Shown here in pieces: positions 1-64,000 of a DNA stretch of 64,000 bases. Position numbers and translations under genes: made by a program. Source of the stretch: Deroplatys truncata (taxonomy: Eukaryota > Arthropoda > Insecta > Mantodea > Mantidae); contig CM060978.1 of the NCBI GenBank assembly GCA_030765065.1, positions 224,087,498-224,151,497 of the forward strand, written 5' to 3'. The notes beneath the pieces were generated by a model that was not told the DNA's origin, did not search any database, and was given only the letters and a program-made list of their open reading frames with translations. Each line of letters opens with the position of its first letter. Position 1 is the first letter of the stretch.

Positions 1-884
1 TAATGTCAAACAAACTGTAGCAGATTTGTGAAATCATGTTATATCCATTCTGTAAAACTGTAAGATGCACAAGTTAAAAATGCCCTTCTACTTCATGCAA
101 ATGCACTTGTATGTCAAATTAAATCCGTGAAGCCTGCTGAGGGATGTGAAAGACAATATTATTGACTTCAAAGCTATGTTTCCTCAGAGTTTAGCAATTA
201 CTAGAGCAAATTTCATTATGCATCCTTACAGGAAACCGTCTGATGGCATTACGTTGGCTAACGTAGAAGCCTACCACTTGTTTTAATTATCTGGTCAGAG
301 AGGCAGCGGTTATGAGTTTGTAATTCATAATGTTTGGTTTGTGCTGCCATGTTGTGGAGATGGATTTCTATCATCTCTAAGCCATCAACTTTTTGCGCAA
401 TTCCCTTAATATGCTGCAGTATTTAGATTTGTTGAAGAAGAAAATGAAGCCAATACAGATACTGTTTGTCAGACAAAATTGCTAATTTACTTGCAAAACC
501 TTCTGTCTCTCTGAATTTCAACTGTGACAATTTTTTAACCAATAAGTTCTAACTTTGAATAACAGGTTGTCAAATAAGAGTTCGAACTTGAATCGCAGGC
601 CTACAGATTACTGGGCAGACATTTGACCACTAAACTATGTGTGATTGTGCCCACAAAACTCATACTGAACCACTCTTATTTGATTCATATGTACACTCTG
701 GCAGGCCTTCATGACAATCTTAATTTTACTGTGTTAAGCTGCCTCATGGTGTAGTGATTACTAAGGTACATGAGGCTGTGCCCATGAATGCACATTAACC
801 AACCAAATCCGATTCACACATATATTGCAACAGGCCTTCACTGCAATCTTTATATTGATGAGTAAAGGTGCCTCATGTTGTCCT
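1..884. other. Degenerate repeat DNA, no gene
   Basis: AT-rich sequence with no convincing gene. Two weakly similar blocks near 680-720 and 812-855 share CAGGCCTTCA-like sequence, and CCTCATG-GTGTAGTG near 745 looks like a worn tRNA-type A box. These are probably very old SINE copies. Confidence 0.4.
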
Positions 885-1235
885 CCATAGTGAGTCATTA
901 CCTCTGCATCCCAAGGTCACAAGTTCTAATTCAGTGTAGGAATGTAACACTTTTTTGGGTGTAAAAATCCTTAGCATGGTTTTCTTCAAAAGCGAAGCAA
1001 AGCTGTTGGTCCCTTGTGACGTTTATACCCTGAGCAAAAGGGTCTCTGAGAAAAACTGTCTGCAATTTCACTCCTAAAAAGGGCTTACTTCTCCCTAATG
1101 TCATTCTGCAGGGTTTTAAGCTAATCATTTATCATTGCGGGCTCTAATGACAGATAGCAGGTGTTTTCAGATAGTTGACTACTGAAAGCCTTACTTGAGA
1201 GCCCTCTGTATGTCCAGTTGGAATTTTATGTTTAT
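885..1235 (+). repeat. Old tRNA-derived SINE-like copy, family B
   Basis: This shares an ordered series of blocks with 5005-5335: a B-box-like GGTCACAAGTTC, then GTAAAAATCCTTAG, GTTGGTCCC, GCTAATCA-CATCATTGC-GGCTC and an end near CAGTTGGA. Central blocks also resemble the better-preserved SINEs at 36691 and 57988. The small minus-strand frame inside it is a by-product. Confidence 0.5.
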
Positions 1236-1288
1236 CACTGCTTCCTATTTTAAATAAACAGACAGCATTTTATTTATGATTATGTATG

Positions 1289-1443
1289 GAATTAAGTCAA
1301 CTAACACTCCTAGGTTTCACTCACCACATTTACTATAGGAACATGTTTCTGTGAGCAACTGCTCACATCAGCTGCTGTTGACATAAAATATTCCTGCAGT
1401 AAATGTGGTGAGTGAAACCTAAGAGGGTTAGTTGACTCAATTC
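1289..1443. mobile_element. Palindromic MITE, 155 bp
   Basis: The two ~53-bp ends are inverted copies with about five mismatches, from GAATTAAGTCAACTAAC on the left to GTTAGTTGACTCAATTC on the right, and each contains the shared block TTTCACTCACCACATTTACT. The spacer is about 50 bp. The DNA would fold into one long hairpin. There is no coding capacity, as expected of a non-autonomous DNA transposon; the superfamily is not assigned. Confidence 0.65.
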
Positions 1444-1630
1444 TAAATTCACATTCATATTGGTTTCACTGTATAAGTACTTTTAAAAGTTAATTTATTA
1501 TTATATTTTATTTTTTTCCTTTATTTCTTTCTTTCCTTTTTTTCTTTGGAATATCTTTTTGTTCCTGCAGCTGCATTAATGGATTCCAAGTTTAAATTTT
1601 AGTTCAGATCTGACTGATTGTTAAATATGA

Positions 1631-2130
1631 GGTGTGATCAAAAAGTTTCTGGAATGACGTCATAAATACTACACAACAGTTTGTTTTGTCTAATCTGCAC
1701 TATCACCCTCGAAGTAGTCTCCTTGGGAGTTGATACACTTGTCCCAGCGCTTCTGCCACTGCACCTCTGGAAGTCCTCTTCTTTCAACATGTTCAGAGCC
1801 TTCTGCGATTCGCAATGGAAGACATCAATGTCCTCAAAACAGTGTCATCGGAGCCGCATTTTAAGTCGCAGGAAAAGAAAAAAGTCCGCTGGTGCTTAAA
1901 TCTGGAGAATAGGCGGGATGGGGAACAGTATTCATGCTATTTTTATCCAAAAATTGGTGAACAAAAAGGGCTTTGTGCACGGGCGCATTATCATAATGCA
2001 GGAACCAGTCACCACTCCTCCATTTCTCCAGCTGTTTGCATTGTACACTCTCCCTTAATCTTTGCAGCACTTGTTTGTACTGACATTAATATTGTCACGC
2101 CAACAATTCTGCTTTTGCAATAAAAGTTTC
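1631..2130 (-). pseudogene. Mariner transposase C-terminal fragment
   Basis: The minus strand encodes the C-terminal third of a mariner transposase with HYDNAPVHKALF and PHPAYSPDL. The residue 35 after the HYDNA aspartate, normally the third catalytic Asp, is Gly (SPDLSTSG). A terminal repeat GGTGTGATCAAAAAGTTTC lies near 1634, the 3-prime end of the element. The other end is missing. Dead fragment. Confidence 0.7.
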
Positions 2131-5004
2131 AAACATGAGTATGATTTATTTGAGCTATTAAAATAAGAGATGAGCCATTAGCATTAAGCTATGAGAACTG
2201 ATTTTTCTAAGCTTTTAAAACAAAATCTACACATGCTATTGCTTTGCAGTTTTCAACTTCATAGTATTAAATTAACCATAATTTATTAATATAGTATTAA
2301 TTACAATTAATTTATATATAAGCATACAAAATTAAATTTGCATAAATTCACCATAAATGCTTTTTTATTATTTTGCTATGACTCTAGAGGATTTAAACTG
2401 GAAAGTTTTGTTTAGCTAATTACAGGTGTCTTATTGCCTGTATTTTTCACTACCTCCAACTATATTACTTAAGCAAGCAAATCTTGATCAACTCTGTGTT
2501 ATTATAGGGAACAAAATGTATAAACGAATTTTGTTGGCTTAGTTACAAAACTTTGTTACTCCATTTATAACACATTTTGTAACTTAAAGACTTTTATAAT
2601 CTCAGTATCCATAAAAATAATGAAAAGAGTCAAAGAGAGCAGCAATTTAAATCTATGCATGAGAAGGTGTTAAGAATAGTTATACTCCTTTCAAGAGGTA
2701 GTTCTTTGAAATAAGATGAACATATTGCTGTATGAAGACCTATATGGGAAATTAAAATTTTATAAGTTGTGTATTTCTGTTCACACACTCCTCTTTCTAA
2801 TACTCCAGGACAGTTGTAACAAATTCCTTCTAATATATATGGCTTTTACCTCTTCCCTTTTCTTTAAAAATTAATATTTAAAAGCAGAGAACTGCAACAT
2901 ACTACATAGGTATGCTCTCAGGAAACACAGCATACAATCAAAATTCTGCCCTATTAACATGCAGAAACACTCCAGAAAGTTCATGCTAAACTTCTTCAAA
3001 TGCATGATTTGCATTGCTTGATGTTGTGCTATTAAAAGATCATTAATGACTCAAAAAGTATGAAAGACAAAAATTAAAACAGGACTGTTTCATGCCCCTT
3101 TCCCCTAACTGACTTTCATGTCATCCTTTGCCATGCAACATCATGCATTAAATTATAATTTAGACAGCAATGGCTTAGGAAATGTTTGGAGAAAAAGAAA
3201 AACAAACATTAAAAAGTTTTAGGAGGCGGGAAAGCATTTTGAGGATATAGAGATATAATCATTGTTTAATAATTTAACAAAGAAGAGATTACTGGTATTT
3301 TATATTAGGTTGAAATGTGTGTGGGAAAGAGAAACTTCAATTGATAATGAATGTGCTGTTACGGCACGGGACATTTGAAATTTGCATTAGATTTGGCAAT
3401 GGCAAACCTAACACGATAGCGATCTATTTGTGTGAGACATGTATATTTATGTAATTTTTGCTAATTGCAGCATCACTATCAGTTTTTTTAGTTTCACCGA
3501 GGTTATTATGAGGAAGCTTGTTAGTTGGTTCTAGAGCTCCTAGACGTACGTGTCCAGATTTCAAGGTAAGTTCTCGAATGCCATAAATACTTTTGTGAAT
3601 AATTTTTTGGGCAGGCTTAGGCTGTCCTCACTGCCTCAGTTAGCTTCCTTTTGCTCGTTGCAAATTCCCTATATTAATTATGTTTATCTCAAGTGTAAAT
3701 ATTTAATGAGTATGCAAAACCTCAGACTGGAATTAAAGCATTTTTGGCATTGTAATTTGGCTGTAATTTCTGGCCATAAGTTGGCCGTTTCAGAGTGTTA
3801 TTCACGCTATTAAAGTTCAGAGTTTATTTAAATTGGTATATTTTAATTATATTATTGTTATTAAACTGCCAATTTTTATGGTTTATCTAAACCCTTATAT
3901 TTTTGTGGCTTTTACTGCTTCTTTGTGGGTGATTATCCATTTTTATCTAAATTATATCCCTATTGTTAAAGAGTTTATGTAAATTCATATATATTCTTGG
4001 GGAGTTTTATTTAGTGTTGCTTCTGTCCAGATACAGCCCTATCCAAATTTGTTGCTTTGCTTGGCTTTTAGTTCTGTTTCAATTCTTGCGTGCATTTTGT
4101 TAGAGTTACAAGCTTCCACAATTGGGACATCTATTAAGACTGAGGTGACACTGGTTGTTTGTTTAGGACGAAGTCACATTACATGCACATATTCCAACTT
4201 CTTTACTTGGCCTGCGTTCTCCTTTCTGAAAGTGTGTATGAACGTCCAAGAGAAATGTAAAGTGAACACAGATTCTCTGAATATGCTTCTCAAGATTTAA
4301 ATTGCACCTTAGCCTGTATATTTAACATTTACCTTCTGCTGCAGTTAAATTTTGCTACATGCAACTCAGAACCCAGCGTAATACGACCATACTTATTAAA
4401 GGGTTGTCTTTATGACTTCCATCGTTTAATACATGTTTTTGGGGGTATCTCCTAACTTGTAATGGGTCGCCCTGACCTCGTTTCATAATCCAAATGCTTC
4501 CACTATGGCTCCCTCCATCGACAGAGATGTGAGTACAAAATAAGCACTCCAAGTAAAAGGGTAATGCAGTAAATAAGGAGGAATGAGAGAGTATAGCATG
4601 GGAAAGGACAGGAGTGTGGAAGTTGAAAGATCAAAGAAATGGTTTTACTCAGGGAGAAGTCCAGGGTAGAACATTTGCAACATATTATGTTTGAAAGTAA
4701 AGCAAATGAAAACTGGATGAATTCATTAACCACAAACAAACTGGACAAAATAAAAATAATGAAAAGGAGATTTACTAAAGAATGCTGGAGAGTGTGAGTG
4801 TGTGCTTGTGTAAAAAGTGAGAAATGAGTGAAAATGGAAAGTAGAGAGAGGAAAACAAAATTGAAACCAGAAATAAATTTGGTATGTAAAGAGAATATCA
4901 GCTAAATGACTGGCCAGGGCCAAATTTCTGCAGACAACCCTATTTATAGTAACATTCTTAGCATTCAAAATAAATGTCAAATATAAAAATACCATGCTAG
5001 TCTA
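2131..5004. other. AT-rich DNA, nothing recognised
   Basis: Very AT-rich sequence with short chance frames on both strands (for example near 3550-3813 and 4049-4300). No splice-bounded exon, RNA gene or repeat boundary could be supported. Confidence 0.5.
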
Positions 5005-5335
5005 TATTTCACCAAGGTCATGGGTTCAACTCGATAGTGCCAATGGTTTCCTTTAAGAAGTAAAAATCCTTAGGACTGCTTTCTTGGGAACAGAAATAAA
5101 ATTGTTGGTCCTGTGTGGTTTATTCCCATGAACAACCTCAAACCATTACAGAGCATTTCTAAATAAAACTGTTAGTCAATTTCATATCCATACACCATCT
5201 GCCTTTTCCAAGCTGCAGCCTGTGGGCAATGAGCTAATCACACATCATTGCAGGCTCAAGTGCATTACTTGCAAGTTGCATGGTTAAACCTTGCTAGAGG
5301 ACCCTTTATGCCTCAGTTGGAGCGACAACTTTAAT
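5005..5335 (+). repeat. Old SINE-like copy, family B
   Basis: Second member of the pair with 885-1235. A B-box-like GGTCATGGGTTCAACTC near 5026 is followed by AAAATCCTTAGGA, TTGTTGGTCC, GAGCTAATCAC and CATCATTGCAGGCTC, in the same order as the first copy. It is strongly diverged. Confidence 0.5.
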
Positions 5336-5453
5336 GACCTTCATACTCTCTTTAAAAGGAGCGTATTCTAACTCTTTACATCTACATAAACTTACTTATT
5401 GTTAGTGGAAAAAAAAACAACAAAACATGCAGCAACTAGGATGAAAAACTCAC

Positions 5454-5554
5454 CTGGGAGGGGAGTGTGGTGTGCAGGGGGTTTCCAGCCAAATGTGTGG
5501 CCAGTAGGGGCAGAATTAGACAGAGACAAGGCTGCAACCAAGCATAGCCACCCT
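5454..5554 (-). CDS. Possible further coding exon of the gene
   Basis: A GC-richer island in AT-rich sequence ends on the minus strand at a perfect donor, CTCCCAG followed by GTGAGTTTTTC. Two closely spaced AG acceptors (exon starting at 5554 or 5552) would each give an open frame compatible with the phase-1 end of the 13201 exon. One frame reads GWLCLVAALSLSNSAPTGHT. Neither looks strongly family-like, and the acceptor lacks a good pyrimidine tract. This could be chance. Confidence 0.22.
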
Positions 5555-6392
5555 CTACATCTCACAATGTTCAACTCCACCAAATCTCATAACATAAATT
5601 TATAGCTAAATTTTTTAATTTTGTTAAACCTCAAAACTTAGCAGAACTATAATCAAAGTGGGAGAAACCAACTTTTGGATGGAATTAAATTCATTTCTAC
5701 ATGCTTATTAATCTAATGAAATACTCTTCTTTATTTATGTAACAGGGCTAATACAAAATTGCATGATGTAGAACAATATTCATTAATCTAGAAGCATTGA
5801 AATGCTTTAGCAGCTGTGCCAAAATCAAATTTGTATGAAAGAGGTACATATTGTAGTGATATTTGTATGGATTCAATGAACTCCCAAACAAGTCAAATGT
5901 GGGTGCTTTTTACTTGCAACTATTTGTGACATGAATCAATTTAAGTACAGGGTTACTGAAAATTATTTTCATTCTACATGAATCTTTTGTGAGCAATACA
6001 CTAAACTTGTCACAACCATCACTTTATGGGTAGAAAAACTTTATAGCTGTGTTCTGTAAGCCCATCATTCAGCAGTTGTACTGGCCAACAAGTGCAACTT
6101 AATCAGCTTAAGGTCCTCTAAGGGTAATAATGCCATAATGTTTTGGTGATAATAATTACTAAAGAAGTTGTATTGTCACTTTGCCTCTAAACCTGCTAAA
6201 TCCATTTTACAAGTATATTTAAAAAAATCATCAGCAAAGTAAACTACAAAACAAACATGAAATAAGCGGCCAGAGGATTATTTGGCATCCGAGTATGACT
6301 GGTTTGTTTTTAAGGCACTCCGGATTGGTGAAAAATCATTACACTTTTGGAATTAATTGTTCTTTCACACAAGCCGTGTGTTGGACAGGGTT

Positions 6393-6470
6393 GGAAAGGT
6401 AGAATCAGATGACTGAAAAATTCAATGCCATAGCCGGGATTTGAACCACGGATCTCCCGGTCTCCGTCCG
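6393..6470 (-). repeat. SINE 3-prime half, left arm of perfect inverted repeat
   Basis: These 78 bases are the exact reverse complement of 6540-6617. They include the B box of a tRNA-derived SINE (GGTTCAAATCCCGG read on the minus strand) and its tail. The flanking 69-bp spacer holds the tRNA-like 5-prime half of the right-hand copy. Confidence 0.8.
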
Positions 6471-6511
6471 ATGCGAATCAGCTGGAGAATTTAATGTCGT
6501 GTCGGCATGTT

Positions 6512-6620
6512 GCCATGGTAGCTCAGTGGTTAGAGCAACCGGACGGAGACCGGGAGATCCGTGGTTCAAATCCCGGCTATGGCATTGAATTTTTCAGTCA
6601 TCTGATTCTACCTTTCCATT
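6512..6620 (+). repeat. tRNA-derived SINE, family A, right arm
   Basis: Begins GCCATGGTAGCTCAGTGG (A box) and contains GGTTCAAATCCCGG (B box). The ends GCCATGG and CTATGGC pair as an acceptor stem, giving a cloverleaf-like 5-prime head. The anticodon arm pairs but its loop is not canonical, so it is a SINE head rather than a functional tRNA. The tail ends TCTACCTTTCC. Confidence 0.75.
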
Positions 6621-7448
6621 ACACTTTTGTTTATTTTTTATTTTAACTTAATCTATGATCCTTCAGGTTTAAAATTATATACGATTTATTTGGTTTACAC
6701 AATTTTAAATCTACTTACAATTACGAAATAAATGTTACATGGGTGTGGCACCCCTTAATTATAATTCTCAAAACTTAGAATTAAGCATAAAAACATTCAA
6801 ATGGAGATACAAGAGGCAATGAACATTTTTGACAATTCTCTTCCTATGTACAATGTTGGATACATAAACTATTTAGGGGAGGGGATTCCAAAGCATTCAA
6901 AGAAGCAATGGATGCAAAACCTTATGGACATGATTTACATATCCAGAAATTACAATATATTGGGCACATAGAAGAACAAATGGGCACCAAACTGAGAAGG
7001 TTAAACACAAGTTATAAGGGCCAGATGTAGAGTATGGTACAAGTTTAAAAGGAAAAAACAGAATATCTGTAGCTACCCTAGACAGAATTCAAAATTATGT
7101 GCTGGCCATCAGGCAAAACATTAGGAATGTAAAAGACACAAGGAAAATTATATGGGCATTATCTTTTCACCTAGCTTCATCTGATGAGAATTCTCAACAT
7201 GGTTTGTGTCCCTCGAAATGACAGCTGTTGTAAATACAACAGAAGGAGGGAAACAAGAAAAATATCGTCCTAGACATAGTCTGCCAGGTCCAATATTAGA
7301 AATTATAAAGCCAATATTATGGATCTGGCAGATAAAAATTTATCCCAAGAGTGTCCATGGTCGAACCTAGAACCCCCATGAATGTGTCAACAGTATTACG
7401 AGGGTGGTCTGAAAAGTTTCCGACCTAATAAAGATACAAGACATTTTT

Positions 7449-7793
7449 TCAGAATTTTTTTTTTTTTTTTTTTTCAACATAGTCTCCTTGTAACTCTGCA
7501 CACTTCTCCCAGCTATGCTCCCATCTCTGTAACCCGTCCAAATAGTACTCAGCATTTTTCTCTGCAAAATAATTGTTCACGAAGGTGTTTGTCTCTTCAT
7601 TTGACGAAAATCTCTGTCCTCCGAGCGCAATTTTCAGATGAGGGAACAAAAAGAAGTTGCTTGGTGCTAGATCTGGTGAGTAAGGCGGATGGTCAAGCAG
7701 TTCAAACCGTAGTTTGTGGATTTTCGCTATTGCAACCGCTGAGGTGTGAGACAGTGCGTTGTCTTGGTGAAACAGGATTTTCTTTTTCTGCAA
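7449..7793 (-). pseudogene. Mariner transposase C-terminal piece
   Basis: Encodes the second and third parts of the catalytic domain (FHQDNALSHTSAVA, HPPYSPDLAPSNFFLFP) and the usual tail with EKNAEYYLDGLQRWEH. Asn stands at the third catalytic position. A poly-Lys end comes from an expanded A-run. It is separated from the N-terminal piece by stops and a frameshift. Confidence 0.82.
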
Positions 7794-8259
7794 ATGTGGC
7801 CATTTTTCTGTAAGTTCTGCCTTCAGCTTGTCAAGTAATGATGCGCAGTATGCTCCTGTAATGGTTTTTCCTTTTTGAAGATAATCGATTAAAATAACTC
7901 CATGACTATCCCAAAAAAGTCACCATCACTTTCCCAGCCGAAAAAACAGTTTTTGCTTTTTATTGAGCCGGTTCCCCCTTTGCAATCCACTGTTTGGACT
8001 GTATTTTTGTTTCGGGCGTATAATGGTGTATCCAAGTTTCATCTACAGTAATTATTTGGCACCAAAACTCGGATTTATTGCGGCTAAACTACGCCAACAG
8101 AGCATTGGAAATGTTCATTCGAACACGTTTTTGGTCAAACGTGAGCAAACGCGGCACCCAACATGCGGACAGCTTTCTCATGTCTAAATGTTGATTTAAT
8201 ATGTGACAAACACATTCTTTTGACATGTTCATAGCCTCTGCTAACTCTCTCACTTTAAT

Positions 8260-8478
8260 TCAGCGGTTGTCTAGCACCATTTGGTGAACTTTGGCTATGT
8301 TTTCGTCGGTAGTTGCAGTTTTTGGACGTCCCGAACGTTCATCGTCTCCCAAGCTCTTACGGCCACATTTAAATTCAGCTGCCCAAAATTTCACTGTGGT
8401 AAATGATGGTGCAGAGTCCCCATACACAGAATCCAACTCATCTTTGATTTGCGTAGGCGTATTGCCTTTCAAAAACAA
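8260..8478 (-). pseudogene. Mariner transposase N-terminal piece
   Basis: 72 codons of the paired-type DNA-binding region (FLKGNTPTQIKDELDSVYG through RSGRPKTATTDENIAKV), bounded by in-frame stops that replace likely arginine codons. The start in the element lies further upstream and is also cut by a stop. It belongs to the element at 7399-8688. Confidence 0.8.
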
Positions 8479-8688
8479 ATATTTAATGACAGCTCAATAC
8501 TTGAATTTGTCCATTTTCATAAAAACACTCACATCACCTCAAACGACTGTTACATAACAACTGAGCGTCCAAAATGGCTGAAACTTTGGTGAGTAACTGT
8601 CAACAGACAAACAACGAAATTCACTAGCTTTTATTTACGAGTGCTGCCATCTTCATGTTGAGGTTGGAAACTTTTCAGACCACCCTCG

Positions 8689-9135
8689 TATGTAGTTTAC
8701 ATGAGCCATAATAGATTTTGTGTACCTTGACACACTTCATTTGAGAATATATGGTGCTGTGGCAACATTTAATAATGGTGATACAATCAGGTACATTTGG
8801 CTCCAAAAAATTATGTACTTCAATAGGCTGCATCACAAGATAAGCAATGGCCAAATTAGACAAAGCAAGGACTAGGGCATCTAAAGACTTCAGAGCAGTA
8901 GAACAGAGGGCAAAGCAGCACAGAAGAGGGTGCGAGAGGAGGAATGAAAAAGAGGATGATCCAACGTATAGAGACCTCTTTCCATAAGTTGCAATATTTT
9001 CATACATAATGTAGCTTTTCTCTACTTCTAGAAGGGATATTGTTTTGAAACTTTCAGCTCATGTTTACTACTCTATTTTTCATATTTTTATTCAGGCTTT
9101 TTAAGAAATACCAATTTTTTTCCATTTGCATAAAA
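8689..9135. other. Unassigned DNA
   Basis: AT-rich, with a purine-rich patch near 8890-8960. No supported feature. Confidence 0.4.
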
Positions 9136-9139
9136 ATAT

Positions 9140-9350
9140 AAAAGGACTACGAACTGGCTGTGTGGCATTTTTCCTGTCCGCGTCCTCGGCACTTGTTGCC
9201 GTCTGCCGCTATGATAGAAAGGCGCGGATGAAACCATACAACATTTTTAAAACTGCTTTTAAAGGCTCTACTTAACAACTTTATGAAAGTGTGTTTGAGG
9301 ACAGAATTATTAGTAGAGATTGTTGGGCCCCTCGCAGATCTCAAAATCAT
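9140..9350 (-). repeat. Fragment shared with 55310-55450
   Basis: About 120 bp here match the block at 55320-55440, with shared words CCTGTCCGCGTCCT, GTTGCCGTCTGCCGCTAT and GCGGATGAAACCATACAAC. In both places the minus-strand frame reads SFKNVVWFHPR. At 55 kb this block lies in a mariner-like remnant with a DUF4817 head, so this is probably the C-terminal end of the same family. Confidence 0.6.
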
Positions 9351-9486
9351 ATTTCAGATAACATACTCAAATGGCAACTTACAATATTGTAAGCACTTTT
9401 AAGTCCCAGGATTTATAGTTAGTCTCTATTAGGTCAAGCAATGATAATTAACAGTTCTTTCACAAGGTTGTATGCAGGAAGTTTAA

Positions 9487-9586
9487 AAGGTAGAATCAAA
9501 TTGAAAAATTCAATGCCACAGTCGGATTTGAACCACCAATCTTCCGCTCTAAGTGCAGTTGCTCTAACTGCACTACCATAGCAACA
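9487..9586 (-). repeat. tRNA-derived SINE, family A, minus copy
   Basis: Read on the minus strand it begins GTTGCTATGGTAGTGCAGTT, has the B box GGTTCAAATCCGA and ends TTGATTCTACCTTTT. The order is the same as in 6512-6620, with about 20 percent divergence. Confidence 0.7.
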
Positions 9587-9589
9587 TTC

Positions 9590-12500
9590 GGTACATTATA
9601 TTCCTTGTGGTTTACCAGGTAAAAATGTGATTCAGTTGGCGAATTAATTTAAGAAAAAGGTAATGCAAATTTCTTTCTTAAAGGTGACCACCAAAATTCA
9701 TAAAATTATGTGTGAGATACAGTTAAGGAATTATAACTACACTGCAAATTAAGTAATTATCTAGGACAGCAGTTAGTCTGCAGTAATATTGATTACCACA
9801 TACTAGTTTATTATTACTGAGAATATAGCATAAAGCTTATTACCATCATAGTGTTAAAGAATTTAAATAAGGACAGTTGCCAGTGATTATAAATCATTAA
9901 TGATAAAATTACTTTTTGTAAATATTATAATGCCATATTTTAGTTACTGTTGACATTGGATATTGGAAAAATAGCACTAAGCTGCACATAAACAATGAGG
10001 AAGGAATTTTTGAATGCAAATCATTAATGAATAATACTAAATAATAAATACATGGTAATCTTCACACAACATAACATTGTGTATTTCCACAATAAATACA
10101 GCTATTTATGTCAAAGGTTAAATCAGCACATGAAGAAAAATGCAAATTCCTTTATATAAATAAATAGCACACACAATGATTGTATTATATCAGGCCTTAC
10201 TTGAATGTTGATGTAAAAACATATGAACTTGTAGGTTAGCCATAAAACAAATTTTATGTAATGCAAATCTATGTACAAAAAAAACAAAATTATGTATCAT
10301 GGCAGTGGATACTTGTAAATATGATGATAAAACTCTTGAACTTGTTATTCCATTATTAGGCATTATTAGAATTTATTGCATCAACATCGAGAGATTATGA
10401 TTTTGAGTGTTTGTTCTCATATATCACCTTTCAATTAGAGATATTTTATCACTTTAACATTGGGAGTTATGGATAATTATTTTATAATTTCTTCATACAT
10501 GAAGGAGGAGGAGGAGAAATATGCGTCAAGAAATTAAGAATTTTGCTGCTACTTTTTATTTTTAGTTAAGGAAGCTTGAGGGATAAATTTTTGAACTATT
10601 AAATATATATTTATACCTAGGTATACCATAAATCCTGTTACAAACTTTTGACAGGGACTGTACGAGTTTTCATGGTTATGCCTCTATCAGCTTAGCAAAG
10701 CATCAAGGGACCATTGTGAGTTCAGCTGTATTAGAGAGAACGTATATTGCAAAACTTTTAGTATGGAGCGGGGTGATTATGAAAACCATGTGGCAGTAAT
10801 AGTCCTTTAGTGGGAAAATCATCTAAAACCCAAAGGCTGCCACATTATTGAATGACAAATGTATTGTATTAATTCATTTTGTAGCATTTTAAGTGTGCAT
10901 AGCTCTGAAATTTTTTATTTCAGAATATTGTACCAAATCTCATTTTGTAGATAGAAGTCCGCATTTCGTTACAGCATATACTAATTATTTTTATAATATT
11001 CACAAAAATCTATATAGAGTTTTTACTTATTTTAAGCATCTTCGGATTTTTACAAAAATAAAATATTAGACTGAGAATAATTTATAGTGTCATTAAGGGA
11101 AGCTGGCAATGTTGGTAAAGTGGTTATGTTTGGGTGTTCATAGTCATAACACAAAAAGTGAATAACGCAGCGATTTACATAGTTGATGCATGATAAGCAC
11201 TAAGCGCTCTGTGAAGCTGTGAGGAAATGCTCAGAACTGCATACTGCTTAGTATGCGTTCTCCTTGTTTAACCATGCACAGCAGCTTGCTTGACCTTCAG
11301 TTCAAAACAAACATGCGGCAGCGACCATGAGCAGATAAAGTCATTTACTTCTTTGTTTTAGATGAAACCTTCTCAGTAACCATTATAGTAAAATAAATGC
11401 TTGATTGTGTTTAAATTATGGAATCTTACCATATATAATAAAATTATTTTTCTCAATTCGTAGTCGCCTGCACTTGAAAAAATAGAAAAGTCTTTACTTA
11501 AATAAAAATAAGAAGAACGAGTTTATTTATCAGCATGAAATTAAAGTTTGGAGAATCAGAATAAAGCTCATCAATTTACATAAATAGATTTAAAGGTTTC
11601 AGAATTATAACAGCTTGAAGTATGAAATTTTAGGAAGATACAATAAATTTGGACAATTTTAATTGCAAAACTATGATGTTCTAAATTTTAAGAATTTGCA
11701 TAAAGCTTGTATTGGGCTTGTCCACAAATACAAAAAAGAAAAAGTTGAGTTTTGTTTAAAAAATGCAAGGTCAATTTTCCTTCTATTTCAAACAATTTCA
11801 AATGAAATATCCCATTCATCAAACTTCAATGCAACATACAGATTTTGGATTGCACTCTCACCCCAAAGACATAGATTCCAACTGCAGTTGCAGAATATCA
11901 AGCACAGCAAAATTCAAAACGTTAGGATGTTGAATGCTGAGAACTGGATCCAGTGACTAGTTAATAGAAAATTTACAGAACAGGGCTGCTGATCTATATA
12001 GCTTTTCTAAAGGAATGCTTTGCAACTCTTTTATGAATAAATGAAGCTATAAAAGCTAACAAAAATGCTACTAGAGCACCTTCTTCCTTTTGCCAACATT
12101 ACTTCTTAAAAATAGCCAGATGCTAATTTTGACACAGCTGCTATCATAAAGTTTCATTTGTTATTGTTAACATTTAAAAAGCATATAAGTAATATAATTC
12201 TAAATATATGAGCCAAAGCTAAACTCATGCAAATTTCTATTCATTTTCCTTTTTTCTTCTTTTTTCTCTTCTTACATATTAAAGCTGTAACATTTTGAAA
12301 GTGCTTCAAAGCTGACAAATTTTATTCTGCACTGGGATAAATCAGCAAAGGGAAAATATAATAATTTATTATTACTCATTCTTCCAGAGCTACTGCATAG
12401 ATATGTTGCTTTTGCATATTTTAGATTTAACTCTGTTCAATGCTAACAGAGTTGAATATTGAAAGATGAATTACACAGAAAGCAAAAGGCAGAATATGAA

Positions 12501-13200
12501 GCAAGTTATATATCAAAAGCCAACACCACTATATAAGCTTAGTTAAAAGGAACAAACACCACTGTTTAGTTTATATGTACATATTTTTCATTTAGTGCAT
12601 CACAGGAAAATCTGGTACTTTCATAATGGGAAATTTTTCTTTTAAAATATGCACATAATGGTAAGCATTAAGTGGAGAAAAGATGCACCATGTATATAAA
12701 CTTAAGCAGAGAAAATAGGACTCCTGCATTTTAAAATCCAACTGCATTCCCCAACACTGATACTGTTGAGCATAGTTCCTTCAAGTGTGATTATTTAAAA
12801 CCATGAAGAGCGAACCCAGTTGTTGTCTACTCAGTTATTACAAATATCCAAACACAGAAGTTATTGCTAGAAATACTTTCATAAGTATGCATTTATTACT
12901 GTACAGTGCAAAAAAAAAAAATGAAAACACTGTCAGTGATGGAGAACACAGATGAACAAAAGAAGAGCAGGTTCAGAACTGATAATGGATTTAATTTTAG
13001 AAATGCATTAAACAGCCACAATGAAAAGTGTATTTGTTCCTTAAGAAAATTAAATTAGTTACTAAATTCATTCGGATATAGCATATGCCTCAAAAAATAA
13101 AGATGAAGCACTGAAGTTACAAACCTCATAAAAATTCAGCATGATCTTAAAAAATGCACATCAATTTGCACCTCAAAAGTGATTTAAAGTGTTAACTCAC
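9590..13200. other. AT-rich DNA downstream of last placed exon
   Basis: Strongly AT-rich with chance frames (for example 11663-11956). No exon with family-like peptide or paired splice sites was found, which is notable because the missing 3-prime exons of the host gene should lie on this side. Confidence 0.45.
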
Positions 13201-13528
13201 CACTCCTGTGTTTTTCTCCTCCAGTAAGATCTGATGATAAAAGACTACTGCTTGGCTTGCGAAGTCCAGAATCTCCGGATTTGGTTGTTTCTTTCAGCTT
13301 ATGCTCTTCCAACTTTACTAAGTTCACATTACATTTTAGTAATTTGAGACTTTTAGCATCTATATTGTTGTTATTAGTCACAGCAGGCTTGAACTTGGTG
13401 CTCCCAAAGATTCTATTTGCTGTTAATGTTGGTGGTTTCAAGATATCTGGCTTCAATGCTTTCAGTTTGGGAGCAGCACAATCATCTGCATCAAACCTTT
13501 GCCGTGTGTTGACAGATAATTCTGTGAC
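13201..13528 (-). CDS. wge: wge-like exon, last one firmly placed
   Basis: The acceptor TTATGATTGTAG lies above 13528 and the donor GTGAGTTAAC starts at 13200. The exon has 109 codons plus one base (phase 1 out). It continues the main exon as PPPVLEK-VTELSVNTRQRF and then runs through a Lys/Leu/Asn-rich stretch with NRIFGSTKFKP and a Ser-rich end (KPSSSLLSSDL). No BAH domain lies here. The next exon must begin with the last two bases of a codon. It is either outside the window to the left or the doubtful block at 5454-5554. Confidence 0.78.
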
Positions 13529-13840
13529 CTACAATCATAAACTCTTTATAAGCCAAAATACTTGAGCAATTATTATACAGGGTATACAAAAGTGGCAGAG
13601 CACACTTAAGTAGTGAAAGGTATAAACTAATAATTATCTCACAAATAAACCACTTGTGAAGTATATTTTTATGAAATATATTTTGCTCCTTTTGTTTAGT
13701 TTTCATCATTCCAACTTTATCTAACACTACTGAAAGTTTAAATTGCCACATGAATGATTTTACTATTGCTGGATTTTAAAACCAATAAAAGCTTACCACT
13801 AAATTATGCCCATCATTATGTATGTTAAAAAGTGCATTTA

Positions 13841-14636
13841 CAGGGTGTCCACTGTCTTGAAGGTTTAAAATTCCAGTATATATCCAGTACAGATTTCAAC
13901 AAAATTCCAGAACTGCATTGAATCATATTGTAGTAAAAATGCAGCAGTATTCAAATGCATGTCGTAGCTACCTTAAAATTTTAACAGTTTTATTTTTTTT
14001 GCAGTCATAATAAGAATCTGTGTTTATTACTAGCTGCCCTACTCATGTTGCATGGAGGGCTTATTAAATATTGAATGATGATTTAATTAAATTTACTCTC
14101 TGCACTCTTTCTGAAATCATTGTACAATGGTCTAGAAGCTTTTTTATACTGAATTCTCCCCCTTACCTGTTAGAACTGTAGTTTCATAAAATTCCCATCT
14201 CACGCTATTCATAATAATGGACCAAAAATTCACTAATATTTGGAGAAATGAAAAGGAAAAATCAGCAGAGTTAGCATTTCTAATCTTAGTCTCCCCCCTC
14301 CAATTCCCTCCCTTGCAACAATCTTCAAAATTTTGGAAATGTACAGAAAATACTGTAATTTTAAAAGTGAAAGATTATCAAATATTTTCATTATTTTTAC
14401 ATAAGGTAAAAGATTATGAAAACAAATGAAAAACAATAACATTAAACTTATTTGATTAGCAAGATTTTCCAAAAACCAATCACTTACAAATTCAATCTGA
14501 AATAAATTAATGTTATATGGATATTTCATCTAATTTTTCCGGTATATAATCGCTAATTCCAGTATAATTTAAGATATCCAGTGTGTAAAAAAAATCAAGT
14601 ATACTTCCAGTGTAACTAGTATTAGTAGACACCCTG
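13841..14636. mobile_element. MITE-like DNA transposon, 796 bp, 5-bp TSD
   Basis: Ends CAGGGTGTCCACT and AGTAGACACCCTG are inverted, flanked on both sides by ATTTA (13836-13840 and 14637-14641). CCAGTATA-like motifs recur near both ends. Frames inside are not recognisable, so it is non-autonomous. The CAGGGTGTC end recalls hAT or similar superfamilies, but the 5-bp duplication does not fit hAT's 8 bp. Confidence 0.65.
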
Positions 14637-14641
14637 ATTTA

Positions 14642-16345
14642 GCAAAATTCTATCTAGAATAGTCTCTTTAAATAACTAGAAGAAGAGTTCACAAGACAGT
14701 GATAAAAATTAAGTACATAGGTGTTTGACTGTCAATCAGTACACAAGAACTGAATACTTCATAAATTAGTTCTTAGAGGCCATTTTTCCATTAATTAATT
14801 CCTTTCATCACTGTTTTGTTTCACTGGCTGGCATGCACAAATACTTTACACATATAAAACAAAAGGAAATTAACTATACCTTTTCTGCAGTCATGTAATT
14901 ACTCCTCCTAATTTAATGGAAATGGAAGGTAAAATTGCATAGGCAAATAAGTAGTATTATTCTGGATTAATAGGTTTGTTTACAAAGCCCCTCAAAGAGC
15001 ACATACAGATAAAATAATTTAATAAAAGGAATTACAGGTAGTTAAACAACACAACCATGCACTTGTGAAATAAAATCCCACAAAAGCAACAAACATCTTA
15101 TCTGTTTCCTTCAAAATTAAGAAAAGTTCCTTCAAAGATTTTTAAAATGTATCCTTTTCTCTAACAAACCACATATTCCACGTTTTAGGTCAATTTCTCA
15201 GTTGTATCTGTTGCTTTTTAGCCTGAATGGAACAAGTATCAGTTTATTTAAATAACAAGCACTGACATACTGTAAATGTTATTTTCTGAATAACAAAGCA
15301 TTAAAATGCCATAACCACTAATAGATCTGTAGACTATATCCTCCTAAGTAATACTGCAAGCACATGATGATCATTTACCATTTCTAGTATGTTTATATTG
15401 GGACTTAGATGATAGGAATATTCCTTTGAATAATATGCGCCCCCCCAATCTCCAAAAGGACAGTCTGACAAGCTTAAAAATTATTGCTACTGATCTTTTA
15501 GAAAATTATTGTGAAAATTCAGGTTTATTTAAAATCTTGACAGGCTCAATTCACCAGATACTCAATAACTACAATAAAACCCATATGCTAAATAAGAAAC
15601 AGATAATTAGCTATGTCCTAACAACTTATCATTCCCATTTCAAGATGCATTTCTAAATCTTGAAGAATCCATAGAAAATAATAATCCATAACCGTTGCAA
15701 AGCATGCATCACATCTAAATTGAAAGAGAATGCAGGAGGCATGGCAAAGCACAATTTAAATTAGGTTCATTCACAATCAGTGATGCTTACAAAAAAATTA
15801 TTTACATCTGCATGTATATAAAAGTTATATATAAGCATCAATTAACAATAAAATCATGGATTTCAAGTAAAGAAATTAATACACATCACACTATTAAATA
15901 AAAAATGCAAAATGTAACTGGTGATTAGAAATAAACAAAAAAAGCAGCTGTAACTCACAGAAGTGGCAAAAATAAATAACTGAAATACTTATTTTCTGTT
16001 TAGATTAATTGACTGATCATAATAATTTCATTCAAAAATAACTATTAAATAGATTTACTATTTTATAAACTGCACACGAAGTAGTTTGTTTTGAGTAAAA
16101 TGTCTATCCCCCTGTCTTTATAGCCTGATAGTACAGAATGGGTGAAAAGTCACAGAACATGTATGTATTTACATACCATCTGATTTTTCTTTACTTGTAA
16201 AACAAATGTTCTTGGAAATATATTTGTTAAGCACTTATTATGTACTTGTATGCATTCCTCCGTGATCTCTGCTGAGAATGAAGAGCAAATATGGCACCAT
16301 GTTTTATGCATTTGGCACCTGTCTGAAATGCTCGTTAATTTATTC
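14642..16345. other. Intron DNA, nothing recognised
   Basis: AT-rich intronic sequence with no repeat boundaries or coding frames that can be supported. Confidence 0.45.
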
Positions 16346-16349
16346 ATTC

Positions 16350-16717
16350 ACAGTGAAGAAAGATTTCATGTGGTTGTGCATAGTTGATAGCAGTACTTCT
16401 AGCTTGGCGGCACATTTACTTTTGGATTTCATCCACATTCTAGCCAATTAATTGGAGACTACAACACAAGTTTCCCATTCGGCTGAAGGTCTGCCACTTT
16501 TAACACTTCTGGGGCTGACATTTTTTTCTCACTTTAACAATGGTGCTTTACCAAACCGAGCCTTAAAATCCTGCATCATGTCACTCATGCATTTTCCAGA
16601 ATGTGGCCGCTTATAGACTTGTACAGCAACCACAAGTCTTTCCTCCACACTAAAGATACTTGTATGCCATTCTGAATTAATGACTAATAAAATTAAACCC
16701 TTGGCCCAATTATTCAC
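16350..16717 (-). pseudogene. Mariner-like N-terminal HTH remnant (DUF4817-like)
   Basis: The minus frame contains FSVEERLVVAVQVYKRP and FKARFGKAPLLK, which fits the helix-turn-helix head (SxEER...F..RF....P) of insect mariner relatives carrying a DUF4817 domain. Downstream sequence is broken by stops. No TIR was found. Confidence 0.4.
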
Positions 16718-16719
16718 TA

Positions 16720-18213
16720 TGGCTTGTTATTTGTATCGCATTGTTGTGCCAATAATTTTCATGCACAAATTTGAAAAACCAACTGTACTGGTACTTTTCA
16801 CCCACAATATAGTTGACTTAATATTCTATGGGAATATGAACCTATTTCAGGTAAATCTTTGCATTACTATGCAACATCAGTTACTGCAAGCAAAAAATGG
16901 AATGCTCAGTGGTGGAATTCCTTCCACATCCTTCTTCCCCAAGTTTATGTAGACTATATTGAGTTTTAAATTCATATTTCATTTAGATTGAACAGTTTGA
17001 ACCTTTATATAAAGCCACCAGCAGGTTAGCATGTTATGCTCATTGAAGACCATCAAGCCATAAAAAATTGTGCAGTGCAACCTAAACTTAGTCCTTCATA
17101 TTGAACAGCAGCCCAGAACAAGCTCTCAATATAAAAAATGCAACATTGACTCCACAGCAGAACATAATACAGTTTTTGCCAGAAAAAAGAAGAAGAAGAA
17201 GAAGAAACTGTATATCCCTGCTAATACAAATTCTTATGGACTAACAAATGCCAGTTCAGTTAACAAAGTTTGAATTGACAGATTAAACTGTACAACTGTG
17301 ATTGCACATTAAAATAAGTATGACTGGTCGATTGATTTCTTTCAGTTTGGACAAACAAGACTCCAAGGTAGCAATTATTCACAATGCATATAATTAAACC
17401 TTTCAAATAGTGAAGAAACTTTATTATCATGTTTGATTAACCTCATGCTACCTCTCCTCTCCCCTCCAAAAAACACAGATTTTTCTAATATTTTTAGAGT
17501 AACCAAACTACTAACTACAAAGCGGAAACAGCTCAACTGGGCCAGAGCCTACCCTCCTTAACGCCAACCCGAACCGAGGATTCACACTCCGCAGGATGTT
17601 TGAGACAATGTATAGAATTAAATGCAGTTATAATATGCAGTTTATCCAAGGAATAATTTAGAGAATATAAAACTATAGGATCAGTTTTAAGTATGATTTA
17701 CCCAAATTCAGCTAAGTATTTGAATTTCCATCTTTATTGGTTAAACTAACTTGATTAAAGCAAGTTGCATTTACCTGATTTCAGACAAACTATGACACAC
17801 TGTAGGTGCTTTTATTAGCTGTGAATAGGAAAGAAAATCCATCAATAAACTTAAATTTTTGTAATTATTGGTAAATTTGCTTTTCATAAAACATTATTCA
17901 ATTAATCAAATTGCTGATCAGTCATTTAATTTTTGCCATATCTACCTAACAGCAACAAAAACATATGGAAAAATGTATGCACTTGGTTTATTTCAAAGAC
18001 AACATCCATTCCAATTACATTAAATAGATTTCATAAGCAAAAGACAGAAGCAAACAAAAATGACACAGAAACAGTGACTTTGTTAGCTGCAACTAAAATG
18101 TTAGTTTATAGAAAAGGTGGAGTAAGGAACATCTCGCACTATCTTCAGGATGATGCACATGCATTCTGTGAGGGAAGCGAAGAAGTGGTGTGCAATGAAG
18201 CATCTTGACATAC
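16720..18213. other. Intron DNA with a GC-rich patch
   Basis: Mostly AT-rich, with a GAA microsatellite near 17188-17206. At about 17518-17600 a GC-rich patch (GGGCCAGAGCCTACCCTCC, CCCGAACCGAGGATTC) interrupts the intron. It may be a short retroposed fragment, not identified. Confidence 0.4.
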
Positions 18214-19668
18214 CTTTTCCAGGACAGGAGGTGGCAGCTCATGAGATGCAGAGTCCCTGTTCTTGAGCAGGGGTGGTCGACCCACTCTAGGTTTGGAATT
18301 ACTGGGAGAATTTGGTGGTAAATCCAGACAGAGTCTATTGCACCTCTTCCTTGGTCGACCTGGTCCTCTCTTCACAGGACTCACAACTGCTGATACCTCC
18401 CCTAATTCTGGAGAGCCTTCTATTGAATTAGTTGACAGTGCAGATGAAGATGATTTCTTGGGTGTCAACTTTGAAAGCTCCCGTTGCTTCTCCCGGTATT
18501 TACGCTGTAGTTCAGCCAACCTCATACGCATTTCCATTTCGGAAGTGTCCATAAGTTCAGAGGATGCTGTGGACGGACTGGCACACAAGGACGAGCCTGG
18601 CAGCAGATGCTGCTGGGAGCTGCTGGCACAATGCTGGGGACTGCTGGAACCACTGCGCCCTCCATTGCCATTACAAGCCACACTAGTACTGCTGCTACCA
18701 TGCAGATGATAGTGGTGCATTCCTTTGCTTGCAATGAACTTTCTACACTCCCGCTCGGACTCCCGTGTCTTATAATTACGATTAACATCCACACTTCCAG
18801 ACTTTTGGCTGCCCAGGTGATCTGTTCTACAGCTTGAAGCAGCCTGCTTTTCTTCTGCCTCCCCTTCAGCTTGGGATGTGCTCCCTAATGGGCTTGGAGG
18901 GCTAGACTGTGGCCACGACCCTGATTGTGTAGATTTAGATGTTGCAACTTCTTCCATAAATCTCTGTTCCGCTAACGCACACAACAGAGTGAGGCCTCCA
19001 AGCATACTGCCATTTCCTAATCCATTGCTCACACCTTCCCCAAACTTTTGTCCTTCACCCTGATTCACAATGAAACACTTATTTTCACTACTGCCACTGT
19101 CACAAGCTGGAATGTCACTTCCACAATTCACATTTCTGTCCACATTGCTTTTTGTATTGTTTGTGCAAATCTGGCCGGAAACTACGTTTGAAATTTTGTT
19201 ATCACAGTTTTTACTGATGGACATATTTCCATCACTGGCACTAAAAGTGTTAACGTCCTCCCTGTCAGAGAGCCTGTCTTCTGAAGACTTTGTAGGTGTT
19301 GATGCAGACTGATGACAAAGCATTTGCAGTGTTTCGGCGGCTTTCTCGTCAGCTGGCCTGATTTCTGACATATCAGGCTTTTCCAAGGATGTCACAGTTG
19401 CCTTTGAGATTGCAGCTTTACTGCTCATGCTGGAGGAATCTGCCATGACATTAACAGCCAGAGCACTATTGGGCCGCTGATCTGTTTTGTCATGACGTTG
19501 AACAAGATGGCTCTCAAACTGCTCAATACTATTGGATAACAGTTCTAAACCACTCAAGTCTACTGCAGGCTGCTCCTCCACTTTTGTCTTTGTTTCAGAC
19601 ACAGATGATACCTCCATGCATGACAGTTTCATGTTGGATGCTGAGCACTCAGGAACAGTCTGCCTCAT
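18214..19668 (-). CDS. wge: wge-like main exon with helical motif and AT hooks
   Basis: The largest exon is 1455 nt and 485 codons, phase 0 at both ends. The acceptor TATCTCCAG lies directly before an ATG at 19668, so this Met is internal, not necessarily a start. The donor GTATGTCAAG starts at 18213. Within the exon, residues about 1-210 are Ser/Asn-rich and acidic. Around 223 is GLTLLCALAEQRFMEE. About 300-370 is Ser-rich. Around 379 comes the basic helix MRLAELQRKYREKQREL, the signature shared with BAHCC1/TNRC18. AT hooks sit near 434 (KRGPGRPRKR) and 466 (PRVGRPPLLK). AT hooks bind the minor groove of AT-rich DNA, so the protein is probably nuclear and chromatin-bound. Plus-strand frames here are shadows. 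Confidence 0.85.
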
Positions 19669-22210
19669 CTGGAGATATAAATTATCCTTTTATCCCACAT
19701 AATTAATAAGTTATACAAAGCTTGTCTTCTAGTTATAGTGAAAGACCAAAACAATTTAGCAAAGAGGATCAATTATTTAAATAAACTTATTTGTTTTATA
19801 TAGCGATTGATATTTACATTAGCAAAGAGTTGAAACTTCCAAAGATACTACATAAGATTGTGCATATTTACCTATATAAGTCTACCTCAGTCAAGAACCA
19901 TTTTGATGTAAACAATGGGAAGGAGTTGATTACCTTTTCGCATGTTTCATGTGTATATATAAGTTTTGTGGCATTTAGAGTCTAAGCTTCTTTACATGCC
20001 CAAGGATACAGAGGTGTTGGGAAATAAGGTCATTATCCAGAACTGAAGCCCTAATAGGGGCTGATAGTTTGCAGTGCTATTACCAGTAAGGAAATAGCTA
20101 AGAGTATGTATCTCTTGATGTGGTTACCTGCATCATAACAAAGAAATACTCATGACCTTGATTCTTCCAACTACAACATAACGATGTTATGTCTCCCTTG
20201 CCTCTTTTCTTTCGCATGTTTGTTCCAGAATCACACTTGTCTGAGCAAGATTATAACTAAACATTACTAGCAAAGAGTGCTCTAAAACAACTATTGTCCA
20301 GTTTTCGTAAAACGAAGGTAATTTGCATTTCTTTTAGTGTGAAAAAATAGCTTTGTATCATATTTAATCACTTCAAATAGATGCACCATTTTGTTAATGG
20401 TTACTTAATCTCCATAGATGACATAGGCATCACTACATTCCATGATCTGTCTCTGCTTGTTTGAACATGCACATTTAAGAACTCTGACCACATTTGTGTT
20501 ATGGATCCAGGCATTTTAACAAACTTCTGATCCAGTCAGTATAGGAAATGGCAGTAACGTACAAATGGACACTTAACGTAGACTTGGCTGGACTACGTGA
20601 TTGACTGGCAAGTTTACGTCACAGTCTCTAACTATGGACACTAAATGCATGTAGAATTAAATGCTCTTCTGGATTTTAATAGTCTAAAATGCATTTTGCC
20701 AAGATAGCTCTTAAAAACATAAAAAGTGAATATAGTAGGAATGAAATACCTTACAAGAGGTACAAGCACCATTGGGGGGGGGGGGCTAATTTACAGTTCC
20801 CATTAGTTAGTGGCTGTCGTGTTAGCCAATTACGCTACCCAACCAAATCTAATAAAATGCTTGTATGCTGACAGCATCAAAATTCATGTTAGAACAAACC
20901 TAGGTGCATTCCAACACAACAGTCTCTGATAGCATGTGATTATAGTTCACTTAAAAGTCTGTGATTGCCTAATGTGCATGCATTGGTTTAGCATCTAGCA
21001 CCAATCAGAATTGGTACATGCTATTTGCTATGTACTGATCCTCTACTCTGATGGGATCAGAAGTTTTCTGGATTCAACCTTATGCATGTGAGTTATTAAT
21101 GTATGGTTTACAACACATATGCGTTACATCTAAATGCTTATAATTACTGCTGACTTAATTCACTTAACCACATACATGCCTTTTATGTTCCACAGCGGTA
21201 TCTGTTTGCAGTACAAAATATAACAAATATGGGAGTTTTTACAGTGGTATTAAATTCTACACAAAATGACTATGGACTTTAATATTCCATTTCCAAGTCT
21301 ATTTATTGCAGAAGTATCTTCAAGCTTATTATATACACGAAGTTCTAGTGAGTGACTTTGCAGCTCCTTTTAATAAGTAAAATAAATTACATCATATAAT
21401 TTAGCCACAATGGCAATTTAATTTTAAAACTTTAGTAGGTTTCAGTTTGATATAACCTATACATTATAAATCAGTACAATGATGCATCTTCAAAGTAATT
21501 GTTCCAATTGTATCTATTTCAGTTCCATCCCATCCCCTTATTTCTCTTAATATATTGTTGACTAGGAATATAATTTATGTGTTTACTACATTATTTTCAA
21601 GCTTCAGGGATTTGTTGACTTTCTGAAAATGCAGATTTAATACGTCATATTCTGATAATATGAAAAACAACACTGCTTTTGGAAAATATAGCACCAACTT
21701 TTATAGGTGCAATATAAAAATTTATATTGCCTAACAAAATTTTTAAGCCAGGTTTCCTTCTGTAGTGTCAAGATATTAAAAACTACAACAGGTCTCCATG
21801 TGACTTCTTTCTCTTCCCCAAGAACATATTGAAAGTAAAAGGGCAAGTAATCAAAACCATTAGAAAGATAAAATCAAAACCACAGATGCCAAAATGAGAG
21901 TATTCCATTTGTAACATAAGTGCTTGAGGTCAATGTGTGCACAGCAAATGAGGGTGACAGTGGTGTTTAACTTTCCAGATATGGTTTACTTTCATTTGTG
22001 GGTGTGAACTGGAAAATTTTGGATCACCCCTCACATATGGCACATACAGTAGAATAAGAAATGTGAAGAGAAAGTAAACAAGGCAATGCAACTGGTAGAA
22101 GAAAAATTTACAAGCTCACTGAGATCTTCATGATTACACATACATTTGAATTCACTAATGAGACATTTTCCTCCTAACATGGTACACTATAAATGAATAC
22201 TTAAACATAC
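19669..22210. other. Intron DNA, nothing recognised
   Basis: AT-rich intron with a short poly-G run near 20774. No gene or repeat could be delimited. Confidence 0.45.
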
Positions 22211-22441
22211 CTGGGTGTCGACGGACTGTGTCTTTAGCATTTCACAAACACTTTCATCCTCACTGGGTGTATCAGTCTGATTGCTGGCATCTTGTACTGT
22301 CACCTGTGGTATTCCTGTCATCCTAATCTGTGATGAGCTGTGGTCCTCAGGCAGCACAGTCACTGTACTAGTTGCCTCTTCCCCCTCAGACTGGCTTGTA
22401 GTACAAGCTTCTGAAGCTTCAGGATTGCATGGAGACGTTGC
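22211..22441 (-). CDS. wge: wge-like exon, acidic Ser/Thr-rich
   Basis: The acceptor ends AATGACAG above 22441 and the donor GTATGTT starts at 22210. The exon is 231 nt, 77 codons, phase 0 both ends. The peptide is acidic and Ser/Thr-rich (SQSEGEEATS, TPSEDESVCEM) and ends SVDTQ. This matches no named domain, and acidic disorder is typical of this family's N-terminal half. It joins directly to the large exon below at MRQTVPE. Confidence 0.72.
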
Positions 22442-23324
22442 CTGTCATTATACAGTTAAGAAACAAAGGTTACCATTTAGGTACTACAAGAAATGTATTA
22501 AAATGCATTTATTTCTACCTCTCCTATGCTACTTAACCACAATGCTCAAACAAAAATTGTATTTCCTACTAGCCAGATGCGACTGTGAGGTACTGCAATA
22601 GCAATAATAATAAGTAATAACAATAACATACCACAGGAAATCTACCTCTATGATAAATGTATCATTCAGCAGTGAATAACAGTTCATCTTGCAACAGATA
22701 ACCTTACTTCTATTACTACTCAAACTCATTTTTTCTTTGCCATAATGCTGTTCACCGAACAAAATATTCTAATGCATTTTCACTTTAGTTTTGGAAATTC
22801 TTAGCACAATTTCTATTCCATTTATATGGAAGTCTTTCTACAGTGAATTGAGGTGTTATCTTGTTTGAGTCCTTGAGTTGGCAACATTTCATAGTGCTTA
22901 GCTTCAAAGAGAATTGTGTCAATAACATGATACCACTGACAGCAGGTATGATGCTTAAGGAAAAAAGAGTGCATTAATTGCGTAAGAAGCAGCCTATACA
23001 AATCTTATTGCTTTTTTTTTTTTTGTACGGGTTGGGAGGAAATCATTTACCTACATTTACTTTTAACTACTCTGGTAATATCAGCCTTTAGAAACAATTC
23101 CTTGGTGTCAATTTGTTGGCACTAGATTTCAATTCTTTATAACTTCAAAACACACATTCACTCCCATTTTCATAAATTTAGGCTATGTACAGGGTATGGA
23201 ACGATTCTAGTCATAAAAGTTCCACAACCCCAACATGGAATCCTGGGAGCTCTGGAATTAGAAGTCAGCATGCTGATCACTCCAAAGTTGAATCTCTTGT
23301 GATCTTGACTCTTCAAAAGAATAT

Positions 23325-24680
23325 TGGGTGTCTCATAAAAAACACCAGCTATGCTTATTATGTAATGTGGGATGGCAAACTGAACATTTTTCAAGAAACA
23401 ACCCATGCCCAGAAAGGCATGGTTCGGGAGCTGTAGAGCATCGAAGTTTGAGGACAGTGGGTGTCAATCTGTTCAGATTCTTTTTGATGTCCTTGTAGTT
23501 ATGTAACCCATTAGACATGAGCATAATGCAGATGGACGATGTAAACCTAATAACATTCCTGTGCATGCACTACATTACCCCACACATTCCTTGGTGTGCA
23601 TCCTAGTTTAATACTGTTCCAGTGCTACACAGCAGCAGTGTAACATATATCATTACACGAATGTCCAAATGACCAACATGGATTGCAATGGAGAGCTGCT
23701 GCAAGATTGCACATGGAAAGGATTTAAATAGAAATACTCCAATCATTCTACGTTCGCGACCATTGAGAGACAATTAAGAGAATCCAGAATGTTTCAAGTA
23801 CATATGTTCTATCTGAAGTGTGTCCATTGTACACTTTTTGCCTATTGTAAATATTGTGTCACCTCTTCTGAATGTCCTGATTTAGGTGCCAAAACGTGAT
23901 GTGCACTTTGCTCGAACACCGCACTTTGAGGACACAGATTTGAAAATGTTCGGCAAGTGGCATAGGTGCAGCATACATGTAAAGATGTGTAATGTGTTGT
24001 CCATGACCAGCAGCTCCAGCCATACCGTCTTCAAAAAATCCAGACAATACAGGAGGACTACCCACAATGCCATTTTGTACAGTGGTATTTACATCAAGGC
24101 ATACAAACAGACTGACAGGACTAACCTACTTCAGATTCACAAGAGATGTTTTGCCCACCTTCTTGGATGTAATGCTACTACAGGTTCAGCAGGTAATGTG
24201 GCTGCAACACAATGGAGCTCCAGCACACAATCTGCGGAATCACCTGAATGTCATGTAAGTAAATCATTGGGTGGCTAGAGGGGGACCAGTTCCATGGCCA
24301 CACCCTTCAATTATTATCTGTGCGATACAATGAAGAATATGGTGTACAGTACTCCTGTAGCATTAGAGGAAGATCTCATTGTAGTAATCCACGGAGTGAT
24401 AGAAACTTTTACCATATAAATGTACCTATTCACTCTTGTGTGCATCACGCTCAGCACTGTCTATGTGGACTCTGCAGACATCCTCTTGTAATGCACTTTC
24501 TTGTTGGGGTTATGATGAAAATATGGGACACTCATCACCATACCCAATCCATTCTCAAACTTTGATGCTCTACAGTGCCCAAACCATGCTTTTCCGGACA
24601 TGGCTTCCTTCTTAAAAATGATCAGTTTGCAGTCTCATACAACATAATAAGCATTGTCAGCACTTTTCTGAGACAACCTA
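23325..24680 (+). mobile_element. Long-TIR mariner-like transposon, decayed
   Basis: Left block 23326-23455 and right block about 24554-24680 are inverted copies, each about 125 bp. Shared words include GTGTCTCA/GTTGTCTCA, ATGCTTATTATGT, GCAAACTGA, AAAGCATGG and CTGTAGAGCATC. Between them the plus strand encodes a degraded DDE transposase. The best stretch is RDVLPTFLDV ... QQVMWLQHNGAPAH (24160-24240), like the QQDGAPAH block of DUF4817-type mariner relatives but with Asn in place of the catalytic Asp. Later sequence (RGGPVPWP near 24275) keeps the family order with stops. Length is about 1.36 kb. Confidence 0.65.
24067..24258 (+). pseudogene. Transposase catalytic remnant
   Basis: 63-codon frame holding FRFTRDVLPTFLDVMLL and MWLQHNGAPAHNLRNHLNV. 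The order matches the middle of insect mariner-like transposases. The family Asp in QQDGAPAH reads Asn, and stops follow at once. It lies inside the long-TIR element. Confidence 0.6.
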
Positions 24681-24689
24681 TATGTTTAA

Positions 24690-25677
24690 CATAATATACT
24701 TTCTTTGAGAAATTTTATTTTAAGAAAAATGCCACAAAAAAAGCCCCTAATTCATTGTCAATGACAATTAAAAAGATTTTATAAACAAAATTGTAAAGAA
24801 GTAAGTTCATTGCACCACAAACAGCCGTTCTGTTTATTCTGGTTGCATAAAAATATTCTGTTTATTAAAATAATATTTAGCTATGGGTGAGATTATCGTA
24901 AAAATGATTATTTATACGATTTCAGAAGTATTTCTGAAAATGTTGAAAACAAGCTAGAACATGGCTTTATCGATGAGAAATGTGCACTCCATCTAAAAAG
25001 GGAGGGGGGGGGGGTTATGCACACTCCACTATGACAAATAACTGCTTTAAAGCTTTATTACATGACACATGAAGATATCGCAAGGAAGTTTCAAAATGTT
25101 CAACATAAAAAGCCACACACTTTTGATTTTGGTGATTTTGTGTCATTTGTGGACTTTTATCTTTGCCACATGGTAGCTATAGCAATTGTTCACTAATGCA
25201 TTCTTTAAAAAACATAATCCTACATACTGATGAGGCAATTCAATCCAGATTTAATCATTTAAATATAGATAACCGCCAGTATTAAACTATATAAATATTT
25301 TTGGACCACTTTGTACAGTGATAATTGTAAATACATATAGTTGGTATAGGGTTGGGAGTTAGCTGTCATAGCATGCTTTCTCACCACAGTGGAGCAAGTT
25401 CCCTTAGGCACTGGGCACTGTAGTCTTTTGTTGTTGACACTATTCACTTCTGATGCATCAAACTTCCTTTATACTTTGAAAACATTTTTTTCTTTCTATC
25501 TTAAAATATATTTTACATCGCATAGTAATTTCTTCTCTCTGATTTAAAACAATTTTTTTTTTTCTGAAAATTATTTCACATCACATTGTAATTTCATTTC
25601 CTTAAATCTGTGACAGACCATAATATACTTAAAAAATTAAAAATAAACTAGAGAACTAAATATTACATGCATTTTAC
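24690..25677. other. Intron DNA, nothing recognised
   Basis: AT-rich, with a poly-G run near 25006. No supported feature. Confidence 0.4.
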
Positions 25678-26001
25678 CTGGGAACGCTTGCCATTTTCTG
25701 TTTGTACAGAGGCTGATGGTTGAGGGGTTTGTGATATATGGACAACAGGAGATGAAGTAACAGAAGTGGGAAGCTGTGGTGGCTGTTGATGCTGCTGCGG
25801 TTGCTGCTGTGATTGTGTGGAATGATCATAAAAGAAATGAGTCTGTACAGTTGGCGCAGCGGTGCTTGTAGCCACAAAGGAAGGCACCGTATTTGTTCCC
25901 ATGCAGACATCAGATGTCATGGATCTTGATGTTGCCTGATGGACAGGCTTCATTCTATCTAGCACCATGCTGCTAACCATACCACCTGTGCATTCTGAAA
26001 T
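25678..26001 (-). CDS. wge: wge-like exon, Ser/Thr/Gln-rich
   Basis: The exon is 324 nt (108 codons), phase 0 at both ends. The acceptor chosen is GATGGCAG followed by ATTTCAGAATGC. A second AG seven bases further in would break the frame, so the upstream one is preferred. It starts ISECTGGMVSSMVLDRMKP, passes through STAAPTVQTHFFYDH and a Gln/Pro run, and ends with NGKRSQ before the donor GTAAAAT. No enzymatic domain is visible; this is probably a disordered linker. The other two frames are shadows. Confidence 0.75.
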
Positions 26002-26154
26002 CTGCCATCAACATACCAGCATTAAACCGTGTTAGTAGTAAGACATTAAAGAAGAATCGTTAATTTAACTCAACATTTTTTATTAAATGGATTCATACAA
26101 TATATAAATTTTTGTTGTAATATAAAAGTTGTTTTCTGATACACAGAACAAGAT

Positions 26155-26770
26155 ATACCGAGTGGTCGTTATATGGCCCAGCCACGACTTCATGTATGAT
26201 TCACTTGCACTGCAGTAACCTTGATATCATTCCACTAGATCACTAGCGGTGAATGACCTCTTCAAATCTATGCTTATTGGCTGTGAATGTCAGCTGTCAG
26301 TTACTGCCTTCTGTTCGGCTGCAAAGACTAGAGTTTGTTCATTGTCGTCTCAAAAGTGGAAGCTTATTCAAACATCTGTGTTGTGTGTGAATTACTTTAA
26401 AGTATTCTTATTATTGCTGCTGTTCTTGTCTTGTTATTAGTCCACTGAAATGCCTACCAAAAATTCACATTTGTACAAAGAATTTTTATGTACAATACAT
26501 ACATTAACACCGAATCATGTAGACAAGCGTGTAGGCAATTTCAGGAGACATTTCCTGATATTTCAGCTCCAAATAGAAATACTGTCACATATCTGGTTAA
26601 TAAGTTTAGGGCAATGGGACTGCTAAATGCTAAACCTAAGAAGCGAAAAAGTCAAGTTGTAATGGAGGGAAAAATTGTCAAAATTAGTACTGCCGAGGGT
26701 ATGCGAACCCCCTTGAGGGGCATTGGACCCCTCTGTGCGGTGTGGGGTCTCCGGTCTGCCGGAGGACACC
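26155..26770 (+). pseudogene. DUF4817 transposon head remnant
   Basis: The frame at 26488-26680 reads ESCRQACRQFQETFPD, then PNRNTVTYLVNKFRAMG and a basic tail KPKKRKSQ. This is the N-terminal helix-turn-helix (DUF4817) of insect mariner relatives. An upstream ATG in another frame (26450, MPTKNSHLYKEF) suggests a frameshift near 26485. The likely 5-prime end is near 26155 (GAGTGGTCGTTATATGGCCC). The GC-rich end at 26690-26770 (CCCTTGAGGGGCATTGG) is not explained. No right-hand TIR was found. Confidence 0.55.
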
Positions 26771-26779
26771 CACTTTCAA

Positions 26780-29285
26780 AACCACTTAAAAGGTTACTAT
26801 TACTATGTTACATTTTGTTACTATTACTCTTGAGTATGCAACACAAGATTTTTAAAATGGACGGTGTAGTAGATAGCATGCTGCACACACATGATCTGGG
26901 CCGGCTCATAAAAAGACCACTCTATATTTCTGGTTTGACAAGTACTATATTTGGTTGAAACAAGATACGACTTGTAACAGTTAATGCAAGAGAGTGAGCT
27001 GGAGGGCTGCATAACCACATAAACAACAATCACTAGCTGTTCAGCTGTGCACTAATTTAAGTTAATTTTATAATATCCGTATATTATAGACAAGCTATTA
27101 TGTTCTCCCTATAAAATTACATAAAGGCTGCACTGTGATAACAAAGCCAAATAATTCAGAAAAAATTATAATAATGAGAGCACCAGAAACTGTGTACTAC
27201 AATGTGCATACTTGGTATCAAATTCATACTGCCCCTGCAGTTCAGCTTTTAGATGAAAGAAAAAGAGCAACATACTGGCAAGAGCAGTGGTAAAGAGGAT
27301 GTTGCCATGAAAATGTTTCCTTTAGCAATTATGTCACAAGTTACTTACTGGGTTTATATCTTCTGCTGTAGTCATCTACATAAATTGTTCCAAATCCAGA
27401 TACTTGTTGACTATAAACTGGCTTTTTATAACTAAGCCATTCAAATGATGGCAAGCAACATTGGCAGATTCTTTGAATATGCTAATTTTTCTTTTCTTTT
27501 CCCCCATGAGGGGCCGAGGGACATGTAAAAATATGTAAATATTCAGAGAGGAAAAGGAAAATTGTTCAGTTCAAAATTTGACAACACACAAAAAGCAAAA
27601 ACTAAAATAGTTGCATTAATTGGATAAAAAAGGAGCTGAAAGCACAAAAGATGGTAATGCAAGAATTAGTTGTAAGCAATTAAAAAGAACTGTAGTAAAA
27701 GCTGTGATTTAAGAAAACAAAAACAAATAAACAAAAAAACTACGGGTTTGTTTTAAAAAAAATGGTAATGAAATTGTATGGATTCTACATACCTTAAATT
27801 TTCAACCATTATTAAGGAACTTATTATAACTGAGTACTACTTTTTCCAGCCTTTCATCACAGTAACATGTACTCTGTGATAAAAGCCATTACTGTTACTA
27901 TGAGATGCTCTCTTTCATCAATGCCTGACACCTAGGGTCTTCTTCAAAAGAAGAAACAGACAAAAATCACTTGGTGCAGAATGAGAACTGTAGGGTGAAT
28001 ACTCATGAATCACTAGGTCATTTGAATAAGAACAATTCCTAACTTGGCACCAAATAATTCTCATTTACTTTCTCATCTGAAGAACTTCCTTGGTGGCATG
28101 CATTTTAATCATGATTTCAAAGAAGCACTTCATTACAGGTATGTAAACCAGTGTCTCAACATGAAGAAAATGAAGTTTAAGGTAAGCAGAAGCTAATACA
28201 ATTAATATTTTGAAAATAATGAGGGTTAAAACAAAGAGGTTGAGGGAGAAACCTTACTATTCACTTTAAAAAGATATGCAGCGTAGCAACAATCATTAAT
28301 TAAGAGTTTCAGCACATGCTGTTGTTAAAATCACAAACACAGGGCTCTTAAATGCAATATAATGTAAGTTCTCAGAGCGCATACATACATGCATGCATAC
28401 CTTAACCTGTACTCAAATAAAACTAAATAAGTTTATAACGAGAGAAAGTATGCAGATGAAGAATAGCATTAATGCTATTTTCTATGAGAAACAAAAAACA
28501 AACCAGTATGGAATAAATGCATTCCTCTTCATTCCAAAAAAAAAAGTACAGATTACTTTAAATTCCATGCAAGTAAACAATGTACATACCAAAATAAATA
28601 TAAAGAGCATTCTCAGATAATTTTGCCTATTGCAAATGAAAACAATTTTGTGATAATAATCTTTGGTGCAACCTTAGCTGGTAATTGGCATTTGCCAGTA
28701 CATGGTAACGAGCTCTAGAAGTCAAGGAAAGATGTAATTACATCATTGAGGTCTCCTAGCAACCACCAAAAGCATCAATAGCAGGCAAGATGTCCTTGGC
28801 AAGAAGCATTATTCTATTGCAGTAATATTTTTCCTACTGCTGAATGACATAATGTTTACAAATGAGATAACCCATTGCATTAATTACTTCCAACTTGAAT
28901 AGCCCAAGAATAAAGTTGTTCCATATGCATTGTTCAATGGTATTGCTTAATTGCTTTGTCATAATTTTAGAATTGGTTAACTCAAAATGTACACATGTTG
29001 GTAGATGGTGGATACATATTTTACAAGGCAAAAAGTAGCTAAAAAATGAATACAGGCATTTTTAGCAGATGCACCCTGATAAAATAAGGGCACAATATTA
29101 TACTCTGTGTAAGCATACTTTATCACAAACAGCATTTGCTCATTAGAGCAAAGTATCTGTCATTCATATATTTTATTTAAGTAACTTTGTGTTCACTTCA
29201 GCACAACCCTAGACTTAACTTTTGTCAAGTAAATGAGCAATCAAGTAGGAAGTTCTTTTAGTACTTTTACAGTACTCATTACATT
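26780..29285. other. Intron DNA, nothing recognised
   Basis: AT-rich intron. Short frames on both strands have no recognisable content. Confidence 0.4.
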
Positions 29286-29290
29286 GATTT

Positions 29291-30150
29291 TTACTTTCTC
29301 TACTACGTGTAGGGGAAGTATTGTATTCCACCCAAAAACTCGATACCGAGATTTCACCTCAAATATGCGTTTTTAGGGCCCCTCAATCCAAAAAAAAACA
29401 TTTTTGGAAACATGTCCGTGTGTGTCTGTGTGTCTGTCAGTGTCTCTGTGAACAGCATAACTCAGAAATGAACAGTCGGATAAACACCAAACTTGGTATT
29501 TACGTTCAGTATCTTCCAGAGATGCGACACGAAGGTTTTCAAGAAAATCCCCCACCCCAGATTACCCTTCACATGGAACATTTTTCGAAAATTTTAATTT
29601 TCTCTACAATGGCTCTGATGATTTTGATTAAAATATCATATGTTTAAGATATTTTCATGACAAATGAAATGTATATCTCAAATTTTCTGGGAATGTCTCC
29701 AAAAGTATTCTTCATTGTGAACGACTTTTGCATAGCTGGTAAACCATAAGAGATAGACAAATTTTTACTACACAAAAAATGTAGATCGCATTAAAATACA
29801 CAATTTATGTCATACTTTTTTTTTTGTTTAGTGAACCATTTTCGAGATATTGCTTGTTTCCCCTTAAATTTTCCAATACTTTTGCCTTTTCTCAAATGGA
29901 AATTCATTATTTTTTTTTGGGGGGGGGGGGAGTCCTGGTAATGCAAAGAGAAAGGAATACTCCACATTGCAACCAGCTCTTAAAATATTTGACTATTGCT
30001 TAAAGCCTACCAATTCCCCTTGCATCTACAAGAAAATTAGCAATAAGATTAACATCTCAATCTCTCGATTAACATGAAGCTTATGGAGAATAAGTGTTTG
30101 TAAAAATAGTTTGTACAAGAGTAGAGAAAGTCATGTGAATGTAACGCATC
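29291..30150 (+). repeat. 0.86-kb TG-bearing repeat, family R, copy 1
   Basis: Begins TTACTTTCTCTACTACG and ends near GAGTAGAGAAAGTCATGTGA, so the 12-bp word ACTTTCTCTACT is inverted at the two ends. In order it contains CCACCCAAAAA-TCGATACCGAG, a TGTG/TCTG microsatellite, GAACAGCATAACTCA, ACCAAACTTGGTATT, GATGCGACACGAAGG, AATTTTCTGGGAATGTC, AACTGGTAAACC-type sequence and GATTAACATGAAGC. Frames inside are repeat-borne and not conserved as protein. Confidence 0.75.
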
Positions 30151-30570
30151 AAATTTTTTTTTCTAAATAACTGCATACATGTTTGCTACCTACACTATGT
30201 ATTCTTGAACATCTATGCCAAAAACAGTAGCACTGCTGTCCTTAAACAATTATTACCAACTAAGAGGGTACAAATAAGGAAGCTGTTCAACTATAAACTT
30301 TACATATATAGCCTTGGTTAGAAAATATTTTATATGTTTGTAGTTAGTAAAATTGAAACTAAGATGAAAGATGTGGTTGTGATATTTCGAGCCTTCTCTG
30401 CAAAAATTTTGAAAATATTAATACATATTTTAATAACCTTGAAAATGTTCAATCCAATTACGTTTATTTTGATACTGGTGTCTTTGATAGTCTTCGCTTC
30501 AGCGTACTACAAATAAAATATCTGGTTTGTTTTCATTTTCTCTATAGAGCTGACAGCTTACAATACTTAC

Positions 30571-30708
30571 TTGAGTAACCTCACTAACAGAAGGGCAAGA
30601 ACAACATTGTGGATAGGGTGTCCAAGGCATGGGATAGTTAGTCACTGATTGGTTTGTAAGAAATCTTGCACATGGCAGTGCATTAGAACACATGACGATT
30701 CCATTTCT
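30571..30708 (-). CDS. wge: wge-like exon, Cys/Pro-rich
   Basis: There is a strong polypyrimidine acceptor (TTGTTTTCCAG) above 30708 and a consensus donor GTAAGTATT at 30570. The exon is 138 nt, exactly 46 codons, phase 0 at both ends. It encodes a Cys/Pro/Thr-rich segment with the cluster YPQCCSCPS and ends VSEVTQ. No named domain is recognised. Its place in the gene follows from phase: the 38020 exon ends in phase 0 and the 26001 exon begins in phase 0. It could be an alternatively used cassette, since skipping it keeps the frame. Confidence 0.7.
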
Positions 30709-31502
30709 CTGGAAAACAAGCATAAAGGCAAGTTGACAGAAGGTAGGTGTACCTAACCATGACCTAAAAGTTTTGTTGTAAAGGTAACACTATCATAAAG
30801 CAACAAAAAAGCCTATGGCATATAGTATTTGTCATTCCTCTTTTATTTAAAAAAATAAGGTTAAAGAAATGAACATAAAAAAATGTAATTGTCTCGTTAC
30901 TAAGAAGAAAATAAACTGTTGCAGTGAGAGAACCTGATGTTTCAGTTTTAATTGTCTAAATGAACATCTATGAGGCTAAGAATAATAAGCGCAAATGCTA
31001 GAATAACAGATTATGGGCCCAGGCACATGAATTACCATGAAATGCAGATTTAATAAATATTCACAGGAAGTGATTTTAATAACTGGTCATTCAGAATCAG
31101 GCTTGATGGAAGAACACTCCTTCCTTTGGAGACACTAGATGAATAATTTACTACAGTAAAACCAGAAGAGCAAGCTAAAAACATAAAACCCAAGAACATA
31201 ACTGTGCAATGCATAAATGACTTGCACTTAAAAATAATCAAGGATTGTGGCACAGCATATGAGATTATTCAAAGCTTACAGCTGTATTTCACTGTGCAGG
31301 TAATGCATCACAGCTTCTATAGAGAGATTGCTAACACAACGAAAATAACAGACTTGAATTCTTTTTTAACATTTGACAAGCTGATCAGAGACATGGAATC
31401 ATCAGAAGCAAAACCGAATGTCAGTGAGACCATCTGTTACTTATTACTTGCTAATTAATTTTGAAAATTTAGAAGCTAGTAACAGTGATGTGTCATAGTT
31501 TA

Positions 31503-31557
31503 AAATAAAGAGAGTTGAAGGTTGTTACACTACATCACTAAAATGTTCTTACTTGAA
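31503..31557. repeat. Direct repeat beside Penelope-like fragment, copy 1
   Basis: About 55 bp, from AAATAAAGAGAGTTGAAGG to AAATGTTCTTACTTGAA, repeated almost exactly at 33829-33884 in the same orientation. In the second copy the sequence goes on into a hammerhead-like core, which is absent here. Confidence 0.65.
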
Positions 31558-31603
31558 TTATTGAATTTACAAAAAACGATCTATTAAATTCACAATAGAA
31601 AAA

Positions 31604-31877
31604 GAAGAACATGGCCATTTTACCTTACCTAGACATCAAGATCATCAGAAATAATGCACACAACGAACTAACGTTCGGCATTTACAGAAAACCAACTCAC
31701 ATAGAAAATTATATTAAAAGCAATAGCTACAATCCTACAAGTCACAAACATGCAATTTTAAATAGTATTACAAACAGGTTAGTACATATACCATTGGAGA
31801 AAGAGGAATACCAGAAAGAATACCAACACATTATTCACATAGCCAGACTTCCAAAAATCCTGCAGATGAGACTTTGA
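31604..31877 (+). pseudogene. Penelope-like reverse transcriptase C-terminal fragment
   Basis: The frame runs ILPYLDIKIIRNNAHNELTF, GIYRKPTHIENYI, NPTSHKHAILNSITNRL and ends HIARLP. The LPFLD...IYRKPT...H..HK..........R pattern is the thumb region of Penelope-type reverse transcriptases. The N-terminal catalytic motifs and any GIY-YIG endonuclease are missing. A diverged non-LTR relative is the alternative. Confidence 0.6.
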
Positions 31878-31879
31878 AG

Positions 31880-33235
31880 TCTCAAAACAATCGTCCAAAT
31901 TTTTTACCATCATGATGTAAGTGAAGGCTTTTAATATCATTCGACTCATTTATTTTATGAGGAATCCTCTTGCCTGATAGGCCTGGACCAGAATTTCTAT
32001 TGACAAGTGAAGTACTAAATAAAGTAGAGCATTCATTATGAACTGGACATTACTTTAAGAAAGTCTTCTTATAATCAATTAAAGCACTGCACGTGTAACA
32101 GTTTTTGATAAAGAATGTGTATCCTGTGGTCCGATGGCATAAAATTGCAGAATGTTCTTTCACTTGTTATTGATGGCATACATAACAGTGGACAAAGAAA
32201 TGTCTTGATCATGGTTGCACAGAGTGACAGGAGAAATACGAAAATCCTTCAATGATGAAGACAGTTTAATTGCAAATTGCAAAAAAAAAATATTCTTAAA
32301 GGCCCTTTTGGGTGTCAAAATACAGGAAATTGGTGCCCATGGCCCTCTGCCTCCACAGCCCTTAATAACTTGGAGAGGGACTTGATTGAATGCAACTCTT
32401 TACGATGCCAAATATTTAAATGAAATTGTTCGGGTAATAGAAACTTTTGATGAAAACGACAGTTCCTCAGTTAAAACTGTGCAATTGATGGACTTAAGTG
32501 CACTGAAGATGAATCTGGATTTCATACAAAATAATTTTAGATGCATCCCGGAAACAATTAAACTGTTACAATATTGCAGCACCAGTTACATCAATAAGTA
32601 AGTGTGTACAACAGAAATTGCATGCAGTTCTACATAAAAGTTGTGGATATACCAAATTGTGTGTAATCAAGGATCTGTACAGTTCACCTGAGAATAACAA
32701 AGTACATGAAGTGCACATCAATTATTTGTGGTTTGCCCCCATCACATCATGTGACCTCGAATACACCTCGTAATACGATATTTAAGTGAAAACCTTAGGA
32801 GATTTGCTTTTTGAAACATTTAGAAAATATATTGTAGTGCACTGTAATGCTAACTCTGCAACCATAATAGCATATCATGAGAAAAAAAATTACCTATAAA
32901 AATACTTAGGTCAATGAACACACTGTATTTCACAATTAACATTTTGTATTTCTGTGATGAATACTATACCTATAAATGTGTATAATTTCATACATTATTT
33001 ACACATGTATATTTTGTTTCTGGATGAACGAATTATCCAACCAAAATAAGTGAGCCATGAAACATGTTTGAAACATTTCTAAGTGTGAACAGTGAGGTAT
33101 ACATTGAGTGTTGCATTACATTTATATCAGTTTGTTATGACTTGCCGCTCCACCGCTGACCAACGCAATGCATGCACAGTAAACAAACAGTACCTATAGT
33201 ATAGTAACATGTAACGTGTTTCATCAGTGTCCAAG
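31880..33235. other. Intron DNA, possible retroelement debris
   Basis: No delimited feature. The plus frame at 32386-32601 (MNATLYDAKYLNEIVRVIE) is open for 71 codons but is not recognised. Being close to retroelement pieces, it may be remnant sequence. Confidence 0.35.
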
Positions 33236-33237
33236 TT

Positions 33238-33800
33238 TCAGTGTGTGATGATTACTTTATTCTTTTCGAACTTAACCCCAAGTCCCAATTCTTCTATTCT
33301 TCTTACAGAAGGCAAATTATCTGCCAAATGAGGAATGTAAAGCACATTTTTTATAGTAGCCATTTCAGCACTAACAACAGCTATTTTTGTTGCCATTAAC
33401 CACTCATTTTTCTTGGCAATATCCTTTAGAAAGTACTTTTCTGAGATCACAGATGATCCAATGCTCTGGAATCAACATAAAACTGTACACTGTACCTGTC
33501 TTATCTCCTAACCTATAATTTGCTAGGAAACATATTTCATCCTCATCTAGATCTTTCTCTGGCTCTTTCTTCTTCACCTGGTTCACTTCCTTTTTCCTTG
33601 GAGATCTGAATTTACATTCAGACTTCTTAGCTCTTTTCTTTCACAGTGGTAGCAGTCATACATAAATTTTCTTTCCTGAAGCTTGTTCTGTTTGGTAACA
33701 AATGACTTTAAGCATTCTTAAAACGTTTAAATTTCTTCGTCGAGAAGTCGATTATTGACAAATTCTAATGTCAATTCTGAGCCCATTGTCTCGATTGCTG
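33238..33800 (-). pseudogene. Copia-type gag/protease-region remnant
   Basis: Read on the minus strand the pieces come in gag-pol order. GSELTLEFVNNRLLDEE near 33780 is the typical end of the copia gag domain. A zinc-knuckle start, CYHCER, lies near 33645. A Lys/Glu-rich linker leads to a piece near 33500-33460 resembling the region before integrase. VLYIPHLADNLPSVRRIEE near 33290 is the copia pre-integrase signature. Frameshifts and stops separate the pieces. No LTRs were found. Confidence 0.6.
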
Positions 33801-33828
33801 TGACTACAATGACATAGTAAGTAATATA

Positions 33829-33884
33829 AAATAAAGAGAGTTGAAGGTTGTTACACAACAACACTAAAATGTTCTTACTTGAAC
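33829..33884. repeat. Direct repeat, copy 2
   Basis: Near-identical to 31503-31557 over AATAAAGAGAGTTGAAGG, GTTGTTACAC and AAATGTTCTTACTTGAA, with a few changes in the middle (ACAACAAC versus TACATCAC). It forms the 3-prime side of the hammerhead-like fold on the minus strand. Confidence 0.65.
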
Positions 33885-33930
33885 GTGTTTCGGGAGATGG
33901 TTTGCTCCCATCGTCAGCATGTTTTCAACT
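33839..33930 (-). ncRNA. Hammerhead-ribozyme-like fold
   Basis: On the minus strand CTGACGA (33917-33911) is followed by GGGAG / CTCCC stem II with an 8-nt loop, then GAAA (33891-33888). ACAC then pairs with GTGT 20 nt later as stem III, leaving a U before the predicted cleavage point. AGTTGAA and TTCAACT close the outer stem I. This is the order of a type I hammerhead: CUGANGA, stem II, GAAA, stem III, UH. Oddities are an unpaired U between CTGACGA and stem II and a weak inner stem I. Penelope-like elements are known to carry such motifs, and a Penelope-like fragment lies 2 kb away. Confidence 0.6.
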
Positions 33931-34099
33931 GATTTTGCTGGTTATTATCTGGGGAATGTTCTGTGCTGGGCTGATGAATCTCCAAAGGCTGCTGGGTGGC
34001 GGCAGTTCGAAATTCATTAGGTGATTCCTGTGTTTGATATGTATTTTTCGGTAAATTGTCATACTTTTGCCCCCATTTGTGTCACTTTTGCCCGCATTA

Positions 34100-34330
34100 G
34101 GTCTTACGCTTGCTCTAACGTAATGCTGCCAACATATGAATAATGCCACCGAAGCCGGTAAGATACTCAGCCTCAAAGCGTAGCTGAGAGATTGAGGGCC
34201 CTCAGCCTCAAAGCGTAGCTGAGGGATGTTTTTTATAAGGTGATGAGTGTAGCAAGTTGCGGCCAAGAGGCCGCAACTGCGAAGCGCCGACAGAGCGTAG
34301 CCCAGGGATCTGCGCTTCTAAAACTCAAAT
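34100..34330. repeat. Hairpin-rich repeat with AGCGTAGC units
   Basis: Two near-identical 25-bp units (CTCAGCCTCAAAGCGTAGCT, then GAG) begin near 34167 and 34201, and a third related unit (CAGAGCGTAGCCCAGGGATC) lies near 34290. A perfect hairpin GTTGCGGCC-AAGA-GGCCGCAAC is at 34256-34277, and GAAGCGC/GCGCTTC pair around the third unit. The same family appears inverted at 60893-60995. Not identified. Confidence 0.55.
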
Positions 34331-34339
34331 GATTCACGT

Positions 34340-36690
34340 TTGCAGAAACAACAGCACATCGCATATTCAGTACATTTCACTTCTTATTTAGGTTGGCAGT
34401 ACCCACTTTGCATGGATAAATGGCTACATTTGTTGTTTTCCTCACGCTATTTGCCTATATAAGTGAAACACCTAAAACGGGTGGGTAGCTGGGAACCAGA
34501 TATTGGAGAGACCACATCATGTTCTAAACTCACTCCTAAGGTAATTTATTTAATTATTTTTCACTTCCTTATTCCTAATTTAGGTGGGCAAAAGTATGAC
34601 AATTTAGCCGTATTTTTTTCCAGATGTCCAATTCATTGCTGCTGTTGATTGGTTTTAGGAGTTTTATGTTCGGAGTGATATCATGGTTTGAAGACCAGAA
34701 ATGATGTGCTACTGCTGATTTATCTGGCTGTTCATCTCATATGCTCTTTAAGTCTTATTTCAAGATTTCTTTTGCATTATTGTGGGAATATGTTAATACA
34801 GTTTTGTTGCATTTGCATGAGGTTATTCTCTCAGAAACATTGCACACCAAAAGACAAAATACCAAATAACCCATGCTGTGCCAAGAATAGAAACCTTGGG
34901 GGAAGCTAGAAGCATTGCTTCAATGTAAAACCAAGCTTTTCATTTGTGATCTAAAACAGGGACATCTCCAAAACAATACATTTTTATGATGTTAAAAATC
35001 ACATAATTTTTATCTTTTGTGAGGTCATGCTTAAACACATAGCCTTTGTCAACTTGCCCTTTGTAAACTAAATAAGTGATAGCTCAGCCAAAAGCATAAT
35101 GCCCAAACAAAAATCATAACACAAAACTGAAATAAATGGTAGCAAATCATTCCACATAGTTCATAGCTTTATAAAGAAAAACAAACAAACAAAAGAGCCA
35201 TTGGGATATGCAAGACAAATTGCCTGAATACTCACTTCATGCATTGTGTGTGCCATAAAGGGATGAAAAATTAAGGTACTGAAGCAACATTATGAACTGT
35301 GGGGAGGGGGGGACTAATGTAGAATGAAAAAATTGGATAGAAAAATGTCCTTGTTAATAACCATGTTTCAACTGGTTTTATGCAAAACTTAACCATAAAC
35401 TGTTTAATTTTAATATTCTCCTGTATAATAAATATAGTTTTAAACATTTTTTTCAATAAAATAATATTTGAAAGAATGTAAATACAAATCAGTAAAGCTT
35501 GTTATTTAATTTTAATGGTTATAATAAAATATTCATTATCGTGAAAATGTATAAGAAAAAATGTTGCACTTTATAAAATAGCTATTCTATAGCTAGAAGC
35601 CAAAAGCTGGTATATATTTTGGTAATACAATTTATTTTTGCAATAAATATTCTCATGGTCCAATAAATGTTAAGAAACATTGTTATGAACAATTTATTCT
35701 ATTGTGATCACAGGTTTCTTAAAGAGATATCACTTAGTGCTTCCTCATAACTATTATCGAGACTTTGTTTCAGAGAACTTGATAATGTGCATGATGGGAA
35801 ATTTTTTTCATACTTGAACTGCAATTATCTTCATTTTATACTTTTATATGATACTATCACTAATATAGATATAGATAAACATAAATAATAATCAAGTGCC
35901 AGGATGTTTACTCTGTTAATTGCATTATTTGGTGAACATCTTTATTGTGAATAAAAATAAATTTCTTCTATAGAATTATAATTCCAGGATATATTCTTAT
36001 TGATCATTTCTCATATAATTAATGTTACAATTAATGCACAATGTAAAATTCATCATGGAGAATCACTGTATGCCATTGATTTTCTTCCTTGCAGATTTAC
36101 ACTCTTCACTTTTTGCAATACTTTGCATATTAGTTATCATTATTTACTACCAAGCCTTTCAGATTTAGGATCACCTTAACTTACACTATTTTAATCATTA
36201 CTGATATATTCATGGAAAGACTATTTCAGTTTACTAGTATTAAAATCTGCAATATTATGATGTTCTGATTTTTAATATATTTTTTATTGTTTTATTTCTT
36301 TAGCCATTTTAAACTACATTCATCCTATATATGACTTTATCTTTTAAACAGTTGTTTGGTATTGCTTATTTGCTTATTGTTGACTTTAACATTAGGTTTA
36401 CAACTTGCAGAGGTAGTGATGATTCTAATCAAAGAAAAAAAAATCTGTCACTCCAGTTGATAATCTAAACCACCATACTAACCATTAGGCAGCAAAGGTA
36501 GTCTTTAAAAAATAATCCCTGAAAAGCTGTAAAAATGTAAATCAATTAAGACTTCACACCAGAAAAATAATATACCAGATGAATGAACCCACAGCTTACA
36601 GTTTGATGTGAACATTGGCTGTTTGACCACGCATTGTTCTGCAGCTATAATTCCTATTTGTTCAAGTGCCCAACCAACAATAATTACTGT
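34340..36690. other. Intron DNA, nothing recognised
   Basis: AT-rich intron sequence with only chance frames. No repeat edges seen. Confidence 0.4.
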
Positions 36691-36985
36691 CATCCTCCGT
36701 AGTGCAGTGGTTACCAAGCTAGCCTCTAGTTCCCAGGGTCGTGGGTTCAAACCCGGTGGAGGGAAGTGATTTTTTTCGGGCCTAAAAATCCTTAGCATGA
36801 CTTCCTTTGGAAGAGAAGTAAAGCTGGTGGTCCCGTGTCATAAATTTACGACACGTAAAAGAACCTCAAGCCTGATAAAGAGGCCTCTGAGCAAAATTAC
36901 CAGTTTTTCATGCCCAATATAGAATGGGAAGGTAAGGACCACAGCAGTTAAAAGAGCATCCATAAATAAAACTCAATTTAATTTT
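36691..36985 (+). repeat. tRNA-derived SINE, family C, full copy
   Basis: The tRNA-like head begins CATCCTCCGTAGTGCAGTGG (A box), and GGGTTCAAACCC near 36745 is the B box. The body includes AAAAATCCTTAGCATGACTT, GTGGTCCCGTGTC, CCTGATAAAGAGGCCTCTGA and a tail CATAAATAAAACT. It matches copies at 45355, 57988 and, inverted, 44948. Confidence 0.8.
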
Positions 36986-38019
36986 TTAACAATAATGACT
37001 AATCATTGCACAAATACTAACAAACTACAGAAGCTTAAAATGCAACAGTATGGCACTGATCCAAAAGTAGGATGATTTACAAATGTCTCTTAAAACAAAG
37101 CCAAAGAAGCCTTTGGATAAGAGAATCACTGCTCCAAAACTGCTGTGGACTCAAAAAAGTGTAATTATTTAATGTTAATGTTTTCATATCTGCATGCTGG
37201 AGACCACCACAAATATTTGCTTTAATTCTTATTACCTAACTTACAAATCTTAACCATATTTACAACTTCCATGCAATATTTTATGCCAAAATATCCAATC
37301 TCAAGTCCAAAGCAGTAAACAAAGAGTGAAAAAATTAATTTAAGCTCCTTATTGTGTAAGAATTGAGCACGCTGATGTTCATTATACCACTTAGCTATTT
37401 GGTACATGGAATATCATTCCCTCTTAAATAATTGCAGTCTAGCTTTATACTAGACAAAACTCTGATTTCAAAACTTTGTATGCTCTTCCTTTTTAAGATG
37501 ACTTTGAGCCTGCATAACTTTTTAAACAAATGGTGCAATCTATTATTTAGATATATCAAATGAACGACGTTTAATTCATACCAGAATTTATATATTAATT
37601 TCATTTCTTGACCGTACAGCACCCATTTTGGATATACACATACCTCTTAATTGGTTATAGCCTATTGTTTCTCTAGTTCTTTAAATCTGCCAGTTTATTC
37701 TTTGCTGATTTTGACAATGAATCCAATAACATGTATTTCGCTTATTTGGTGATTTCAGAGGTGGGTAGCAAGGTACATCGAATAGTAAAAGTTTATAAAA
37801 TTGCTAAAAAAAACCAGTGTAGTTTGTCTAACTACACTACACATATGAACTGTGAAGCAAATGACAGACAGATCCAAGGTATATCTATTGTACCTAATAG
37901 GTTGCATAAATTTCAAAACCCTATAGTCAGGTGATTCATCTGGTATATAACCAAATACTCTGCTTAATATATTTTCCATAATCTTAACTTCACATGATTC
38001 TTTAGACTATTTTGCTTAC
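36986..38019. other. Intron DNA, nothing recognised
   Basis: AT-rich. No supported feature. Confidence 0.4.
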
Positions 38020-38498
38020 CTGTGTTGCTGGCTCTATTTTGATGAGAGTGGTAGCAGGACTGGCTGGTGGTGCAGTAGACACAGCAATAGCAGTTTGATG
38101 GTGATGATGCTGCTGTTTGGTGGATGTAACACGTTTTTGATGAGACTCTGGCTGTGGTGGTTGAGACTGCTGGGGTGGTGGTGGCGGTGGTAGTTGTACA
38201 GGGGCAGCTGGAGGAGCAGGAGCAGCTACTGTTACTGCTGTTCCTGCAGCCGTAGCAGCAAGCGTCAATTGTTGTGCAGGTTGCACAAGGATGCGCGCTG
38301 CTGTTGGAAGGAATTCATGTGCCTCTGAGCCTGGCGCAGGTGATGGCTCAAACAGCTGAATATGCTGGGTTGTACCAGTACCTGCACCTGCACCAGCTCC
38401 GCCAGTGGGAGGTTGTGTTGTCACCTGAAGCGTGGCTGTAGAGGGCTGTGCTGCTGTAGTGCTGTAGCTCGGCCATAACACAGCACGTTGCACATGTT
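38020..38498 (-). CDS. wge: wge-like exon, Pro/Ala/Gln/His-rich
   Basis: The exon runs from an acceptor ending TTGGACAG above 38498 to a donor GTAAGCAAA starting at 38019. Two leading bases complete the Glu codon from the 40850 exon, and 159 codons follow, ending in phase 0 at EPATQ. It opens with EHVQRAVLWPSYS. Low-complexity sequence follows: an Ala/Gly/Thr stretch, a run of seven prolines, polyglutamine/histidine (KQQHHHHQ), and LIKIEPAT near the end. The IKIE tetrapeptide fits the psi-K-x-E SUMO consensus, an inference only. GC-rich codon usage stands out sharply from the AT-rich introns. The opposite strand carries no convincing frame. Confidence 0.8.
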
Positions 38499-39547
38499 CT
38501 GTCCAACACAATGACAATGCTGGCTATAGAGCTAGGAACACGTCACATACATAACAAAACTCTGCATTTGTCCTTAGTTTTTTCTTCTCACCTGACAATC
38601 AAAGTCTTTGAAAAATTCCAGTAAGTTACCAAGCTCCAAATACTAAAATGCATAACAAAAATCTTTGTTGTGCTTTATGCTAAATAATGCAAGCTCAAAT
38701 TGAGAAACCCGTGTTAAAGATGTTTATTTATAAGTCCCATGAGTGAAGTTCATTCAACCAGATTACTTTGATTTTCAAAGTTGCTTCTTATACAGATATA
38801 ATGCTGAGTAGAAGGGAAGGAGATGTACTCATTTAAACCCGAGTGAGATCTTGTTGGGTACAGTGAGTAAGTTTATAAGTAATTTTCTACTAACTTTCTA
38901 CTATGCTTGAAAAAGAGATCGCATGCTTTTCTTTACATGCAGGGGAGACAATTCATGCCTGTGAAGCAAAATGGTGGCTTCCTTGTAGTAAAACATGTGC
39001 TGAGTTGTTTCTGTAACAGCTCCAGGTATGCTACTGCATTACAGGGCTGATGTTTTAATTGTATCACACAAAAATGTAATATTTATGGTCACAATAAGAC
39101 CCAGTACCCAAAGCAACTATAAATAATGTATTAATAAAAATAGAAAATATGAGAAAAATCGACATTTTTATTTAACAATTTAAGCAAATGCAATAAAGCA
39201 AAACAAATAATGTTATTAAACAAATATATAACCAATGAGACTATTATTATCATAGCACATCATATCACAACCCTCAGAAGCATATGCAGGGTCAGACATT
39301 AGGCCACTGTTGCAATATCTTAACTTCTTCAATCATCTGTTGTTCTATCATACACTTGAATAAGATCTTCCATACGTCAATTATAACACCAAAAGTGTAC
39401 AAAACAGTATTTTTTTTGCTTAAGTTTTTAATTGCATACAATCTTGCATGCCAGAACAGTGGAAGAAAATATTTTGTGCCAGATAGTTTAGTCAAATTTG
39501 TAGGTGTTTACCACATTTAATATTCTGTTGTTTACTGATGGAAATTA
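38499..39547. other. Intron DNA, nothing recognised
   Basis: AT-rich intron between the 38 kb and 40.9 kb exons. No feature before the mariner copy begins. Confidence 0.4.
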
Positions 39548-40425
39548 CAAGGGCTGATCAACAAAGACTGAGACTGATTTTTTTTTCACATGTTTATTAC
39601 TCCAATTCAATGTTTACATGATTTTTTTCAAAGTAGTCCCCTCCTACTTCAATGCACTTTTTATAGCGTCTCTGCCAGTCCTTGAACACGTGCTGCAGAC
39701 CATTCTTTGTCAGGTCCTTGAGAATCGTCTCATTTTTCTTGAGCACTGCTTCAGAGTTCTCAAATCGAATACCCCTAAGCTTTGCCTTTACTGATGGGAA
39801 TAAAAAGAAGTCACAGGGTGCAAGATCGGGGCTATAAGGTGGATGTGGTACACAGGTAATGTTGAATCGAGCCAGAAACTGCATGACTTGATTTGCGACG
39901 TGAAGCCGTGCATTGTCATGATGAAGTCGCCACCCAGTCCGAGAAAGCTCTGGTCATTTCTTTGCAATGTGCTTCCTCAGTGTAGCCAATACTAACGTGT
40001 AGTATGCTGCTGTAACAGTAGTGTGAGGGGGAACTGCATGCTGGTAAATCATTCCATTACAGTCAAAAAATGTGATCACCATCACTTTCCCTGCAGATGG
40101 AACAACTTTTGCCTTTTTTGGTGTTGGAGAACCTGGTGATTTCCACACTGTGCTAGCTTGTTTTCCTTCAGGATCATAATGATGCAGCCATGACTCATCA
40201 CCGGTGATAATTGGTTTAAAAAATGCATCACCTCCATTGTCTGGTATGCGAAATGCAGGGTCTACAAAATAGAGCATTACTACCAACCTACCAATACGAG
40301 AGTGCTGCCGCCTACCAACATTATACATAAAAACCCACTCTTTTCAAATATTTATGTTACAGATATAAAACTATCACGGAAGCTACAGGAAAAAATCAGT
40401 CTCAGTCTTTGTTGATCAGTCCTCG
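39548..40425 (-). mobile_element. Mariner element, 878 bp, internally deleted
   Basis: Ends CAAGGGCTGATCAACAAAGA and its inverted partner (CGAGGACTGATCAACAAAGA read from the right) extend into GACTGAGACTGATTTTTT with two mismatches. TA flanks both sides (39546-39547, 40426-40427). The minus-strand transposase lacks its N-terminal DNA-binding half but keeps all three catalytic Asp regions (TGDESW, HHDNAR, SPDLAPCD). A single in-frame TGA at 39954-39956 interrupts it where an Arg codon is expected. The near-identical TIRs suggest a younger insertion than the 7.4 kb copy. Confidence 0.85.
39597..40328 (-). pseudogene. Truncated mariner transposase
   Basis: Two collinear same-frame pieces: 40328-39957 with ITGDESWLHHYDPEGKQAST and GKVMVITFFDCNG, and 39953-39597 with HHDNARLHVANQVMQFL and PHPPYSPDLAPCDFFLFP. 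Only one stop codon separates them. The N-terminal HTH domain is lost to the internal deletion, so the protein could not bind its ends even if read through. Confidence 0.8.
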
Positions 40426-40599
40426 TAGTTTACAAACTAAGCAACTAATGATCAATAACACACTTTTTTTTTAAATAGTGCCTAAGGCTATTTTTTTAAT
40501 GCTTAAGACTATAATTTTTCATGTTTCAATAAAGCACAATTAATCAAGTTCATGGTGCTGATGTCACTGTTTATACAAGGAAGATAAATGTTTGGTAAA

Positions 40600-40740
40600 G
40601 GGCTCTAACAATTCTGATTAAAATACCTAAAAATATAATATATATCTTGAATTTTCTGGGAATAGCCTGTGAAGTCCTCTTCGTTCAGAAGGATTTTGTA
40701 TAATCTTTATAACTGGTAAATGTTAAGCCAGAGACATTTG
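40600..40740 (+). repeat. Family R fragment
   Basis: AATTTTCTGGGAATAGCC, GAAGTCCTCTTCGTTCAGAA and AACTGGTAAA occur in the order of the 3-prime third of the family R repeat. The ends are lost. Confidence 0.55.
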
Positions 40741-40849
40741 CTACCTAAAGATCTTGCAGTCTCTATGTGCATAGTTTCAGCCTCTACATAATACTGCGAG
40801 ACTCCCTATTGGAAACCCATTAACTAAGATATAGTGTGTTATAACTTAC

Positions 40850-40963
40850 CAATATTTGCTGCAGGCAGGATTATTATGTGTCCATGAAGATCACGGACAA
40901 ATTGGTAACCAAGAGGATGGGGAGCAAGAGGCACCTCAGGATTCAACTGTACTGGTACTGGGG
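40850..40963 (-). CDS. wge: wge-like exon (phase 1 in, phase 1 out)
   Basis: The acceptor is a TTGCAATTGCAG-type site just above 40963 and the donor GTAAGTTAT begins at 40849. The exon carries two leading bases, 37 full codons and one trailing G. It encodes a hydrophobic-to-basic stretch including GYQFVRDLHGHIIILPAAN, which looks like a folded, conserved motif rather than filler. The trailing G plus the AA that opens the next exon makes a Glu codon, giving the join PAANI-EHVQRAVLWP. The leading two bases need an upstream exon ending in one base of a codon, and two candidates with that phase lie at 53508 and 59005. This is the most conserved-looking small exon of the gene. Confidence 0.75.
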
Positions 40964-43900
40964 CTGCAATTGCAAAGTAATGCCTTATTTACATAATCCT
41001 TATATGAATGAAAGACATTATGGTGACAAGAAATAAAGTCTAAGGCAATAAAGAACACTCAACGCATTCATTTCCTCCAACATAACTGAAAGTAAGTCTT
41101 TCAATGAAGTTGTCTGGAAACCTCCATCATAACAAAAAGAAAATCATCATGCAGATGTTGCCGATTTTTCTGATTTTTAAAGCTACATTACATCTGTTGA
41201 TTAGAAATTAGCATATGATGTCACAATGACTCTAGTGTATCTTTAAACTTCACCCTTTTCACTTCTGCATTCCTCACTCCTGGTTTATGGCAACTTTTAT
41301 TTCTTTCCTGATGAAGGGTGAAATGTCGCTGCTCCAGAGCAGGCTACTTTTCCAGATTTTCAGTTTCGTTTACCTATAGGTACTTGGCTTAATAGAACTA
41401 TCTGTAATGATACAAAAATGCAATAAAATAAATTTCAAACAACTGCCCATGATCTCGCGAAGTCGTCGGGAACGTTCGGCGGTGTAATCGGTCGGAACCG
41501 GAGAGAAGTTCAGTGCCCACACGACCTCCGCTCCCTGCATTTCGCTTATTGTAAAGAGTCTTTTCCCTGAGTGAGCAAAACTAAACGTATCAGATTTTCG
41601 GAATGTTATCCTACCGAAATTATTATAATAGGATCCAAAACAAAGGGAATACGTGATTCATGAATCCAAATATCATTCAAAATATTTAAACAACACAAAG
41701 GAAACTGGTGACAATATTTAGGAGTCACCTAAGAATTAGGAAATCGAGTTTATTTTTCATAGCAACGGTTATGGCTCTCATGACGGCGCTTGCGAAGGAC
41801 AGCCTTCTATTCGATAAGGCTCGTAAAACCGCTCCTACGAAAGCTCAGAAGAGCGTGAAAGTAAACAACACGCAATCTTGTTTCGTGGTCATCTCCAGTA
41901 GTTTGATTTCTTGCCTTCATGGTACATCTGTGTGTTGTGGATGCGCTATATACCCAAGTTTATTACTTTGGTTCCCACTTTCTAAGGGTGGAGGACTTTT
42001 ATCACGAATACAGGCAAACTTTGGGATTTCTGCATTTATACAGTATTTATGTGCGTTTTATACCGGTTACAGAGCGAAAGGATGCAATTTGAAGAAGCTG
42101 TATCAACGAAAAACCCCGGAAATATCCACCACTACGGATATCAAAATACGGAATGAACAGTAATTCATCGCCATAATTTTATACACTGAATTCCTGCTAT
42201 AAATTAATATCACGTTGCTGGCACGTTGCTTAGTACAAAAAAAACTTAGTTTTCACGTTTTTTGTTGTGTTAAAACAGCCGATTTCATAATTTCCGATCC
42301 AATGTGAAGAATATAGTGGGGAGGGAACAAAATGTGACTGATGTGGGTTTGACACGTCTTGCGCGATGTTAACTTCCTTCGTATTATTTTCTGACATTTA
42401 TTTTCTTTGTAAGTATACACGTGACTGCAGCAGACGTTGCTATTTAGTAAGTTATTTTGGTCGTCGTGAAAACTGGTGTCCTGAGGTCTACGCATGACTT
42501 TCCTCTTTTCTCACGATAGAGACAAGGGTTTACCTATGTCTCAAGTGCATAGCCTACTATGGCGATCGTGCATGGCTCGAACAGTCTAACTGTATAGGTT
42601 TTCCAAATTTGGGCTTTGTTTTGAAGTAAATTCCCTGTACCGTTTTTTTTTTAATATCGGGCGTGGCTAATGTAGCGCCCGTGACGCGAGTTCCTTCACC
42701 TAGCTATCAGGCGGTAGAGGATGTACCTACTTTGACATCATTATGTTGCTTTTAGTTAACTAAATGTTGCTCCAAATGCTGCACCCATATGTCTGATTCG
42801 TACATTCTAGGGATGCTACAAGTGAGTCAGATCAGAAATGCGTGCGAAAATTGTGAGCATTTGTTGTCTTGAATGACAGTATGGCAATATTTGTCTTGAG
42901 CGTTTTCTGTTGTTTGGAAGGTCACTTAGAATGTGATACTGATCTGAGGGTTTTCAACCGATAAAGGATGTTTCAGAAGTTAAAGCAGCTATACAAATAT
43001 TAGAGTATTCTACAAATAGGGAATCCAAATTCTTAATAATGCTTACATATTTGCTACACTGGGGGATGGCGCCGATGGTAATAAAAGTCCGTAAGACCCT
43101 ACAATTTTTTCTTAACGCTGGACGATACACGAGTCCATTATAGCCATTGATTCCATCCAATGAATATCAGGTCCTAAAATAAAGTAGGTACAACCCTTTT
43201 TCTTTGGATTTAAACCATTTTATTTTAGACCCCTGAAGCACAGATATTACCATGGCCCATTCAATTGCAGACCGTTCCTCTTTCCATCACATAATGTACA
43301 TATATCCGTATAAATGTAGCCTGAAGTAGCTGACGACACACATACGCATGGTCTAGCCAATATCCACTCACACCCTTCCTATATGGCTCTGTTTATGAAA
43401 TATTCATTGGTCATTGGGAAAGAGAGGTTTGCAGAAGCCAGCACACCAAATATACCACTGCTCCCCACAGCTCCCAAAACCCCATTCCGAAAAAAAGGGG
43501 GGAGGAAGTATGCAGCAGTATACTACAATATCGATATCTCTCGATGAGGTCGCATGCCATCGATTTCGTGTGTCTGAGCCATTAATACCCGATAGTCCAT
43601 ATGAATTTTAATTATTCTCTCTGTGTTTTTTACAGACAGCGTTTCAAGACAAAAATTATTTTACCCAGTGGCGTTTCCATCGCTACTGGGCTAATAAAAA
43701 CGAGGGGGGATCATATACAAGGGAACACGTTCGCTAAATATGGGCATACCACACGGCCATTTTTAACTTTAAAAAGTGATAAACATATATTTCATAGACG
43801 TGTCTTTTTTTATGCAAGGTATGAACATACATCACTATACCTAGTTTTGGGAGTCGCGAACCTTCAGGCAAATAAATGGCGGTTAATATAGGAGCAATGT

Positions 43901-44340
43901 GTCCATTCTGTGGACATGAGCCCTAGAACAGCATGAGCGACAGAGACTAGGGATTTGAATTCCGCGAATGTTGTCACATAAATGTTAGAGACTTTTCATC
44001 CAACACTGAATGAACCAGTGTAATTTAAAAGATAAAGATGCGAACGCTCAATAACCAATTCGTATGATGGCAATAAACCGTATATTTCTAACCGCCTTGA
44101 AGCATCTTGTGATGTGGAATCGTGAGCATTATTTTAGCTCGTTAACTGTAATATTTGACTTACCTACATCAATCAAGAATTTCGGTGGAGCAATCGAGAG
44201 TATGATTATTTGGGGAGGGGCTACACGCCTATTTATGAAAAAGCCTACAATTACTTCGGCCCAAACCTCACACCTTTTTACTAATATCAACGCAGCTACA
44301 TACATATCCGTAGGGGCTATGTCTTCCTGGTCATCTGCGA
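40964..44340. other. Mixed DNA with CpG-rich patches, no assigned gene
   Basis: At 41440-41580 and 41770-41880 the sequence is CpG-rich (GAACGTTCGGCGGTGTAATC; GAAAGCTCAGAAGAGCG). A minus frame near 41545 reads MQGAEVVWALNFSPVPTDYT, possibly after a CTCACTCAG acceptor, but it has no good donor of the needed phase. A 151-codon plus frame at 41708-42163 is not recognised. Other patches near 42640-43150 and 43370-43900 are likewise unexplained. They may be promoter, retrogene or unknown repeat. Confidence 0.35.
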
Positions 44341-44346
44341 TTTACG

Positions 44347-44595
44347 CCGGGATTAGGATGAACTTCACGTAACATGACTTAACACGACGTAACTTACGTA
44401 ACTCAGTCAAGTTTGATGTCACATGGTATTTAGAACCAATCGGCGTGAAGCAGTAGCATGAAGTATTAAAACAACTATCAATCAAGAATCATTCTCGTTA
44501 TGTTAAGTGCATCCTAATTAGAATTTTAGTTTAGCAGCATTTAACTTCACGCTACGTCCCGTCAGTAAGTCACGTTAAGTTCATCGTAAACCCGG
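44347..44595. mobile_element. MITE-like element, 249 bp
   Basis: Ends CCGGGATTAGGATGAACTTC and, inverted at the right, CCGGGTTTACGATGAACTTA match over about 27 bp with four or so changes. The interior is rich in CACGTAAC/GTTACGTG-like words. No coding capacity; no target duplication confirmed. Confidence 0.45.
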
Positions 44596-44947
44596 TTAAG
44601 TTTGGTTTTCTCTGTTCTCGTGGCATTTGAGTACTCTTGCATTTACTGTCTGTCCCCCTGAATAATCCGCATTGCTATTTTTATTTTAGATAGGCATGTG
44701 ATTTTGGGTTTCACCATTTTGCAAAAAGATGCAAATTTTTAGAGGTAATTAATGTACTACGAAGTGCATTTCTTGTTTGTTTCGACCTGCATTTACAGAA
44801 AGCAATTAGAAGTAATTTCAACATTCAGCATAGATATCACATCAACCTGCAAACTTAAACGACACACGTAATATGTCTCAAATCGCGGCATAGCACAAAC
44901 AAGTCAATCAGCCGCACTACACGTAGCAGTAAAACCTTGTCTGCTGT

Positions 44948-45056
44948 AAATTAAATTAAATTGAGTTTTATTTATGGATGTTCTTTAACAACTATGGTCC
45001 TTAGCGTCCCATTCTATATTGGGCGTGAAAGATCGGTAATTTTGCTCAGAGGCTAT
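44948..45056 (-). repeat. SINE family C, 3-prime fragment
   Basis: The reverse complement of the tail of the 36691 SINE: CATCCATAAATAAAACTCAA, CCAATATAGAATGGGA and CCTCTGAGCAAAATTACCG occur in order. Confidence 0.65.
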
Positions 45057-45354
45057 GACATGCGACGTAGAAAGTAGAAATGATTTGCCCTCTCTTTCTT
45101 CTCAACTGTCGGTTGGAGCCTCGATCAGGCCAACTCATGCGTTTCACTTCTCGTCTGATACAGGCCAGTTCGCCTTATCGCGCCTAAATGTTTGTTTACC
45201 TAATGACAGCAAGCATTGCTTAGAATACGGCATTTTATATTTAGCCTGTCTCTACTAAGACAAACTGCTACTGATTACAACACAACAATAAAACTGTAGA
45301 ATAAATATCATGGTTAAACCATTCATTTGACCAAGTATACCTACAGCAGGCAAG

Positions 45355-45570
45355 TCGTCCTCCGTGGAGGATTTTTTTACGCCCGAAAAAATCCTTAGGA
45401 TGGCTTCCTTCGGAAGGAAAGTAAAGTCGGTGGTCCGGTGTCGTAAATTTACGGCACGTAAAAGAATCTCAGGCCTGATAAAGAGGCCTCTGAGCAAAAT
45501 TTCCGGTCTTTCACGCCCAATACAGAATGGGGCGCTAAGGACTACAGCAGTTAGAGCATCCCCCCCAAAA
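45355..45570 (+). repeat. SINE family C copy lacking its tRNA head
   Basis: Starts GTCCTCCGTGGAGGATTTTT. The stretch from A box to B box is gone, joined at a short CCGTGG/GGTGGAGG overlap. The body (AAATCCTTAGGATGGCTTCC, CCTGATAAAGAGGCCTCTGA) is well preserved. Confidence 0.7.
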
Positions 45571-45810
45571 AAAACTTTGGCGATTTACATCCCGCCCAGG
45601 TGCTCTCGATTGCTTGAATGCTGGACTCTCACCAACGTTCTGCAGCATAACATTTTTCAATGGGTACGTGCTCTGCAAATGATTTTAGATAATATAGGAA
45701 CTCTTTATAAGCACAGTATGAGTAAATTATTGCTACGTGGTAATACTTTCAATGCCTTTCCAAAAAAACTAAAACGTTCCATTTTTTATTTTCGCTACCA
45801 CTTATAACTA

Positions 45811-46400
45811 GAGGGAGTGTTGCATTTCACCCAAAAATTCGATGCCCAGATTTCACTGAAAATACATGGTTTGAGGCCCCCATAAACATAAAAAAGGAGC
45901 GCGTGTACATCTGTGAATAGCATAACTCAAAGACGGAAAGCCTGATAAATACCAAAGTTGGTATTTAAGTTCAGTATCTTCCAAAGATGTAACACGAAGA
46001 TTTTTAACAAACCCCCTACACAAACTACTCGTTGCAGGGAACATTTTTCGAAATTTTTTATTTTTCTCAAAAATGTCTCAACGATTTTGATTAAAATACT
46101 TACCACATGATTCTACCACATGATTAAGAGAAATAAAATAATACGAAATAAAATAAATATGATAAATAAAATGTACAGCTTAAATTTTCTGGGAATATCC
46201 TGTCAAGTCCACTTCATTCGGAAGGAATTTTGCGTAACTTTATATAACTAATTAACGTTAAAAGATGGACAAAAAGGCCCTAACACAAAAATGTAGATCT
46301 CTTTAAAGCACATAATTTATCACAAGTAACCGTTTTCGTGGTATCCGCCATTTCCGAGATATGTTAATATTGGTTTGAAGTTTCCATGGCTGTTCAGTTT
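45811..46400 (+). repeat. Family R copy 2, diverged
   Basis: GAGGGAGTGTTGCATTTCAC, CCCAAAAATTCGATGCC, AATAGCATAACTCAAAG, ACCAAAGTTGGTATTTAAG and AATTTTCTGGGAATATCC follow the family order. The TG microsatellite is reduced to a few bases, and the 3-prime end is cut by the SINE fragment that follows. Confidence 0.65.
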
Positions 46401-46414
46401 TTTTTTTTTTTTGG

Positions 46415-46564
46415 TTTTTTTTTAAGTTCTATTTATACCCGGCCTTTAACTACATTGGTCTTATCGGCGGCTTTTCCTTTGGAACTTATTGCCTATTGGC
46501 AATGGTGTTAACTGTGTAACTCTTGTTAGATTTCTTGAATTTTGGTTTTTTAATCATTAGATCC
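46415..46564 (-). repeat. SINE family D, 3-prime fragment
   Basis: The reverse complement matches the body of the SINE at 51763: ATCTAATGATTA, AACACCATTGCCAATAGGCA, AATAAGTTCCAAAG, AAAAGCCGCCGATAAGACCA. The tRNA-like head is absent. Confidence 0.7.
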
Positions 46565-46569
46565 TACAC

Positions 46570-47320
46570 TCTCATACTTCCAGACTATAGGGAGGGTACG
46601 GATTAATCTTGGCTAGAGAAAAATTCACCAAATTTGCAACTTTGTTTTACGTGCTGTTTTCAGAATTCCCTTTCATGCATTGAATAGATAATTTTTTTTT
46701 TTTTTTGTGCGTACATCCACACACTTTCATCGACATGTGACAAACTGGAGGAGAAATAAATTCGTGGAGTCATAAAAAGTGATCCGAAAATGAGGTACTA
46801 AGGCAAAAACGTTGAAAATGCACAATATTGACATTTTATTTCTCGGTCAAATAAAATCCTATTTTCACCGCAAAATCAAATGCACAAAAAAAAAATTGTT
46901 CTACTTAATACATGTAAGATAATTTTGAAAATACCACGCACAAGACTTGCAACTTTGGCGTATTTTTTTAAAATTTTATAAAACTAATAAAATAACGATC
47001 TGGAAAATCGTCAAAACACGTATAGGTATTGCATTTCCATTTAATCTTTATGTCCAAAAATTAGAGTTTTCCATGCATTAATTTGGATGCTAGAATTTTT
47101 TAAAGCGCAGACGAATACTTTCTTGAGTAACTGTAAGAACAAAGAACCTTCTACCATCTACAGCTCTATACAATAGAGCATTGGAGAAAAGAAGAAAGAA
47201 AAGAAGAAGAGTCCTACGCACCAGGCGCAATGATTGACAGAAACTGGACTAAAGAAAACCAGGACTTACGGCATGTAGTTGCCAGATTCGCTATACAAGG
47301 ATTTCATCACAAGATATATA
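46570..47320. other. AT-rich DNA, nothing recognised
   Basis: T- and A-runs (near 46690) and unassigned sequence between two repeats. Confidence 0.4.
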
Positions 47321-48190
47321 AAAAAAATCTGATGTGTTACACTCACGTGACTTTCTCTACTCTTGTACAAACTATTTTTACAAACGCTTATTCTCCATAT
47401 GCTTCACGTGAATCGAGATATCGAGATCTTCTGGCTAATTTTCTTGTAGATGCAATGGGAATTGGTAGGCTTTAAGCGATAGTCAAATATTTTAAGAGCT
47501 GGTTGCTATGTTGCGTATTCCATTCTCTTTGCATTAACAAGACAAAAAAAATGAATAACGAATTTCCATTTGAGAAAAAGTAAAAGTATTGGAAAATTTA
47601 AGGGAATAACAAGCAATATCTCGAAAATGGTTCACTCAACAACAAAAATGTCTATGACATAAATTGTGTATTTTAACGCGATCTACATTTTTTGTGTAGT
47701 GAAATTTTGTCTATCTCTTATGGTTTAGCAGTTATGCAAAAGTCCATTCACAATGAAGAATACTTTTGGAGACATTCCCAGAAAATTCAAGATATACATT
47801 TTATTTGTCATGAAAGTATCTTTCAAGATATACATTTTGTCATGAAAGTATCTTAAATATATGATATTTTAATCAAAATCGTTAGAGCATTTCTGAGAAA
47901 ATTAAAATTTTCGAAAAATGTTCCATGTAAAAGGTAATCTAAGGGGAGGGATTTTCTTGAAAACCTTCGTGTCGCATCTCTGGAAGATACTGAACCTAAA
48001 TACCAAGTTTGGTGTTTATCCGACTGTTCGTTTCTGAGTTATGGTGTTCACAGACAGACACACACACGGACATGTTTCCAAAAATGCTTTTTTTTTTTTT
48101 GGATTCAGGGGCCTCAAAACATATATTTCCGGTGAAATCTTGGTATCGAATTTTGGGTGAAATACAATACGTAGTAGAGAAAGTAAAAAG
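47321..48190 (-). repeat. Family R copy 3, near full length
   Basis: Minus orientation. Read on plus it begins AAATCTGATGTGTTACACTC, ACTTTCTCTACTCTTG and ends CGTAGTAGAGAAAGT. The order is the same as copy 1, with the microsatellite reduced to CAGACAGACACACACACGG. A partial duplication near 47805-47850 repeats GATATACATTTTATTTGTC. Confidence 0.75.
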
Positions 48191-48338
48191 AAATTCCATA
48201 AGCTGGAACAAGCATGCGTATGTCTGATCGTGACAACCTTCTGATCGCTACCATGCATCAAAGTGGTCCAAAGGCTTAATCTCACTGTCCTCAGCAATGA
48301 TTGAGGGAACATTTATGATGCCCACTCAGGCGCACATC

Positions 48339-48345
48339 ATCATCA

Positions 48346-48382
<37 letters not shown>
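48339..48382. repeat. ATT/ATC microsatellite
   Basis: About 44 bp of CATCATCATC followed by uninterrupted ATT repeats. It directly precedes the reverse-transcriptase fragment. Confidence 0.8.
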
Positions 48383-48385
<3 letters not shown>

Positions 48386-48489
48386 AACAAACTGTAGTTA
48401 TAGGAAATAAGGCTTCTGAATTTAGAAATGTTGTAACAGGAGTACACCAAGGGTTTATTTTAAGGTCTTTTCCTTGCTCCCCCTCTCTT
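48383..48489 (+). pseudogene. Non-LTR reverse transcriptase, 5-prime part of split fragment
   Basis: The frame KQTVVIGNKASEFRNVVTGV then HQGFILRSFPCS matches the G-x-PQGSILGP-LF block of LINE reverse transcriptases with substitutions (PQGS to HQGF). It continues at 49736 after an inserted repeat. Confidence 0.6.
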
Positions 48490-49735
48490 TCTATTACATA
48501 TAGTAAGAAGGGGATGTATTGCATTCCACCAAAAATTCGACATCGAGATTTCAATGGAAATACGTGAATACAGCATTTTTGGAAAAAGATCCATGTGCGT
48601 GTGTGTGTGGGGGGGGATGTGTCTGTGTGTGTTAACAGCATACATCAAAAACTAAAGTCGGATAAATACCAAACTTGGTATTTAGGTTCAGTATCTTTCA
48701 AAGATGCGACATGAATATTTTCAAGAAAATCCCCCACCCTAGACTACTCCATACATGGAATAGTTTTGGAAAATTTTGATTATTCAAAAAGGGGTCTAAC
48801 GATTTTGATTAAAATATCATGTTTAATAAATGTTCATGGCAAATGACTTGAATTTTCTGGGAATGTCCCCAAAAGTGGCTTCATTCTGAATGAATTTTGC
48901 ATAACTGGTAAACCGTAAAAGATAGACAAAAGTTTACAACGGAAAATATGTAGAGCTCGTTAAAACACACAATTCATGTAGCAACACAGATTTTTAGAAA
49001 GAGATCCGTGTGAACAGCATAACTCAAAAACGAAAAATCTGATAAATACCAAACTTAGTATTTAGGTTCAGTAGGTACCTTACAAGAATGCAACATGGAA
49101 ATTCAAGAAAATCCCCCCACCCCAGACTACCCTTTACATGGAAGATTTTTCAAAATGTTTTATTTTCTAAAAAAAATGGCTCTACCGATTTTGATTAAAA
49201 TACCATATATTAAAGATATGTACATTACAAATAAAATGTATATCTTGATTTTTCTGAGAATAGCCTGTCTTGTCCACTTCATTTGGAAGAAATTACCTAC
49301 TTAATCTTATATAACTGGTAAACCTTAAGCTATACACGAAAACATATTACACAAAAAATGTAGATCTCTTTAAAAAACATGAGTTATTTGAAATAATTTT
49401 TTGTAGCATCAGCCATTATTACTTATTAATGGTTGGATTTGTTCAATACTTTGTCATTTCTTTTTAAGTCCCATTGATTTTCAGTAGTCTCCCACGATTG
49501 CATGTAAACAATATAGAATTTTAAGGCCAGCATACTGCGTCCAGTCTCAAACATTTGACTGTCACTGTTCCCTTTGTATCTATAACGAAATGTGTAATGT
49601 AGCTATTTCTGTAGAGGTTTATTTAGATTAAAAGGAAGTAGATAGAAAAATAAGCTTTAGTAAGAATAGGTTATACGCCCACTAATAAATGATCGAGGGT
49701 AGAGAAAGTCATGTGAATGTATCATCGGATTTTTT
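48490..49735 (+). repeat. Family R copies 4 and 5, composite insertion
   Basis: From TATAGTAAGAAGGGGATGTA the first head runs to about 48985. A second, headless copy then starts with AACAGCATAACTCAAAAACG and runs to GGGTAGAGAAAGTCATGTGA. The whole block sits inside a LINE reverse transcriptase frame. The second copy is more diverged. Confidence 0.65.
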
Positions 49736-50290
49736 AAATTATGAATGACTTAGCAGGAAAAATTCGCTGTAAAACAGTACTATACGTAGATGATTTAATT
49801 TTACTTACTGTTGAAAATGACAGAGGCAGGACATTACAAGAAATGCAATAAATTTGGCTGCTCATTGGTTTAATGCTAATAATTTAATACTAAGCGAGCA
49901 AAACACTTTAAAAAATACTTTTACACTACAATACAGCCCTAGCGATACTGAACAAAAATGTTTTAAACTTTAGGAACAATCTTGGATAAGAAACTCGTAA
50001 CCCCATATCAAGAGTATACGTTTAAAATTATCAAGAATTTTTATTCTTGCTTAGGGAGCTTAAACTCTGTGTGAGTATAGACAAAGTAGTAATGATATAT
50101 TTTGGCCTTTTTCGCCCACACCTGCAATATGGTTTACCACTATGGGGGTATAGTCCCCATGTAAAAATATATATCATTTGGCAAAGGAAGTCATTAGAAT
50201 AATTATGGGAGCAAATAGTAGGGTATAATGTAAATAAATTATTTTTGCTACAGCTCTATATTAGACATTGCAAAGTATGTATATATAACG
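49736..50290 (+). pseudogene. Non-LTR reverse transcriptase, 3-prime part
   Basis: IMNDLAGKIRCKTVLYVDDL carries the catalytic YVDD (usually F/YADD in LINEs). After a frameshift WFNANNLILSEQ follows, then ILDKKLVTPYQEYTFKI and, near 50090, MIYFGLFRPHLQYGLPLWG. This is the order of palm and thumb in arthropod jockey/RTE-like elements. Several stops make it dead. Confidence 0.65.
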
Positions 50291-50299
50291 TAACCTTTT

Positions 50300-51020
50300 G
50301 CATGTGAAGGAAAACCTAAGCAATTGGGAACATGCAAAGTGCTAAAAATATTTTTAATGAAAATTTTGTCCTCAAATTAAAGAAAATTAGATTCTGTTGT
50401 AATGTTAAATTCTTTTGGAAGCAGGGAAAAAAGTCCCATTTCGCAAGGCTCTCGAAAATGCTTCTGACGCACGCGACCGAGTGTGCCGTCACGTTGTATG
50501 AACTCGTGTCGAGCCATGTGCTTCCATTGTTGGTGGATGTATATTGTTGCTTAGTTTTATTTTCGCTTTTTTTATCGAAATGACGGATGACGGTTTTAAA
50601 AAGGCACAATCGGACAATCTGCCATGCACGGATGCATTAATGATTGCATTTTGTTTTTTTGTTTTTTTTCAGAAATAACGATTGTTTTATGGCTCCCAAA
50701 ATTCCTGGATCAAAAGCGTATTGTTAAGCAGCATACCCAACAATGTCTTGCATCTATTATTATACCGCAACTTTCGTAAGTACTTCCCTAAGGCCGCGAT
50801 TAAACTTACATTCACGACCTAGTATTAAGTCAAACATCTGACTTAGTCTTCATTAGTCTAGTAGAGTTTTTTGCCTATTAAGGTATTACATAAACATATA
50901 ATACCACAGGGATAATGGGGAACAGTCAAAATACCTGCAACTTGTTGATGCTATGAAACACAAATACAATGGTTAAAAAGCTGCAAGATACCTCTAATTA
51001 TGTTTTCAGGATAACATTAC
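50300..51020. other. Unassigned DNA
   Basis: Overlapping frames at 50316-50609 on both strands are not recognised. No supported feature. Confidence 0.35.
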
Positions 51021-51021
51021 G

Positions 51022-51685
51022 AAAAATCTGAGGTGTTACACTCACATGACTCTCTCTACTCTTGTACAAACTATTTTTACAAACGCTTATTCTCCATATG
51101 CTTCATGTTAATCGAGATATCGATATGTTAATCTTATTGCTAATTTTCTTGTAGGTGCAAGGGGAATTGCTAGGCTTTAAGCGATAGTCAAATATTTTAA
51201 GAGCTGGTTTTTATGTGGAGTATTCCATTCTCTTTGCATTATCAGGACAAAAAAATGAATTAACGAATTCCCATTTGAGAAAAAGTATTAGTATTGGAAA
51301 ATTTAAGGGTATAACAAGCAACATCTCGAAAATCGTTCACTCAACCAAAAAAAATGTATATGACATAAATTGTGTATTTTAATGCGATCTACATTTTGTG
51401 TGTAGTAAAATTTTGTCTATCTCTTATGGTTTACCAGTTGTGCAAAAGTCATTCACAATGAAGAATACTTTTGGAGACATTCCCAGAAAATTCAAGATAT
51501 ACATTTTATTTGCCATAAAAATGTCTTAAACATATGATACTTTAATCAAAATCGTTAGAGCCATTTTTGAGAAAATAAAATCATGTAAAGGGTAATCTGG
51601 GGTGGGGAATTTTCTTGAAAACCTTCGTGTTGCATCTCTGGAAGAGACTGAACCTACATACTATACGTAGTAGAGAAAGTCAAAA
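51022..51685 (-). repeat. Family R copy 6, 5-prime truncated
   Basis: Minus orientation, plus-strand start AAAATCTGAGGTGTTACACT. The part with microsatellite and head is deleted: ACTGAACCTACATACTATAC joins straight to GTAGTAGAGAAAGTC. Confidence 0.7.
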
Positions 51686-51762
51686 AGCAAATATATCAGT
51701 AAGGTTTATTTTGTTACATGAAGATGGGCATGATAGTGATTATAACAAGAAGTGTTAAGCCT

Positions 51763-52046
51763 GGCCCCGTAGCTCAGTCGCTAGAGCACCTACCTGTTGT
51801 GCCAGGTGTCCCGGGTTCGATTACCGGCTGGGGGTATGAATTTTTCTCCTCTCCAGAGTCTGGATGTGTAAATGAGTGTGTGGATGTGTGTATGATCTAA
51901 TGATTATAAAAATCAAAAGTGCAAGAAACCCAAAGGCAAGAGTTACACGAGTTAACACCATTGCCAATAGGCAATAAGTTCCAAAGAAAAGGCCGCCGAT
52001 AAGACCATTGCAGTTAAAGGCGGGATATAATTGGAACTAAAAAAAA
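51763..52046 (+). repeat. tRNA-derived SINE, family D, full copy
   Basis: The head GGCCCCGTAGCTCAGTCGCT has a tRNA A box, and GGGTTCGATTACCGG near 51815 is the B box. The acceptor-like ends GGCCCC and GGGGGT pair. The body carries the blocks shared with 46415-46564 and ends in an A-run (AACTAAAAAAAAG). The anticodon arm is imperfect. Confidence 0.75.
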
Positions 52047-52049
52047 GCG

Positions 52050-53500
52050 TTAATTGCTTACCCGATGTTTCTTAAGTTGGCACGAGAAAAAATAGGGTAA
52101 CACTATATGCATTACTACCTTTTGTTAAATACGTACTAAAGTCGTCTGAAATATTAAATGTAATTCTTAAAGAGGTTAAAAGTGGCAAATGTATGGTTTC
52201 AATGATTTGACATTACAAAAAAAATTAAGCATAAAAACAGAAAAATTGTTGTAGCTACGTTTAACTTACATCAAACTGATCAACAATACATTGCATATTT
52301 CTCCGCGATATCGTTGGCATTTCTTCGCCATTGCAAAATTCTTTTCTTCCTGATTTAAAGTTTTGTAGTAAGTGAATAAACAACTTGCTGGAGGTATGCG
52401 ATGTATTGGTGCAAAGAGGCACTACACACGATTTTAAGGCTACAAACTCTGGTCGGAATTCATGCTAATCCGAAACGAAAATATTGTTGCATGTGACACA
52501 AAACCTGTGCGTAACTACACATGCACTGAAATAAAAGAGAAATAAACACAGTGCGTCTTCATTTTACACAGCACTACGTGATTAATTCTTTCTGCTCGAA
52601 AACGCGAACATAAACCGTGACATCAAACCTTACGTGACCTCTTTTCAGATTAAATTGTAATTTAATAATATTTAGTTATTTTTTTCTATATTGGTATGAG
52701 TTACGGATTCTACGTGGAATTTTCAATCAGAATAGCTCAATGTGAGCATAATTACATCGTGCATATTCCCAATTACCAGTCGTAACGAAATACACAAATA
52801 TGAAACCAGGTTAAGGAACAATATCAATACACCATATGTACGTTTAAGTAAATGAATAAATTTTATTATTATTTTGGTCTAGTTATTTAACGAACTTCCA
52901 CTTCACGCTAAGCGATGCACAGGAAAAATATTTAAAAGTAAATTGAAATAATGGATAATTAAGAAAGCATTTTTCTGTAATAGAAGAATTTTTCACAAAC
53001 AAAAGTGACCTTGTATTTTAGCCGATAAAGATACTGTCTTAATGTGACACTAATATTAAGCATTTAGTTATAACCTCTATTACTCGCAAATGTTTGCTTA
53101 ATTTTGTTCTTTCTTAGCCATGAGTAAACTAGTTATTGTAGATATTTCTTATACATTTTACTTTCAGTGTGAATGTTATAATCAGATGTGTACTTAACAT
53201 TTAATTGTAGAATACTCCGTGAATTTTGTTATAACTGCGTGTCCGATATTGCTGTATTTGTAGTCAGTGAATGTAAATTGTCTCTATTCTTTCTATAAAC
53301 AAATAAACCACCTTAAGAATAGTGTGTAGAAGTTATATAAAAACAAGCTTTCGTGGGTAGAGAAGATCATGCTAATGTAGCAATTCTTTTTAATCCCTTG
53401 TGTATAATTTCCCAACGCAAATAGGCACAATTATTATGTTCCTTTCAATGAAATCAAGAAATTATCCCCAATACACTTAAGAAACATTTGAAATTGACAA
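52050..53500. other. AT-rich DNA, nothing recognised
   Basis: AT-rich. A short family R end-like word (GGGTAGAGAAGATCATGCTA) occurs near 53357. No gene seen. Confidence 0.4.
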
Positions 53501-53507
53501 TACTCAC

Positions 53508-53577
53508 CATAACGGCGGCATGAACACTGTTTTACAGCAAACGTTGCACTCAATATCCTCATCCTGTTAACGTCCAT
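53508..53577 (-). CDS. Candidate first coding exon (possible wge start)
   Basis: On the minus strand an ATG at 53577 opens 23 codons plus one base, ending at a consensus donor GTGAGTATTG. The peptide begins MDVNRMRILSATFAVKQ and ends CSCRRY plus a G. An in-frame TAG lies upstream with no Met in between, so this is the first available start. The phase-1 end matches exactly what the 40963 acceptor requires. Non-AT-rich, CpG-containing sequence with CCAAT and CRE motifs lies just upstream. No homology is recognised for this short peptide, and joining it to the exon at 40850-40963 is inference. Confidence 0.35.
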
Positions 53578-53639
53578 CCACCAAAAGCAAATCCTAACGT
53601 GCAACTGCCTTATAGCCTTGTGGTCGACCTACTGTCAAA

Positions 53640-53880
53640 ACTGATTTCTCATTGGAGGAAAAGTTCCCCCGCTTTTACTATAACAATGTCGCAAAAACGA
53701 ACGTTCATTGGTTGAGCAAATACTGCCTTCCTTACAGCAACCGAATTTAAAGTAATTTAAAAGGGCATGAAATATCATTTTCCAAATGAAACCATATTCC
53801 ATACATCGTGATACTCATCATTAGACCTCGGTCTTTGTTGGCTCGAGACCCGGTACACCCCGCGCATGACGTCACATCTA
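53640..53880 (-). promoter_or_regulatory. Promoter-like stretch above candidate exon
   Basis: Relative to minus-strand transcription this lies directly upstream of the 53508-53577 candidate exon. Two CCAAT boxes in minus orientation are seen (plus-strand ATTGG at 53651-53655 and 53707-53711), with a perfect palindromic CRE, TGACGTCA, at 53867-53874. CpG content is higher than in the surroundings. CRE and CCAAT boxes bind CREB/ATF and NF-Y factors. A transcription start site cannot be placed by eye, and a divergent plus-strand transcript is also possible. Confidence 0.35.
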
Positions 53881-54385
53881 TCCCGCCAGTCTAGCTATAG
53901 GGCAGCGGGACAGGCATTTATTGTCAAAACGTGCAGGAATAAGTCTTTTAGAGAGTAGAGAATTTTAAGAGTTTTAACGTTTGTAACGTGAAGTTGTAAC
54001 GTTTTCGGAATACAAAAGATTTTTAAGTGATAAGCGGGTTTTCCTTTTGACACTTTACAATGTTGCTGCAGAAGTCGACGTATTATTGCAGCTATCGCGC
54101 AACGTCAGGCGGGCTACCTTGTAGAAATAAACATCCCTAAAATTCCACGAATTTAAGGCCTTTGGCCTTTTAAATACGCTAAAGTATTCTAGCGCGATTT
54201 ATTGAGTTCGGTTATGCTATCTGAGGTTACTTCTTCAATGTCTGTCCTCTCCTCCAGAACTCTATATTTCTTCTACATAGGTACGCCTTCCAGAACTAGG
54301 GTTGCCAAAATGTACTCGAGGTAGGCCCGAAGACCTACGGGCCACGGACATTTGTGTAATTGGGAAACATAAATTGTTAAAACAT

Positions 54386-55280
54386 ATTTTTACTTTCTCT
54401 ACGACGTATAGTAAGTAGGGGAAGTATTGCATTCCACCCAAAAATTCGATACCGAGATTTCACCGGAAATACACGTTTTGAGACCTCCTGAATCCAAAAA
54501 AAGCATTTTTGGAAACATGTCCGTGTGTGTGTCTGTGTGTGTGTGTCTGTGTGTGTGTGTGTGTGTCTGTGTGTGTGTGTCTGTGAACAGCATAACTCAA
54601 AAACGAACAATCGGATAAGCACCAAACTTGGTATTTAGGTTCAGTATCTTCCAGAGATGCGACACGGAGGTTTTCAAGAAAATCCCCCCACCCCAGACTA
54701 CCCTTTACATGGAAGATTTTCGAAAATTTTAATTTTCTCAAAATGGCTCTAACGATTTGATGAAAATATCATATGTTTAGGGTAATGTCATGAGAAATGA
54801 AATGTATATCTCGAATTTTCTGGGAATGTCTCCAAAAGTATTCTTCATTGTGAACGACTTTTGCATAACTGGTAAACCATAAGAGATAGACAAAATTTTA
54901 CTACACAAAAAATGTAGATCGCGTTAAAATACACAACTTATGTCATGTACATTTCTTTTGTTGAGTGAACCGTTTTCGAGATATTGCTTGTTATTTCCTT
55001 AAATTTTCCAATACTTATACTTTTTCTCAAATGCGTTATTCATTTTTTTTATGTCCTGGACATGCAAAGAGAATGGAATGCGTCACATAGCAACCAGCGT
55101 TAAAATATTTGACTATCGCTTAAAAGCTACCATATTTTCCTTGCATCTACAAGAAAATTACCAATAAGATTGACATCTCGATATCTCGATTAACATGAAG
55201 CATATGGAGAATAGGCGTTTGTAAAATTAGGTTGTACAAGAGTAGAGAAAGTTATGTGAGTGTAACACATCAGATTTTTA
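54386..55280 (+). repeat. Family R copy 7, long microsatellite
   Basis: Starts TTTTTACTTTCTCTACGACG and ends GAGTAGAGAAAGTTATGTGA. The internal TG tract has expanded to about 65 bp (54521-54585) with TCTG interruptions. The remaining order is as in copy 1. The TH-repeat peptides on the minus strand are translations of the microsatellite. Confidence 0.78.
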
Positions 55281-55284
55281 TATA

Positions 55285-55830
55285 CACAGTGAGCCAAAAG
55301 ACTCCGAACCGCCTACGCGGTGTTTCTCCTGTCCGCGTCCTTGGCGCTCGTTGCCGTCTGCCGCTATCATAGAAAAACGCGGATGAAACCATACAACATT
55401 TTTAAAACTACTTTTAAAGGCTTTGCTTGCCAACCTTACGAAAGGAGATGTTGAAACTGGCCACCGTCGTTGTCCATACATTTTTGGCACCTCTTTAGGA
55501 AACTACCCATCATGACCGATGTTGTCTAATGTTTCTTCGGTAAGAACCAAACGCCGTCTTATAGATTTCTTAGCCTGAACACTTCCTGTGGCCTGAAATT
55601 TACTGTAAGGTTTATGGATTGTTGTACGGCCTGGAACGTTTACACTTGGAAATTTTTCTGCAAATCGTACTTTCACTTGGCGAGCTGACCGAGTTAAACA
55701 TACGAATCATACTGTTTCGCGCTTTTCTAATGCCGCAATATGTCGCAAGCACTACTCTTTCTTACAGACGCAGCGTCTTATCTGCCTCACAGTTGGTTAC
55801 TGGCATTGCGCATTAACATCACCATGACGC
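55285..55830 (-). pseudogene. Internally deleted mariner-like element with DUF4817 head
   Basis: The minus frame near 55670-55510 reads RQVKVRFAEKFPSVNVPGRT, then KFQATGSVQAKKSIRRR and LTEETLDNIG. This is the DUF4817 helix-turn-helix followed by the usual linker. It runs at once into the C-terminal block RCQKCMDNDGGQFQ, so the catalytic core is missing. The end CACAGTGAGCCAAAAGACTC at 55288 looks terminal. The other TIR is not clear. Confidence 0.6.
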
Positions 55831-55839
55831 GTCGACCTA

Positions 55840-56600
55840 TGCAGCAACATTGTCATTATTTATTATAATAGAACTGTGCAAATTAAACAAGTGGCTCATA
55901 AACGGAAACTGCTTTATCGTTTGTATTATATTAATATATTCATTAATGCTCTGTATCAGAATGTGTGACACTGAAATATTACAAAAATGCTTGACTGCCA
56001 TGCAAATCAAGTTGCAACTTTGCCCTTCACCACACTGTACCTATGCAACGAAGCAAATTAGGTATTATCTCTCCGTCCCTCAAACCAACGCCTTGGCATA
56101 CACCTAACGTTCCAAACGCAGGTTAACTTGAGCAAGCGCGCAATGACGTCCGAGGACTGGTCATCATTATAATACTGGCAACCTGTTGCTACGGAGCACG
56201 GCGTAGGATAAGTCCCTTCGTGTTGCTGACTATGATGTCACAACTTATGCAGACATTCAGCTTAAAAGACCTCAAATATCCTTATAAACTCTCTTTCTTA
56301 GGGAATCTGTGTTCCCTTTAGGTCACATACTTTTATCTTCAAGGCAATGCTCCTGTGAGATTGCGTCAAAATTTGGGGGGGAGACGAAAACTGTGTTCTT
56401 TTTTACGTTTACACTGCATAATTTCATTTACTGATACTTAAATACTTAAACGCATACTTTCATTTGCTTTCTGATTTAGTATATCAGCAATGTATAAAAG
56501 CCCTGTGTATCCATGTAAACAAACCTGTACATAGTACTGTAATGTGTATTCCAGTTTTAAATGCCATTTACCTCAAAAACTTTACTCGGTATATCTTAGA
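55840..56600. other. Unassigned DNA
   Basis: A 85-codon plus frame at 55850-56107 has no recognisable content. No supported feature. Confidence 0.35.
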
Positions 56601-56605
56601 TAAGT

Positions 56606-56815
56606 GACATCTTAAACATATGATATTTTAATCAAAATCGTCAGAGCCATTTTTGAGAAAATTAAAATTTTCGAAAAATGTTCCATGTAAAGGGTAATCT
56701 GAGGTGGGGGGGTTCTTGAAAACCTTTGTGTCGCATCTCTGGAAGATACTGAACCTAAATACCAAGTTTGGTGTTTATCCGACTGTTCCTTTCTGAGTTA
56801 TGCTGTTCACAGACA

Positions 56816-56854
<39 letters not shown>

Positions 56855-56998
56855 AGACACACATATTGACATGTTTCCAAAAATGCTTTTTTTGGATTCA
56901 AGGGGCCTCAAAACATATATTTCCGGTGAAATCTCGGTATCGAATTTTTGGGTGGAATACAATACTTCCCCTACTTACTATACGTAGTAGAGAAAGTA
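56606..56998 (-). repeat. Family R copy 8, head half
   Basis: Minus orientation; the 5-prime half of the unit with a CA/TG tract of about 40 bp at 56812-56851 and the terminal word GTAGTAGAGAAAGT at the right. The half toward GATTAACATG is missing. Confidence 0.72.
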
Positions 56999-56999
56999 A

Positions 57000-57323
57000 T
57001 AAATGCTAATGGATAACCACCATGTTAGTGTATGCGTGATATCGTTGCCCCTTATATGTTCCCAAATTGGAAAATGTTGCGCTTATTAGTATTCTTCGCA
57101 TTTCATTATATTTACTTTTTTCTAATTTGTTTCGATTGTTTCTTAACAGTAAACATTATTGTAAATAAGAAAATCCTTGTACAAAGATATTAATATAATA
57201 TAACAGATATTTCGATGTTTACCGGTACACTTTAAGCACGAATTCTAAAACTTTAGAAATAGCACCTCAAAAGATAATTGTCCAAAGAAAGTGAGGGAAG
57301 AGCGAGGAGAAAGCGGGAAAAGA

Positions 57324-57358
<35 letters not shown>

Positions 57359-57985
57359 TAATAATATACTTAAATAAAAATAAAACTGAAATTGTAACGA
57401 CAATTTTCCATTGGATAAATAACTTACGTTATCCTGCGTAACGTACTACCCTAACGAAGTATAGCATTTTTAAAATGTGATGTGTGTATGTGTATGTATG
57501 TGTGCGTGTGTGCATGGTATGTGTGAATTAGGGAATGTGCTATTGCCATTTGATCTGCTTTCCTAAAGAACGGGGGTTTCTAATGCAGCTTCAATTTACA
57601 AATATTTAAACACTTCGACATGATGAATATTTAGGAAGTTATTCCCATTTATCGATATTAATCGCATTCTTATGCGTAATTCGCTTAGCGCGAGAGACAG
57701 TAAAATTCAGGTGGCAAACAAGCGTACGGGTTCCCCGTATGGCATGGTCGGTAACCAGGAGCAATTCCAAACAGTACCTAAAGCTGAGCTCCTTTACAAT
57801 ACTTCCAAAAGATGCTTGGGCTCAAAATTTACAATAGCAGCCCCGTAAATAATTATTTTGTTGGAAAACACATAACACCAGCGGTGCAGAAGGGCTGTTA
57901 CACCCTGACAAGCAGTGTCGAAGATAAATCTTGTTACCTTCATTCACTCCCTCAACCTCACTTTCACCCGTCGCCCTGCAATCTG
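57000..57985. other. AT-rich DNA with AAT microsatellite
   Basis: An (AAT)n tract at 57322-57366 and a TGTGTATG-rich tract at 57480-57525. No gene recognised. Confidence 0.5.
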
Positions 57986-57987
57986 TC

Positions 57988-58263
57988 GTCTTCCGTGGTC
58001 TTGGGGTACCACGCTATCCTCTTTCCGAGGTCGTGGATTTAAACCCGGCAGAGGCCGATGGACTTTTTTCGGGCGTAAAAATCCTTAGTATGGCTGCCTT
58101 CGGAAGGGAAGTAAAGCCGGTGGTCCCGTGTCGTAGATTTATGACCACGTAAAACTACCTCAAGCCTGATAAAGAGGCCTCTAGGCAAAATTTCCGGTCT
58201 TTCATGCCCAATACAGTGGGAGCTAAGAACTATAGTAGTTAAAGGACGTCCATAAATAAAATT
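57988..58263 (+). repeat. tRNA-derived SINE, family C copy
   Basis: The head GTCTTCCGTGGTCTTGGGGT is worn, B box GTGGATTTAAACCC at 58032. The body AAAAATCCTTAGTATGGC, GTGGTCCCGTGTCGTAG and CCTGATAAAGAGGCCTCT is well kept. Confidence 0.75.
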
Positions 58264-58458
58264 TTAAAAAACTGCAACCCATACCTATTCTACAAGCGGA
58301 ACGTTAAACCCATCGCGGGTAGGTAGGCTTAATAATACTCCATCGGGTTGCCCTCAGCCTGCCAACGTGATCGCTCGCTCGTAAGGGACAGCACAAGTTT
58401 GCATACTGTTATCGTATACTATTTATTACCGGCTTCCAACATCGCATGGCATACAGAT

Positions 58459-58505
<47 letters not shown>

Positions 58506-58515
58506 GAGTGAGAGG
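58459..58515. repeat. AG microsatellite
   Basis: About 55 bp of near-perfect AG repeat, followed by GAGTGAG variants. Confidence 0.85.
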
Positions 58516-58519
58516 AGTC

Positions 58520-59000
58520 TACTCATTGTCGCGGGGTACCCGGCTTCTATGTATTACCTTAATATAATTGTTTCCTAAAGGGTGGTAACACTGGCAGTTT
58601 CGTAACAAACACCAGAAATTTGGCGGCAAATGCGGCACTTTTCGATAGATCTAACCTTTTAATGGAGTTTGGTTGCTATCTGCCTAACTTGAATTAAACG
58701 TGGGAAGGGGCTTATTAAAAAGGTATTTCACCGGTGAGCACACGTACTTCTAATATGTATATAAGCTTTAGTCTACGTAAATAGCGGCATTATGAACTAG
58801 CCATTGTTCAAGTTATACCACTAAATTTGTCATTTAAAAACATCCGTATACTAATTATATAGAATCTCACATTGTCTCTAGCTGTTCAAACAAGATTTTC
58901 AGAGTAAACGTAACACTGGAGAGTTCACTGCATGCAAACGCGCCAACTGATGTTACTGCGATTAGTGGCTTGAAACATTTATTCCGAACTGATAGACCAC
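58520..59000. other. Unassigned DNA
   Basis: No supported feature between the AG tract and the candidate exon donor at 59004. Confidence 0.4.
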
Positions 59001-59004
59001 TCAC

Positions 59005-59104
59005 CTGCATGTCTCTTCTTCTCCGTGGATAGGGGTATTCCATGAACAGTTTTTATGTTTGAAACATCGTGGTCCCTTGGAAATATTTCCGTAAGCAAAA
59101 CCAT
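59005..59104 (-). CDS. Candidate first or internal coding exon
   Basis: The minus-strand frame from ATG 59104 has 33 codons plus one base and ends at CATGCAG followed by donor GTGAGTGG. The peptide runs MVLLTEIFPRDHDVSNIKT and ends STEKKRHA. The frame stays open upstream of the ATG, so it may be internal. It too is phase 1 and could serve as an alternative first exon for the gene below. The pattern around FPRDHDVSNIKTVHG also loosely resembles the C-terminal DUF5641 segment of Bel/Pao polyproteins, so a retroelement remnant is the main alternative. No cognate second exon is visible nearby. Confidence 0.25.
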
Positions 59105-59290
59105 TATTTCCCACTCTAGTTCAACACAGCATAAATCAGCATTTCCTATTCGCCAGTGTTGCCAAAATCACTTCCTTATGACGCGCATGTAAATCAGCGC
59201 ACTTATCTACAAGACTGTTAAAGAACTTGACAACGTTAAACCTATAAATCTTACTTTTCTTATCAAATCATTTGCCTCCTTTTTACATTC

Positions 59291-60128
59291 TGTAGTAAGC
59301 GGAGGAAGTATTGCATTCCACCCAAAAATTCGATACCGAGATTTCACCGGAAATACATGTTTTGAGACCCCCTGAATCCGAAAAAAGCATTTTTGGAAAC
59401 ATGTGTGTGTCTGTGAACAGCATAACTCAGAAACGAACAGTCGGATAAACCCCAAACTTGGTATTTAGGTTCAGTATCTTCCAGAGATGCGACACGAAGG
59501 TTTTCAAGAAAATCCCCCCACCCCAGATTACCCTTTACATTGGAACATTTTTCGAACATTTTAATTTTCTCAAAAATGGCTCTAACGATTTTGATTAAAA
59601 TATCATATATTTAAGATACTTTCATGACAAATAAAATGTATATCTTGAATTTCCTGGGAATGTCTCCAAAAGTATTCTTCATTGTGAGCGACTTTTGCAT
59701 AACTGGTAAACCATAAGAGATAGACAAAATTTTACTACACAAAAAATGTAGATCGCGTTAAAATACACAATTCATGTCATATACATTTCTTTTGTTGTTG
59801 AGTTAACTATTTTCGAGATATTGCTTGTTATTCCCTTAAATTTTCCAATACTTATACTTTTTCTCAAATGGGAATTCGTTATTCCTTTTTTGGGGGGGAG
59901 GGGGTCTGGTAATGCAAAGAGAATGGAATACTCCACATAGCAACCAGCTCTTAAAATATTTGACTATCGCTTAAAGCCTACCAATTCCCCTTGCATCTAC
60001 AAGAAAATTAGCAATAAGATTAACATCTCGATATCTCGATTAACATGAAGCATATGGAGAATAAGCGTTTATAAAAATAGCTTGTACAAGAGTAGAGAAA
60101 GTCATGTGAGTGTAACACATCAGACTTT
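59291..60128 (+). repeat. Family R copy 9, near full length
   Basis: GTAAGCGGAGGAAGTATTGC to GAGTAGAGAAAGTCATGTGA. The microsatellite is short (TGTGTGTCTG). The very 5-prime ACTTTCTCTACT word is damaged (CTTTTTACATTCTGTAG). Confidence 0.75.
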
Positions 60129-60640
60129 TTTTAAACGATTCGCGCGCGCGCGTGTGTGTTTGTGTGTGAACGGCATGACTCAAAAACCAGAAGTCAGTTA
60201 AAGACCAAACTTAGTATTTAAGTTCAGCTCGTGTCGTAAAACAGGAAGATTTTTAAGAAATTACCTCAAGCCCAAAAATACCCGTTACATAGAAACTTTT
60301 TCATTTTTTTATTTTCTCAAAAATGACTCTAACTATATAAAATAATATTTGTGTATGATATTTGCATGAAAAATAAAATGTTTATCTTGAATTTCCTAGG
60401 AACAAACTTCTTTATTCTGAATGGATTTTGTATAACTGCTAAACGTAAGATATAAACAGATTCTTACTACACAACAAAAGTAGATCTCGTTAAAGCACAC
60501 AATTTATGTCAAACATTTATGTGGGTTAACCATTTCCGAGATGTTCCTTGTTATTGGTTTGAATTTCCAAATATTTATACTTTTCTCAAATGGAAAGCCG
60601 TTATTCGTTTTCACTTTCTCTACTACTTACCTATATTAAG
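60129..60640 (+). repeat. Family R copy 10, diverged, tandem to copy 9
   Basis: GCGCGCGCGTGTGTGTTTGT, GAACGGCATGACTCAAAAAC, ACCAAACTTAGTATTTAAG and ATCTTGAATTTCCTAGGAAC follow the family order, placed head-to-tail behind copy 9. The 5-prime word CACTTTCTCTACTAC recurs at 60611. Confidence 0.6.
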
Positions 60641-60655
60641 TAAAAGAAGTATCAT

Positions 60656-60893
60656 AACCTTTCGTGAATTCAGAAACGTAAGCTTATATAAAAAAACTAA
60701 CCTAAACCTAACCTTTCGTGAATTCAGAAACGTAAGCTTATATAAAAAAAACTAACCTAATCCTAACCTTTCGTGAATTCAGAAACGTAAGCTTATATAA
60801 AAAAACTAACCTAAACCTAACCTTTCGAAAGCTTACATAAACAAAAAAATCTAACGTAAGCGTAACCTTCCGTTAATTCATAAAGCAGAGGTT
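60656..60893. repeat. Tandem repeat, period 54-55 bp
   Basis: Units start at 60656, 60710, 60765 and 60819 with AACCTTTCGTGAATTCAGAA, then CGTAAGCTTATAT, an A-run and CTAACCTAAACCTAACC. Three units are nearly identical; the fourth decays. The linker resembles the insect telomere repeat strand (CCTAA). Confidence 0.8.
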
Positions 60894-60995
60894 GTCTAAG
60901 ATCCCTGGGCTAGACTCTGTGGTCGTTTCCGCATTCGCGGCATTAATTTTCGTTTTGGCGGCATTAATTTGTTATATGTTGGCAGCATAAACATA
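60893..60995. repeat. Inverted partner of the 34.1 kb repeat
   Basis: AGATCCCTGGGCTAGACTCT and GGCGGCATTAATTTGTTATA then TGTTGGCAGCATAA appear in the same order as the reverse complement of 34100-34330. The tandem hairpin units are absent here. Confidence 0.5.
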
Positions 60996-61099
60996 TGACA
61001 TACGTGACATGTGTTGAGCTAGTGCATGGCATAGTGTGACATCTGTTGGACAATATAACACATCATATTCATCACCGTGGGGCACACTGTAAGATGATA

Positions 61100-61265
61100 T
61101 TGTCCAAAATGCCATATATTTAAGGCATTATATATTATATATGACAAACAAAATGTATATCACGAATTTTCTGGGAATAGTCTGTGAAGTCCTCTTCATT
61201 CGGTAGGAATTTTGTACACCTAATTTTATATAACTGGTAAACCATAAGAGATTAACGAAAATGTA
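61100..61265 (+). repeat. Family R fragment
   Basis: CACGAATTTTCTGGGAATAG, GAAGTCCTCTTCATTCGG and AACTGGTAAACCATAAGAGA follow family order. Both ends are missing. Confidence 0.6.
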
Positions 61266-61764
61266 GTGAAACTGGCGTATATGTAGGACTGCACACTACC
61301 AGGCCACCAAGTTAACCTCTTGGAAAAGACATGCTAGTCTGCGACCATCGAAAAAAGAAATCTTCTCAGTTGTTAATTAAAAAATATCGGTTCAGTGATT
61401 TCTGATGTTAGTAATTTTCTTCTTTATACAATTATTTAGCATGCCCTGCTAACGAAGTTGATTCTACCACAAGTATAACGATAAACCTTCTTACAACGAA
61501 ATATATATGAGGATTATTAAAATACGTTGGCATTGATATCGCATGCGTATCGTATATAACATATTCGATTCTGTGTTGTTTTGCTGTGTCTTAGTTGCTA
61601 AATCGTAACCATCTACATATGTACTGCTTGGAATGAAATATCTGCGGCATGCGTCTTATTTTTACATGCATAAAATGTAAAATTTTATGGAGTAACAACA
61701 ATTATTTTCTACTCCACGGCACTCTAAACTAAAAAGCCAAGGCCTTCTTCGTAAGTATATTCTT

Positions 61765-61974
61765 TGACAGAGTAGAGCAGAGTAATCTGAAGGACGTTGG
61801 AAGATTCAAAGACCCTCGCACCTCACCATTAGAAGTACTTGGCATTGTCCCTTATACCCATTATGGGAAGGCACACACACAAATATTCATGCCCATGGTG
61901 GGATTCGAACCCGCGACCCGTTGCGCCACGGAGTGTCGAAGTCAGACGCTCCAACGACCGCGGCTACACGGGCT
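61765..61974 (-). repeat. tRNA-derived SINE, family E
   Basis: On the minus strand GCCCGTGTAGCCGCGGTCGT begins a tRNA-like head (61974-61891), with B box GGGTTCGAATCCCACC and the closing ATGGGC pairing with GCCCGT. A body follows to about 61765. A variable-arm-like hairpin (GTCTGACTTCGACACTCC) suggests a Ser/Leu-type ancestor. Confidence 0.65.
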
Positions 61975-62209
61975 TTCATATTTGTTTTTCTTTATAACTC
62001 CAATGTGTTCGGATTCAAGTTCAAGAGCTTTACAGATCCTTTTAAAACTCTGGTAATTTATGGAATGAAATTAGAAGCTCTTTTATAGCCCAGTGTTCTT
62101 CAGAACGAATTAGACTTATGAATGGTGTAAGAATTATCAAAATCGGTTGTTGGGTTTTTGAGATTACCCTATATATATATATACACATGTTCTCTTTTTA
62201 TAATATTAA

Positions 62210-63407
62210 TTAGCTGAAATGCCGGGCTTGCCCGTGGTTTGACAGTTTATTCCTACAGCATTTAGCCTTAGATATGCACTTACCCAATAGCCTTACGTTT
62301 CTTTGGAGGCATTTAAAAAGTATTACACAGGATACTTAAACAAAGAATTAATTAAAAATCTCAAGGCTCTATAAACAACAAAAACAATAATAAAAAATGC
62401 TGAGAAAACACTATGCAAAAGCACTGCTTGTAATTATGATTTCTCGTGAATACACACACACAGCTGAGTGACGGCTCCACGCTGTCACATTTGGAATGCC
62501 TTGTCGTTATTTATAGAGAAAATCTCGGTTGAGAAGAAATAATAATGGTTTAAGTAACATCAACATAACCTTGTTCATTCCCAGTAACCAACATGCACCA
62601 AACTACTAAGAAAACACACGAAAGACAAAATAAAATGAAGGCCAAAATGCATATATAAAGCAAAGAACACTAGCAACAAGAATAAGTACTTCGACTGGTT
62701 TGATGCTGTTGTTGATATCCATGCCCACTGTCATTTTATATGTCATTCAGATTTTGTTTTTATGCTTATAAAAGCATCACAAAGTTCCAATAGAGAAAGA
62801 AACCTGCTGCTTATAAAAAATTAGAAATTACAAATTATAATAAGTGAAAATCCGAACATCGGAGTATGATCGCAGAGTGAATGGATATAACTTAAACGTA
62901 TTTATTACTCTTATGTTAGCAATGTTTAAACCCATAGAGACTTCTGCAGTCAACGCGAATATGTTGAATGTTTTTGTGTTATTTTATGTCAATACGCAAT
63001 AAATAATCATATGAAGTTAAAGAAAAAAGAAGTGATGTTTTGTCTGCTTTGATGCGAATGATGTGATCTCGCTGTTCCTTAATATTTTGTGAGGACGTGA
63101 AAGCCTAAGTAATTATTCTTATGTTGACAATATTCGACCTATTACGATTATCGTTGAAAAAGATACCTATAGATGGTCTTGCGAGCTTTTGTAGGCATTG
63201 CATAAAATTAAATAACTAATCGTGTGAATGAAGCAGAATTTCGAATTCTAAGCTAGACAGTAATCTTCGCCTTGTGTCAAAGGTTATCTGTCCCAAGTTC
63301 GGTCGAAATAGCTGCAACGGTGCAGAAGCCTATAAGGGAAAAAAACAAAAACAAAACAAAACAAAAAAACACACGCACACACAGACTTATATTAAGATAG
63401 GTATAGA
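62210..63407 (-). mobile_element. Non-autonomous Helitron, 1198 bp
   Basis: Read on the minus strand the element starts TCTATACCTATCTTAATATA after an A. It ends with the hairpin GGGCAAGCCC, then GGCATTTCAGCTAA, followed by T. The 5-prime TC, 3-prime CTRR, subterminal hairpin and insertion between A and T are the Helitron hallmarks, and there is no target duplication or TIR. Near the 3-prime end (62303-62274) an ATG opens MPPKKRKAIG and stops at once. This is probably the lysine-rich N-terminus of a lost Helitron protein, retained after internal deletion. Confidence 0.7.
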
Positions 63408-63409
63408 TA

Positions 63410-64000
63410 ATTTCAATTTTGTATTATTATAAAACAATTTAGATGGTACCGTGATGTATTTAAAGTTTTGCTATTTTAGAGGCAGGTGGTTTTGCACTGA
63501 ATTAACTGACATTTAAATACAAAGAATATTCTTGCTCCAGACTCTGAAACAGGCGCAGTGTGCCCCTCCCCCCAAAAAAAGTTGAGGATACCATGACTCC
63601 TTGAATCTTTAGAGATTATAAAATAAAACTCTGATGTTAACACTTAGGCTAGGCTCCACTGGAAGTAATTTACTCCTTTAATGAGCAGTACTTACTGCAT
63701 ATTTTCTGCAGTTTATCAGGATGGCTAAGTTTACTGCTATTTAAAACCACTGCTTTGACTAAAGTCCCGACTCAACTGCAGTACCACACAGTGCGAAGTG
63801 GATGTGCATTGTAAGACGATTATCGCTTTTTATTGTTGGCCTATGTCATGCTAAAAACAAAATAAATGATAAACAATTTCTGTTAAAGTTATTTCGGCAG
63901 GCTGGATTATTTTCTTCCAGGCTTCAACTTTCGCATTACTATTCTTACAATCTTCGTTCTCAGGATAAGTATGTACAAACGGATATTTTTCAGCTTCAAT
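63410..64000. other. AT-rich end of window
   Basis: No feature supported. Confidence 0.4.

Follow-up and report, generated by a model that had tools for sequence, protein, structure and literature searches.

Penelope-like coding pieces and their surroundings

The window, which is the whole 64-kb stretch of DNA that was analysed, contains coding pieces of a Penelope-like element (PLE) and a hammerhead motif. The end of the GIY-YIG endonuclease ORF of the element, with its stop codon (33927-33925), was assigned to 33925-34048 on the minus strand from frame continuity and DNA identity. An upstream part of the same endonuclease region lies at 34611-34774 on the same strand, with 86–90% DNA identity to 4 family copies. 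The two parts are separated by a 562-bp insert (34049-34610), which has short inverted ends of about 20 bp and a 7-bp target duplication (AAAAATA), and is probably a small DNA transposon. Homology to the family copies breaks off and returns at the edges of the insert, and its flanks, when joined, keep one frame through the stop codon. The region from about 33820 to 34048 is 87–91% identical in DNA to the 4 family copies compared, and the upstream endonuclease piece shares 81–83% amino acid identity with the 5 listed family ORFs. The stop codon lies 7 nt before the core of the hammerhead motif (33877-33922, minus strand). Past the predicted cut, the 3'-terminal segment of the element (33827-33881, minus strand) forms a direct end without tail, ending at 33827. 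A reverse-transcriptase (RT) fragment, which looks PLE-like by its motif, lies at 31556-31845 on the plus strand (90–94% DNA identity to 4 family copies, 74–82% amino acid identity to family ORFs).

The family ORF L188:3639-4349 matched the Pfam GIY-YIG model with E 3.3e-5 (24.5 bits, cut-off 22.6), and L204:130-870 fell just under the cut-off (E 1.9e-4, 22.1 bits). The endonuclease piece of the window alone gave no match in Pfam, and no Pfam RT match was found for the window or the family ORFs. Searches of Pfam, PDB and viral contigs with the window pieces alone returned nothing for RT or endonuclease, and an exact search of viral contigs with a 21-base piece of the repeat found none.

The insertion has an inverted partner end, located at 31454-31557 on the minus strand by a 57-bp repeat comparison. 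The stretch 33827-33883 is repeated at 31501-31557 without the ribozyme core, and this 57-bp copy of the 3' segment is joined to a tail (31454-31500) that is also found in family copies. Both ends of the element are bordered by TATTACTTRCTA, 11/12 identical with one mismatch. The left copy of this 12-bp target-site duplication is TATTACTTGCTA (31442-31453, plus strand) and the right copy is TATTACTTACTA (33815-33826, minus strand, 11/12 identical); the null for the duplication gave 29 and 64 of 20000. The insertion site is the 5' part of a gag remnant at 31147-31441 on the plus strand (Retrotran_gag_2 E 0.094, a weak match below the Pfam cut-off), which looks copia-like, partly by its motifs. 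The 3' part, a copia-like gag/pol remnant that would have been inverted together with the PLE end, occupies 33238-33814 on the minus strand, and its matches are also weak (Pol_BBD E 1.6e-4, below the Pfam cut-off; Retrotran_gag_2 E 0.089).

Several other features were observed in the window. Transposase pieces, presumably mariner-like, lie on the minus strand at 7452-7919 and 39600-39953 (Transposase_1 E 1.1e-10; DDE_3 E 2e-4), and a DUF4817 helix-turn-helix match (E 4.7e-12) at 26449-26955 on the plus strand. A repeat of about 160 bp at 30000-30161 has four more copies in the window with 88–94% identity; the query started at 30000, and the repeat may be longer. A tRNA gene is present at 6512-6584 on the plus strand (Rfam 53.5 bits), and a tandem repeat with 3.2 copies of a 54-bp unit at 60655-60827. 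The long minus-strand open frames at 18148-19689 and 38005-38523 may be host exons, and gave no Pfam match at E≤0.1.

The element belongs to a dispersed repeat family. Scoring 40 of the 3,164 first-look candidates for a 201-base query (33800-34000) gave at least 41 matching places in the 4.29-Gb host genome, the window included. A core pattern of 31 bases, two of them free, matched the genome 739 times, and a 36-base tail pattern had 1,710 exact copies; the reversed controls gave 0 in both cases. Two samples were compared. The first is an alignment of 43 rows, made of the window and 42 copies from 39 loci, from which 5 partial hits of 47 were excluded. The second is the first 100 listed of the 1,710 tail copies, all on contig C1 and ordered by position, among which 65 ends retain the core and stem I.

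The 39 loci were extended to about 4.7 kb, and 30 of them had an inverted partner, 8 had none and 1 was unresolved. The tail (about 46 bp) stood at exactly one end in 29 of the 30 insertions with a partner. At least 8 bp were common to both flanks in 26 of the 30, of which at least 3 are doubtful (AT-rich strings touching the element end). In the window, likewise, the tail is at the left end (31454-31557) only and the right end (33827) is tail-free. This anatomy matches that of PLEs in the available excerpts of PMC3846280 and also in PMC11167929.

The hammerhead motif and its pairing across genomic copies

The minus strand from 33922 to 33877 reads ACATG-CTGACGA-T-GGGAG-CAAACCAT-CTCCC-GAAA-CACG-TT-CAAGT. 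Read as a minimal type I hammerhead of the PLE kind, it consists of the stem I 5' strand (33922-33918), the core CTGACGA (33917-33911), an extra U between A9 and stem II (33910), stem II (33909-33905/33896-33892), GAAA (33891-33888), loop III CACG (33887-33884), U16.1 (33883), U17 (33882) and the stem I 3' strand (33881-33877), with the predicted cut at 33882^33881. In this fold, stem I (ACAUG/CAAGU) has two pairs on either side of an A·A mismatch, stem II is GGGAG/CUCCC and helix III has one pair. The core is intact in the window copy: CUGANGA and GAAA are present, A15.1 pairs with U16.1 and H17 is not G. Its helix III hexamer, ACACGU, is not self-complementary.

Where stem II starts there is an ATG, whose frame has only 15 codons and whose first base lies 30 nt from the predicted cut. 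Most aligned copies keep the minus-strand sequence CAA|GTAAGA (33881-33873), which resembles a 5' splice site and shares bases with the 3' strand of stem I. Some PLEs are known to contain introns.

The minimal fold was compared across the two samples. A15.1-U16.1 is paired in all 43 aligned sequences, and N1.1-N2.1 is Watson-Crick in 41 and G-U in 1. The stem II pairs are Watson-Crick in 37–42 of the 43, and stem I pairs 1, 2, 4 and 5 are kept in 38–42. Stem I pair 3 is A·A in 43/43 and 64/65 sequences. The extra U before stem II has the same counts (43/43 and 64/65), so it is a feature of the family and not a mark of decay, one of the two options that the initial annotation had raised. No compensatory double change was seen in stem I or stem II among the 43 + 65 sequences, which are close relatives and give low power. 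The commonest helix III hexamer in the family is ACGCGU, whose self-complementarity matches the expectation for dimer cutting; the hexamer is self-complementary in 21/43 and 29/65 sequences.

CUGANGA and GAAA are retained in most copies, as expected of a ribozyme by the initial annotation. The core is intact in 27/43 aligned sequences, the window among them, and in 39/65 of the position-ordered sample. The losses are mostly at G8 and G12, both in CpGs (9/43 and 9/43, one G12 case being a gap), and in L129-L307 the changes at G8, G12 and loop III are likewise mostly at CpGs. These CpG-centred changes suggest methylation-driven decay of the copies. At positions that are not CpG-like in the core, GAAA and loop III/U16/U17, changes were found in 2 of 344 cells, compared with 81 of 1988 upstream. 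Low change was also found in loop II (2/172) and the 3' tail (32/1631), and the stem I 5' side was high (26/258). With these other rates, and with copies that are related and chosen by similarity, the low rate at the core is weak evidence.

The same letters had been given another fold in the initial annotation, with a 4-bp stem III (ACAC/GTGT) and an outer stem I (AGTTGAA/TTCAACT). All strands of this canonical type I fold exist on the minus strand as described: CTGACGA, GGGAG/CTCCC, GAAA followed by CACGTT, GTGT (twice downstream), AGTTGAA (33930-33924) and TTCAACT. Every outer-stem pair is standard in 41–43 of the 43 sequences, the MFE structure includes the outer stem and stem II, and the canonical fold completes less often in random contexts (53/5000) than the minimal stem I/III does with the core given (616/20000). 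However, this pairing does not hold up across copies. In GTGT register 1, all four pairs of stem III form in the window copy only, and the core-adjacent pair N1.1-N2.1 is unpaired in 41/43 sequences, with one G-U and one gap among the rest; in register 2, this pair is unpaired in 43/43. The two strands of the outer stem are conserved but show no compensatory change, and this stem I is not supported. We consider the canonical fold very improbable, and prefer the minimal fold. Because minimal stems complete by chance at this rate, the assignment of stem I in the minimal fold leans mainly on the precedent of other PLEs.

Chance resemblance, Rfam models and insertion ends

A chance resemblance without ribozyme ancestry would agree with several results. 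The stretch folds with an unremarkable energy (z -1.19; 28/200 shuffles equally good), and for the bare 50 nt the hammerhead fold (-5.4 kcal/mol) is less stable than the MFE structure (-10.4 kcal/mol). The Rfam hammerhead models had no match in the window at E≤10, nor in 20 of the first 39 family loci at E≤1; as a positive control, Hammerhead_1 was found in 1 of 16 loci picked as short among 80 listed. The lack of a covariance-model match and of compensatory changes among genomic copies, both proposed as checks by the initial annotation, counts against its reading. An Rfam match is a usual but not a defining sign of a hammerhead, and the minimal PLE forms may fall outside the models. The mismatch within stem I and the extra U between A9 and stem II also weigh against the hammerhead reading; a published screen rejected candidates with mispairs beside the core, according to the available part of PMC3088659.

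In contrast, the core with the 5-bp stem II and GAAA occurs once in the window, with no second instance elsewhere in the 64 kb, and in just 1 of 300 dinucleotide shuffles; with the two further stems of the canonical fold added it occurred in 0 of 300, both patterns being picked post hoc. The motif also follows the stop codon of a PLE endonuclease, in sense with it and near the described sites of PLE hammerheads, and the few changes at its core, GAAA and loop III positions argue weakly in the same direction. A composite assembled by chance, as the 57-bp repeat without core might imply, was dropped, since in genome copies the shorter repeat is a truncated inverted partner. As judged from sequence comparison, it is family membership, not folding or Rfam, that lifts the motif above chance, and we hold chance resemblance to be hardly probable.

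The positions of insertion ends were analysed for signs of cleavage in vivo. In the window, 2 nt separate the inverted partner end from the predicted cut, and in the family one partner end (L182) starts exactly at the cut. The first set comprised 18 truncated ends, namely 17 of the 30 family partner ends and that of the window; it leaves out 13 ends that run up to the limit of the query, and L170, which stayed unresolved. Within this set, 5/18 ends were at most 8 nt from the cut, a post hoc count with P of roughly 0.01; one of the 18 ends, at +72, falls beyond the range that the null assumed. In the 100-end sample, 70 ends were truncated between -150 and +10. This sample mixes direct and inverted ends, covers positions up to +10 and has end pairs from one insert, which are non-independent (L214 and L215 are probably one duplication). 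Of these 70, 11 fell in -3..+3, 11 in +4..+10 and 2 in -10..-4. None of the 70 was exactly at the predicted cut, and -3..+3 had no excess over +4..+10. The strongest cluster was at -52..-47 (18/70, L208-L307), around the endonuclease stop codon. The 100 sampled ends thus show a step around the cut and no spike, and the end positions do not support cutting in vivo. It seems unlikely from these ends that ribozyme cleavage occurs in vivo and shapes new insertions.

Origin of the site and relation to known hammerheads

The comparison of copies shows the family, the position of the motif, the pairs kept across copies and the insertion anatomy. We are confident, from these sequence data, that the site is a minimal type I hammerhead at the 3' end of one decayed and rearranged Penelope-like insertion. 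The suggestion of a PLE type I hammerhead in the initial annotation was right in this respect, the motif being in sense with the endonuclease ORF of that element. The PLE inserted into the putative copia-like gag remnant and made the 12-bp target duplication. Like other PLEs, the insertion has an inverted partial terminal copy (31454-31557) at one end, and at the other a direct end with ORF stop, hammerhead and 3' segment. Since RT and endonuclease are on opposite strands, we infer that a segment with breakpoints near 31845 and 34774 was later inverted, which would have flipped the endonuclease and the direct end; about 0.3 kb of the element would be missing at these breakpoints. The 562-bp insert, probably a small transposon, also entered the endonuclease later.

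RNA of intact family members would be expected to cleave between UU and CAAG. Cleavage would be easiest in a dimer held by pairing between the self-complementary ACGCGU of two copies, which would extend helix III to six pairs. By analogy, the intact members would share the same class of activity as published PLE hammerheads. The window copy probably has weak or no cleavage activity, because its ACACGU is not self-complementary and the partner end is without core.

Two further readings are barely credible. An active intronic ribozyme serving a host gene would fit the intact core letters and the view of the initial annotation that the motif lies within a host intron, on the strand that is transcribed, but the window is one of many genomic copies of the family, its helix III loop is not self-complementary, and no second core with stem II and GAAA is found in the window. 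A non-autonomous animal retrozyme would also bring a type I hammerhead, some with weak helix III (PMC7229834, in the portion available), but the motif is linked to coding sequence for RT and GIY-YIG from its own family and no tandem array spans it.

The preferred reading, a PLE hammerhead, corrects the fold given to the motif. It also adds a locally new family of hammerheads, with core copies in the hundreds, which the Rfam models left unflagged in the loci tested, and the ends of inverted partner copies offer a countable test of PLE hammerhead action in vivo.

According to the available sections of PMC6155905 and PMC7761336, PLE hammerheads are minimal type I forms, usually without helix III, and may cleave as dimers. 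Their place is the terminal repeats, or the start of the ORF in one PLE (PMC11167929; PMC6155905 and PMC7761336 in the same sections). A 2020 review calls their in vivo role a mystery (PMC7761336, available part). The family resembles them, as far as the text at hand of PMC6155905, PMC7229834 and PMC7761336 goes, in the type I order, a helix III of about one pair, the position at a PLE terminus, a loop whose self-complementarity suits dimer cleavage, and many dispersed copies. Against these published forms, compared by description from partial texts, the family has the extra U and the A·A mismatch, both nearly fixed; they may be locally new, and may or may not be known.

Parallels were found with PAc, a Poseidon PLE of Anolis, whose in vitro cleavage needed the PLE protein and whose cleavage was dispensable for insertion (PMC11167929). 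In both, the hammerhead is at the junction of terminal repeat and ORF, insertion ends occur with and without tail, and stem II starts at an ATG that is preceded by C3 and G8. The distance between the predicted cut and the first base of that ATG differs, being 30 nt here and 26 bp in PAc (PMC11167929). The type I hammerheads of newt and axolotl, in the excerpts of PMC7229834 and PMC6155905, share the single-pair helix III and the palindromic tetraloop, and give a precedent for a mismatch at the base of helix II; they are found in short tandem repeats, whereas that of the window adjoins PLE coding sequence. The combination of a hammerhead with a Penelope-like element is already known, and the site is real but ordinary.
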